Source: Dehalococcoidia bacterium
GTDB lineage: Bacteria > Chloroflexota > Dehalococcoidia > Bin125
Direction: 5' to 3'
Length of the DNA stretch: 48,809 nucleotides
Assembly (NCBI GenBank): GCA_022822375.1
Contig: JAJEBU010000123.1
Span: 1-48,809 of the forward strand
The position numbers were made by a program, and so were the translations under genes. A model generated the notes under the pieces. It was not told the origin of the DNA. It did not search any database and worked only from the letters and a program-made list of their open reading frames with translations. Below, one piece after another: positions 1-48,809 of this stretch (the first letter of the stretch is position 1; the number at the start of each line of letters is the position of its first letter).

Positions 1-857
<857 letters not shown>

Positions 858-902
858 CGTGCTCTCCTGCCTGTCTCTCGGTTCAGCGGTCGGTCTGCGC
901 GC

Positions 903-2957
903 CTAGCGCGCGGCGGCCAGAACGCTCTGGGGGACTTCTTCGTAGTGGTCAAACTCGATTGAGGCCGTTGCGCGGCCCTGGGTCATCGAGCGCAAGGATG
1001 TGGTGTAGCCGAACAGATTGGCCAGGGGCATCTGGGCTTGGATGATCTGTGCGGCGCCGCGCTCTTCAGAGCCGAGCACCGAACCGCGACGGCTGGACAG
1101 GTCGCCGGCCACTTCGCCGAAGTACTCCATCGGCGTGGAGATTTCGACCTTCATGATCGGCTCCAGCTGGACCGGCGCGGCCTTGCGCAGCGCCTCGCGG
1201 AAGCCCATCGAGCCGGCGGTCTGGAAGGCCATTTCGCTCGAGTCGACCTGGTGGTACGAGCCGTCAATCAGCGCGACCTTGACATCGACGACGGGGAAGC
1301 CGCCGACCACGCCTGAGCGCATGGCGCTCTCGATGCCCTTGCGGACCGAGCTGACGTACTGCTGCGGGACGACGCCGCCGACGGTTTCGTCTTCAAACTC
1401 GAAGCCGGTGCCGGGCACTTGCGGTTCGATCCGCAGGACGACGTGGCCGAACTGTCCGCGACCGCCGGTCTGGCGGACAAAGCGGCCTTCGGCTTCGGCG
1501 GAGCGGCGGATGGTCTCGCGGTAGGAGACTTGCGGTCGGCCGATGTTGCACATGACGTTGAACTCTCGCCGCAATCGGTCGGCGATCACGTCGAGGTGCA
1601 GCTCACCCATGCCGGAGATAACGGTTTGGGCGGTTTCGTCGTTGTATTCGACCTTGAAGGTTGGGTCTTCTTCGGCCAGCTTGCGCAGCGAAGCGCCGAG
1701 CTTGTCCTGGTCGTCGGCGCTCTTGGCCTCGATGGCGATCGAGACGACCGGTTCGGGGAAGCTGATTTGGTCCAGCAGAACGGGCGCTTCGCGGGCGCAG
1801 AGGGTGTCGCCGGTGAAGGTCTGCTTGGGTCCGACGAAGGCGGCGATGTCGCCGGCGGTGACGTATTCGATGTCTTCGCGGGTGTCGGCATGCACGCGGA
1901 GCAGGCGTCCGACGCGCTCAGGTTCGTCGCGGGAGGAGTTGTAGACGCTGGCACCGGCTTTGAGCGTGCCAGCGTAGATGCGCACGTAGGCGATCCGGCC
2001 GACGTAGGGGTCGGTGACGATCTTGAATGCGAGCGCGGTGAGCGGTTCGCTGGGGTCGGCGTTGCGGGTCTCTGGACCATCGTGGCCGAGGCCGCTGACC
2101 GGCGGCACCTCGTCGGGCGCTGGCAGGTAATCCACGATGGCGTCGAGCAGCCGCTGGACGCCGACGTTCTTCAGCGCCGAGCCGCAGAGGACGGGCGTGA
2201 AGGCGTTGGAGATGGTGCCGCGCCGCACGGCTTTGAGGATTTCATCGACGGACAGTTCGTGGCCTTCGATGTACGAGATCATGACCTGTTCATCGAAGTC
2301 GGCGATGCGTTCGATCATCGTCTCGCGCCAGCGGCCGGCGTCGGCGACGTAGTCGGCGGGGATGTCGCCCTCGACGGGCGCGGCGTCGCGGTCGGAGCTG
2401 AAGAACCAGGCGCGCTCGCGGATCAGGTCGATCACGCCCTGGAAGTTGTCTTCAGAGCCGATCGGAATCTGGAGCGGGACCGGGGTCATGCCCAATCGCT
2501 CGCGGATCATTTCCATCGTCCGCCAGTAGTCGGCGCCGATGCGGTCCATTTTGTTGACGAAGCAGATGCGAGGCACGGCGTACTTGTCGGCCTGCCGCCA
2601 GACGGTCTCGGACTGCGGCTCGACGCCGGCGACGGCGTCGAAGACGACCACGCCGCCGTCCAGCACGCGCAGCGAGCGTTCGACCTCGACGGTGAAGTCG
2701 ACGTGTCCTGGGGTGTCAATGATGTTGATGCGGTGGTCGCTCCACTCACAGGAGGTGGCGGCGGCCATGATCGTGATACCGCGTTCGCGTTCCTGCTCCA
2801 TGAAGTCCATCACGGCGGTGCCGTCGTGGACCTCACCGATCTTGTAGGTCCGGCCGGTGAAGTAGAGGATGCGCTCGGTCACGGTGGTCTTGCCGGCATC
2901 GATATGGGCAATGACTCCGATGTTGCGGAGCGACGAGATCGGCGGGTCAGCGGGCAT
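903..2957 (-). CDS. fusA: Elongation factor G
   Basis: 684 aa; [46 protein letters not shown]. Confidence 0.98.
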
Positions 2958-3096
2958 GTGCGGTGTCCTCTGGCTTGCTCTCTGGTCCGGCGCTCAGGCC
3001 GCTCTCTCTGGATTGGTGATCCGCGCGCACGGAGGTCTCACGTGCAGCGGGATTGGGTGCGATGGTGTCGTGTTGATTCGTGTCTGGCTCTGGGCG

Positions 3097-3567
3097 CTAC
3101 CAGCGGTAGTGAGCGAAGGCGCGATTGGCCTCGGCCATGCGGTGGGTTTCGTCCTTACGGCGCACAGCGGCGCCGGTGGCGTTGTAGGCGTCGAGCAGCT
3201 CGTCGGCAAGCGAGAGATAGGCCGGTCGGCCCTTCTTGGACTGCGAGGCGTTGACGAGCCAGCGGATGCCGAGCGACGTGCGACGGTCGTGGCGGATCTC
3301 AACGGGGACCTGGTAAGTCGCACCGCCGACCCGACGAGGGCGCACCTCGACCTCAGGGGTGATGTTGTTGAGGGCCATGTCGAACACCTCGAGCGGGTCC
3401 TGGCGGACGCGCTCTTCGAGGATGTCGAGGGCGCGGTAGACGATCTTCTCCGCCTTGCCCTTCTTGCCGCTGCGCATGAGTCGGTTGATGACCATCTGAA
3501 TGCGCACCGACCCGTAGACGGCGTCGGGCTGGATGTCGTGTCGGTCGGGCCGTCGTCGTCTCGGCAC
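3097..3567 (-). CDS. rpsG: 30S ribosomal protein S7
   Basis: 156 aa; MPRRRRPDRHDIQPDAVYGSVRIQMVINRLMRSGKKGKAEKIVY; str operon position. Confidence 0.98.
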   Translation of the reverse strand: MPRRRRPDRHDIQPDAVYGSVRIQMVINRLMRSGKKGKAEKIVYRALDILEERVRQDPLEVFDMALNNITPEVEVRPRRVGGATYQVPVEIRHDRRTSLGIRWLVNASQSKKGRPAYLSLADELLDAYNATGAAVRRKDETHRMAEANRAFAHYRW

Positions 3568-3628
3568 GTTGCTCAGTCTCTCTCTGATGCCCGGCGTCCG
3601 GCGCCGAGATCACGAAAGCGACCACCCG

Positions 3629-4066
3629 TTAGTGGGTGGCCGCGGTTGCCAGTCCTGCCGACTTGCGGGTTCCATACTTGGAGCGTCCGCGCTTGCGGTC
3701 GGCGACGCCGATGGCGTCGAGCGCGCCGCGGACGACCTGGTAACGGACACCAGGCAGGTCGCGGACGCGTCCGCCGCGTACCAGCACAATCGAGTGTTCT
3801 TGCAGGGTGTGGCCCTCGCCGGGGATGTAGGCGGTGACTTCGATCCCGTTGGTGAGCCGGACGCGGCAGACCTTGCGGAGGGCGGAGTTGGGTTTCTTTG
3901 GCGTCACGGTGCGCACCGCGGTGCAGACGCCACGCTTCTGGGGCGAGCCGTTGTCCTGCGTCGTTCGCGAGGTCAAGGCGTTGTAGCGGAACCGCAAGGC
4001 TGGGGCTTTCGCCTTCTTGCGCGACTTCTTGCGGCCCTTGCGGGCGAGCTGATTGATGGTCGGCAT
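3629..4066 (-). CDS. rpsL: 30S ribosomal protein S12
   Basis: Internal start [18 protein letters not shown] at 4066; [32 protein letters not shown]. Confidence 0.98.
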
Positions 4067-4137
4067 GGCTCTCGGTTCCTCAGCCGGACTCGGTCGTGCC
4101 GATGTCTCATGGCACGAATACAGGGTCAAAGCCGCTG

Positions 4138-4173
4138 GTTGATCGGACCGGCGTGTGACCGGTGGTCATCAAC
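4138..4173 (-). promoter_or_regulatory. Candidate hairpin in the rpsL 5' leader
   Basis: Minus-strand GTTGAT-GACC-ACCGG-TCACACG-CCGGT-CC-GATCAAC: 6-bp outer and 5-bp inner complementarity. Confidence 0.4.
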
Positions 4174-4234
4174 CTCAGGTCGGCCTCGACCCTTTGCACG
4201 CGTTCACCGCTAAGCAGCGGGCGCGTGAGTACCT

Positions 4235-4264
4235 AGCCTAGCCCAGATTGGGGCGGCGCCGCAA
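4235..4264 (-). promoter_or_regulatory. Candidate promoter of the rpsL-rpsG-fusA-tuf operon
   Basis: Minus strand TTGCGG - 18 nt - TAGGCT, in the rpsL/ccsB intergenic region. Confidence 0.5.
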
Positions 4265-4318
4265 GAGAGCGACGGTTTCTGTTGTCCAACTGTCAGAGCA
4301 GCGCCGCGAGCGTCGATG

Positions 4319-5236
4319 TCAGACGCCGGCGTAGGAGTGGAGCCCGGAGATCCAGAGGTTGACGCCGAGATAGGTGAACATGACGGCGAAGAAGCCGAGC
4401 ACGACGATCCAGGCCTTGCGGGCGCCGCGCAGCTGGCGCAGGCCGCGTCCGTGGATGTAGACGGCGAAGATCAGCCAGGTCACGAGCGCGGCGGTTTCTT
4501 TGGGATCCCAGCCCCAGTAGCGACCCCAGGCGTCGTTGGCCCAGAACGCGCCGAGCGCGATGCCGGCGGCGAGCAGCGGAAAGCCGACCAGCACCGCGCG
4601 GTACGTGAGCTCGTCGCAGCGTTCGGCCGAGGGCAGCCAGTCGACGCGTCCGCCGGTCGCGAGCACGCGGCTCGGGAAGCCTTGCACGAGGTGCATGAGT
4701 GCCCCTCCGAAGGCGACAGCGAGGACGGCGTAGGAGAGGATCATCAGCGCGACGTGGATCGTCAGCAGGGTGGGACTCTGCAGGGCAGGGACGAGGATTT
4801 CCTGTCCCTCGCTGGGAAAGGCGAGTGCGGACGCGTAGAGTCCGCAGGCCACCGGCAGCACGAACGAACCAGCCAGGCGGGTGCCCGCGCGCAACTCGAA
4901 GATGGCGTAGAGCAGCACGATGGCGATGCCGAACGACATCGAGAACTCGAACAGATTGCTGTAGGGGGCGTGATTGAGGGCGATTGATCGCATGGTCAGG
5001 CCGACCACACCGAGGATCGCCGCGGTCCAGACGCTGAGCGTGGCGACTCCGCCGAGGGTGGGCGAGCGCAGCGGCGACGGATCGGGCGGGGGCAACGCAG
5101 GTTCGGTCGCGGGCACGCGGTTGGCCGCCCAGACCAGCCGCAGGCGGGGTTGGGCGGCATAGATGATCGAGACCAGCGCCGCGCAACCGGCGGCGACGAA
5201 GCTGGCCCAGAGCAGATAGAGCGCGCCGTCAGCCAT
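4319..5236 (-). CDS. Cytochrome c biogenesis protein, CcsA/CcsB (ResC) family
   Basis: 305 aa multi-TM; Trp-rich heme-handling motif WGRYWGWDPKETAALVTWL. Confidence 0.9.
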   Translation of the reverse strand: MADGALYLLWASFVAAGCAALVSIIYAAQPRLRLVWAANRVPATEPALPPPDPSPLRSPTLGGVATLSVWTAAILGVVGLTMRSIALNHAPYSNLFEFSMSFGIAIVLLYAIFELRAGTRLAGSFVLPVACGLYASALAFPSEGQEILVPALQSPTLLTIHVALMILSYAVLAVAFGGALMHLVQGFPSRVLATGGRVDWLPSAERCDELTYRAVLVGFPLLAAGIALGAFWANDAWGRYWGWDPKETAALVTWLIFAVYIHGRGLRQLRGARKAWIVVLGFFAVMFTYLGVNLWISGLHSYAGV

Positions 5237-6077
5237 TGGACTGCGCCTGTTCTCGTGCTGCGTTTCCTGTGTCCGCTGCGCTCTCTGTGTCCCCTGCGTC
5301 TTCTGCGTCCTCTAACTTGCGGCGCGCCTTCGCTTCGGCCTTGAGCGCTTCGGCGCGGCGCGGCTGGCTGACGTTTCCGAAGGTGAGACGTCGGAAGCCT
5401 TCGGTCCAGGGCAGCCGTCCGGCCCTGGCGGCCTGGGCGGCTCGGTTGCGCATCCGCTCGACCAGGTCGTCGCGGTTGGCGGCCTGCACCTGTGAGGCGT
5501 GGCGGAGCAGCGCGTCGATCCGCCGGTCGAGCTGCGCCGACACATCGACGAAGTAGTTGGGGTCGTTGCTGCCGGCGAGCAGGACCGTGTTGACCGAGAC
5601 GGGCTCGGATCCTGCGGCGACCTGGTGGGCGTAGGAGTTGGCGTTGCGCGAGAGCGGGAAGACGGCATCGAGCGCGGCAATGCCGACCGTGCGGTGATCG
5701 CGGTGGTTGAAGCCGCGGTAGCCGTCCCAGGTGATCATCAACTCCGGCCGCACGTCGCGCAGGACCTGGACGATCTGGCCGCGGAACTCGGAGCCGTCCT
5801 CGACATGTCCATCGGGGACGCGCAGGAAGATGCAGCGGTGAATGCCGAGTTCGCCGGCGGCGGCTTCTTGCTCGGCCTCGCGCAGCGCGCCGAGGTCGGC
5901 TGGTCCCAGCGCGGGGTCTTTGGTGCCCTTGTCGCCGCTGGTGACGAGGCAGAAGCTGACCTGCCAGCCGTCGTCGGAGAGTTGGGCGACCGTTCCACCG
6001 CAGGTGAATTCGATGTCGTCAGGGTGCGCCATGATCACGAGGGCGCGACGGGGTTCGGCGGCCTCAGCGTCGGACAT
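5229..6077 (-). CDS. PIG-L family (LmbE/MshB/BshB-like) deacetylase
   Basis: LVIMAHPDDIEFTCGGTVAQL (HPDD motif); 8-nt overlap with ccsB-like gene. Confidence 0.92.
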   Translation of the reverse strand: MSDAEAAEPRRALVIMAHPDDIEFTCGGTVAQLSDDGWQVSFCLVTSGDKGTKDPALGPADLGALREAEQEAAAGELGIHRCIFLRVPDGHVEDGSEFRGQIVQVLRDVRPELMITWDGYRGFNHRDHRTVGIAALDAVFPLSRNANSYAHQVAAGSEPVSVNTVLLAGSNDPNYFVDVSAQLDRRIDALLRHASQVQAANRDDLVERMRNRAAQAARAGRLPWTEGFRRLTFGNVSQPRRAEALKAEAKARRKLEDAEDAGDTESAADTGNAAREQAQSNG

Positions 6078-6121
6078 TGCCGTTCCCGTTCGATCAGCGC
6101 CGTGACGATCGCGGCGGCGGC

Positions 6122-7432
6122 TCAGCTAGCGGCGACCAGCAGCGACTCGATGGCGTCAGGGCAGCACGGCTCGCGGCTGGGGCTGCCCTCACGCCCGCTG
6201 AGCAGTCGCTCGTACACGTCGAGAATACTGTGCGCGACATTGTTCCAGGCGTAGACGGCGACATCGGCGGCAGCCGCCTCGCCCATGCGGGTGCGCAGCG
6301 CGGCGTCGCCCAGCAGTTGGTTGATGGCGTGGGCGAACGCGTCGGGCGAGCGGTCGCCGACCAGCAGTCCAGTCTTGCCATGCGCGATGGTGCTGGCCAG
6401 TCCGCCGACGCGCGTCGCGACGGAAGGTGTGGCGGAGGCCATCGCCTCGACGGCGACGAGTCCAAAGGACTCATAGGCGGACGGCACCGCGCAGACATCA
6501 GCGGCGCGGTAGAGGTCGGGCAGCAACGCTCGCGAGGCGGCGCTGGCGAACCGGACGCGCGGCTCGACGCCGGTCTCGCGGGCCAGCTCGCGGAGTCGCT
6601 GACGCTCCGGCTCGTCGCGCTCGTCGCCGCCCACGATCCAGAGCTGGGCCTCGGGCCGCGATGCAATCATCGGCAGCGCGGCGACGAGCAGCTCTGCGCC
6701 CTTGGCCTGTTCCAGACGTCCCACGAAGAGGATGCCGGGACCATCCATGACACCGAGCTCGGGCAGGGCGGCGTTGATGCGGCGACGCGAGGCGTCGGCG
6801 TCGGCTGGATGGAAGCTGTCGAGGTCGATGCCGCAGGGCACGACATGCACGCGTGAGGCGTCTGCGCCGTACTGGCCGATCAGGAACGCCCGCTCGTGCG
6901 GAGTGGCCGCGATGAGCGCGTCGGCGCAGGCGACGACGCGCCGCTCGCCGGCGATGCGGAAGGACGGCTCGGGCTGTTGGAAGACTTCCTTGACCGCGCC
7001 CAGCGTGTGGAACATCACGGTGTGCGGCGTCTGCCAGCGGCGCGCCAGCTCGATGCCCGACAGTCCGGATACCCAGTAATGAGAGTGGACGAGGTCGTAG
7101 GCGGGCTCGTCCTGTGCGATCTGGTCGACCTGCTCGGTGAACTGGGCGACGTGCGCGGCGATCTCGATCGGCGGCAGGCTGACCCGCGGTCCGGCGTCGA
7201 TGTGGAAGAGTCTCGCGCCGTGCGCGAGCTGCTCGATGTCGGGCGCGTCGGCGCGGTCGCGGCGGGTGAAGATGTCGACTTCCCAGCCGATGTGGGCGAG
7301 CTGACGGGAGAGGTCGGCGACGTAGACGTTCATCCCGCCGGCCTTGGTGGTGCCGGCGCGGGCGAGCGGCGAGGTGTGGGTTGACAGGACGGCCAGACGC
7401 CGTGTGTTGTGGGGTGTGCTGCGGCGGCTCAT
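6122..7432 (-). CDS. GT4-family glycosyltransferase, MshA-like
   Basis: STHTSPLARAGTTKAGGMNVYVADLSRQLAHIGWEVDIFTRR; HSHYWVSG; C-terminal PSAYESFGLVAVEAMA. Confidence 0.9.
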   Translation of the reverse strand: MSRRSTPHNTRRLAVLSTHTSPLARAGTTKAGGMNVYVADLSRQLAHIGWEVDIFTRRDRADAPDIEQLAHGARLFHIDAGPRVSLPPIEIAAHVAQFTEQVDQIAQDEPAYDLVHSHYWVSGLSGIELARRWQTPHTVMFHTLGAVKEVFQQPEPSFRIAGERRVVACADALIAATPHERAFLIGQYGADASRVHVVPCGIDLDSFHPADADASRRRINAALPELGVMDGPGILFVGRLEQAKGAELLVAALPMIASRPEAQLWIVGGDERDEPERQRLRELARETGVEPRVRFASAASRALLPDLYRAADVCAVPSAYESFGLVAVEAMASATPSVATRVGGLASTIAHGKTGLLVGDRSPDAFAHAINQLLGDAALRTRMGEAAAADVAVYAWNNVAHSILDVYERLLSGREGSPSREPCCPDAIESLLVAAS

Positions 7433-8439
7433 CGGATGCCTCCGCTCTGACGGGTGAGACGCAGCTGGCGTACGACAGCGTTCTGTCCGCCCAGTTCGTA
7501 CTTGTACGGCTCGTCGCCGCGCAGGAAGTTCACGCTCGACATTTCCCGTTCTACGGCGTCACGGATGCAGAGCACCTTGGACGCCAGCCCGGCCGAGAGG
7601 TCGCGGTATCGGGGTGCATATCCACTGTTGTAGAGCAGGAGCTGGTTGTCCGCCACGAAGCACAACACCATCGCCGCTGCGTCGCTGGAGACTGACAAGA
7701 CGTAGAGCCGCAGCATGCCAGCGTCCGCCATCGACGCGCTGAGTCGTTCGAAGAAGCTGCGCATGTCATCGGTCAGGAAGACGGCCTTGTCACCGCGCGA
7801 CTCGGCCATCATGGTCAAGAACTCGGGCATTCGAGCGGCCACGTCATCGGGCTGCGAGACGGAATCGAAGGTGACGGCGCCGCCGAGTTGGCGCAGTGGA
7901 CGCAGCTTGCGTCGCACCTCACGCCGATCGCGCGATCGCAGACTGCCCAAGTAATCGTCCCAGCCGCCGGACAGCGTAATCGTGGGGCAAACCGCCTCGT
8001 CGGCCGCCTCGATCGTCCAACCGCGCGTGGCCGCGGCCTGAAAGGCGTTCTCCCATGCTGAACCCGGCTCGATCCCTCGGAAGTCGGCGGAGTCGGCGTC
8101 GGCCGCGTCCAAGCGGTCGAGCACGGCGGCGACCACGTCGGATTCGAGTCCAGGCAGGGCGACGGGGCCAAGATAGTCGGACACCTCATGATCGCCGGCG
8201 AAGGTCCAATGCGAACCGCAGCGCCGCAGCGGGGCGAGCGCGACGAGATCGCCTGAGCCATTCTGGAGGCCGACGAGGTGGAGCTCGGCATCTCCGTTGG
8301 CGCACTGTTGTCCGAAGACGGACCACCAGGCCTCTCCGAACTGGGGTGAGGAGAACGGCATGGCGCCCGCCGCGCGACAGAGCGCGTCCCAGCGATCGCC
8401 CAATTCGGCGTAGCCTCCGTGAACGACACTCAGGCTCAC
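7429..8439 (-). CDS. GNAT-fold acetyltransferase, CelD/BioF2-like (Acetyltransf_6 type)
   Basis: VSLSVVHGG... from GTG at 8439 (GTGA overlap with the folE stop); LRSRDRREVRRKLRPL, RGDEPYKYELG. Confidence 0.75.
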   Translation of the reverse strand: MSLSVVHGGYAELGDRWDALCRAAGAMPFSSPQFGEAWWSVFGQQCANGDAELHLVGLQNGSGDLVALAPLRRCGSHWTFAGDHEVSDYLGPVALPGLESDVVAAVLDRLDAADADSADFRGIEPGSAWENAFQAAATRGWTIEAADEAVCPTITLSGGWDDYLGSLRSRDRREVRRKLRPLRQLGGAVTFDSVSQPDDVAARMPEFLTMMAESRGDKAVFLTDDMRSFFERLSASMADAGMLRLYVLSVSSDAAAMVLCFVADNQLLLYNSGYAPRYRDLSAGLASKVLCIRDAVEREMSSVNFLRGDEPYKYELGGQNAVVRQLRLTRQSGGIR

Positions 8440-9011
8440 AGGCGCTGCGTCCCGACCAGCGAGAGGAACTCCGCCCGCGTCTCTTGCTGCTCGCGGAAGC
8501 TGCCGCGCATTGCAGATGTGAGCATGCGCGAGCCCGGCTTCTTGATGCCGCGCATCTGCATGCACAGATGCTCGGCCTCGACGGCGACGCCCACGCCCTG
8601 CGGCAAGAGGTTCACCATCAACATGTCAGCGATCTGCGCGGTCAGGCGTTCTTGCAGTTGCGGCCGCCGCGCCACGGCGTCGACGAGCCGGGCCAGCTTG
8701 GAGAGGCCGACGACGCGGCCGTTGGGTACGTAGCCGATGTGTGCGACGCCGTGGAAGGGCAGCAGATGGTGCTCGCAGGTGGAGTAGAAGGGCACGTCGC
8801 GCAGGATCACCATTTCGTCGTGGCCCTCTTCGAATCCGACCGAGAGCAAGGCGGGAATGTCGACGCCGCGGCCGCCGAGCGTCTCGGCAAAGGCGGCGGC
8901 GACGCGTCGCGGGGTGTCCACGAGTCCCTCGCGTTGGGGGTCTTCACCCAGCGCGATCAACAACTCGCGGACTGCCGATTCTGCGCGAGGGAGGTCGACG
9001 AGGTCGGTCAT
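8436..9011 (-). CDS. folE: GTP cyclohydrolase I
   Basis: 191 aa; [48 protein letters not shown]. Confidence 0.97.
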
Positions 9012-10117
9012 CGCAACCCCTCTTCGATGGCGGACGCGGCGGCCTCGATGCTGGCCTCGATCTCCACGACATCGGCTGGGATCGATTGCACGGCCCGTTC
9101 GGGGTCCTTCAGACCATGGCCCGTAATCGTGCAGACCACTCTCGCGCCGGACAACGATCCGTCGCCATGACGAGCGAGCAGTCCAGCGACGGAGGCCGCT
9201 GAGGCTGGTTCGCAGAAGACACCCTCACGGTCAGCGAGCCAACGGTAGGCGTCGAGAATCTGGTCGTCGGATGCGGCGATGATCGCGCCGTCCGACTCGT
9301 CGCGGGCGGCGATCGCGCCGTCCCACGACGCTGGGTCGCCGATCCGGATGGCGGTCGCGATGGTCTCGGGTTTGGCGACCGGGCGTCCGAGCACGAGGGG
9401 TGCGGCGCCCTCGGCCTGCGTGCCCAGCATTCGCGGCCGTTGCGATGCGTACTCGGCCTGGTAGTACTCGCTGTAGCCGCGCCAGTAGGCGGTGATGTTG
9501 CCAGCGTTGCCGACGGGGATGCAATGCATGTCGGGCGCGTCGCCGAGATCGTCGACGATCTCCATGGCGGCCGTCTTCTGGCCCTCGATGCGGTAGGGAT
9601 TGACGGAGTTGACGAGGGCCAGCGGCAGGCGTTCAGTCAGCTCCTGCGCGAGGCGCAGGGCGTCGTCGAAGTTGCCGTCGACGGCGATCACTCTCGCGCC
9701 GTGCGCGGCGGCCTGGGCGAGCTTGCCCTGCGCGATGCGGCCCTCTGGGACGAGCACGAAGGCTCGCAATCCGCAGCGGGCGGCGTACGCGGCGGCGGAC
9801 GCGCTGGTGTTGCCAGTCGATGCGCAGAGCACCGCCGATGCGCCGTCCTCGACCGCCTTGGCGACGGCGACGACCATGCCGCGATCCTTGAACGATCCGG
9901 TCGGGTTGCACATCTCCAGCTTGAGCCACACCTCGTCGGCGCCGGTCTGACGCTCCAGCGACTCGGCACGGACGAGCGGCGTCCCGCCCTCGCCGAGCGT
10001 GACGCAAGGGGTCGCGTCGCCGATCGGCAACCAGGCGGCGTAGCGTTGGAGGACGCCGCCGCTCGCGGCTGCAGCAGCAGTGGTCGACACGTTCGACCGT
10101 GCAGAAGCGCTAGTCAT
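9008..10117 (-). CDS. thrC: Threonine synthase
   Basis: 369 aa; [24 protein letters not shown] (PLP Lys); [19 protein letters not shown]. Confidence 0.95.
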
Positions 10118-11120
10118 CGCTGCGCACCCGCAGGAACGACTTCAGCTCGCGGATTTCTTGCTCCAAGTCGTCAATCTGTCGTCGCCGGATCTGTTCTTGC
10201 AGGGCGATGAACTTGTCCTGGTCCTGGGCGGATTCGGAGGTCAAGCTCTCGATCCGATCACCGAGCGAGGACACGTCGCGCTCGCGGCGCGCGTCGCGCA
10301 CGCGGAGATTCTCGCCGACGCGTTCAACGGTGCCGATCCGATCGGCGATCGCCTCAAACTCTCGCTGCACGGAGGCCACCATCAACTTGGAGGCGTCGAG
10401 CTGGCTGAGCGAGTCTTCAACCCGACTGCGCAGAGCCTCGACGACCGTGCGCACATCGTCCCACTCCTGTGCGGTTTCCTCGACGCGGCGCAGGCTCTGG
10501 TAGGAGAGTTCGACACGCTCGGAGAGGTGGAAGTGTTCGCGCTCGGCGGCCTCGATCCGAGTTTCGAGCGCGTTGGCCTCGCTGGACGCGCGGCGCACCG
10601 TCTCGGTGTTGGCCGCGATTCGCGCACCGAGCGCTTGCTGGCTGCTCTCGAGCTGCGATTGCTGGTGCGCGGCGTCGCCTGCATCGGCGTTGAGCCGTCG
10701 CAACGTCTCGTCTTGCACCGCGATGCGGTCGCGCAGGTCGGCGTTGGCCTTTTCGATAGCGGTCATGCGGCGTGCGGCCTCGTTGCTGGCCTCACGATGA
10801 GCTTCCAGGTCCTGACGCAGCTGTCGAAGGGAGGCGTCGGTGAGTTCGCTGTGCGCGTCGAGGTCGCCGCTGAACCGGCCGACCCGCTCGCGCAACGTCT
10901 GAATGTCCTCCGCCTGGCGGGCAACGACGTTGATTTCGGCGGAGAGGCTGATGGCGCGTCCTTCGAGTTCGCGCACGCGCTGCTCGATCACGCCCATCTC
11001 GCGCTGGTCGCGCGCTTCGGACTGTGCCAGCTCCGACGTTTGACTGCGCAGCCCGGCGATCGACTCTTCCAGGCGGCGCAGTTGCGAGTCTGCGCTATTG
11101 GTCGGATCAATCGTGGTCAC
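10110..11120 (-). CDS. Predicted long coiled-coil protein of unknown function
   Basis: 336 aa, almost wholly E/R/L/A/Q heptad-like; overlaps hom (14 nt) and thrC (8 nt). Confidence 0.8.
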
Positions 11121-12411
11121 GGCGATCCTCGATCCGCAGGCGGACGCCCAGTTCGTTGACCGACGCTGACTGCTTCAGGTTGGCGAGCACGCGGTCGACC
11201 GCGCCGTCGCGGCAATGATGCGTGGTGACGATCAGGTCGGCCGAATCTGAACGCTCGGGATGGGGCGTCTGCAGGACGGAGGCGATGCTCACGCCCTCGG
11301 CGGCAAAGACGGCGCCGAGCTCGGCCAGCACGCCGGCGCGGTCGGGTACCTCGAAGCGCAGATAGGTGCGCACTCGGATGTCCGCCAATGGCGCGAGCGC
11401 AGGCGATGTGTCGATCTGTCCCAACCGTCGAGGCGGCTGTCCCGACGCGAGTCGACCGGCCACGTTCAGGATGTCGGCGACGACGGCGCTGGCGGTCGCC
11501 CCGGCTCCGGCGCCCGGCCCTTCGAGCACGACGGTACCGATCAGGTCTCCCGAGACCGCGACGGCGTTGAGTACGCCTTCCACGCCGGCCATCGGGTCGG
11601 ATGTCGGTACCAGTGTGGGGTGAACGCGCAGATCAAGGCCGTCGTCCGTGCGGCGCGCGGTGGCCAGCATGCGGATCGCGAAGCCGAGGTCGCGCGCATG
11701 GACGAAGTCACGAGCAGCGAGCGCGCGGATGCCTTCGCAGTGCACCTGCGTCGGCGACACCTGCGCGTGGAATCCGAGCGAGGCGAGGATGGAGAGTTTG
11801 TACGCCGCATCGATCCCGTCGACATCGTTGGTCGGGTCGGCCTCGGCATAGCCCAAGCGCTGGGCGTCGGCGAGCGCGTCGTCGTAGCTGGCCCCGTCGC
11901 TGGACATCGCGGTGATCATGTAGTTGGTCGTGCCGTTGATGATGGCCCGGATCGAGGAGACGTCGTTCGCCTGCAAGTCGCGCTGGAGCACGCCGATGAT
12001 CGGGATGCCGCCGCCGACGCTGGCTTCGTAGCGCAGCTCGGCGTCGTGTTGGTCGGCGAGCGCGAGCAGACGCGGGCCGTGCTTGGCCATGACCTCTTTG
12101 TTGGCGGTCACCACCGACTTGCCAGCCGACAGCGCCGCCTCGATACATCCGGCGGCGGGCTCTTCGCCGCCCATTAGCTCGACGACGAGCTGGACATCAT
12201 CGCGTTCGACGACGGCCATCGGGTCGTCGCTGATGACCATCGCCGGCACAAGCTCGCGCCGTGCGGCGACGTTGCGGACGGCGGCGGCGCGGACCTCGAG
12301 TCGGCGTCCGCAGCGCGAGGCGTAGGCGTCGCCGTTGTGCTGGACGGCGTCCAGGACACCACGACCGACAACGCCCAAGCCCAAGACGCCAATGCCCAGC
12401 GCAGCGGTCAT
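11107..12411 (-). CDS. hom: Homoserine dehydrogenase
   Basis: 434 aa; GIGVLGLGVVGRGVLDAV; INGTTNYMITAMSSDGASYDDALADAQRLGYAEADPTNDVDGIDAAYK; C-terminal ACT-like region. Confidence 0.97.
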   Translation of the reverse strand: MTAALGIGVLGLGVVGRGVLDAVQHNGDAYASRCGRRLEVRAAAVRNVAARRELVPAMVISDDPMAVVERDDVQLVVELMGGEEPAAGCIEAALSAGKSVVTANKEVMAKHGPRLLALADQHDAELRYEASVGGGIPIIGVLQRDLQANDVSSIRAIINGTTNYMITAMSSDGASYDDALADAQRLGYAEADPTNDVDGIDAAYKLSILASLGFHAQVSPTQVHCEGIRALAARDFVHARDLGFAIRMLATARRTDDGLDLRVHPTLVPTSDPMAGVEGVLNAVAVSGDLIGTVVLEGPGAGAGATASAVVADILNVAGRLASGQPPRRLGQIDTSPALAPLADIRVRTYLRFEVPDRAGVLAELGAVFAAEGVSIASVLQTPHPERSDSADLIVTTHHCRDGAVDRVLANLKQSASVNELGVRLRIEDRRDHD

Positions 12412-13151
12412 CAGTCGTTGGCTTCCCCAGCATCTGCGGCGGGCGCGTCTGCGGGCAGATCTGCACTAGCAGGGGCCTCAGCAGGAGCTGCGGCGGTCGG
12501 CTCAGCGGGCACATCGGCGGTCGGCGCGACGAGTGCGTCGGAGATCGGCGCCTGCGTGGTGACGGGTGCGGCCTCTGCAGCGGGTTCGGCCGGCGGCGCG
12601 TCCTGGTTGGCGGCGCCACCATCGACGGGCTCGCTTGGCGGGGCGTCGTCGAGCTCGGCGCGCATCGCTCGCTGGGCGGCGCGGGTGACCATTCGGAAGC
12701 GGGAGGTCTGGCGCATGTGCTCAGCGGTGTAGGGCAGCAGGGCCATCTCGCGGGCGCGCTTGATCTCGCGCGCAAGCTTGCGTTGGTCCTTCGCAGTCAG
12801 GCCGGTCTTGCGGCGCGGCTCGATCCGGCCGCGGTCCGAGATCAACTTCTTGAGCTGGTCAACGTCCTTGTAGTCGATCGACTTGACCTCTTGAGGCGTG
12901 AAGGTCGGGGCGCGGCGCCGGCGTCCGCGTCGGCGGGTGCGCTCGATCATCGTCGGCAAGCGCTCGCCGGTGACCGGCGCCGGCGTAATGCGGGGCAGGC
13001 TCGTCGGGGGAGCGGCCGCGACGGGTGCGCTTGGCGGCGGCACGTCTGCCGATGGCTCGGGCTGTGCAGCCGGGATTGGCGGCTCGGGGGCGGGAGCGAG
13101 CGCCGCTGCCGGCGCCGCTTCAACGTTCGGTTCAGAGTCAGTCGCCATCAA
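12411..13151 (-). CDS. rpsR: 30S ribosomal protein S18 with long Ala/Pro-rich N- and C-terminal extensions
   Basis: Core [59 protein letters not shown]; 246 aa in total. Confidence 0.93.
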
Positions 13152-13211
13152 TCGTTCTCCTGCAGTGTCCGTGCGGTCCGTGTGGTCCGTGTTGGTTTCG
13201 GTGACTCAGTG

Positions 13212-13655
13212 TTACTCGAAAGGCAGGTCGCCAGCGTCGGGGCCGCCGCCCTGGAAATCGGGCGGGCCGTCCTGCCATCCGCCGCCTCCGCTGCCACCTC
13301 CACCAAAATCGCCTCCGCCGCCGCCACGGCCGCCCAACATTTGGAAGTTCTGGGCGTTGACTTCAGTCATGTATCGGGTCTGGCCCTGCTGGTCTTCCCA
13401 CGAGCGGGTCTGGAGACGTCCCTCGACGTACACCTGAGAGCCCTTGTGCAGATATTGACCTGCAATTTCTGCCTGGCGGCCCCACACGACGACGCGGACC
13501 CACTCGGTCTCGTCCCGTTGTTCGCCGTCTCGAGTTGTGTACCTGCGATTACAAGCCACACTGAAGTTGGCGACGGCTGAGCCGTTCGCGGTGAAGCGCA
13601 TTTCTGGGTCTCGGCCCAGATTGCCGATGATCATAACCTTGTTCAGACTCGCCAT
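13212..13655 (-). CDS. ssb: Single-stranded DNA-binding protein
   Basis: [39 protein letters not shown]; Gly-rich linker; C-terminal DAGDLPFE. Confidence 0.96.
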
Positions 13656-13692
13656 AGGCGCACCGCCGCTCGAGATGTCGTTGCAGAGGAGA

Positions 13693-13995
13693 CTAACGGT
13701 CGCGTTTGATGATCATGTGCCGCAGCACCTGTTCGTCGATCAGCAGCGACTGCTCCAGGTCGTCGCGGCGGCTGTCGGGGCCGCCGTCGAAGTGGGCGAT
13801 CAGGTAATGGCCCTCGAAGGCCTGCTTGATCGGGTAGGCGAGCCGCCGACGGCCCCAGTCGATCACTTCGGTGACGTCATTGCCGTGCTCGGCGAGCGTG
13901 CCGCGCAGCTGCGCCATGCGCGCTTCGACTTGCTCGCCGACGATGTCGGGATGTAGGACCACCATGATTTCGTAGGCTGTCGCGCCTTGGGCCAT
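13693..13995 (-). CDS. rpsF: 30S ribosomal protein S6
   Basis: [42 protein letters not shown]; upstream of ssb-rpsR. Confidence 0.95.
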
Positions 13996-14051
13996 GTCTC
14001 GTTCCTTCGCTGCGGCCGTGCGGCCGTCCGATGTTTCTGAGCTTCCGTGCA

Positions 14052-15314
14052 CTAGTTGCCGATGCCGGGGATGGGGAAGCCGGAGGCGAGCTCGCGCACT
14101 TCGGCGCGGACTCGCTCGTGCTCGGCCGCGTCGTCGATCTGGTCGAGCACGCGGCTGATCAGCCCGGCGACGCGGCGCATGTCGTCCTCGCGCATGCCGC
14201 GCGTGGTCAGCGCGGGCGTACCGATCCGCACGCCCGATGTGATGGTCGGGCGCTGGGTGTCGTACGGGATCGTGTTCTTGTTGACGGTGATGCCGACGGC
14301 GTCGAGCGCGGCTTCGGCGGCCTTGCCGGTCAGACCCTTGACGCCGACATCGAGCAGCAGCAGATGATTGTCGGTGCCGCCCGAAACCACGCGCCAGCCT
14401 TCGGACATCAATCCATCGGCGAGGGTGCGGGCGTTGGAGACGATTTGGGCGGCGTATTCGGCGAACTGGGGCGTTGCCGCCTCCTTGAGCGCCACCGCCT
14501 TGGCGGCGATGGTGTGCATGTGCGGCCCGCCGGAGGTGCCGGGGAAGATGGCGCGGTCGATCGCGCGGGCCATCTCGCTGTTGGTCAGGATCAGCGCCGA
14601 GCGCGGGCCGCGCAGGGTCTTGTGCGTCGTCGTGGTGACGACCGGGGCATAGGGAACCGGGGAGGGATGCACTCCGCCGGCGACCAGCCCGGCGACGTGC
14701 GCCATGTCGACCATCAGCGTTGCATCGACCGACTCGGCGATCTCGGCGGCGCGGGCGAAGTCGTAGATACGCGGATAGGCCGTGGCTCCGACGACGATCA
14801 CTTTGGGTCGGTGCTCGCGCGCCGTCGCGGCCATCGCGTCGTAATCGATCTGCTCGGTTTCCTGGTCGACGCCGTAGGAGACGAACTCGAACCAGCGACC
14901 GGAGATGTTGACAGGCAGGCCGTGGGTGAGGTGACCGCCGTGATTGAGTTCGAGCCCCATCGCGGTGTCGCCGGGCGAGAGCAGGGCGAAGTAGGCGGCG
15001 ATGTTGGCCTGGGTGCCGGAGTGGGCCTGGACGTTGGCGTGGTCGGCGTCGAAGAGGGACTTGGCGCGATCAATGGCGAGTTCTTCGACGATGTCGACGA
15101 ACTCGCAGCCGCCGTAGTAGCGCTTGCCGGGGTAGCCCTCGGCATACTTGTTGGTGAGGACGGAGCCCATCGCGGCGAGGACCGGCTCGGAGGGGTAGTT
15201 CTCGGAGGCGATCAGCTCGAGGCCGTCACGCTGACGTTCGGCTTCACGCTCGATAGCGGAGGCAATCTCCGCGTCGACCGCGTCCAACGCGGCCCCAGCC
15301 AGGGTCAAGACCAT
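14052..15314 (-). CDS. glyA: Serine hydroxymethyltransferase
   Basis: 420 aa; [56 protein letters not shown]. Confidence 0.98.
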
Positions 15315-15425
15315 CTCACACCCATTCGCGTTCTGGAGACCCCGCCGGGGCCGCCGCCGAGCCTTGCACCCGACAGCCCACGAACCACGTTGCCTCCAGC
15401 TTACACGCGCTCGGTCGGGCAGACG

Positions 15426-16520
15426 TTAACCAAGCGACTCGCGTCGCGTCCAGGCCGCGTCGATGGCGGCCAGCAGTCCGCCACTGACGAGCGAGTGTCC
15501 GCCCAGCAGGACAGGCATGTCATGCAGGGCGATCACCAGTTCACGCAACGCGCGGCTCTCGATGTCGGTCCAGAAGCCCAGATCAGCGGCGAAGCGGTCG
15601 GCCCGCGTGACTTCGCAGCCGATGTGGGCGAGGAACGGGCGCGTGTCCCAGATCATCGCATCGCCCATCGACGAGAGCGCCTCAACGAACTGATCCGGGC
15701 CTGCCTCGCGGTACAGCGCGCCGAGCAGCGATTGGGCTGGTTCGCGGCGCGTCCGCAGCCCGCGTTCTTCCGATAGCACCCGCACACGACACGACGTGTC
15801 GCGATCCAATTGCGCCCAGTCGGCGCCGCTGACCCGACCGCTGACGAACAGCTGTTTGGTCGGCCGCGTCATGGTGTCGAACACGCGGATCGCCCGACGC
15901 ACCTGCTCGTCGAGTTCGCGCTGCCCGGCCAGCTCGGCCTCGAGCGCATCACCCAGAACGAGCGATCCCGCCCGCATGGCGGTCTTCAACACCACCAGAT
16001 CGGCTGGGGTATCGAGGTCCAACAGCGATTTGGCAGATCTGGGGAACGACTGCATGGTGATGTCGGGCTGATCGCGGACGAGTTGCGCGAAGCGGTTGTC
16101 TGCGCGCTGTCCGCGGACGGCGGTCAGTAGTCGGCCGTGCGGCACGCCGATCCAGTCGCAGGAGAACATGCGATTGGTCGTGGCGACGCCGGCCTCGATC
16201 GTGCGCAGCACGGCTGCCCAGTCGTCGACCATCATCGCCGGCATGCCTGAACCGGCGTAGCAGACTGGTCCCGCTGACTCGCGGGCTGCCGCTGCGACGA
16301 TGCTGCCGATCAACTGACGGCTCGCCGTTCGCTCGACGGTCAGGCCATCGATGTCTTCGGTGGAGAAGACGCGTACTCGGGCGAAGCCTGCTTCGCGGGC
16401 ACGTTGAGCGGTGTCCTTGAGGACGGCAGCGCGGCCGCGGTTGACGAGCGTGACGGGGACATCACACTCGGCGAACGGCTTGTAGCAGAGCCAGAACTCC
16501 GAGCCTTGCGGTGCGGTCAT
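15426..16520 (-). CDS. Nucleotidyltransferase-like (MobA/CofC-like) protein of uncertain function
   Basis: From MTAPQGSEFWLCYKPFAECDVPVTLVNRG (ATG at 16520); SLLDLDTPADLVVLK resembles the D-x-DTPxDL motif. Confidence 0.6.
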   Translation of the reverse strand: MTAPQGSEFWLCYKPFAECDVPVTLVNRGRAAVLKDTAQRAREAGFARVRVFSTEDIDGLTVERTASRQLIGSIVAAAARESAGPVCYAGSGMPAMMVDDWAAVLRTIEAGVATTNRMFSCDWIGVPHGRLLTAVRGQRADNRFAQLVRDQPDITMQSFPRSAKSLLDLDTPADLVVLKTAMRAGSLVLGDALEAELAGQRELDEQVRRAIRVFDTMTRPTKQLFVSGRVSGADWAQLDRDTSCRVRVLSEERGLRTRREPAQSLLGALYREAGPDQFVEALSSMGDAMIWDTRPFLAHIGCEVTRADRFAADLGFWTDIESRALRELVIALHDMPVLLGGHSLVSGGLLAAIDAAWTRRESLG

Positions 16521-16521
16521 C

Positions 16522-17247
16522 TCACTGCGCCCGAGCGGCGGTCCAGGCGTCGACGGTGCTGGCGCCCGCCTCGCGCAGGACCCGCGCTGCTTCGTTGAGT
16601 GTCGCCATGGTCGTGGCGACGTCATCGACGAGCAGGATGCCGCGTCCGTCCGCGAGCGCGGTGTCGGCCGCGAACGCTCCGCGCACGATGCGGCGGCGGT
16701 CAGCGCGCGATTGTGCTTGCGCCTGTCGCGGCCCCCACCACCCGCGTCGACGCAGGATCGATTCGTCCATCGGCAGGCCGATACGCTCCGACAGCGCTTG
16801 CGCGATGAACGCCGCCTGGTTGCCGCCGCGGCGTCGGCGGCGCAACAGCGGTATCGGAACAGGCACGATGACATCGATATCTGAGGCAGTCTGGAGCGAT
16901 CCAGCGAGCTCGACCAGCAGCGGAGCGATGGCCTGCACGCCCTGGTGTTTCAGCGTGAGCACGGCGGCGCGGACGGGCCCGTCGTAGACGAATCCGGCGC
17001 GCAGCTCGCGCAGCGGCAGGGGGCGCGACACGCAGTCCTGGCAGACGGGTGACGGCGACGGGAGCCAGCAGTGTCGGCAGCGTGTGCGGCCAGTTCCGCC
17101 GTCGGCGGGTTCGATCAGCTCCTGGCACTGGGGACAGATCAAGGCGCCGGCGGCGGCGCAGCAGGCGCAGTGCGGCGGCAGCGCGGTATCGGCGAGCGCT
17201 TCCAGTGCGGACCGAGCGGCGGCGAGCGGCGGATATGATGAATCCAT
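16522..17247 (-). CDS. ComF family phosphoribosyltransferase-like protein
   Basis: From MDSSYPPLAAARSAL; Cys-rich N-terminus CACC..CPQC..CRHC..CQDC; PRTase motif ILLVDDVATTMATLNEAARVL. Confidence 0.88.
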   Translation of the reverse strand: MDSSYPPLAAARSALEALADTALPPHCACCAAAGALICPQCQELIEPADGGTGRTRCRHCWLPSPSPVCQDCVSRPLPLRELRAGFVYDGPVRAAVLTLKHQGVQAIAPLLVELAGSLQTASDIDVIVPVPIPLLRRRRRGGNQAAFIAQALSERIGLPMDESILRRRGWWGPRQAQAQSRADRRRIVRGAFAADTALADGRGILLVDDVATTMATLNEAARVLREAGASTVDAWTAARAQ

Positions 17248-17260
17248 GCGGCTCACCGTA
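17234..17260. promoter_or_regulatory. Interlocked divergent -10 elements for comF-like gene (-) and moaDE (+)
   Basis: + strand TATGAT (17234-17239), 6 nt, ATG 17246; - strand TACGGT (17260-17255), 7 nt, ATG 17247. Confidence 0.6.
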
Positions 17261-17992
17261 CAACTCTTCGCCAACCTCGCCGAGACCTGCGGCACGCGCC
17301 AGGTCGAGCTCTGCGAACTCCCGCAGCCGCTGACTGCCGGGTTGGTGATGGACGCCTTTATCGACCGCTATCCGCAGCTCGGCGAGATGCGCGACTCAAT
17401 CATGTTCGCGGTCAACGCGGAGTACGTCGGCGCGGAGCATCCGGTGGCGATGGGCGACGACGTGGCGCTGATTCCACCGGTCAGCGGCGGCGCCGATGAT
17501 GAGTACTTCAAGATCACGCCTGATGTGCTCGATCCGACGGCGCTGCATGAGCTGGTCCTTTCTCCGCAGGCCGGCGCCGTCTCGCTGTTTGTCGGCGTCG
17601 TGCGGGACAACAATCTCGGCCGCGACGTGGACTATCTGGAGTACGACGCATATCCGGCGATGGCGACGAAGATCATGCGTCAGATCGCCGCTGAGATTCG
17701 AGCGCGCTGGGACGTGCTGGAGATCGCGATGCACCATCGCACCGGGCGTCTGGCGATCGGCGAGGCGTCCGTCGCCGTCGCGGTGTCGTCGGCGCATCGG
17801 GCTGACGGCATTGCGGCCTGCCACTACGGGATCGACCGCTTGAAGGCGATCGTGCCGATCTGGAAGAAGGAAGTGTGGGCCGACGGCGAGGAGTGGATCG
17901 AAGGTTCGCTCACCCCTTCGGCCGAGCTCACCGCCGAGATTACCGCCGAGGGTACCGGCGAGCCTGATGACGAGGGCGGGCGGTCTCAGTGA
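17246..17992 (+). CDS. MoaD-MoaE fusion (molybdopterin synthase, MoaX-like)
   Basis: MRLTVQLFANLAETCG...ALIPPVSGG (MoaD ending GG) followed by MoaE: VGVVRDNNLGRDVDYLEYDAYPAMA...HRTGRLAIGEASVAVAVSSAHR...VPIWKKEVW. Confidence 0.93.
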   Translation: MRLTVQLFANLAETCGTRQVELCELPQPLTAGLVMDAFIDRYPQLGEMRDSIMFAVNAEYVGAEHPVAMGDDVALIPPVSGGADDEYFKITPDVLDPTALHELVLSPQAGAVSLFVGVVRDNNLGRDVDYLEYDAYPAMATKIMRQIAAEIRARWDVLEIAMHHRTGRLAIGEASVAVAVSSAHRADGIAACHYGIDRLKAIVPIWKKEVWADGEEWIEGSLTPSAELTAEITAEGTGEPDDEGGRSQ

Positions 17993-19352
17993 GCGATCGG
18001 GGCGGCTGCCCGGTGCGATAGTCGTAGGCGTTGACGCGCAGCAGCATGTTGCGCTGGGTGTCCATGATCCGCGAGGCGAGGCGGGGCGGTAACTCGTCGG
18101 GCATCTCGTTCATCGTGAGCACTGTGGGCAGTGCTTTGGTGTAGCGGTAGCCGCAGAGCTGATAGAGCTTGTCGTTCGCCCAGTCAGTGGATTGCTGAGC
18201 GCCCAGGTCGTCGAGCACGAGCAGGTCGACATCCTTGACGGCGGCGAACAGCGCGTCGAACGATGCGGCGTCGCCGCCGCCGTAGGAAGCGCGGAGCGCG
18301 TCGAGCAGTTCAGGCACGACCGCGAAGCAGACTGCATCGCCGGCGTGCAGCCGCTCGCTGGCCGCGGCGGCGGCCAAGTGCGTCTTGCCCACACCGGTCT
18401 CGCCGACCATGACCAGCCAGCCGCTCGGCTGGGCTGTCCATTCCTCGACGCTCTGCCGAACCATCGGCAGGTTGACGACATCGTCTTCGCCGCCGAGCCC
18501 GTGGGCGCGGAAGTTGTCGAAGCGGTAGTTCTGCAAGACCTGCTGCGTCATCCCGCCGAACTGCCAATAGCGCTGCGAGGTGTCCGCCGTGCTCGGGGCC
18601 GACAGGTCGAGGAGCGTCACGAGGTCTGTGAGCATCGCCTGCAGGCCGATCTCGCGCAGGCTGGGGGACTCGGCGATGAGCACCGTGCGGAGATTGCTGC
18701 TGCGCCGGTGGTTGAGCAGTTGGTGCAACTTTTCGCGGGCCCAATCGGTCGGCGAGACGTAGTCGAGGTCGTCCAGGATCAGGAATGGAGCGCCGCGGAC
18801 GTGCTCGAAGAGCAGTTCATAGTTGAAGCTGCCGCTGACGTCCGCGCTCATCGCGGAGCGCAGGCGATCGAGCAGATCGGCGGCGACAAAGTAGAGCGCC
18901 TCACGGCTGTCGGCGATGCGTCGGTTGGCCATCTCCGCGGCCAGGCGGGTGCGTCCCGATCCTGGCCGGCCGACCAGCAGCAGCCAACCCGAGGCATCGT
19001 CGGCTGCGTCGGCGTACTGGCAGCCGGCGGCCAGCGGCTCGGACGTGGACTGCTGCTCGGACAGGCGGACGTCGCTGAGCGGTCCGAGGTTGCTCAACCG
19101 CTGCAAGCGCCGTTCGGTCCGAGCGGCCTGCTGGGTCTGCTGGCAGCCGCACGGTCGAACCTGCCCGAACTCGGGGTGGCCGACGGGTCGGGACAGGCGC
19201 ACGTAGCCGGCGCCGCCGCAGATGTCGCAATCGGGCGCGTCGGCGTCGCGCCAGAGCGACGTATCGCGTTCTGGCGGCTCACTCTCGGAAGAGGTGGCTA
19301 AATCTCGAGGCATCATCCCGACCAGCGCTGCGAACGGTCCCAGGTCTTCCAT
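17940..19352 (-). CDS. DnaC-like helicase loader with two tandem AAA+ modules and an N-terminal Cys cluster
   Basis: SD GGAGG before ATG 19352; CDICGGAGYVRLSRPVGHPEFGQVRPCGC; LLLVGRPGSGRTRLAAEMA / LILDDLD; LVMVGETGVGKTHLAAAAA / LVLDDLG. Confidence 0.85.
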   Translation of the reverse strand: MEDLGPFAALVGMMPRDLATSSESEPPERDTSLWRDADAPDCDICGGAGYVRLSRPVGHPEFGQVRPCGCQQTQQAARTERRLQRLSNLGPLSDVRLSEQQSTSEPLAAGCQYADAADDASGWLLLVGRPGSGRTRLAAEMANRRIADSREALYFVAADLLDRLRSAMSADVSGSFNYELLFEHVRGAPFLILDDLDYVSPTDWAREKLHQLLNHRRSSNLRTVLIAESPSLREIGLQAMLTDLVTLLDLSAPSTADTSQRYWQFGGMTQQVLQNYRFDNFRAHGLGGEDDVVNLPMVRQSVEEWTAQPSGWLVMVGETGVGKTHLAAAAASERLHAGDAVCFAVVPELLDALRASYGGGDAASFDALFAAVKDVDLLVLDDLGAQQSTDWANDKLYQLCGYRYTKALPTVLTMNEMPDELPPRLASRIMDTQRNMLLRVNAYDYRTGQPPRSLTETARPRHQARRYPRR

Positions 19353-20007
19353 GATCAGCCTCCACAGCAGGCGAGCCGGGCTGGCGGCCCTCGGATTCCC
19401 AACGTTCGAGAATGGCGCAGACGTAGCGCCAGCTTCGGGCGTCATTGGCGGCGGCCTCACGGAACGCGTCGCGCAACCACTCGACGCCGTAGCGGGACTC
19501 GGCGGCGATCAGCTCGTCGGCCAGGATCGGCGGGACGGCACGACCGAAGGCGTCCTGCCAGATCGATGTCGCGCCCGATGCGAGCGGCTCGCGTGGGCGC
19601 GGTGCAGCGGTCGGTGACGGCATCGCCGCCGTCGCGGACATGGCCCGCCGACCGTCCTGATCGTTGAGCGCGATCCAGTCGATCCAGTCGTGGTGGGCGC
19701 CGTCTCGCTGGGAGCGTCCACAGATCAGCGTGCCCCGCTGAATCGCGGCCTCGATCCCGTCGCTGAAGGCGCCAGCGACTTCGCGATCTGGGCAGAGCGA
19801 GGCGAGCGTTTCGATCAATGGACGCGATTCCTGGAGGTCAGCGCGGGCGATCAGGCGCGGAAAGCGCCGCACTCGCGCCAACGTCTCGACCGCGTAGAGG
19901 GTGACGACCAGCTCGGCCGGGTCGCTCATCTGCGGCGTCAGGTCGCGGAGCAGCGCCTGGGGCAGCGGCGTCGCTGGTGCACCGGAGGCGAACCCGTCGA
20001 AGCTCAT
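19279..20007 (-). CDS. DnaD-domain-like replication protein
   Basis: AFGRAVPPILADELIAAESRYGVEWLRDAFREAAANDARSWRYVCAILERWESEGR; between dnaB and dnaC-like gene; TGATG overlap with dnaB. Confidence 0.75.
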   Translation of the reverse strand: MSFDGFASGAPATPLPQALLRDLTPQMSDPAELVVTLYAVETLARVRRFPRLIARADLQESRPLIETLASLCPDREVAGAFSDGIEAAIQRGTLICGRSQRDGAHHDWIDWIALNDQDGRRAMSATAAMPSPTAAPRPREPLASGATSIWQDAFGRAVPPILADELIAAESRYGVEWLRDAFREAAANDARSWRYVCAILERWESEGRQPGSPAVEADHGRPGTVRSAGRDDASRFSHLFRE

Positions 20008-21518
20008 CAGTACTGCTCTTCTTCGTTTATGTAGCTGAAGAAATCCTCGAAGCGGATCGCCTCGGGGACCCAACGGACGCCGATGTCGTCGGTCTTGCCG
20101 TGGCGGTGCTTGGCGACGATCAGCTTGGCGACGCCGGGCTCGCTGCTGTGGCCGCTGCCGCCGTCGTCGGCGCCGAAGCCGTCGCTTTCATAGCGGTACT
20201 CGGGATAGATGAAGACGACGACGTCGGCGTCCTGCTCGATGGAGCCGCTGTCGCGCAGGTCGGAGAGCTGGGGGCGTTTGTCGGGCCGCTTTTCGATGTC
20301 GCGCGAGAGCTGCGAGAGGGCGAGCACGGGCACCTGCAGCTCGCGGGCGATCTCTTTCAGGGTGCGCGAGATCGTGGAGATCTCGTTGACGCGATTGACA
20401 TCGGCGCTGACACGCGAGAAGGCGTGCACGAGCTGGATATGGTCGACGATGATCAGGCCGAGCGCGCCGCGTCCATCGTTGGATCGCGCGTGATCTTGTA
20501 GTCGGGTGTGCAGAAATCGAGAGCGGGCGCGCAGCTCTGACAGGGTCAGGCCGCTGGAATCATCGATGTAGATTTCAGCCCGGCTGAGCGTGCCAATCGC
20601 GCGGGAGATGCTCTGGTTCTGTTGGTCATCGTGGCGCTCCGGACGCAAGCGGGAGAGGGGGACGGCAGATTCGGAGCTGACCAGGCGCTGGACGATCTGG
20701 TCAGCGGCCATCTCGATCGAGAAGATCGCGACAGCGACGCCATCGGCGATGGCCGCGTTGCGCGCAATGGATAGGGCCAGGGCCGATTTGCCGACGCCTG
20801 GGCGTGCGGCGAGCACGACCAGGTCAGAGGGCCGCATGCCGCCGTCGAGCAGGTCGTCTAGAGCGCTGAAGCCGGTGCGGGTCGGCTTGACGCTGGCCTC
20901 TTCGCTGGTGGCTTGGACCAGGAAATCTTGCAGCATTTCGGAGAGCAGACGGAAGTCGCGCCGCTGCTCGGCGCCGCGCACCGCATACAGCCGCTCCATG
21001 GCCTGGGCGAGCGAATCGCTGACATCGGCCTTGGCGCGGTAGGCGATCTCGCCGATGTCGCGGGTCGCCTCGATCAGGTCGCGGTAGGTCGACATGCGCA
21101 ACACGACCTTGGCGAACGACTCGGATCCGATGCTGGAGGGCAGCTCGAGCACGAGGTGATTCAGATACGGATAGCCGCCGACGTCTTGCAGCTTGCCGAG
21201 CACGGTGAGCTCGCTGGCCACGGTAACGGTGTTGATCGACTCGCCGCGATCGGCGATCGCTGCGACGGCGCGGAAGATGTCGCGGTGGCGCGGATCGAGG
21301 AAGTCGGCAGGCACCAGGATGCCGGCGAGGCTGTTGTAGCTGCTCTCGTCGGCGAGGATGGCGCCCAGCACGGCCTCTTCGGCCTGCTGATCGGCGGGCA
21401 GACCGCGTTCTGTGCTGCGGCGGACGGGCTGGGGTTGCTCCGAATACGGCGGCGCGGGCGGCGGGCCGAAGCCGTTCTCTTCGAGCAGGTCCGGCGGGAT
21501 CGGGTCAGAGGAGACCAC
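20007..21518 (-). CDS. dnaB: Replicative DNA helicase DnaB
   Basis: 503 aa; LPADQQAEEAVLGAILAD; LVVLAARPGVGKSALALSIARNAA; LSQLSRDIEKRPDKRPQLSDLRDSGSIEQDADVVVF. Confidence 0.97.
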   Translation of the reverse strand: MVSSDPIPPDLLEENGFGPPPAPPYSEQPQPVRRSTERGLPADQQAEEAVLGAILADESSYNSLAGILVPADFLDPRHRDIFRAVAAIADRGESINTVTVASELTVLGKLQDVGGYPYLNHLVLELPSSIGSESFAKVVLRMSTYRDLIEATRDIGEIAYRAKADVSDSLAQAMERLYAVRGAEQRRDFRLLSEMLQDFLVQATSEEASVKPTRTGFSALDDLLDGGMRPSDLVVLAARPGVGKSALALSIARNAAIADGVAVAIFSIEMAADQIVQRLVSSESAVPLSRLRPERHDDQQNQSISRAIGTLSRAEIYIDDSSGLTLSELRARSRFLHTRLQDHARSNDGRGALGLIIVDHIQLVHAFSRVSADVNRVNEISTISRTLKEIARELQVPVLALSQLSRDIEKRPDKRPQLSDLRDSGSIEQDADVVVFIYPEYRYESDGFGADDGGSGHSSEPGVAKLIVAKHRHGKTDDIGVRWVPEAIRFEDFFSYINEEEQY

Positions 21519-21575
21519 AGCAGCCTCCTCTCGGGCAGACCGCCGTGGCGGCAGCGCCGCTGAGCGAGGTCCGCG

Positions 21576-22169
21576 CTAGGCCTCGACGGGCTCGGCCTGC
21601 TCTGACGTTGCGGATGCTTCGGAGGCCTCGTCGTCGGTCGCTTCGGCCGTCGCGTCCTGTCCCTCCTCGGCGGCCAGGACCTCGTCGAAGCTGAGCTCCG
21701 CGCTCTCGGCATCGGGCTCCACGGTGACGCTGATCTCGGCCGAGACGTTGCGGGTGAGGCGCACTCTGACATCCACAGTGCCCAGCGAGCGCAGCGACTG
21801 CGGCAGCTGCACTTGTCGGTGTTCGATCGACGAATCGGGTACGGCGGCTGAGGCCAGCTCGGTCAGCCGTTCGGCGATGTCTCGGGCGGTGATCGAGCCG
21901 AAGAGTCGGCCCTGTTCGCCGACCCGCGCCTGGAAGGTGAGTTCGGCGCCGGCGATGGCCGTGGCGACTGGCGTGGCTTCGCCGTCCAGCTTCTCCTGGC
22001 GAATGGCATCGGCCTGTGCCAGCCGCTCGGCGCGAACCAGGTTGTTGCGCGTCGTCGGACCGGCCAGACCGCGCGGCAACAGATAGTTTCGCGCGAAGCC
22101 GTTCTTGACGTCTTTGATTTCTCCGACCAACGCGGTTCCCTCGACCTCTTCGAAGAACACGACCTTCAT
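21576..22169 (-). CDS. rplI: 50S ribosomal protein L9 with acidic C-terminal tail
   Basis: MKVVFFEEVEGTALVGEIKDVKNGFARNYLLPRGLA. Confidence 0.95.
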   Translation of the reverse strand: MKVVFFEEVEGTALVGEIKDVKNGFARNYLLPRGLAGPTTRNNLVRAERLAQADAIRQEKLDGEATPVATAIAGAELTFQARVGEQGRLFGSITARDIAERLTELASAAVPDSSIEHRQVQLPQSLRSLGTVDVRVRLTRNVSAEISVTVEPDAESAELSFDEVLAAEEGQDATAEATDDEASEASATSEQAEPVEA

Positions 22170-22287
22170 CAGACAGCTCCGCTCGATGCACTGATACCTC
22201 CCAACCATACCGAGCGACATCGCCGCGCCCAAGACACGCGGCAACATTGGAACACACGTCCATAATGGTACACCTGTGCGGCATGGG

Positions 22288-25200
22288 TTATCCAGCCGCG
22301 CTGTCGGCGGCGCGCAGCGGTGGATCCGACGCGTCGGCTCGGGGTCGCAGCTCGACCGTGCCCGATGATTGCAGCGTGCCCCGCAGCAGCGCGACCACCT
22401 GCGGATCGGTCGATACGCGCCACTCTGCTGAGCACTCCAGCACTTGCTCGCGACCGGCGTAGCGAATGCGCAGGACGACCGGCACATCGCCGGGATGAAT
22501 CAGCTTGGCGGAGGTGAGGCCGCCTTCGAGCTTGCCGATCAGGTTCAGATCCTGTTCCTGCTGACCGGACTCATCGATGGTGATCCACAGCGCGATCCGT
22601 TCTGCTGTGTCGTCAGCCGTGTGCTCTGTGGTGTGCTCTGCGCTGTTGTCAGCCGCGTCCGCGGTTGCTTGCTCAGGCGTGTGGTCGGCGGTGACGGGCG
22701 GCGGAGCAATGACCAGCGGCTCGCGCGGTTTGTCCATCCAGGGCGGAGGCGGCGCCTGCTTGATCGTCGGCGCGGACGGCGTCGTCGGCTGAGCTGGCCG
22801 CAAGTCCGACGAGCCCGAGGAGTCCGACGAGCCTGCGGCCGGTGTCGGTGTGTTCGCGGCGGCCGTGTTGGCCGTGGTGAGCGGCGGCGCTGCGCTGACG
22901 GGCTTCCACTCCTCAACCTCTTGCACGGCGACGGTCAGGCGGTCGTTGCGGACGCGGATGGAGACCGTGGCGACGATGATCGCGTTGGGTTCCCAGATGG
23001 CGCGTGTTTCGGACCATGTTTCTGGCCAGACGGTGAGCTCGGTCGTTCCCGACAGGTCTTCGACGGTGACAGCAGCGAACGTGTCGCCCTTGCGCGTGGT
23101 CAGGCTGCGGATGTTGTTGACCAATCCAACGACGGTGCGAGTTTGGCCGGCGAGTTCTTCTTTGAGCTCGGAGAGCTGGGCGTTGAGACGGCCTTCGAGC
23201 GCTCGGGTGGCGCGCTGCAGGGGGTGCTCGGACACGTACGCGCCGAGCAGCTCGCGCTCCCAGTTGAGCTGTTCCTGGCTGGTCGCCTCGTGGCCCTCTT
23301 CGAGCTCGACTTCGGGCACTGGCGAGGCGACTTCGTCGCCAAAGAGGTCGAACATGCTGGATTGGCCGCTGTCGCGCAGCTCCTGGGCGCGGCGCGCCTG
23401 CTTGAGGATGTTCTCGGCGGCGGAGACGATCGCGCCGCGCTCGGCGATGGCGTCGAAGACGCCGGCCTTGGCCATCGCTTCCATGGCGCGGCGGTTGATC
23501 GTCTTGGCGTCGAGACGCTCGGCGAGGTCGCCGGCGCTCGTGATTGGACCGTTCTGTTCGCGCTCGGCGATGATCGGCTCGACCGCGCCGCGTCCGACGT
23601 CCTTGATGGTGGCCAAGCCAAAGCGGATCGCGCTGCGTCCGTCGGCCATGCGCTCCAACGAGAAGCTGACTTGCGAGCGGTTGACGTCGGGCAACAGCAG
23701 CGGGATGCCGAGCCGCCCGCACTCGGCCGCGGCCTCGCGGACGCGGTCGGCGTTGCCGTGCGCAGCACGCAGCACGGCGGCCATGTAGGGCGCGGGATAG
23801 TTGGCTTTGAACCAGGCGGTCTGGTAGGCGATGGCGGCGTAGGAGACGGCGTGGGCCTTGTTGAAGGCGTAGCCGGCGAAGGGCAGGATCAGTTCGAAGA
23901 TGGTCCGGGCTTCGGTCTCGCTGTAGCCGCGCTGACGGGCGCCGTCGAAGAAGCGGGCCTGTTCCAGCTGCATGACGTTGGCGTCTTTCTTGCCCATCGC
24001 CTTGCGCAGCACGTCAGCGGCGCCCAGCGTGTAGCCGGCAAACTTTCGCGCGATGTGCAGCACCTGGTCCTGGTAGACGATCACGCCGTAGGTGTCGTCC
24101 AGGATTTCGGCCAGATCTGCGTGCGGGTAGGACACCGCGGTGCGCCCATGCTTGCTGGCGATGAAGCGGGGGATGTGTTCCATCGGTCCTGGTCGATACA
24201 GCGCCAGCAGCGCCGCGAGGTCGCCCATCGAGTCTGGCTTCAGCTCCTCCACGACTTGGCGCATGCCGCCCGACTCGAGCTGGAAGACGCCGAAGGTGTC
24301 GCCCTGCGAGAGCATCCGGTAGGTCCGCTCGTCACCGTCGGGCAGGTTGCCGTAGTCGATGTCGACGCCGACATGATCGTGGCAGAGCGCGACCGCTTCC
24401 TCGAGGATGGTCAGGTTGGTCAGGCCCAGGAAGTCCATCTTGAGCAGTCCGACAGCGGCGACTTCGTTCATGTCCCACTGGGTCATCGGGATCCACTCGT
24501 CCTCGACGGAGTCGTCCTTGGGCCGTCGCAGCGGGACGTTTTCGGCGAGCGGTTCTTGCGAGATGACCACACCGGCGGCATGGGTCGAGACGTTGCGCAC
24601 GACACCGTTGAGCCGTTCGGCGTAGGAGAGCAGCTCTTCCACGACGGGGTCATCGTCGCGAGCGCGCTGGAGGTCGGTGGATTGGGCGATGGCGTCCTTG
24701 ACGGAGATGTTGAGCTGGTTGGGGACCATACCGGCGACGCGGTCGAGTTCGGAGCGTTGGATGCCGAGCGCGCGACCCGAATCGCGGATCGCGGCCTTGG
24801 CGCCGAGCGTGCCGAAGGTGATGATCTGGGCCACGCGCTCGCGCCCGTACTTCTCAGCGACGTAGCGGATGACCTCTTCGCGGCGGCCGTCGGCGAAGTC
24901 CATGTCGATGTCGGGCATCTCGCGGCGTTCGAGATTGAGGAAGCGCTCGAAGACGAGCGAGTACTGCATTGGGTCGATCTCGGTGATGTCGAGGCAATAG
25001 AGCACCAGGCTGGCGGCAGCAGATCCGCGCACGGCGCGGGCAATCTTGCGGTCCCGCGCGAAGTGGGCGAAGTCCATCACGATCAGGAAGTACTCCGCAA
25101 AGCCCGTTTGGTTGATCACGTCGAGCTCGTAGCGGAGCCGATCGACATGGCCGTCGTGGGCGTCGCCGTAGCGCTGCTGCAGTCCGGCGAAGGCCAGTTC

Positions 25201-26097
25201 GGTCAGGTGCTCCATCGCGGTCGAGCCTTCGGGGATGTCCGGCTTGGGCAGCTGCAGACGGTCGAAGTCCAGCGTCACATCGCAGCGTTCGGCAACGAGC
25301 TGGGTGTTGGTGACCGCTTCGGGCAGGTCCGAGAACGTTCGAGCCATCTCCGTCTCGGACGTGAGGAAGAAGTCCTGGCCGTCGAAGCGGAAGCGCTGTT
25401 CGTCGCTGCGCAGCGCATTGGTGCCGATGCAGAGCAGGAGGTCGTGCGCGTCGTGGTCGGTCGGATCGGTGTAGTGCGAGTCTTGTGTCGCGACCAACGG
25501 CACGCCGAATTCGTTTGCAATCTCCACGGTGCGGCGCAGCGCTGGCTCGAATTGGGGCAGCTGCTCGTGACGTTGGATTTCGAAGTAGTAGCGGTCGTCG
25601 AAGACCTCTCGGTACCAGTTGGCGACGCGCTTGGCCTCCTCGATGTCGTCGTGCTCCAGCGCGCGCTGGAACTCGGATGACGGGCAGCCGGACAGCGCAA
25701 TCAGGCCCTCGGCATGTTCGGAGAGGAGCTCGTGGTCGATGCGGGGTGCGTAGTAGAAGCCTTCGAGGTGGCCGCGCGTGGAGAGCTGGATCAGATTGCG
25801 CCAGCCGGCCATGTTCTGGGCCAGCAGCACGAGGTGGTAGCGGTTGGCGCTCGAGTTTCGGCCGCCCGAATGATCGCGGCGATCGCCCGAAGTGACGTAC
25901 GCCTCCATGCCCAGCACCGGTTGGATGTCTTGCTGGCGACAGGCGCGGTAGAACTGAGTCGCGCCGTACAGATTGCCGTGGTCGGTGATTGCGAGGGCTT
26001 GCTGACCGTACGACTTGGCGCGCTCGACGAGCGGCGTGATCTTGGAGAGGCCGTCCAGCTCCGAGTACTCGGTGTGCGTGTGGAGGTGCGCAAACAT
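22288..26097 (-). CDS. dnaE: DNA polymerase III subunit alpha
   Basis: 1269 aa; PHP domain FAHLHTHTEYSELDG; PDIDMDFADGRREEVIRYV; KAHAVSYAAIAYQTAWFKANYP; low-complexity C-terminal linker. Confidence 0.98.
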   Translation of the reverse strand: MFAHLHTHTEYSELDGLSKITPLVERAKSYGQQALAITDHGNLYGATQFYRACRQQDIQPVLGMEAYVTSGDRRDHSGGRNSSANRYHLVLLAQNMAGWRNLIQLSTRGHLEGFYYAPRIDHELLSEHAEGLIALSGCPSSEFQRALEHDDIEEAKRVANWYREVFDDRYYFEIQRHEQLPQFEPALRRTVEIANEFGVPLVATQDSHYTDPTDHDAHDLLLCIGTNALRSDEQRFRFDGQDFFLTSETEMARTFSDLPEAVTNTQLVAERCDVTLDFDRLQLPKPDIPEGSTAMEHLTELAFAGLQQRYGDAHDGHVDRLRYELDVINQTGFAEYFLIVMDFAHFARDRKIARAVRGSAAASLVLYCLDITEIDPMQYSLVFERFLNLERREMPDIDMDFADGRREEVIRYVAEKYGRERVAQIITFGTLGAKAAIRDSGRALGIQRSELDRVAGMVPNQLNISVKDAIAQSTDLQRARDDDPVVEELLSYAERLNGVVRNVSTHAAGVVISQEPLAENVPLRRPKDDSVEDEWIPMTQWDMNEVAAVGLLKMDFLGLTNLTILEEAVALCHDHVGVDIDYGNLPDGDERTYRMLSQGDTFGVFQLESGGMRQVVEELKPDSMGDLAALLALYRPGPMEHIPRFIASKHGRTAVSYPHADLAEILDDTYGVIVYQDQVLHIARKFAGYTLGAADVLRKAMGKKDANVMQLEQARFFDGARQRGYSETEARTIFELILPFAGYAFNKAHAVSYAAIAYQTAWFKANYPAPYMAAVLRAAHGNADRVREAAAECGRLGIPLLLPDVNRSQVSFSLERMADGRSAIRFGLATIKDVGRGAVEPIIAEREQNGPITSAGDLAERLDAKTINRRAMEAMAKAGVFDAIAERGAIVSAAENILKQARRAQELRDSGQSSMFDLFGDEVASPVPEVELEEGHEATSQEQLNWERELLGAYVSEHPLQRATRALEGRLNAQLSELKEELAGQTRTVVGLVNNIRSLTTRKGDTFAAVTVEDLSGTTELTVWPETWSETRAIWEPNAIIVATVSIRVRNDRLTVAVQEVEEWKPVSAAPPLTTANTAAANTPTPAAGSSDSSGSSDLRPAQPTTPSAPTIKQAPPPPWMDKPREPLVIAPPPVTADHTPEQATADAADNSAEHTTEHTADDTAERIALWITIDESGQQEQDLNLIGKLEGGLTSAKLIHPGDVPVVLRIRYAGREQVLECSAEWRVSTDPQVVALLRGTLQSSGTVELRPRADASDPPLRAADSAAG

Positions 26098-26256
26098 CGG
26101 GCTCGACTTCCTGTTTGTTCCGTCAACTCAAGATGAAGGAGAAGGTGCAGCAGTGGCAAGCGACGGTCGAAACGCCGGCAGGAAATCTGGGGAAGGCGTG
26201 TACGGCGTGCAGAGTCTGTGGACAGAAAGGCGCCGGGCGACTTGCGTCAGTGTCTG

Positions 26257-27489
26257 TCAGCGCGACAGGTCCTCGTCGAGGCGGAAGGCCGCGTGCAGCA
26301 GACGGACGGCTTCTTCGCCGCGATCGGAGCGCACCAGGCAGGTAATTCGAATCTCCGAAGTGGTGATCAGCTCGATGTTGATGCCAGCGTCGGAGAGCGA
26401 GCGGAACATGGTTGCCGCGTAGCCGGGTCCGGACTGCATGCCGGTGCCGATCAGGGAAACCTTGACCAGGTCGCGGTCGAACAGCACATCGGCCGCGCCG
26501 AGCTCTGCCGCCAGCGCGCCGCTGAGCTCCTGCGTCTGTTCCCAGTCACTCTCGGTCACGGTGAAGGTGAGGTCGGTCAGCTGCAGCTCGGACGCGTTCT
26601 GGACGATCGTGTCAACTGAGATACCAGCGTCGGCGAGGGGGCCGAAGAGCTGCGCGGCGATACCGGGTCGGTCGGGGACGTTGCGCAGCGTGACTGAGGC
26701 GACGTCGCGATCGAGGGCGACCGTTCTGACACGATTTTCAGGTTCCATGACAACGCGCTCCCGTATCAGTGTGCCGCCGCCCGAGCCGAACTCGGCTTGT
26801 GACGACGCCACCAGGATGGGTATCTGATAGAGCAGTCCCAGCTCGACGGCGCGCGGATGCATGACGCCGGCGCCTTGCTGGGCTGCTTCGAGCATTTCTT
26901 CGGATGCGATGTCACGCAGGCAACGGGCCTGCGGCTCGATCCGCGGGTCGGTCGTGTAGATGCCCTGGACGTCGGTGTAGATTTCCACCTGCTCGGCGCG
27001 GAGCGCGGCGCCGAGCGCCACCGCCGACGTGTCGGAGCCGCCGCGCCCCAGCGTCGCATAGTCGCCCTGCGGACTCTGACCCTGGAAACCGGCCACGACG
27101 ACGACCTGGCCATCGTTCAGCTCGGCCTCGAGGCGCTGCGTGTCGATGTTACGAATGCGGGCGCGTCCGAAGGTCTGGTCGGTGAAGACACCGGCCTGCG
27201 CGCCGGTCAGGGCGATGGCGGGGCGGCCGAGGTCGATCAACGCCATCGTGAGCAGGGCCGAGGAGACCATCTCGCCGGTCGCCATGAGCAGGTCGGTTTC
27301 GCGTCGCGGCGGACGCGAGTTGACCTCGTTGGCGAGTGCGAGCAGGTCGTCGGTGGACTTGCCCATTGCGGAGACGACGACGGCCAGACGCTCGCCGGTT
27401 GCGGCGCGGTCGGCGATGCGGCGCGCGACGTTGCGCAAACGCTCGACCGAGCCGACCGAGGTGCCTCCGTACTTCTGAACGACGGTCAC
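26257..27489 (-). CDS. lysC: Aspartate kinase
   Basis: 410 aa; VVQKYGGTSVGSVERLRNVARRI; GRGGSDTSAVALGAAL; C-terminal ACT repeats. Confidence 0.97.
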   Translation of the reverse strand: MTVVQKYGGTSVGSVERLRNVARRIADRAATGERLAVVVSAMGKSTDDLLALANEVNSRPPRRETDLLMATGEMVSSALLTMALIDLGRPAIALTGAQAGVFTDQTFGRARIRNIDTQRLEAELNDGQVVVVAGFQGQSPQGDYATLGRGGSDTSAVALGAALRAEQVEIYTDVQGIYTTDPRIEPQARCLRDIASEEMLEAAQQGAGVMHPRAVELGLLYQIPILVASSQAEFGSGGGTLIRERVVMEPENRVRTVALDRDVASVTLRNVPDRPGIAAQLFGPLADAGISVDTIVQNASELQLTDLTFTVTESDWEQTQELSGALAAELGAADVLFDRDLVKVSLIGTGMQSGPGYAATMFRSLSDAGINIELITTSEIRITCLVRSDRGEEAVRLLHAAFRLDEDLSR

Positions 27490-28421
27490 AGAATCTGCGC
27501 CCCGGTCGTATCCAGCTGGGTGATGAAGCCGTCACCGGTGATGCCGCGGCTGGCCGCGGCCGAGGTCCAGGCGTGGCGGACTGCCTCGGCATGGTCGTCG
27601 TCGGTCAACGCCATCAGCGTGGAACCGCCGCCGGACAAGTAGGCGGCGTAGGCGCCGGCTGACTCTGCCGCCTCGAAGAGGTCGAACATTTCGGGGAACA
27701 GTTCGGAGCGCGGAGCCTGGTGCAGTCGGTCGTCGACAGCGGGCTGCAGTGCGTCCCAGCTTCCGGTGGAGAGCGCGGCGACGAGCAGCGCCGCGCGGGA
27801 GGCCTGATGAACCGCGTCTCGGCGCGAGAGATTGCGCGGCAGCAGTCGGCGGCCCTTCTTGGTCGACATGTTGAAACTGGGCGTGAACCCAACGAAGTGC
27901 AGACCATCGGCGACGGGCAGATCAATGCGCGTCACGCCGGGGCCTTCGAACGCGACGATCTGACAGCCACCAAAGAGCGCGGGCGCGATGTTGTCGGCGT
28001 GGCCCTCGAGTTCGGCGCCGATCTCCAGCAAGCGCTGCGCAGAGAGCGTCCCGCCGAGCAAGGCGTTGGCGGCGACGAGCCCGGCGCCGCGGAAGGCAGC
28101 GCTCGCGCCGAGGCCCCGTCCCAGCGGGAACTCGGCCGACACGCTGACGCTGATCTGCTCCATCTCGGGCCGTTCGAGATCGAGTTCGCGGTACAGCTCG
28201 CGGACGGCGCGTCGGACGTGGCGGGCCATCGGCGAGCGTTCGCCCTCGCTGTCGGTTGCGATCGAGAGCGTGACGGTCACGTAGCGTTGCAGGGCGACGC
28301 CGACGGCGTCGAAGCCGGTGCCGAGATTGGCGGAGGTCGCGGGCAAGCGCACCGTGACGGGACCAACTGGTTGTACGTCAGGGTCGCGCTCCGGCCAGCC
28401 GTCAGCTTGTTCTGAGGTCAT
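27486..28421 (-). CDS. thrB: Homoserine kinase (GHMP)
   Basis: VRLPATSANLGTGFDAVGVAL; PLGRGLGASAAFRGAG; adjacent to lysC. Confidence 0.95.
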   Translation of the reverse strand: MTSEQADGWPERDPDVQPVGPVTVRLPATSANLGTGFDAVGVALQRYVTVTLSIATDSEGERSPMARHVRRAVRELYRELDLERPEMEQISVSVSAEFPLGRGLGASAAFRGAGLVAANALLGGTLSAQRLLEIGAELEGHADNIAPALFGGCQIVAFEGPGVTRIDLPVADGLHFVGFTPSFNMSTKKGRRLLPRNLSRRDAVHQASRAALLVAALSTGSWDALQPAVDDRLHQAPRSELFPEMFDLFEAAESAGAYAAYLSGGGSTLMALTDDDHAEAVRHAWTSAAASRGITGDGFITQLDTTGAQIL

Positions 28422-29095
28422 TGGTCCGCATTTCCTGGCAACTCGTCGCCGAGGCGCTCGTCCAGCCACTCGCGCAGGGTCTTCAGCGCCGCCGCACGGA
28501 CGAGCGTGACGTCGCGGTCAGCGTCGATCACGATAACGCGCCCAGCGGATACGTTCGCCAGTTCGCGGAATCCCGCGTTGACTTGCTCGTGGAAGCCAAG
28601 GGCGGCGTCGCCAATCCGGTCGCGGCTCGACGTTCGGGAGCGGGTGCGTTGCAGTCCAACCGCCGCCGGCAGGTCCAGCAGCAAGGTGAGATCGGGCATC
28701 AGACCCTGCGTCGCCTCATCGTTGACGCGGCGCAGACGCTCGATGTCGAGTCCGCGTCCGAAGCCCTGGTAGGCCAGCGTGGAGTCGGCGTAGCGGTCGG
28801 AGATGACAATCTCGCCGGCCTGCAAGGCGGGGCGGATCACCTTGCTGACGTGGGAGGCGCGCGCAGCGAGGAAGAGCCATGTTTCTTCCCAGTCGGACAG
28901 ATCCAGATCGGGGTTGAGGACGAGGGCGCGCAGGTGGTTGCCCAGTTCGGTGCCGCCTGGTTCGAAGGTCAGGCGGACCCGGTAGCCGGCGTCGACGAGG
29001 CATGCAGCGAGCGCACGGGCGAGCGTCGTCTTGCCAGCGCCGTCGCCGCCTTCAACGGTGATGAACGCTCCGCGCTTGGTGGGATCAGCCGCCAT
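28418..29095 (-). CDS. tmk: Thymidylate kinase
   Basis: GAFITVEGGDGAGKTTLARALAACL; RYADSTLAYQGFGRGLD; start MAADPTKRG at 29095. Confidence 0.97.
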   Translation of the reverse strand: MAADPTKRGAFITVEGGDGAGKTTLARALAACLVDAGYRVRLTFEPGGTELGNHLRALVLNPDLDLSDWEETWLFLAARASHVSKVIRPALQAGEIVISDRYADSTLAYQGFGRGLDIERLRRVNDEATQGLMPDLTLLLDLPAAVGLQRTRSRTSSRDRIGDAALGFHEQVNAGFRELANVSAGRVIVIDADRDVTLVRAAALKTLREWLDERLGDELPGNADQ

Positions 29096-30758
29096 GGATG
29101 CGTACCCGCCGGTTGGGCTCGCGGCCCTTGCTGACGGAGGCCAGCGCCTGGTCGCTGGCCAACTGATGCTGCAGCTTGCGGATGTACGGATTCTGCGGCG
29201 CCAGGTCGATGCTGGATTGGCGGCCGGAGTGGATCTGGGAGATGGCCTCTTCCGCCTCGGACAGCGCGGCCGTGACCGCGTCGTTGGGGGATGAGCCTCT
29301 GGCCAGCGCACGCAGGCTCTTTTCCATCTGCAGCACGGTGTTGTGTTTGAGCACCACGACGGGCAGACGCTTGGATTCGGCCAGGCGCAGCTCGGGCGGT
29401 CGGCGGCGGAAGGACGGGCGCAGCGTCATGACGACATCCGCCTCCTCGATGCGCTCGGCGATGGAGACATTGACGCCGGTCTCGCGGATTGAGTCGCGCA
29501 GGCGTGCCAGAGAGACACCCAGCGGATAGATCTTCTGGTGCGGTCCGGGCGAGGCCGATTGCAGCCGCGAACGGCTCTCGCGGCGGCGGCGCAGCGGCTC
29601 CTCATGCGTCGTGCCGTTGCCGAAGGAGGGTCCCCTGCCGATCCGGCCGATTGAACCGGCCCAGCGGTGCTCGTCGGGAAACTCCGATTGCATATCGGAG
29701 AGCGCGTTGTCGCCGACGGCGGATCGGACGGAGTCAACGGAGGTGTAGACGTCTCCGTCGTCGTCCATTTCGCGGATCTCGGCGTCGACCGATTCACCGC
29801 GCAGGAGGGCATCGACGGTCGCGTCGAGTTCGGAGTGGACGGCGACGCGCGAGAAGGATTGGATCTCGACGAGCGCCTCGAACGTTGGCGGCGCCTTGCG
29901 CTCCAGCACTGACTTGCGAGTGCCGCGCCGGCGCGCCTCCTCATCGGAGAGCGTGACGGTCTGGATGCCGCCGATCAGGTCGACGAGGGTGGGATTGAGC
30001 ATCAGGTTGGCGAGCGTGTTGCCGTGCGCGGTGGCGACGAGCTGGACCCCGCGCTCGGCGATGGTGCGGGCGGCCTGCGCTTCCAGCTCGGTGCCGATCT
30101 CATCGATCACGATCACTTCGGGCATGTGGTTCTCGACGGCCTCGACCATCACAGCGTGCTGCAGTTCGGGGCGTTCGACCTGCATGCGTCGAGCACGGCC
30201 GATGCCGTCGTGGGGGATATCGCCGTCGCCACCGATCTCGTTGGAGGTATCGACGATCACGACGCGCTTGCCCTGCTCGGCGAGGACGCGCGCCGCCTCG
30301 CGGAGCAGCGTCGTTTTGCCGACGCCGGGCCGTCCGAGCAGCAGGATCGATGCGCCTTCCTTGACGAAGTCCTCGATCACCGCCACCGAGCCGGTGACGG
30401 CTCGGCCCACGCGCATCGTGAGGCCGACGACAGCGCGCTGCCGGTTGCGAATGCAGGCGATGCGGTGCAGGGTGCGAGGAATGCCGGCGCGATTGTCGGC
30501 GCCGAACTCGCCGAGCGCGGCGACGACGAGCTGCAGCTCGGCGTTGGTCACTTCGGTCTCGCGCAGGATGACCTCGCCGTCGAGGTATCGGGCGTATGGC
30601 AACCGACCGAAATCCAGCACGATCTCGAGCAAGGATTCTGCCACGCCGCGTTCTTCAACGGCGCGTCGAATGGCGGCCGGCAGCGTTGAGAGCAGGGCCT
30701 CGAGGTCGTCGGCGGAGGCTGCGGCGTTGTGCACGGAGGTCGGAGCCGGCATTGTCAT
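29085..30758 (-). CDS. R3H/SpoIIIAA (Ycf45-like) AAA ATPase, probable nucleic acid-binding
   Basis: ILLLGRPGVGKTTLLREAARVLAEQGKRVVIVDTSNEIGGDGDIPHDGIGRARRMQV; AHGNTLANLMLNPTL. Confidence 0.88.
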   Translation of the reverse strand: MTMPAPTSVHNAAASADDLEALLSTLPAAIRRAVEERGVAESLLEIVLDFGRLPYARYLDGEVILRETEVTNAELQLVVAALGEFGADNRAGIPRTLHRIACIRNRQRAVVGLTMRVGRAVTGSVAVIEDFVKEGASILLLGRPGVGKTTLLREAARVLAEQGKRVVIVDTSNEIGGDGDIPHDGIGRARRMQVERPELQHAVMVEAVENHMPEVIVIDEIGTELEAQAARTIAERGVQLVATAHGNTLANLMLNPTLVDLIGGIQTVTLSDEEARRRGTRKSVLERKAPPTFEALVEIQSFSRVAVHSELDATVDALLRGESVDAEIREMDDDGDVYTSVDSVRSAVGDNALSDMQSEFPDEHRWAGSIGRIGRGPSFGNGTTHEEPLRRRRESRSRLQSASPGPHQKIYPLGVSLARLRDSIRETGVNVSIAERIEEADVVMTLRPSFRRRPPELRLAESKRLPVVVLKHNTVLQMEKSLRALARGSSPNDAVTAALSEAEEAISQIHSGRQSSIDLAPQNPYIRKLQHQLASDQALASVSKGREPNRRVRIHGG

Positions 30759-31429
30759 CAGCCTAACCGGCCCAGCGTCGCGTGCGCCTCGCTTGGCCGT
30801 GGATTGTCGGCGCGCTGTTGACACATCTCGATGAAGTGCCGATGGATGCGGGTGTCCGCGGTCAACTCGGGGTGGAAGGTCGTTGCGAGGATTGATTGGT
30901 GCTGGACGGCGACCGGTTCGTGGTCGTGCTCGGCGCCGAGTCGCAGCAAGACGTCGACACCGTCGCCGACGGAGCGAATCCGTGGCGCGCGAATGAAGAC
31001 GGCGGGGATGGCGCCGCCGCCGAACGGGCCTGGTTCCAGGTGCGCCTCAAAGGAATCGATCTGCCGGCCAAAGGCGTTGCGTTCGACGGTCATCGGCATC
31101 AGGTGCAGCGCGGGACGGTCCAGGCTGATGATCTCTTCGGCCAGCAGGATGGCGCCGGCGCAGGTGCCCCAGAGTGGCAGACCGCGACGGCCCAGTTCGA
31201 TCAGGGGCTCTCGCAGGTCGTAGGCGATCAGCAGGCGGGCGATGGTGGTGCTCTCGCCGCCGGGGATGATCAGGCCGTCGACGTGCTGGAGCTGCTCGAG
31301 GGTCCGGACCTCGAGCGGCTGTGCTCCGGCGCGCCGGAGCGACGCGGCGTGCTCGGCAAAGTCGCCTTGCAGCGCCAGAACGCCCACGTTGACGATGCGA
31401 GAACCGTGCTGGTTCGTCATCGACCCCAT
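30758..31429 (-). CDS. pdxT: Pyridoxal 5'-phosphate synthase glutaminase subunit
   Basis: VGVLALQGDFAEHAASLRRAGA; GLIIPGGESTTIARLL; adjacent to pdxS. Confidence 0.97.
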   Translation of the reverse strand: MGSMTNQHGSRIVNVGVLALQGDFAEHAASLRRAGAQPLEVRTLEQLQHVDGLIIPGGESTTIARLLIAYDLREPLIELGRRGLPLWGTCAGAILLAEEIISLDRPALHLMPMTVERNAFGRQIDSFEAHLEPGPFGGGAIPAVFIRAPRIRSVGDGVDVLLRLGAEHDHEPVAVQHQSILATTFHPELTADTRIHRHFIEMCQQRADNPRPSEAHATLGRLG

Positions 31430-31444
31430 CTCGGAGGCCGTCGC

Positions 31445-32332
31445 CTACCAGCCCCGCTTGGCCAGGCGTTCAGGCTCGGGGATGTCTGACAGTTCGATGC
31501 CGGACATCGCTTGAGGCAGGTTGGTCGAGACGTCGGCCAGGACGTCGTCGTCCTGATAGTGGGTAACGGCGCGGACGATGGCGTCGGCCATGCGGGCCGG
31601 GTCTTCGGACTTGAAGATGCCGCTGCCGACAAAGACGCCGTCAGCGCCCAGCCGCATCATCAGTGCAGCGTCGGCCGGGGTGGCGACACCGCCGGCAGCG
31701 AAGTTGACGACGGGCAGGCGGCCGATCTCACGGGTCTCGCGGACCAGCTCGACTGGCGCGCCGAGGTCTCGTGCGTAGGAGACCAGTTCTTCGTCGCCCA
31801 TCTGTTGCAGTCGAGCGATGGCGCCTTGCACGGCGCGCATGTGGCGGACGGCCTCGACGATATTGCCGGTGCCGGCCTCGCCCTTGGTGCGGATCATGGC
31901 AGCGCCCTCCGCGATGCGGCGCAGCGCCTCGCCGAGATCGCGGCAGCCGCACACGAATGGCACCGCAAACTGGTGCTTGTTGATGTGAAACGCTTCGTCG
32001 GCGGGTGTGAGCACTTCGGACTCGTCGATGTAGTCGACGCCCAAGGCCTCGAGGATCGAGGCTTCGACGAAGTGTCCGATGCGCACCTTGGCCATGACCG
32101 GGATCGAGACGGTGTCGATGATGCCGCGAATCAGCGACGGGTCAGACATGCGGGCGACGCCGCCGGTGGCGCGGATGTCGGACGGAACGCGTTCCAGCGC
32201 CATCACCGAGCATGCGCCGGCCTCCGCCGCGATGCGCGCGTGCTCGGGCGTGACCACGTCCATGATCACGCCGCCCTTGAGCATCTGCGCCAGGCCCGCC
32301 TTCACCGTCTGCGTCGCCGTCTCAACGACCAT
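31445..32332 (-). CDS. pdxS: Pyridoxal 5'-phosphate synthase lyase subunit
   Basis: 295 aa; [45 protein letters not shown]. Confidence 0.98.
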
Positions 32333-32487
32333 GGTTGCTCCTCAATCTCCGCTCAGTGTCTTCAGTCTATCGCGCGCTGGGCTTGGGTCTGCACGGCGGT
32401 CGCGGGCGGACGTGTCGGCGCACACAGGAGCGCCGCACACCAGAGCGCCGCTGGCAGCGACCGTTGACCGGGCCAGCCGCTGGTTGC

Positions 32488-33315
32488 TCAGGCCGTGGCT
32501 GCTTCCGAGATGACGTTCTGCAGCTCATCGACCTCACCGCCGCCGGCCATCAGATAGGAGAGGCCCTCCAGGGTCAGGTCCTCGCTGCGCAGGTCTTCTT
32601 GCAGGCGGCCGCGCTTGAAGACGAGGAATCGGTCGCCGACCCAGAAGGCGTGCTGCGGCTTGGGCGTGACCAGGATGACGCAGGTACCGCGCTGCGCGAC
32701 GCGTCGGATGAGTCGCAGGACCGCGCCCGACTGCCGTACGCCCAGCGCGGACGTCGGCTCGTCGAGGATCAGCACGCGCGCGCCGTAATAGAGCGCGCGG
32801 GCGATGGCCAGGGCCTGCCGCTCGCCGCCCGACATCGTGTAGGCGGCGCGATCGGGATCGCCCAAGTCGACGCCGAGCTTGTCCAGTTCGGCCTTCATGG
32901 TCTGCTTGGCATAGGCCACATCGAAGCGCTGGAAGATGCCCCAGCCGCGGACGGGTTCAGCGCCCATGAAGAAGTTCCGCCAGAGCGACATCAACGGCAC
33001 GATCGCTAAGTCTTGGTAGACCGCCACGATGCCAAAGGATCGGGCCTGGCGCGGAGACGTGAACTCGATCGGCGCGCCGTCGAGCAGCACGTCGCCGCTG
33101 CTCGGTGCGAGCATGCCGCAGAGCATCTTGATGAAGACTGACTTGCCCGCGCCGTTGTCGCCGACGACGCAGTTGACCTCGCCGGCGTGCAGCTGGAGGT
33201 CGACATCTTGCAGCGCGACGACAGGGCCGAAGCGTCGGCCCAGGCCGCGCGTTTCGATCACGGGCGGCTCGCGGTCGGCCTGCTGGGTGTCGTCGCTGAC
33301 TTCCATGGTGCTCAT
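32488..33315 (-). CDS. Sugar-type ABC transporter ATP-binding protein (single domain)
   Basis: GDNGAGKSVFIKMLCGML; YTMSGGERQALAIARALYYGARVLILDEPTSALG. Confidence 0.93.
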   Translation of the reverse strand: MSTMEVSDDTQQADREPPVIETRGLGRRFGPVVALQDVDLQLHAGEVNCVVGDNGAGKSVFIKMLCGMLAPSSGDVLLDGAPIEFTSPRQARSFGIVAVYQDLAIVPLMSLWRNFFMGAEPVRGWGIFQRFDVAYAKQTMKAELDKLGVDLGDPDRAAYTMSGGERQALAIARALYYGARVLILDEPTSALGVRQSGAVLRLIRRVAQRGTCVILVTPKPQHAFWVGDRFLVFKRGRLQEDLRSEDLTLEGLSYLMAGGGEVDELQNVISEAATA

Positions 33316-33328
33316 GACATGTTCCTGC

Positions 33329-34369
33329 TCAGCTCGAGCGCTGGATGCGCACCCGCTCGCCGACGATGTGGTTGATCAGCGTCGCGACGAGCAGCAAGAC
33401 GCCGAGGAAGGCCCAGCGCCAGTCGGAGTTCCAACCGGCCTGGGGAATGCCGATGAAGGCGATGCCCCAGATCAGCGCGCCGATCGCCGGGCCGACGGCT
33501 GATCCATAGCCGCCCGCCATGCGGCAGCCGCCGACGACGGCGGCGATGATGTAGAAGAACTCTGCGCCGACGCCTTGACCCGCCTGGACGGACGTGTAGC
33601 GCACGGCGTTGCTGACGCCGACGAACCAGGCGGCGCCGGCCGTCAGCATGAACAGGCCGATCTTGGTGCCGTTGACTGGTACGCCGACGGCGCGGGCGGC
33701 CTCGCGGTCGCCGCCGGTGGCGAAGATCCAGTTGCCGATCTTGGTGCGCCAGAGGATCCACGTGGCGATCACGATGAATCCGCCCCACCAGAGCAGCGAG
33801 ACGCGAAAGTCGGAAGGCGCGGTGCCAAAGACGGTCGCGACGATGGCGTGCAGCGCGTCGTAGCCGCTGGCTTCGTCGATGTTTTCGATCAGGGCGTCGC
33901 CGGTGAAGTACTTGGAGAGCGCCACGTTGGCTCCGCGCAGACCAAAGAACGTCCCGAGCGTGATCACGAAGGAGGGCAGCCCGGTCCAGACGACGAGGAC
34001 GCCGTTCCAGAGTCCGAGCGCCAGGCAGATGCCGAGCGAGAGCACGAGCGCGAGCCACAGGTTCATGCCCCACTCGGTGGCCATCACGCCGAGCAACGCG
34101 CCGGCCGTGCCGACCATGACGCCGGCGGAGAGGTCGAACTCGCCGCTGATCATCAGCAGTCCGACGGCGACGGCGATGATTCCGTAGGGCCATGCGGTGT
34201 CGAGCACGCGCGCGATGGTGGGGATCTCGAACATCGCGCCGGAGCTCGCGATACTGAAGAAGATGAACAGCAGCGCGGCCGCGACCAACGAGCCGAGCTC
34301 GGGCCGCAGAACCAGGTTCCGCGTCCACTCGCGGTTCGGTGTCAACGGTGCCAGGTGGTCGCGTAACAC
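33329..34369 (-). CDS. Sugar-type ABC transporter permease (RbsC/FrcC-like)
   Basis: Multi-TM; ISGEFDLSAGVMVGTAGALLGVMA; GLPSFVITLGTFFGLRG. Confidence 0.92.
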   Translation of the reverse strand: MLRDHLAPLTPNREWTRNLVLRPELGSLVAAALLFIFFSIASSGAMFEIPTIARVLDTAWPYGIIAVAVGLLMISGEFDLSAGVMVGTAGALLGVMATEWGMNLWLALVLSLGICLALGLWNGVLVVWTGLPSFVITLGTFFGLRGANVALSKYFTGDALIENIDEASGYDALHAIVATVFGTAPSDFRVSLLWWGGFIVIATWILWRTKIGNWIFATGGDREAARAVGVPVNGTKIGLFMLTAGAAWFVGVSNAVRYTSVQAGQGVGAEFFYIIAAVVGGCRMAGGYGSAVGPAIGALIWGIAFIGIPQAGWNSDWRWAFLGVLLLVATLINHIVGERVRIQRSS

Positions 34370-34438
34370 GTCGGCGTCGCTTTCAGAGCCGTTGGCCGCT
34401 ATCGGGCAGAGTAACTGGTAGACCCGGCACGATGGCGG

Positions 34439-35554
34439 TCACTCGCTCGCTGTCGGCTGTTGATACTTGTCGACCGCGGCGCGGACCACGGCCAGGTTGC
34501 TGTTGTCGACGAATCCAGGTCCGAGCAGAATGCCGCTGCCGGCGATCCACTGGAGCATGGCGTCGGCCAGTTCGTCGCCCTGTTCGTATCGTTGGCTGAC
34601 CTCCGCATACTGCACCAATCGCGAGTAGGCGACGGGTAGATAACCCTGCAAGTATGGCTGCTGGTCAACGGCGAACGCCACTCGACCGTCTTCAATCGCA
34701 TCAAGAATGCTGTCGTTGAGCTCAAAGACTGCATGGACGACCACGCGGCTGGCGTCGCTTTGGTCGAGCGCGTCGTTGAGTCCGTCAGAGGCCGCGTTCA
34801 TCACGGTGGTGTTCATCGTCAGCATGGAGTCGATTGACGGATCGAGGGCCAGCGCGTCGCTGATTTGGTCGGCGGTCATCCCGACGGCCGGATCGACGAA
34901 GAGGTTGGTGACCCGTCCGACGCGCGAACCAGCGCGCTGGCAGCGAGTGGTCAGCGCGATGTTGTTGCGCTCGTGCAGGACGCAGAGCAGATGAGTGGCG
35001 CCGGCATCCACGAGGCGATCGCCGACTGCGAGTCCGGCGACCGTCTCGATCTGACCGAAGTAGGAATCCGCGCCGAGCTCGGCACCGATCTCGGACCCGA
35101 CGTTGACGACATAGACGGTGGTGCCGACCACGATTGCGTCAGCGATCACTTCGGAAATGCCCTCGGGGTCTGGCAGGGAGACGACGAGGACATCGAAGCC
35201 TTGCTGAATGATTTCGTTGATCAAGCGCACCCGCTCGTTGGTATCGGGCGTCGAGCGCCAGAGCAGGTTGACGTCGAAGGCGCGAGCTGCGTCGATGGCG
35301 CCGCTGTTGACTTCGGCCCAGAAGGGGTCGCCGTCTGCGCCGTGCACGATCATCGCCACCGAGATTGGCGGCGCCAGTCCCAGCCCCAGGCGCTCACGAG
35401 CGGCGCTGGCGCAGCCGGCGGCCGAAGTACCGGCCGCGACGACGAGCAGCAAGCAGATCAGCAGGCCAATCAGCAAGCCGGGCCTCGTCCAGCTGCGTGC
35501 TGATGCGGCTGATGCAGCCGGCGCGGTCAGCGCCACGGACTCGTTGGAGCGCAT
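34439..35554 (-). CDS. Periplasmic-type sugar-binding protein 1 (lipoprotein-like)
   Basis: Start MRSNESVAL at 35554; lipobox-like AGTSAAGCASA; SVAMIVHGADGDPFWAEVNSGAIDAARAFDVNL; FAVDQQPYLQGYLPVAY. Confidence 0.88.
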   Translation of the reverse strand: MRSNESVALTAPAASAASARSWTRPGLLIGLLICLLLVVAAGTSAAGCASAARERLGLGLAPPISVAMIVHGADGDPFWAEVNSGAIDAARAFDVNLLWRSTPDTNERVRLINEIIQQGFDVLVVSLPDPEGISEVIADAIVVGTTVYVVNVGSEIGAELGADSYFGQIETVAGLAVGDRLVDAGATHLLCVLHERNNIALTTRCQRAGSRVGRVTNLFVDPAVGMTADQISDALALDPSIDSMLTMNTTVMNAASDGLNDALDQSDASRVVVHAVFELNDSILDAIEDGRVAFAVDQQPYLQGYLPVAYSRLVQYAEVSQRYEQGDELADAMLQWIAGSGILLGPGFVDNSNLAVVRAAVDKYQQPTASE

Positions 35555-36651
35555 CAGTCGTCTCCCAACTGTGGGTAGCGCCTCGCGTTGGATTGGTCGA
35601 CGAACGCTGGTCCGGTCACGAGCCGTCCAGACGCCGCCCAACGCTCCATCCCGACCAGGATGCCGACGGTCTCGGCATCGGCGTCGAGCGATTGGAAGTA
35701 GGCGAAGGCGATCGGCAAGAATCCCTGCAAGTAGGCCTGCTGATCGACAGCGAAGAGCATCTCGCCGGACTCAATCAGCTCGAGCACGGTCGGCGAGACG
35801 TCGAACGTGGCGAGCCGCGCCTGGGAGGCGGAGGATGCGATCGATTCCAAGGCGAGTTCGGCGATGCTGGAGTTGAGCGCGAGGATGCCGTCGATCGACG
35901 AGTCGGCCTGGAGCACGGCGGCGATCTCGCCGATGGTGGAGACGCGGTCGGCCGTGCCGGTCACGAACAGGCGCTGCATCGTGCCGCCGGACAGCTCGAG
36001 CGCGAGGCCGGCGTTGGCGCAGCGCGATTCGAGGCCGACGTTGCCGGCCTCGTGGATCAGGCAGAGCAGTTTGGTGACGCCAGCGGTCGCGAGCCGCTCA
36101 CCCGCGCCGAGTCCGGCGACGCCGTCGGGCTGTCCGAAGTGGGTGACCGCGCCGAAGGCGCGCCCGCGCTCCTCGCCAGAGTTGATCGACATCACGGTCA
36201 GTCCGGCGCTGACCGCGCCGCGAATGGAGTCTTCCAGCGCGTCGGGATCGGCGAGCGACACGATCAGCACGTCGTAGCCCAGCGCGACGGCGTTGTCGAC
36301 GAGGCGCACCTGCTCGCTGACGTTGCCGTCGCCGTCGTAGAGCAGTTCGATGCCGAACTCGCGCTGCGCAGCAAATGCGCCAGCGGCCACCTCGTCCCAG
36401 AAAGGATCACCGATCCCGCCGTGCGTGATCATGGCGACGCGGATATCGGTCTGGGGCAGCACGCCTGAGCCGGCAAACTGGGCGACATCGCGGTCGACGC
36501 GACACACGTAGGCGCCGATCATGGCCAGCGCAATGACCGCCGCGAGGATCACCCAGCGAGCCAAACCCTGATTGGCGAGCCGCTCGATCCGTCGGGCGAC
36601 GCTGCCCAACTCAAGGTCGATCGCGCGTGAATTGGTGCGCCGGTTTCTCAC
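35554..36651 (-). CDS. Periplasmic-type sugar-binding protein 2 (paralog of the adjacent gene)
   Basis: GTG start; RVAMITHGGIGDPFWDEVAAGAFAAQREFGIEL; FAVDQQAYLQGFLPIAF; TGPAFVDQSN. Confidence 0.86.
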   Translation of the reverse strand: MRNRRTNSRAIDLELGSVARRIERLANQGLARWVILAAVIALAMIGAYVCRVDRDVAQFAGSGVLPQTDIRVAMITHGGIGDPFWDEVAAGAFAAQREFGIELLYDGDGNVSEQVRLVDNAVALGYDVLIVSLADPDALEDSIRGAVSAGLTVMSINSGEERGRAFGAVTHFGQPDGVAGLGAGERLATAGVTKLLCLIHEAGNVGLESRCANAGLALELSGGTMQRLFVTGTADRVSTIGEIAAVLQADSSIDGILALNSSIAELALESIASSASQARLATFDVSPTVLELIESGEMLFAVDQQAYLQGFLPIAFAYFQSLDADAETVGILVGMERWAASGRLVTGPAFVDQSNARRYPQLGDD

Positions 36652-36659
36652 AGTGGCGT

Positions 36660-36666
36660 TAGGCTA
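36660..36666. promoter_or_regulatory. Candidate bidirectional -10 (TAGGCTA) between binding protein 2 (-) and metallophosphoesterase (+)
   Basis: + TAGGCT 7 nt before ATG 36673; - TAGCCT 9 nt before GTG 36651; whole intergenic gap is 21 nt. Confidence 0.5.
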
Positions 36667-36672
36667 GCAAGC

Positions 36673-37248
36673 ATGCGCATTGGCCTCATATCCGACACTC
36701 ACGTTCCCGAAGCCGGCACGGAGCTGTGGCCGCAGCTGTGGGATCGGATTCGCACGGCCGATGTCTTGCTGCACGGTGGAGACATTCACGACATCGGACT
36801 GATTGACCATCTTGAGGCCGTCGCGCCGATCTATGTCGCGCGCGGCAACGGCGACGACGGATCGGGCGGACGGCCTGTCCAACCGGAGGATCCGCGGCTG
36901 CGGGAGGCGTGGAACCTGGAGTTCGAGGGCTTCACCTTCGGACTGACGCACGATATGGCGCTGCCGGAGTGGCCGCCGTATCGGACGGTTGAGTCGATGA
37001 TGGACCACTACTTTGGCGGCCCGCGCCACGTGGTGGTCCACGGCGACACGCATGTCGCGTCGTTGGAGACGATTCGGGGCGTGCTGCTGATCAATCCCGG
37101 CAGCCCGATGTATCCGCGCAACCTCGACACGCGAATGGGGACGTTGGGCTTCATCGAGATCGAGAACGGACGCCTGCACGCCTGGCTCGAGCAGCTCGAC
37201 GAGGACGGATCGCACGTGATCCGCGAGCAGCCGAAGTACGTGTACTAG
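36673..37248 (+). CDS. YfcE-type metallophosphoesterase
   Basis: MRIGLISDTHVPEAG; VLLHGGDIHD; VARGNGD; VVHGDTH; INPGSPMYPRN. Confidence 0.93.
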   Translation: MRIGLISDTHVPEAGTELWPQLWDRIRTADVLLHGGDIHDIGLIDHLEAVAPIYVARGNGDDGSGGRPVQPEDPRLREAWNLEFEGFTFGLTHDMALPEWPPYRTVESMMDHYFGGPRHVVVHGDTHVASLETIRGVLLINPGSPMYPRNLDTRMGTLGFIEIENGRLHAWLEQLDEDGSHVIREQPKYVY

Positions 37249-37277
37249 CCAGTCATCGGATCGCGGGCGGCAGGGAA

Positions 37278-37283
37278 TACGCT
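37278..37283 (+). promoter_or_regulatory. Candidate -10 (TACGCT) for a leaderless USP transcript
   Basis: TACGCT then 6 nt (acgggc) then ATG 37290. Confidence 0.45.
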
Positions 37284-37289
37284 ACGGGC

Positions 37290-37793
37290 ATGGCTGGCAT
37301 CTCTGTGATGGTCCCGTTCGACCGCTCGCCGGAGGCGCGGCGCGGGCTGGAAGTAGCCCTGACGCTGGCTCGTGTCGACCGGCGCAAGTCCCGCGTGCTC
37401 CCAATCTATGTCGCAGAAGTCGACCGCGCCTACGCGCTCGATGCCGACCTGCCCAAGCTGCAAGCGACCGCCGAAGCCTGCGTGAGCGAGGCGGAAGACG
37501 AGGTCAAGCAGGCCAAGGTGTCGTGCGAGGTGGTGATCCTATCGGCGCGTCACGCCGGGCCGGCGATCGTCAGTGAGGCCAGCGAGACAGGCGTCGATCT
37601 GATCGTGCTGGGCGTGTCGCACGCCAACACCGTGCACGGCGGCGGCGAGCAGACGGCGCTGGCGCGTAGTTCGGGCGCGGCGATCGATCTGGGCCATACG
37701 GCGGACTACATCATCTCCCACGCGACGTGCGAAGTGATCGTGGTGCGGGAGCCGCCGCGCGGCGTGCACCGCAACGGGCTGCTGGGAGGCTGA
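37290..37793 (+). CDS. Universal stress protein family
   Basis: SVMVPFDRSPEARRGLEVALTLAR; VDLIVLGVSHAN; HATCEVIVVREP. Confidence 0.8.
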   Translation: MAGISVMVPFDRSPEARRGLEVALTLARVDRRKSRVLPIYVAEVDRAYALDADLPKLQATAEACVSEAEDEVKQAKVSCEVVILSARHAGPAIVSEASETGVDLIVLGVSHANTVHGGGEQTALARSSGAAIDLGHTADYIISHATCEVIVVREPPRGVHRNGLLGG

Positions 37794-37795
37794 TC

Positions 37796-38239
37796 GTGCG
37801 CGTCGTGATCATGGGCTGCGGGCGGCTCGGCTCGATGCTGGCTGGCGAGCTGGACGCGGAGGGCCATCACGTGACCGTGATCGACATCGATCAGGCTGCG
37901 TTCAACTGGCTGGGCGACGGATTCTCCGGGACGCGCGTGGTCGGACCCGGCGAGGACAGCGCGATCCAGGAGGTCGCAGGCGTCAAGCATGCGGACGTCT
38001 TTCTGGCGCTCGCCAACGGAGATAACCGCAACGCGATGGCGGTGCAGGTGGCCAAGCACATCCACGGCGCGCCGCGCGTCGTCGCGCGCATATACGATCC
38101 GGACCGGGCCGAGGTCTACCAGCAGCTGGGCATCAACGTCGTCAACCCGACGACGATTCTCGACCAGATGGTGCGCGAGGCGGCCTTCGCGACGTCGCCC
38201 GAGTCCGATGCGCCGTCGTCCGACGGGGACGGGGTCTAG
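37796..38239 (+). CDS. TrkA-N (RCK-N) domain protein
   Basis: GTG start; VRVVIMGCGRLGSMLAGELDAEGHHVTVIDIDQAAF; ARIYDPDRAEVYQQLG. Confidence 0.88.
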   Translation: MRVVIMGCGRLGSMLAGELDAEGHHVTVIDIDQAAFNWLGDGFSGTRVVGPGEDSAIQEVAGVKHADVFLALANGDNRNAMAVQVAKHIHGAPRVVARIYDPDRAEVYQQLGINVVNPTTILDQMVREAAFATSPESDAPSSDGDGV

Positions 38240-38243
38240 GCAG

Positions 38244-38906
38244 ATGTACATCGTGATCGTCGGCGGCGGCAAAGTCGGTCGAGGCGCGGCGCGCGATCTA
38301 ATCGGAATGGGCCATGAAGTCTGCGTGATCGAGCGCGAAGCGGACACCGCCTGGTCGATCAACCATGAGTTGGGCGAGGTGGCGTTGGTCGGCGACGGCA
38401 CGGAAGTCCATGTCCAGCAGGCCGCCGGGATGAACCGCGCAGACGTGGTGGTCGCCTGTACGGGCCGTGACCAGGCCAATCTCGCAGTGGGCCAGACCGC
38501 TGCGACTCGATTCGGCGCAGGCAAGGTGATCGCGCGGATCAACGATCCGCGCAACGAGAGCATCTTCCGAGCGCTGGGCTTCGACAACACGGTCTCGGCG
38601 ACGACATCGATCGTGAACGCCATCGAACTCGAGGTGAACAAGGGCTTGCAGAGTCTGACGCGGCTGACGCAGCTGGCGTCGAGCTCGTTCATGCTCAGCC
38701 AGCAACGGGTGGCTGAACAGTCATCGGTGGTGGGTTGCACGGTGCGCGAGCTGCGTCTGCCGCCGAGTACGCTGCTCGTGCTCGTCGTACGCGAGGGCGA
38801 CGACGCGCTCATTCCCGGCCCGAACACCACGATCCACGCTTCGGATCTCGTCATCGCAGTCACGCACGTGCAGCATGAGGCAGCCTTGCGGGCGGCGCTG
38901 ACATGA
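38244..38906 (+). CDS. TrkA-N/TrkA-C potassium-uptake regulator
   Basis: MYIVIVGGGKVGRGAARDLIGMGHEVCVIERE; ARINDPRNESIFRALGFDNTVSAT; C-terminal RCK-C-like region. Confidence 0.9.
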   Translation: MYIVIVGGGKVGRGAARDLIGMGHEVCVIEREADTAWSINHELGEVALVGDGTEVHVQQAAGMNRADVVVACTGRDQANLAVGQTAATRFGAGKVIARINDPRNESIFRALGFDNTVSATTSIVNAIELEVNKGLQSLTRLTQLASSSFMLSQQRVAEQSSVVGCTVRELRLPPSTLLVLVVREGDDALIPGPNTTIHASDLVIAVTHVQHEAALRAALT

Positions 38907-38918
38907 AATGACTCACCG

Positions 38919-39770
38919 ATGACTAAAAGTCCGACACCACAACGGATCGCCTATCTCGGACCGCCTGGCACGTTCACCGAGCAGGCCTGCGTGCTGTACA
39001 CGGGCGGGAGCGATCAGACGGAACTCGTCCCGTACGCCAGCATCACAGCGTCGGCGGAGGCGGCGGCGCGGCTCGAGGTGGATGCAGCCGTCGTGCCCTT
39101 CGAGAACTCACTCGCGGGTGCGGTGGGCGAGACGCATGATCTGATCATCCATCAGCTCGATCTGAGTATCTGCAGCGAGCTGGTGATCCCGATCGAGCAC
39201 TGCCTGATCGTGTCTCCGACGGCAGACAGCGCTGAGATCACGACGATCTACTCGCATCCCCAGGCGCTGGGTCAATGCCAGCGCTACATCGCGCGGCGAT
39301 TTCCGAATGCCCGCACGGAAGCCACGCTGTCGACCGCGCAGGCGGTCGGCCGGGCGGTTGACCAGGGCGATCACACGGCGGCGATCGCACCGCGCCGCGC
39401 CGCCGAGCTGCACGGCGCTCAGATCCTCGAGATTGGCATCGAGGACGACCACCGCAACGCCACCCGCTTCGTCGTGCTGGCGGCGCAGGATCACGACCCG
39501 ACGGGCGACGATCGCACGACGATCCTGTTCAGTACAGCCAACCGTCCCGGCGCGCTGCTGCGCGCGCTGCAGCACTTTGCCGACGCGGGCATCAACCTGA
39601 CGCGGATCGAATCGCGGCCCGCTCGCGAGCGGTTGGGTACGTATCTCTTTCTCGTTGATTGCGATGGGCATCGCTCGACGGCGCCGCTGTCGGAAGCGCT
39701 GGCGCGGATGGAGCCGGAGCTGGAGCGTCTGCGGATCATCGGCAGCTATCCGCGGGCTCCCCGGCCGTGA
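38919..39770 (+). CDS. pheA: Prephenate dehydratase
   Basis: RIAYLGPPGTFTEQACVLY; VPFENSLAGAVGETHDLI; ACT: NRPGALLRALQHFADAGINLTRIESRPAR. Confidence 0.96.
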   Translation: MTKSPTPQRIAYLGPPGTFTEQACVLYTGGSDQTELVPYASITASAEAAARLEVDAAVVPFENSLAGAVGETHDLIIHQLDLSICSELVIPIEHCLIVSPTADSAEITTIYSHPQALGQCQRYIARRFPNARTEATLSTAQAVGRAVDQGDHTAAIAPRRAAELHGAQILEIGIEDDHRNATRFVVLAAQDHDPTGDDRTTILFSTANRPGALLRALQHFADAGINLTRIESRPARERLGTYLFLVDCDGHRSTAPLSEALARMEPELERLRIIGSYPRAPRP

Positions 39771-39794
39771 CCCTGACCGTGACTGCGAACTTCG

Positions 39795-40637
39795 ATGCCT
39801 GAGATCCCGGAGTTGGAGCACGTGGCGCAGGTGCTGACGGAGCGGATCGGCGGGCGGTCGATCTCGTCGGTGGAGGTACCGAAGCCGATCGTCGTGCGGT
39901 TGCCGAGGCCCGATTTCGAGGCTGGACTGTTGGGTGCGCGGATCGAGCATGTCGAGCGGCGCGGCAAGTTCTTGCTCTGGTACACCGATCGGGGCAGCGT
40001 GATGGCGGTCAACCCCATGCTCAACGGGCGCTTCCAGTGGATGGCCGGCGCCGACGGTCTGGGCGCGCCGCTCAAGGCGCATGCGCGGACATGCGTCGCG
40101 CTGCGCTTTGCGTCGGAGCATGACGACGCGAGATTGGGTCTGCGATACATCGATGAGCGTGTGCTGGGCAAGATCTACCTGGTCGACGCTGACGAGTTGG
40201 ACTCGGTGCCGGTCCTGAATGAGCAGGGTCCCGACGCGCTGGATCCAGCGCTGACGCAGGAGCTGTTCCTGCAACGTCTGAAGCGTCATCGCGGACAGGT
40301 CAAGAACGTGCTGGTCAATGCGAAGTTCATCGCCGGGATTGGCAACGCCTACTCAGACGAGATCCTGTTCGCTGCCGGGCTGCACCCGTTCACGAAGGTC
40401 TCGGAGCTGGACGAATCGCGGCGGATCGCGCTGTATGAGGCGATGGTCGAGACGTTGTCGTGGGCGGGCGCGATCTGCGCGGCGCAGATTGGCGATCAGA
40501 TCGATCGCAAGCCGCGCGATTTCCTGCGCGTCCACCGCAAGGGCGGTGAGCCGTGTCCCAGCTGCGGTGCGGCAATCTCGGAGGTGTCGCCCAAGCGGCG
40601 GGTGACGTCGTTCTGCCGCGCCTGCCAGCCGGGCTAG
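39795..40637 (+). CDS. mutM: Formamidopyrimidine-DNA glycosylase family (Fpg/Nei)
   Basis: MPEIPELEHVAQVL; GIGNAYSDEILFAAGLHP; C-terminal zinc finger CPSCG...RRVTSFCRACQ. Confidence 0.93.
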   Translation: MPEIPELEHVAQVLTERIGGRSISSVEVPKPIVVRLPRPDFEAGLLGARIEHVERRGKFLLWYTDRGSVMAVNPMLNGRFQWMAGADGLGAPLKAHARTCVALRFASEHDDARLGLRYIDERVLGKIYLVDADELDSVPVLNEQGPDALDPALTQELFLQRLKRHRGQVKNVLVNAKFIAGIGNAYSDEILFAAGLHPFTKVSELDESRRIALYEAMVETLSWAGAICAAQIGDQIDRKPRDFLRVHRKGGEPCPSCGAAISEVSPKRRVTSFCRACQPG

Positions 40638-41186
40638 CTAGTCGGTCGACAGCACCCGTTCGGCGCCGGGAATGAAGGGCGCCCAGGTGGGTTGGCTCTC
40701 GAGGTACTGGCCGAACAGGCTGGCCGGGGTGACGGAGGGCCGCTTGGGTTCGCTGCGCAGCGTCATGCGCGCCTCGCGCGGGGTGCGCCCCGCCTTGCGG
40801 TGGTTGCAGACGCGGCAGGCCGAGACGAGGTTCTCCCAGGTGTGGCCTCCGCCGCGGAAACGGGGCAACACGTGGTCCAGCGTGAGGTCCTTGGTGGCCG
40901 TGCGTCGTCCGCAGTACTGACAGGTGAACCGGTCGCGGTTGAAGACCTCGCGCCGCGACAGCCGCATCACCGGTCTCGGTCGGCGGATGAAGTAGACCAT
41001 CCGAATGACGGAGGGCACATCGTGCACGCCGCTGACGCTGCGCAGCAGCGACTTGGCGCGGTCGAGACGGTCGATCACTTCAGCCTTGCCGCGCGAGACC
41101 AGCACCACCGCCCGCCGCACATTGCAAACATGCAGCGGCTCGTAGTTCTGATTCAGGACCAAGACCGAGCGGCTGAGAACGGACAT
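40638..41186 (-). CDS. HNH endonuclease family protein
   Basis: MSVLSRSVLVLNQNYEPLHVCNVRRAVVLVSRGKAEVI; FTCQYCGRRTATKDLTLDHVLPRFRGGGHTWENLVSACRVCNHRKAGRT. Confidence 0.93.
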   Translation of the reverse strand: MSVLSRSVLVLNQNYEPLHVCNVRRAVVLVSRGKAEVIDRLDRAKSLLRSVSGVHDVPSVIRMVYFIRRPRPVMRLSRREVFNRDRFTCQYCGRRTATKDLTLDHVLPRFRGGGHTWENLVSACRVCNHRKAGRTPREARMTLRSEPKRPSVTPASLFGQYLESQPTWAPFIPGAERVLSTD

Positions 41187-41246
41187 GACACCGAGCTGAT
41201 CGTACCAAAGGCGGAGGGGTCCGCTTGTGGGCGTCGTGTGTTCGCC

Positions 41247-41279
41247 TGATGCACGACCGATGCACGACCGATGCACGAG
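41247..41279. repeat. 3 x 11-bp tandem direct repeat (yGATGCACGAs)
   Basis: tgatgcacgac|cgatgcacgac|cgatgcacgag between cvpA-like stop and HNH start. Confidence 0.85.
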
Positions 41280-41285
41280 TGATGT

Positions 41286-41879
41286 TTAGCTGCCGTTGAG
41301 CGGTGCGCTCAGATTGTCGACGGTGGCGCGCAGGCCGCCCACCTCAGAGACGAACTCCTGGATGGCGAGGTCAAACTCCGACGGCAGCAGGGCGCGGACC
41401 ACCGGCGTGTTGTCCATCATCCACCAACCGATGGTTGAGTCACCGAGCGTGTCGTGCGCGTCGCCGAGTCCGGCCAGCACGAGGATGGCGAAGACGGCCT
41501 GGGCCAACAACAGACCAACGATCAGGCCGAAGACGGCACCTGCGGCGCGGTCGGCCATGCCCAGCAGCAACATCGATGCGAGACCCTTGAGCAGCGTGCC
41601 CAGCGCGTATCCACCGACCAGCACGAGCGTGAGGATGACGCTGAAGCTGACCGTCCGCATCAGGCCGGAGGGCGCGTCGTCAATGGCGAGGTCGGTGAAG
41701 ACGCTCTGGTGGTACATACCGGCCAGGACGACGCCGACCACCACCGCAATCAGGGCGACGCCGGCGCGCAAGATGCCCAGCTTCCATCCCCACAAGCCGA
41801 TGGCCGCCGCCACGCCGACGACGACGATGTCGATCCAGTTCAGTCCCAGGATGAGCGCGGCATCGTCCACGGCGTTCAC
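41286..41879 (-). CDS. CvpA family membrane protein
   Basis: NWIDIVVVGVAAAIGLWGWKLGILRAGVAL; 4 predicted TM segments; alternative GTG start at 41870. Confidence 0.85.
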   Translation of the reverse strand: MNAVDDAALILGLNWIDIVVVGVAAAIGLWGWKLGILRAGVALIAVVVGVVLAGMYHQSVFTDLAIDDAPSGLMRTVSFSVILTLVLVGGYALGTLLKGLASMLLLGMADRAAGAVFGLIVGLLLAQAVFAILVLAGLGDAHDTLGDSTIGWWMMDNTPVVRALLPSEFDLAIQEFVSEVGGLRATVDNLSAPLNGS

Positions 41880-41919
41880 TGTACACAGCGATCCCGCCGC
41901 TGAACGCGGTGGACATCGG

Positions 41920-42837
41920 TCAGGCGTCGCCTGTGCGACTGGCGCGTTTGCGCTTGGTCGACTTCCGCTTGCTCGATTCCCGCCTGTTCGATTTGGTCGT
42001 CTGGTGGCCGGACCGGTTGGTGGGCAGCACGCCCATGTTAAGCATCGATTCGAAGTTGTCGCGAGTGACGATGATGTGGTCGAGCATGTCGATGGCCATC
42101 GTCTCGGCGGCTTGGACCAGTTCTGCGGTCAACAGCTGGTCGGCTCGCGACGGCTCGGGTGATCCGGAGGGATGGTTGTGGACGAGGATCATCGAGCGGC
42201 CTTGGTGGAGGATGACAGGACGGAGCAGCTCGGCGACGCGCACGGCGGCGCCGTCGACCATGCCCTGGTAGATACGTTCCTCGCGGATCAGGCAGTTCTG
42301 GCGATCGAGCACGAGCACCCAGACTTCCTCGCGGGGCAGATCGCCGAGTAACGGCTGGTAGCGCTTGAAGACCTGTTCGACGGTACTGAGCGGCTCGCGG
42401 GAGGACCATTCATCGTCGGCCAGGCCGCGCGAGGCGAGCTGAACCGCCGCCAAGATTCGCGTGACCTTGGCTTCGCCGAGTCCGGAGACCTCCATCAGAT
42501 CGCGCACATCCGAGCGCAGCAGTCCGACGAGCCCGCGTTCCTTGAGCAGTCGGCGCGAGACCTCCAGCGCGTTCTCGCCTTGCCGCCCCGAGCTGAGCAG
42601 GATCGCGAGCAACTCGTAGTTGGCGAGCGCCTCAGCTCCGTAGCGCAGCAACCGTTCGCGGGGCCGGTCGTCCGGGTCGAGGTCCGCGATGCGCTGGCCA
42701 CCGCCGGCGGCGTCCTCGCTCTCATCTGGCTCTGTTCGGCGAGCGCGGTCGGCGTCTTCCTGTGCCCAGAGCGCTTGGAGTTCGGCGAGGTGGTCGCGAT
42801 CCTCAGATCGTTCGGCCGGCTGCGGGGAGTTCGGCAC
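41920..42837 (-). CDS. radC: RadC family JAB/MPN protein (start uncertain; ORF extends to 43113)
   Basis: PRERLLRYGAEALANYELLAILLSSGRQGENALEVSRRLL; VHNHPSGSPEPSRAD; basic C-terminal tail. Confidence 0.92.
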   Translation of the reverse strand: MPNSPQPAERSEDRDHLAELQALWAQEDADRARRTEPDESEDAAGGGQRIADLDPDDRPRERLLRYGAEALANYELLAILLSSGRQGENALEVSRRLLKERGLVGLLRSDVRDLMEVSGLGEAKVTRILAAVQLASRGLADDEWSSREPLSTVEQVFKRYQPLLGDLPREEVWVLVLDRQNCLIREERIYQGMVDGAAVRVAELLRPVILHQGRSMILVHNHPSGSPEPSRADQLLTAELVQAAETMAIDMLDHIIVTRDNFESMLNMGVLPTNRSGHQTTKSNRRESSKRKSTKRKRASRTGDA

Positions 42838-42847
42838 GCCGCCGGCG

Positions 42848-43483
42848 TCAATCGTCGCGTCGGTCGCCGAAGCTGGGCAGGTCGACCTGTTCGCGGGCCG
42901 TGACGGGTTCCTCGCGGTCTCGGCGGCGTCGGCCCCAACCGCGCTTGTCTGGGTCGTCCGACTCATCTGGATCGTCCGCTTGGTCCTCGCTCGGCGACAG
43001 GTCGACGCCCTCGCGTCGTTCATCCTCGCCGAGCGGCCGCCAGGACACCACGGCGTTGGTGTGGGGATAGTGGTTGATGTAGACCCAGCCGCCGGTCTCG
43101 GGCATTTCCTCAAACATCAATCGCGGCACGCGGTAGACGCGGCGGGCGACGAGCACGTAGTGGGCGCGAAAGAAGATAAGCAGGTCGAACTTGCGCCACT
43201 TGCGCGCCACCTGCCCGGTCGTCTCGATCGGTTCGGTAAACCAGTCGCGAAAGGCGGAGAGCGAGGAGAAGCCGGAGAGCAGACCGATCAGCGCGAAGAG
43301 CGAGAACCCAAACCAGGCGCCGCCGTTGCCGTCCAGTGCATCGACCGCCATGTAGACGGAACCGACCACGAGCAGGGTGAAGATCGGCGTCCAGATCGCC
43401 ATCGAGCGCAGAATGGAGTTCCGTGCGCGCTTGGGATCGGGCGGCTGCGTTCCGATCAGCTCGTGGTAGCTACCCTCCGCCAC
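42848..43483 (-). CDS. Hypothetical protein with two predicted TM helices and charged tail
   Basis: 211 aa; IWTPIFTLLVVGSVYMAV, WFGFSLFALIGLLSGF. Confidence 0.75.
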   Translation of the reverse strand: MAEGSYHELIGTQPPDPKRARNSILRSMAIWTPIFTLLVVGSVYMAVDALDGNGGAWFGFSLFALIGLLSGFSSLSAFRDWFTEPIETTGQVARKWRKFDLLIFFRAHYVLVARRVYRVPRLMFEEMPETGGWVYINHYPHTNAVVSWRPLGEDERREGVDLSPSEDQADDPDESDDPDKRGWGRRRRDREEPVTAREQVDLPSFGDRRDD

Positions 43484-44036
43484 GACCGTGACTTTCCTCC
43501 AGCTCGGCGTCGATGTCCTCGTCTGCGACGAGCGACGGCTCGGCTCGTGGAATCCAGAGCCACTCGCCGCGAATCAGTACCGTGTTGATGTCGAGATGCT
43601 CATTCCAGGCGACGATGTCGTCGATCGCGACACTGAGATCGGCAGAGATCGACTGGAGCGTCTCGCCGCGCTGCACCTGATAGCGGTCGAGTCGACCGGG
43701 GATGACGATGTCGCCCTGGCCGGTCTCGCCCGGGCGATCAACGGCGGTGATCATCTCTGGCATGTGCGGCTGTTCGGACGATTCAATGGATGAGTCCTGT
43801 TGGGCTTGTTGAGATTGTGCGGCGGCCCGCGGTTCGGATGTTGAGGTGGCTGCTGTCGACATGACGAGCGGATCAGCGGTCGGTACGGAAGAGGAGTTGG
43901 GGGCGTGCAGGACGGCGACCAAAACCACGGCGATGCTGACGATCACGACCGCAGCAAACTCCAAACGCAGGCCACCATCGGCCCGTCGTGACGGTTGACC
44001 CGTCATGGATGTTGCTTCCGAGCGGGAACGCACCAT
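43470..44036 (-). CDS. Membrane-anchored LysM domain protein
   Basis: AAVVIVSIAVVLVAVLHA TM; RYQVQRGETLQSISADLSVAIDDIVAWNEHLDINTVLIRGEWLWIP. Confidence 0.85.
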   Translation of the reverse strand: MVRSRSEATSMTGQPSRRADGGLRLEFAAVVIVSIAVVLVAVLHAPNSSSVPTADPLVMSTAATSTSEPRAAAQSQQAQQDSSIESSEQPHMPEMITAVDRPGETGQGDIVIPGRLDRYQVQRGETLQSISADLSVAIDDIVAWNEHLDINTVLIRGEWLWIPRAEPSLVADEDIDAELEESHGRGGG

Positions 44037-44092
44037 CGGGCCGCCTCGCAGACCCTGCCCCAAACAGAGGATTGGGGGAAATGATCGCAGGC

Positions 44093-44121
44093 ATAATAGA
44101 ACGCTTGTCGCGCCCGCGCAA
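44093..44121 (-). promoter_or_regulatory. Candidate sigma70-type promoter for the LysM gene cluster
   Basis: Minus strand TTGCGC - 17 nt - TATTAT. Confidence 0.6.
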
Positions 44122-44210
44122 CTGACGCCCAACCGTGCGAACCGGCCGACGGTCCGCGACGGCCAGGACGCTGCGGGTTGACGGGCGGGTCGACGTACTG
44201 GTTGATGGAG

Positions 44211-44597
44211 CTACTTGAGCTCGACGACGGCGCCAGCCTCTTCGAGCTGTGACTTGATCGACTCGGCCTCTTCCTTGGCCAAGCCTTCCTTGACGGTCTG
44301 CGGGACGGACTCGACGAATTCCTTCGCCTCCCGCAGGCCCAGTTCGGTCACGGCGCGGACGGCCTTGATCACGTTGATCTTCTTGTCGCCGAACTCGGTC
44401 AGGACGACGTCGAACTCGGTCTGCTCTTCGACCGCTGCGGCGGCGTCGGCGCCTGGGACGGCACCGCCGACGGCGGCCACGGCCACCGGAGCGGCCGCCG
44501 TGACACCGAATTCGTCCTCGATCTTCTTGACCAGGTCGCGGGCCTCAAGAATCGTCATGGCGCTGATCAGTTCAAACGCCTCGTCCACTTTCGACAT
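44211..44597 (-). CDS. rplL: 50S ribosomal protein L7/L12
   Basis: [58 protein letters not shown]. Confidence 0.97.
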
Positions 44598-44654
44598 GTC
44601 AGACTCCATCTCAACCGACCGCTCGGGCCGGCGCTGTGTGATGCTGCGCGGGAG

Positions 44655-45200
44655 TTACTCGGCTCCCGATTCTGCGGTTTCCAACTGCGCGGCGCGGGCT
44701 TCGACGATCGCCGCGACGTCGCGGAACGTGGCGCTCAGCACGCCAGCCAGACCAGCCACGGGACTGTTCAGTCCACCGGCGACCCTGGCCATCAGTTCGG
44801 GCCGGCTGGGCACGTCGGCCAGAGCGGCGACCTGCGAGCCGTCCTGCAACTCGCCCTCGACGTAGACGCCGTAGATGGGCAGTTCGAGCCGTTCGGCCCG
44901 GCTGTACCGCTGCAGCGCGCGGGGCGCTTCGGTCAGGTCGCCGAAGCCGAACAGGAGGGCAGTCGCCTCGCTGGCCAGGTCGGCCGCGGCGGCCTCGCCG
45001 GCGTTCTCAGCGGCGCGCCGCCAGAGCGTGTTTTTGATCACCCGCAGCTCGGTCTCCGGCGCTTCGGCGCTGATGCCGCGTCGAAGCTGTTGCATGTCCT
45101 TCACGGACAGGCCCCGGTAGTCAAAGCCGATCGTGATCGAGGCGCGGCCCAGCCGCTCTTCGAGCAGCGCGACCTGTTCGCGTTTCCGTTCAGTGGCCAT
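44655..45200 (-). CDS. rplJ: 50S ribosomal protein L10
   Basis: MATERKREQVALLEERLGRASITIGFDYRGLSVKDMQQLRR; VIKNTLWRRAAE. Confidence 0.95.
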   Translation of the reverse strand: MATERKREQVALLEERLGRASITIGFDYRGLSVKDMQQLRRGISAEAPETELRVIKNTLWRRAAENAGEAAAADLASEATALLFGFGDLTEAPRALQRYSRAERLELPIYGVYVEGELQDGSQVAALADVPSRPELMARVAGGLNSPVAGLAGVLSATFRDVAAIVEARAAQLETAESGAE

Positions 45201-45477
45201 GGCGTCCCCCGCTTGCAGCCGCGTCGGCTGCCTGTTGCCGTTCCACCGCCCCGACCTGCACGACCACCAGACTGGCAACCATCGATCAGCCGCGCGTCGA
45301 GCGCTCTTGCTGATCTGGGGATTGCTGCCTGCGCTGGATGTTTCAGCGTCCGCTCAATACGGACGCGCCAGCGGTCTCGGGCGGCGATTGGTATCCGATT
45401 CGTTTCTCAGCCTATCGCAGACACACGGTTCGCGTCTGTCACGGCCGATGTATGTGAGTCTCTCGATGACGGTGCCG
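45201..45477 (-). promoter_or_regulatory. rplJ-rplL 5' leader; candidate L10-leader-type regulatory RNA
   Basis: 277-nt gap between rplA and rplJ; hairpin at 45332..45373 (CGCTGG outer / GCGTCCG inner stems). Confidence 0.5.
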
Positions 45478-46191
45478 CTAGTCAGCCTTGAGCGCCAGCG
45501 TCGCCTGCTGCTCGAGCTTGACGCCAGGCCCCATGGTCGAGGCGATATTGAGCGAGCGAATGTAGCTGCCCTTGGATCCCGATGGTTTGGACTTGACGAT
45601 CTCTGAGACCATCGTGGCCAGGTTGTCGAGCAGTTGTTCCTCGCCGAAGCTGGCCTTGCCGAGCGGCACATGCACGGAGGCTTCACGGTCGGTGCGGAAC
45701 TCGACGCGGCCGGCCTTGGCCTCGCCGACGGCCTTGGCAATTTCCTCGCGATCGACGACCGTGCCGGCGCGTGGGTTGGGCATGAGCCCGCGCGGGCCGA
45801 GCACGCGGCCCAAGCGTCCGACCTTGCCCATCAACTCGCGCTGGGCGATCGCGACGTCAAACTCGGTGAAGCCGTCCTGGACCTGTTGGATCAGGTCGTC
45901 GGCGCCGACGACTTCTGCGCCAGCCTCCGCCGCGGCGCCAGCGGCGTCGCCTTCGGCGAAGACGGCGACGCGGACATCCTTGCCCAGGCCGTGCGGGAGG
46001 CGCGCGGTGCCGCGCAGCTGCTGGTCGGCGTGGCGCACATCGAGTCCAGTGCGGATGTGGAGCTCGACCGTTTCGTCGAACTTGGCGTTGGCCAGCTTCT
46101 TGATCAGCTTGACCGCTTCATCGGGCGCGTAGTGGGAGTCTTTGTCGTACTCCGCCAGCGCGCTGCGGTAGCGCTTGCCTCGCTTCGGCAT
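45478..46191 (-). CDS. rplA: 50S ribosomal protein L1
   Basis: 237 aa; MPKRGKRYRSALAEYDKDSHYAPDEAVKLIKKLANAKFDETVELHIRTGLD. Confidence 0.98.
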   Translation of the reverse strand: MPKRGKRYRSALAEYDKDSHYAPDEAVKLIKKLANAKFDETVELHIRTGLDVRHADQQLRGTARLPHGLGKDVRVAVFAEGDAAGAAAEAGAEVVGADDLIQQVQDGFTEFDVAIAQRELMGKVGRLGRVLGPRGLMPNPRAGTVVDREEIAKAVGEAKAGRVEFRTDREASVHVPLGKASFGEEQLLDNLATMVSEIVKSKPSGSKGSYIRSLNIASTMGPGVKLEQQATLALKAD

Positions 46192-46193
46192 CT

Positions 46194-46619
46194 CTAGGCC
46201 TCGACTTCCACGCCCATCGAACGCGCGGTCCCCGCGACCATCTTCATGGCCGCTTCGATGTCGTTCGCGTTCAGGTCTTGCATTTTCTTTTCGGCGATCT
46301 GGCGCACCTGGTCGGAGCTGATTGATCCGACCACTTCACGGCGAGGCTCGGACGCGCCCTTTTCCAGACCGGCCGCTCGGCGGATCAGGTCGGAGGCTGG
46401 CGGCGTCCGCAGCTCGAACGTGAAGGAGCGATCCTCGTAGATCGTGATCTGGGCTGGGATCAGTTCGCCCGCGTTCTGCGCGGTGCGTTCGTTGTAGCTC
46501 TTGACGAACTCCATGATGCCAACACCGTGTTGACCCAGTGCCGGGCCGACCGGCGGCGCCGGACTGGCCTTGCCCGCCTCGAGTTGCAGTGTGAGCACTG
46601 CTCGTACACGCTTCGCCAT
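46194..46619 (-). CDS. rplK: 50S ribosomal protein L11
   Basis: [46 protein letters not shown]. Confidence 0.98.
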
Positions 46620-46685
46620 CCAGTCGCTCCCTCTTCCGTCTGCCGAGACGCTGGCGCGGCGCGGCAATGCGGTGGAATCTGCAGC

Positions 46686-47618
46686 CTATTGCTTCTCGAC
46701 CTGGTCGAAGTCCAGCTCGAGCGGTGTTTCGCGTCCGAACATTGAGATGCGGACGCGGACTTTGCCCTTTTCGATGTTGATCTCCTCGACCTCGGCGACC
46801 ATGTCGAGGAACGGCCCATCGGTCAGGCGGACCGCGTCGCCGACAGAGAATCCGACGCGGATCTGCGGCTCCTCGACCTGCGTTTGGCCGATGATGTTGC
46901 GGATCGCATCGGGCGACAGGGCGACGGGCCGCTCGCGCTGCTCTTCGCGTGTGCCGACGAAGCCAGTCACGCCGGTCGTGTTCTTGACGAGGTGCCAGGC
47001 GTCATCCGGGATCTCGCCGGTGTCGGGGTTGAGCCGAATCTGCAGGAGCACGTAGCCGGGCAGCAGCTTGCGCTCGACCTCGCGACGCTTGCCGCCCTTG
47101 ATCTCGACCTCTTGCTGGGTCGGGACGAGCACGACACGCTTCGCTCCCAACGAGCGGTTGCGCTGCGCGGGGCCCATTGCCGCCTGCAGTGGATTCAGCT
47201 CGACGAAGTGCCGCTCGGCGTCCATGCTGCGAATCCGCAGGTCGATGTCGTCGCGCACTTTGTATTCGAACTCCGAGTAGGTGTTGACGGCGAACCAGGC
47301 GGCGTCAGGCTCCTGGATGCCCTCGAGCGGCAGTTCTGGCTCTGGCTCAGACGGCGTTGCCTCGTCGTCTTCCTGGAGGAAGGACGCAATCGGCGTGGCT
47401 TCACGCTCGATCGGGCGGTCGAGTCCGAGCTCGACCAGCGCGGTGGCGGCGGCGGTGTCTATGGGTTCTTGGTCGGGCGCCTCTTCGGTCTCAATGCCGA
47501 GCGCTTTGGCGGCGGCCAGGACTTCTTGCAGCTCGCGCTCGGCGGCCGAGAGTTCGGAGGCGGCGAAATCGCCGCCGAAGGCGCTGCTGGCTTCCGGGGT
47601 CTCGCGTGGTGTGGTCAT
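46686..47618 (-). CDS. nusG: Transcription termination/antitermination protein NusG with long acidic N-terminal extension
   Basis: WFAVNTYSEFEYKVRDDI; LLPGYVLLQIRLN; WHLVKNTTGVTGFVG; KOW FSVGDAVRLTDGPFLDMVAEVEEI. Confidence 0.96.
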   Translation of the reverse strand: MTTPRETPEASSAFGGDFAASELSAAERELQEVLAAAKALGIETEEAPDQEPIDTAAATALVELGLDRPIEREATPIASFLQEDDEATPSEPEPELPLEGIQEPDAAWFAVNTYSEFEYKVRDDIDLRIRSMDAERHFVELNPLQAAMGPAQRNRSLGAKRVVLVPTQQEVEIKGGKRREVERKLLPGYVLLQIRLNPDTGEIPDDAWHLVKNTTGVTGFVGTREEQRERPVALSPDAIRNIIGQTQVEEPQIRVGFSVGDAVRLTDGPFLDMVAEVEEINIEKGKVRVRISMFGRETPLELDFDQVEKQ

Positions 47619-48058
47619 CAGGGCAGCAACGCCTCCTCAACCACTCGATTCAGACCGAAATCGATTGCGCCGAGAAAGATGCCGACGGCGATGGCGACGA
47701 CCAGCACAACCACGGTCAGGTTGGCTGTTTCCTGGCGCGACGGCCAGACAACTTTGCGCAGCTCGTCGATGATCGAGAGCACAGCCTGGGGATGCGTCAT
47801 GCGGTAGAACCAACCGCGCACGCGGGGCGTGTCCGCAGTGGTCGGCCGCGACGACGCGATCTCGCGTCGCGGCCGCGCCGGCAGTGCGGCCGCCTCGACG
47901 GCGGCCGTCTGCTGGCTGCCGAATGAGGCCGGCGAGTAGGAATCGTCGTCGGAAGCGCTGCGTTGCGATCGCGACGGCCTCGGCGTCGCCGCAGAGGCGG
48001 CGCGCGGCTGTCCGCTGCTGCGGCGGCGTCGACGACGGCTATCTCGCGAACGGGCCAC
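47618..48058 (-). CDS. secE: Preprotein translocase subunit SecE with basic N-terminal extension
   Basis: ELRKVVWPSRQETANLTVVVLVVAIAVGIFLGAIDFGLNRVV; GTG start; TGATG overlap with nusG. Confidence 0.93.
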   Translation of the reverse strand: MARSRDSRRRRRRSSGQPRAASAATPRPSRSQRSASDDDSYSPASFGSQQTAAVEAAALPARPRREIASSRPTTADTPRVRGWFYRMTHPQAVLSIIDELRKVVWPSRQETANLTVVVLVVAIAVGIFLGAIDFGLNRVVEEALLP

Positions 48059-48061
48059 GGA

Positions 48062-48223
48062 TCACCGCGTCTCTCGATATTCGCGCCGCCCGCGGCAGTG
48101 GGGGCAGTACTTGGTCAGTTCCAGACGGTCGGCATCGTTGCGACGGTTTTTCGTCGTGTGATACGTGTGCGACTGGCATTCGCGGCAGCGCAGCGTGATG
48201 AACACGCGGTCACCCTTCGCCAT
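48062..48223 (-). CDS. rpmG: 50S ribosomal protein L33 (zinc-type)
   Basis: Manual translation [53 protein letters not shown]; too short for ORF track. Confidence 0.95.
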
Positions 48224-48322
48224 GGCCAGCTCCCTTCCTCAGCCGTTGCGGCTGCATATCGAACCCTCATCATCGCACGATCTGCGTCAGTCGCGCTAGA
48301 TCGCGATTCGTTCAGCGCCGTG

Positions 48323-48809
48323 TTACTCGATGATGCTGGTGACGGCGCCGGCGCCGACGGTGCGGCCGCCTTCGCGAATCGCGAAGCGCAGACCCTCCTC
48401 CAGCGCAATCGGCGAAATCAGCCGAACCTTCATCTGTACGTTGTCGCCCGGCATCGCCATCTCGATGCCCTCCGGCAAGCCGATCTCCCCCGTCACATCC
48501 GTCGTCCGAATGTAGAACTGCGGCCGGTAGCCAGGAAAGAATGGACTGTGACGTCCGCCCTCGTCCTTCGACAGGATGTACACCTCCGCCTCGAACGCCG
48601 TGTGCGGCGTGATCGAGCCCGGCGCCGCCAGCACCTGACCCCGCGCGATCTCCTCGCGGTCGATGCCCCGCAACAGACAGCCCACGTTGTCCCCCGCCTC
48701 GCCCGTCGGCAAGGTCTTCTTGAACATCTCCACCCCCGTCACCACCGTCGTCCGCGTGTCCTTGATCCCGACAATCTCGATCTCCTCGCCACTGTTCACA
48801 ATCCCCCGC
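48323..48809 (-). CDS. tuf: Elongation factor Tu, C-terminal part (runs off window end)
   Basis: [43 protein letters not shown]...[21 protein letters not shown]. Confidence 0.97.
48669..48809. repeat. Terminal direct repeat, copy 2 (identical to 1..141)
   Basis: Exact match to the window start. Confidence 0.98.

Follow-up and report, generated by a model that had tools for sequence, protein, structure and literature searches.

Leaderless promoters, with a TANNNT -10 element adjoining the open reading frame, have been predicted widely, and TA-led genes were found in four of 12 Chloroflexi genomes, at 4.0-5.7% (Zheng 2011, PMC3160421). In Deinococcus (Deinococcus-Thermus), leaderless -10 promoters that are independent of a -35 element have been tested experimentally (PMC12340547). 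All these genes were described one at a time. Prokaryotic bidirectional promoters (Warman, Grainger and colleagues; PMC12825309, PMC10268837) yield mRNAs in both directions from a single short DNA segment: they have pseudo-symmetrical -10 elements, their divergent starts are mostly 18 bp apart (also 10 and 23), and in E. coli polymerase binding to them is reported to be mutually exclusive (PMC12825309). Divergent genes whose 5' ends overlap, finally, are usually treated as genome compression or annotation error. No published example of a leaderless divergent pair whose starts overlap turned up in the literature that we searched, which is not proof of absence.

The window (the whole stretch of DNA that was analysed, 48,809 nucleotides from an uncultured Dehalococcoidia bacterium) contains a divergent gene pair with the following features:

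17245 to 17248, both strands: CATG palindrome with the start codons of moaDE (plus strand, 17246) and comF (minus strand, 17247)
17246 to 17992, plus strand: moaDE, fusion of the small and large subunits of molybdopterin synthase, 248 aa
16522 to 17247, minus strand: comF-like phosphoribosyltransferase gene with N-terminal Cys motifs, 241 aa
17234 to 17239, plus strand: TATGAT, putative -10 element of moaDE, inside comF codons 3-5
17255 to 17260, minus strand (reads 17260-17255): TACGGT, putative -10 element of comF, inside moaDE codons 4-5 (ACC GTA)
17252 to 17284, minus strand: block of extreme synonymous conservation, moaDE codons 3-13, reaching upstream of comF to about -37/-38

A base-by-base check (C17245, A17246, T17247, G17248) places the moaDE ATG at 17246-17248 and the comF ATG at 17247-17245, so that the two start codons overlap by 2 bp, exactly as the first-pass annotation had described. 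Its hexamer positions are likewise exact: TATGAT ends 6 nt before the moaDE ATG (12 nt from its first T to the A of the start codon) and TACGGT ends 7 nt before the comF ATG (13 nt). Both genes are real. MoaDE matches the Pfam families ThiS (7e-12) and MoaE (2.6e-39), as expected of a MoaD-MoaE fusion; the ComF-like protein matches Pribosyltran (8e-8) and TIGR00201 (4e-23, yet under the curated cut-off of that family). The gene starts were taken from homology, because both reading frames remain open upstream of the common CATG; a simple codon-model gene finder puts the comF start too far downstream. The ATG is kept for both genes in all 16 genomes that have the coupled arrangement (every one of the 15 genus members, plus G017 from a sister genus), and none of the other possible comF starts is preceded by a TANNNT at leaderless distance, in agreement with the start that had been claimed for comF. 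The nearest relatives that bear a name are MAGs, entered as Dehalococcoidia or as Chloroflexi/Chloroflexota bacterium.

The site is probably a face-to-face pair of leaderless promoters with zero intergenic DNA; this reading, in which the hexamers act as -10 boxes and transcription starts at the ATGs, is drawn from sequence comparison. It shares with leaderless TA-led genes (PMC3160421, PMC12340547) the TANNNT 6-7 nt before the start and the TACACT-type hexamers; a -35 is not recognisable and a Shine-Dalgarno is absent. Unlike in those genes, the two promoters are interlocked, each lying in the coding sequence of the other gene. In contrast to bidirectional promoters, the -10 elements (17234-17239 and 17255-17260) are outside the starts rather than overlapping or back-to-back between them, and the predicted starts, only 1 bp from each other, have crossed over. 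The 2 bp overlap of the start codons resembles that of divergent pairs with overlapping 5' ends, but here promoter layout and conservation could be traced. Thus, leaderless genes and divergent promoters are known kinds, and what is unusual is the geometry and the strength of its conservation.

Genome-wide statistics, based on about 713 kb of the 2.72 Mb genome and 487 starts from the simple codon-model gene finder, support the leaderless geometry and show that the placement of the hexamers is no coincidence. A TANNNT is present 12 nt before 31 of the 487 starts and 13 nt before six, but only before about one or two at other short distances; at 3008 internal ATGs it occurs in 0% at distance 12 and in 0.07% at distance 13. 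Leaderless-type genes thus make up roughly 7% of the genes of this genome, which has Shine-Dalgarno-led genes as well. The consensus of the leaderless set is TA(G/C)(G/C)CT followed by G, with a pyrimidine at -1 in 86% (C 55%, T 31%), and the C on either strand of CATG supplies this pyrimidine for both predicted transcription starts. The C favoured before leaderless ATGs would create a CATG, which, being a palindrome, would give the same C-ATG on the opposite strand. Counting open frames that share a CATG gives no information, because long antisense frames are abundant at about 65% G+C. There was no enrichment for a -35 element in 61 leaderless promoters, and none is recognisable for moaDE or comF (the best, TCGGCG for comF, has 3/6 matches). 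G000 also has a second, smaller genome-wide excess of TANNNT, at distances of about 30 and 36-40 nt upstream of starts, as would fit promoters whose leaders are some 20-30 nt long.

The common CATG, the moaDE TANNNT at 12 nt and the comF TANNNT at 13 nt are each conserved in 16 of 16 coupled genomes. A search for the paired pattern (CATG plus both hexamers) hits the locus in 15/15 genomes of the genus; none of the few other matches, which lie among L159-L184, is a divergent gene pair, so there is no second interlocked pair among them (a variant with 13/13 distances gave two further matches, left out of this check). The moaDE-side hexamer is TAGACT in ten genomes, TACACT in four and TATGAT in two, within an invariant frame GA-TA-NNN-T-G (17232-17240): the hexamer middle and the sequence of the spacer vary, the spacing is fixed. 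Because this -10 sits in comF codons 3-5, ComF always has Tyr5 while its neighbours vary, and the Tyr5 codon is TAT in 15/15 genus genomes, though TAC accounts for 78% of Tyr codons.

On the comF side, TACGGT is found in 14 genomes, TACTGT in one and TACGCT in one. Four of the six bases are fixed by Thr-Val of MoaD, leaving free only the first T and one middle base, so that conservation of the hexamer tests the reading only narrowly. The first T requires a GTA valine codon in moaDE, and GTA is present in 16/16 genomes, although it represents only 2.9% of the Val codons of the genome and 4.6% of those within the first 15 codons; three family members with separated starts have GTG, GTA and GTG at this position. 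Hexamers and CATG, whose conservation the first-pass annotation had proposed to check, are conserved beyond the needs of the proteins: by GTA and the surrounding synonymous sites in moaDE, and in comF by a TANNNT with free middle bases. Of the two promoters, that of comF is the less certain one: its fifth base is unusual (G, 6% of the leaderless set) and the 13-nt distance is the less used one.

Constraint at the DNA level is pronounced at the start of moaDE. When synonymous changes at four-fold sites were counted by parsimony on the genus tree, codons 2-13 had a mean of 0.5 changes, compared with 3.9 in the rest of the gene. None of 200000 random draws of eight other moaDE sites was as low, and no other non-overlapping window of moaDE came near this level. 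The same codons of control genes differ much less from the rest (pyk 3.0 vs 3.4, glyA 3.4 vs 3.8, imp 5.0 vs 4.0); cysE (1.0 vs 3.1) has two sites only and the AAA gene (1.75 vs 4.1) has four. Groups of the class with separated starts or without an upstream comF have ratios of 0.74, 0.99 and 0.97, compared to 0.13 here, at lower power because these groups are smaller (7 taxa each). Dual coding offers no explanation, as third positions face third positions in both frames. We read the conserved block (17252-17284) as putative promoter DNA of comF. Positions 17276-17283 (minus strand TCGGCGAG, comF about -30 to -37) are invariant in 16/16 coupled genomes, wobble sites included; this octamer is not a TTGACA-like -35 and is a possible regulator site or upstream promoter contact.

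The extent of this constraint, to comF -37 and beyond the need of a bare -10, without a recognisable -35, also suits a different reading: only moaDE is leaderless, the promoter or a regulator site of comF lies deeper in moaDE (in the block up to 17284), TACGGT is incidental, and comF is translated with a short leader, perhaps via GGTGA as a weak ribosome site. A GGTGAG is indeed at a suitable distance from the comF start, and in two relatives of the same family the comF TANNNT stands at 34 nt, a distance that would imply a leader. However, the candidate Shine-Dalgarno GGTGA is broken in G012 and G017 while the TANNNT is intact there, as in all 16 genomes; a conserved Shine-Dalgarno is absent before either start across the coupled genomes, and wider relatives have the comF TANNNT at 12-14 nt. 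We consider this reading unlikely. It is still more improbable that the synonymous constraint reflects a need of the leaderless moaDE mRNA at its 5' end (structure or ribosome contact) and not comF promoter DNA. The four-fold third positions of moaDE codons 3-13 do avoid G, and the AAA gene is an example of mild 5' constraint elsewhere. Yet moaDE genes whose -10 is of the leaderless type but whose comF neighbour is separated are unconstrained (ratio of about 0.75), leaderless pyk and imp lack such constraint, separated family members carry GTG, CTG and GCG at these codons, and folding of the 60-nt moaDE 5' end is ordinary (z -0.34). The moaDE and comF 5' ends fold no better than shuffles, and an Rfam search near the site gave no match to an RNA family or riboswitch. 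That comF begins farther upstream (GTG 17256 or TTG 17274), with the conservation resulting from coding overlap, is hardly credible: in the genus, the comF frame does continue open upstream and its residues SARLAKSCTVRRM are largely conserved, but wobble faces wobble, 17278 and 17281 are invariant despite being four-fold in both readings, GTG in place of GTA would retain the Cys of the comF frame, G017 has no GTG start, and a -10 at leaderless distance precedes no start but the ATG.

Among moaDE-type loci, 43 of 111 have a divergent upstream comF match (inside and outside the class; the loci are partly redundant between collections), and the divergent pair is common in other Dehalococcoidia. 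Relatives with an ordinary gap, which the first-pass annotation had counted against its reading if they lacked the hexamers, do exist, but the hexamers are not missing: the moaDE -10 is kept at 12-13 nt and several also have a comF -10 at 12-14 nt, which supports the leaderless reading. Paired leaderless -10s between comF and moaDE recur in Dehalococcoidia: in L075, L087-L091, L093, L094 and L110, a gap of 35-57 nt contains both (TACAAT for moaDE at 12-13, TATCCT or TACACT for comF at 12-14). In L067, L068 and L020, which belong to the same family as the locus, the gaps are 44-47 nt and the moaDE -10 is retained at 12-13 nt. The comF-direction TANNNT at 34 nt in L067 and L068 (around 2984-2994) overlaps the moaDE -10, with TA in common (TATCTT/TAGACT and TACCGT/TACACT); these two loci, without common start codons, do match the layout of bidirectional promoters. 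The L068 (G016) comF frame stops after 36 codons (around 2847-2955) and homology goes on in another frame, indicating either a frameshift or an assembly error.

The coupled genomes form one clade in trees of MoaDE (support 0.96), ComF (1.0) and the concatenation (1.0), and relatives outside it separate the two genes by a gap that carries the two leaderless -10 boxes. The interlocked form is therefore derived and arose once. The distance from the moaDE ATG to the ComF Cys motif is about 76 nt in coupled genomes and about 120-135 nt in the sisters; most simply, the arrangement would have originated when about 45 bp of intervening DNA were lost. The relatives form an evolutionary series, from a gap of 35-57 nt via overlapping -10s to full interlocking.

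The preferred reading, a face-to-face pair of leaderless promoters, predicts the following mechanism. The housekeeping sigma factor would recognise the TANNNT at 17234 for moaDE and the TANNNT at 17260 for comF, both acting as -10 boxes of -35-independent leaderless promoters. Transcription would initiate at the A of the start codon or right beside it, so that the two mRNAs begin 1 bp from each other on opposite strands, both of them leaderless. In that case each core promoter would double as coding sequence of the other gene. Two polymerases would exclude each other, a feature of bidirectional promoters that we infer here from a footprint overlap of about 38 bp, and each elongating polymerase would traverse the opposite promoter; initiation would then alternate between moaDE and comF. 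Since each initiation would occupy, and then transcribe across, the other core promoter, the pair could conceivably be an either-or switch with obligate anti-correlation of molybdopterin synthase and ComF expression, selected since the ancestor of the two genera. We regard this as doubtful; if true, selection preserving the switch fixed codons in both proteins.

Leaderless promoters may allow two divergent genes to reduce their common regulatory region to nothing. The locus would be a conserved natural case of promoter needs setting not just codons but also residues of the protein encoded opposite (V/S-Y in ComF), and the tightest form in which polymerase exclusion between divergent genes is testable. 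It also calls for caution, as synonymous sites at the starts of leaderless genes may be promoter DNA of the neighbour. At its other end, moaDE (plus strand) has a tail-to-tail overlap of about 53 bp with an AAA/DnaC-like gene on the minus strand (17940-17992 of the window).
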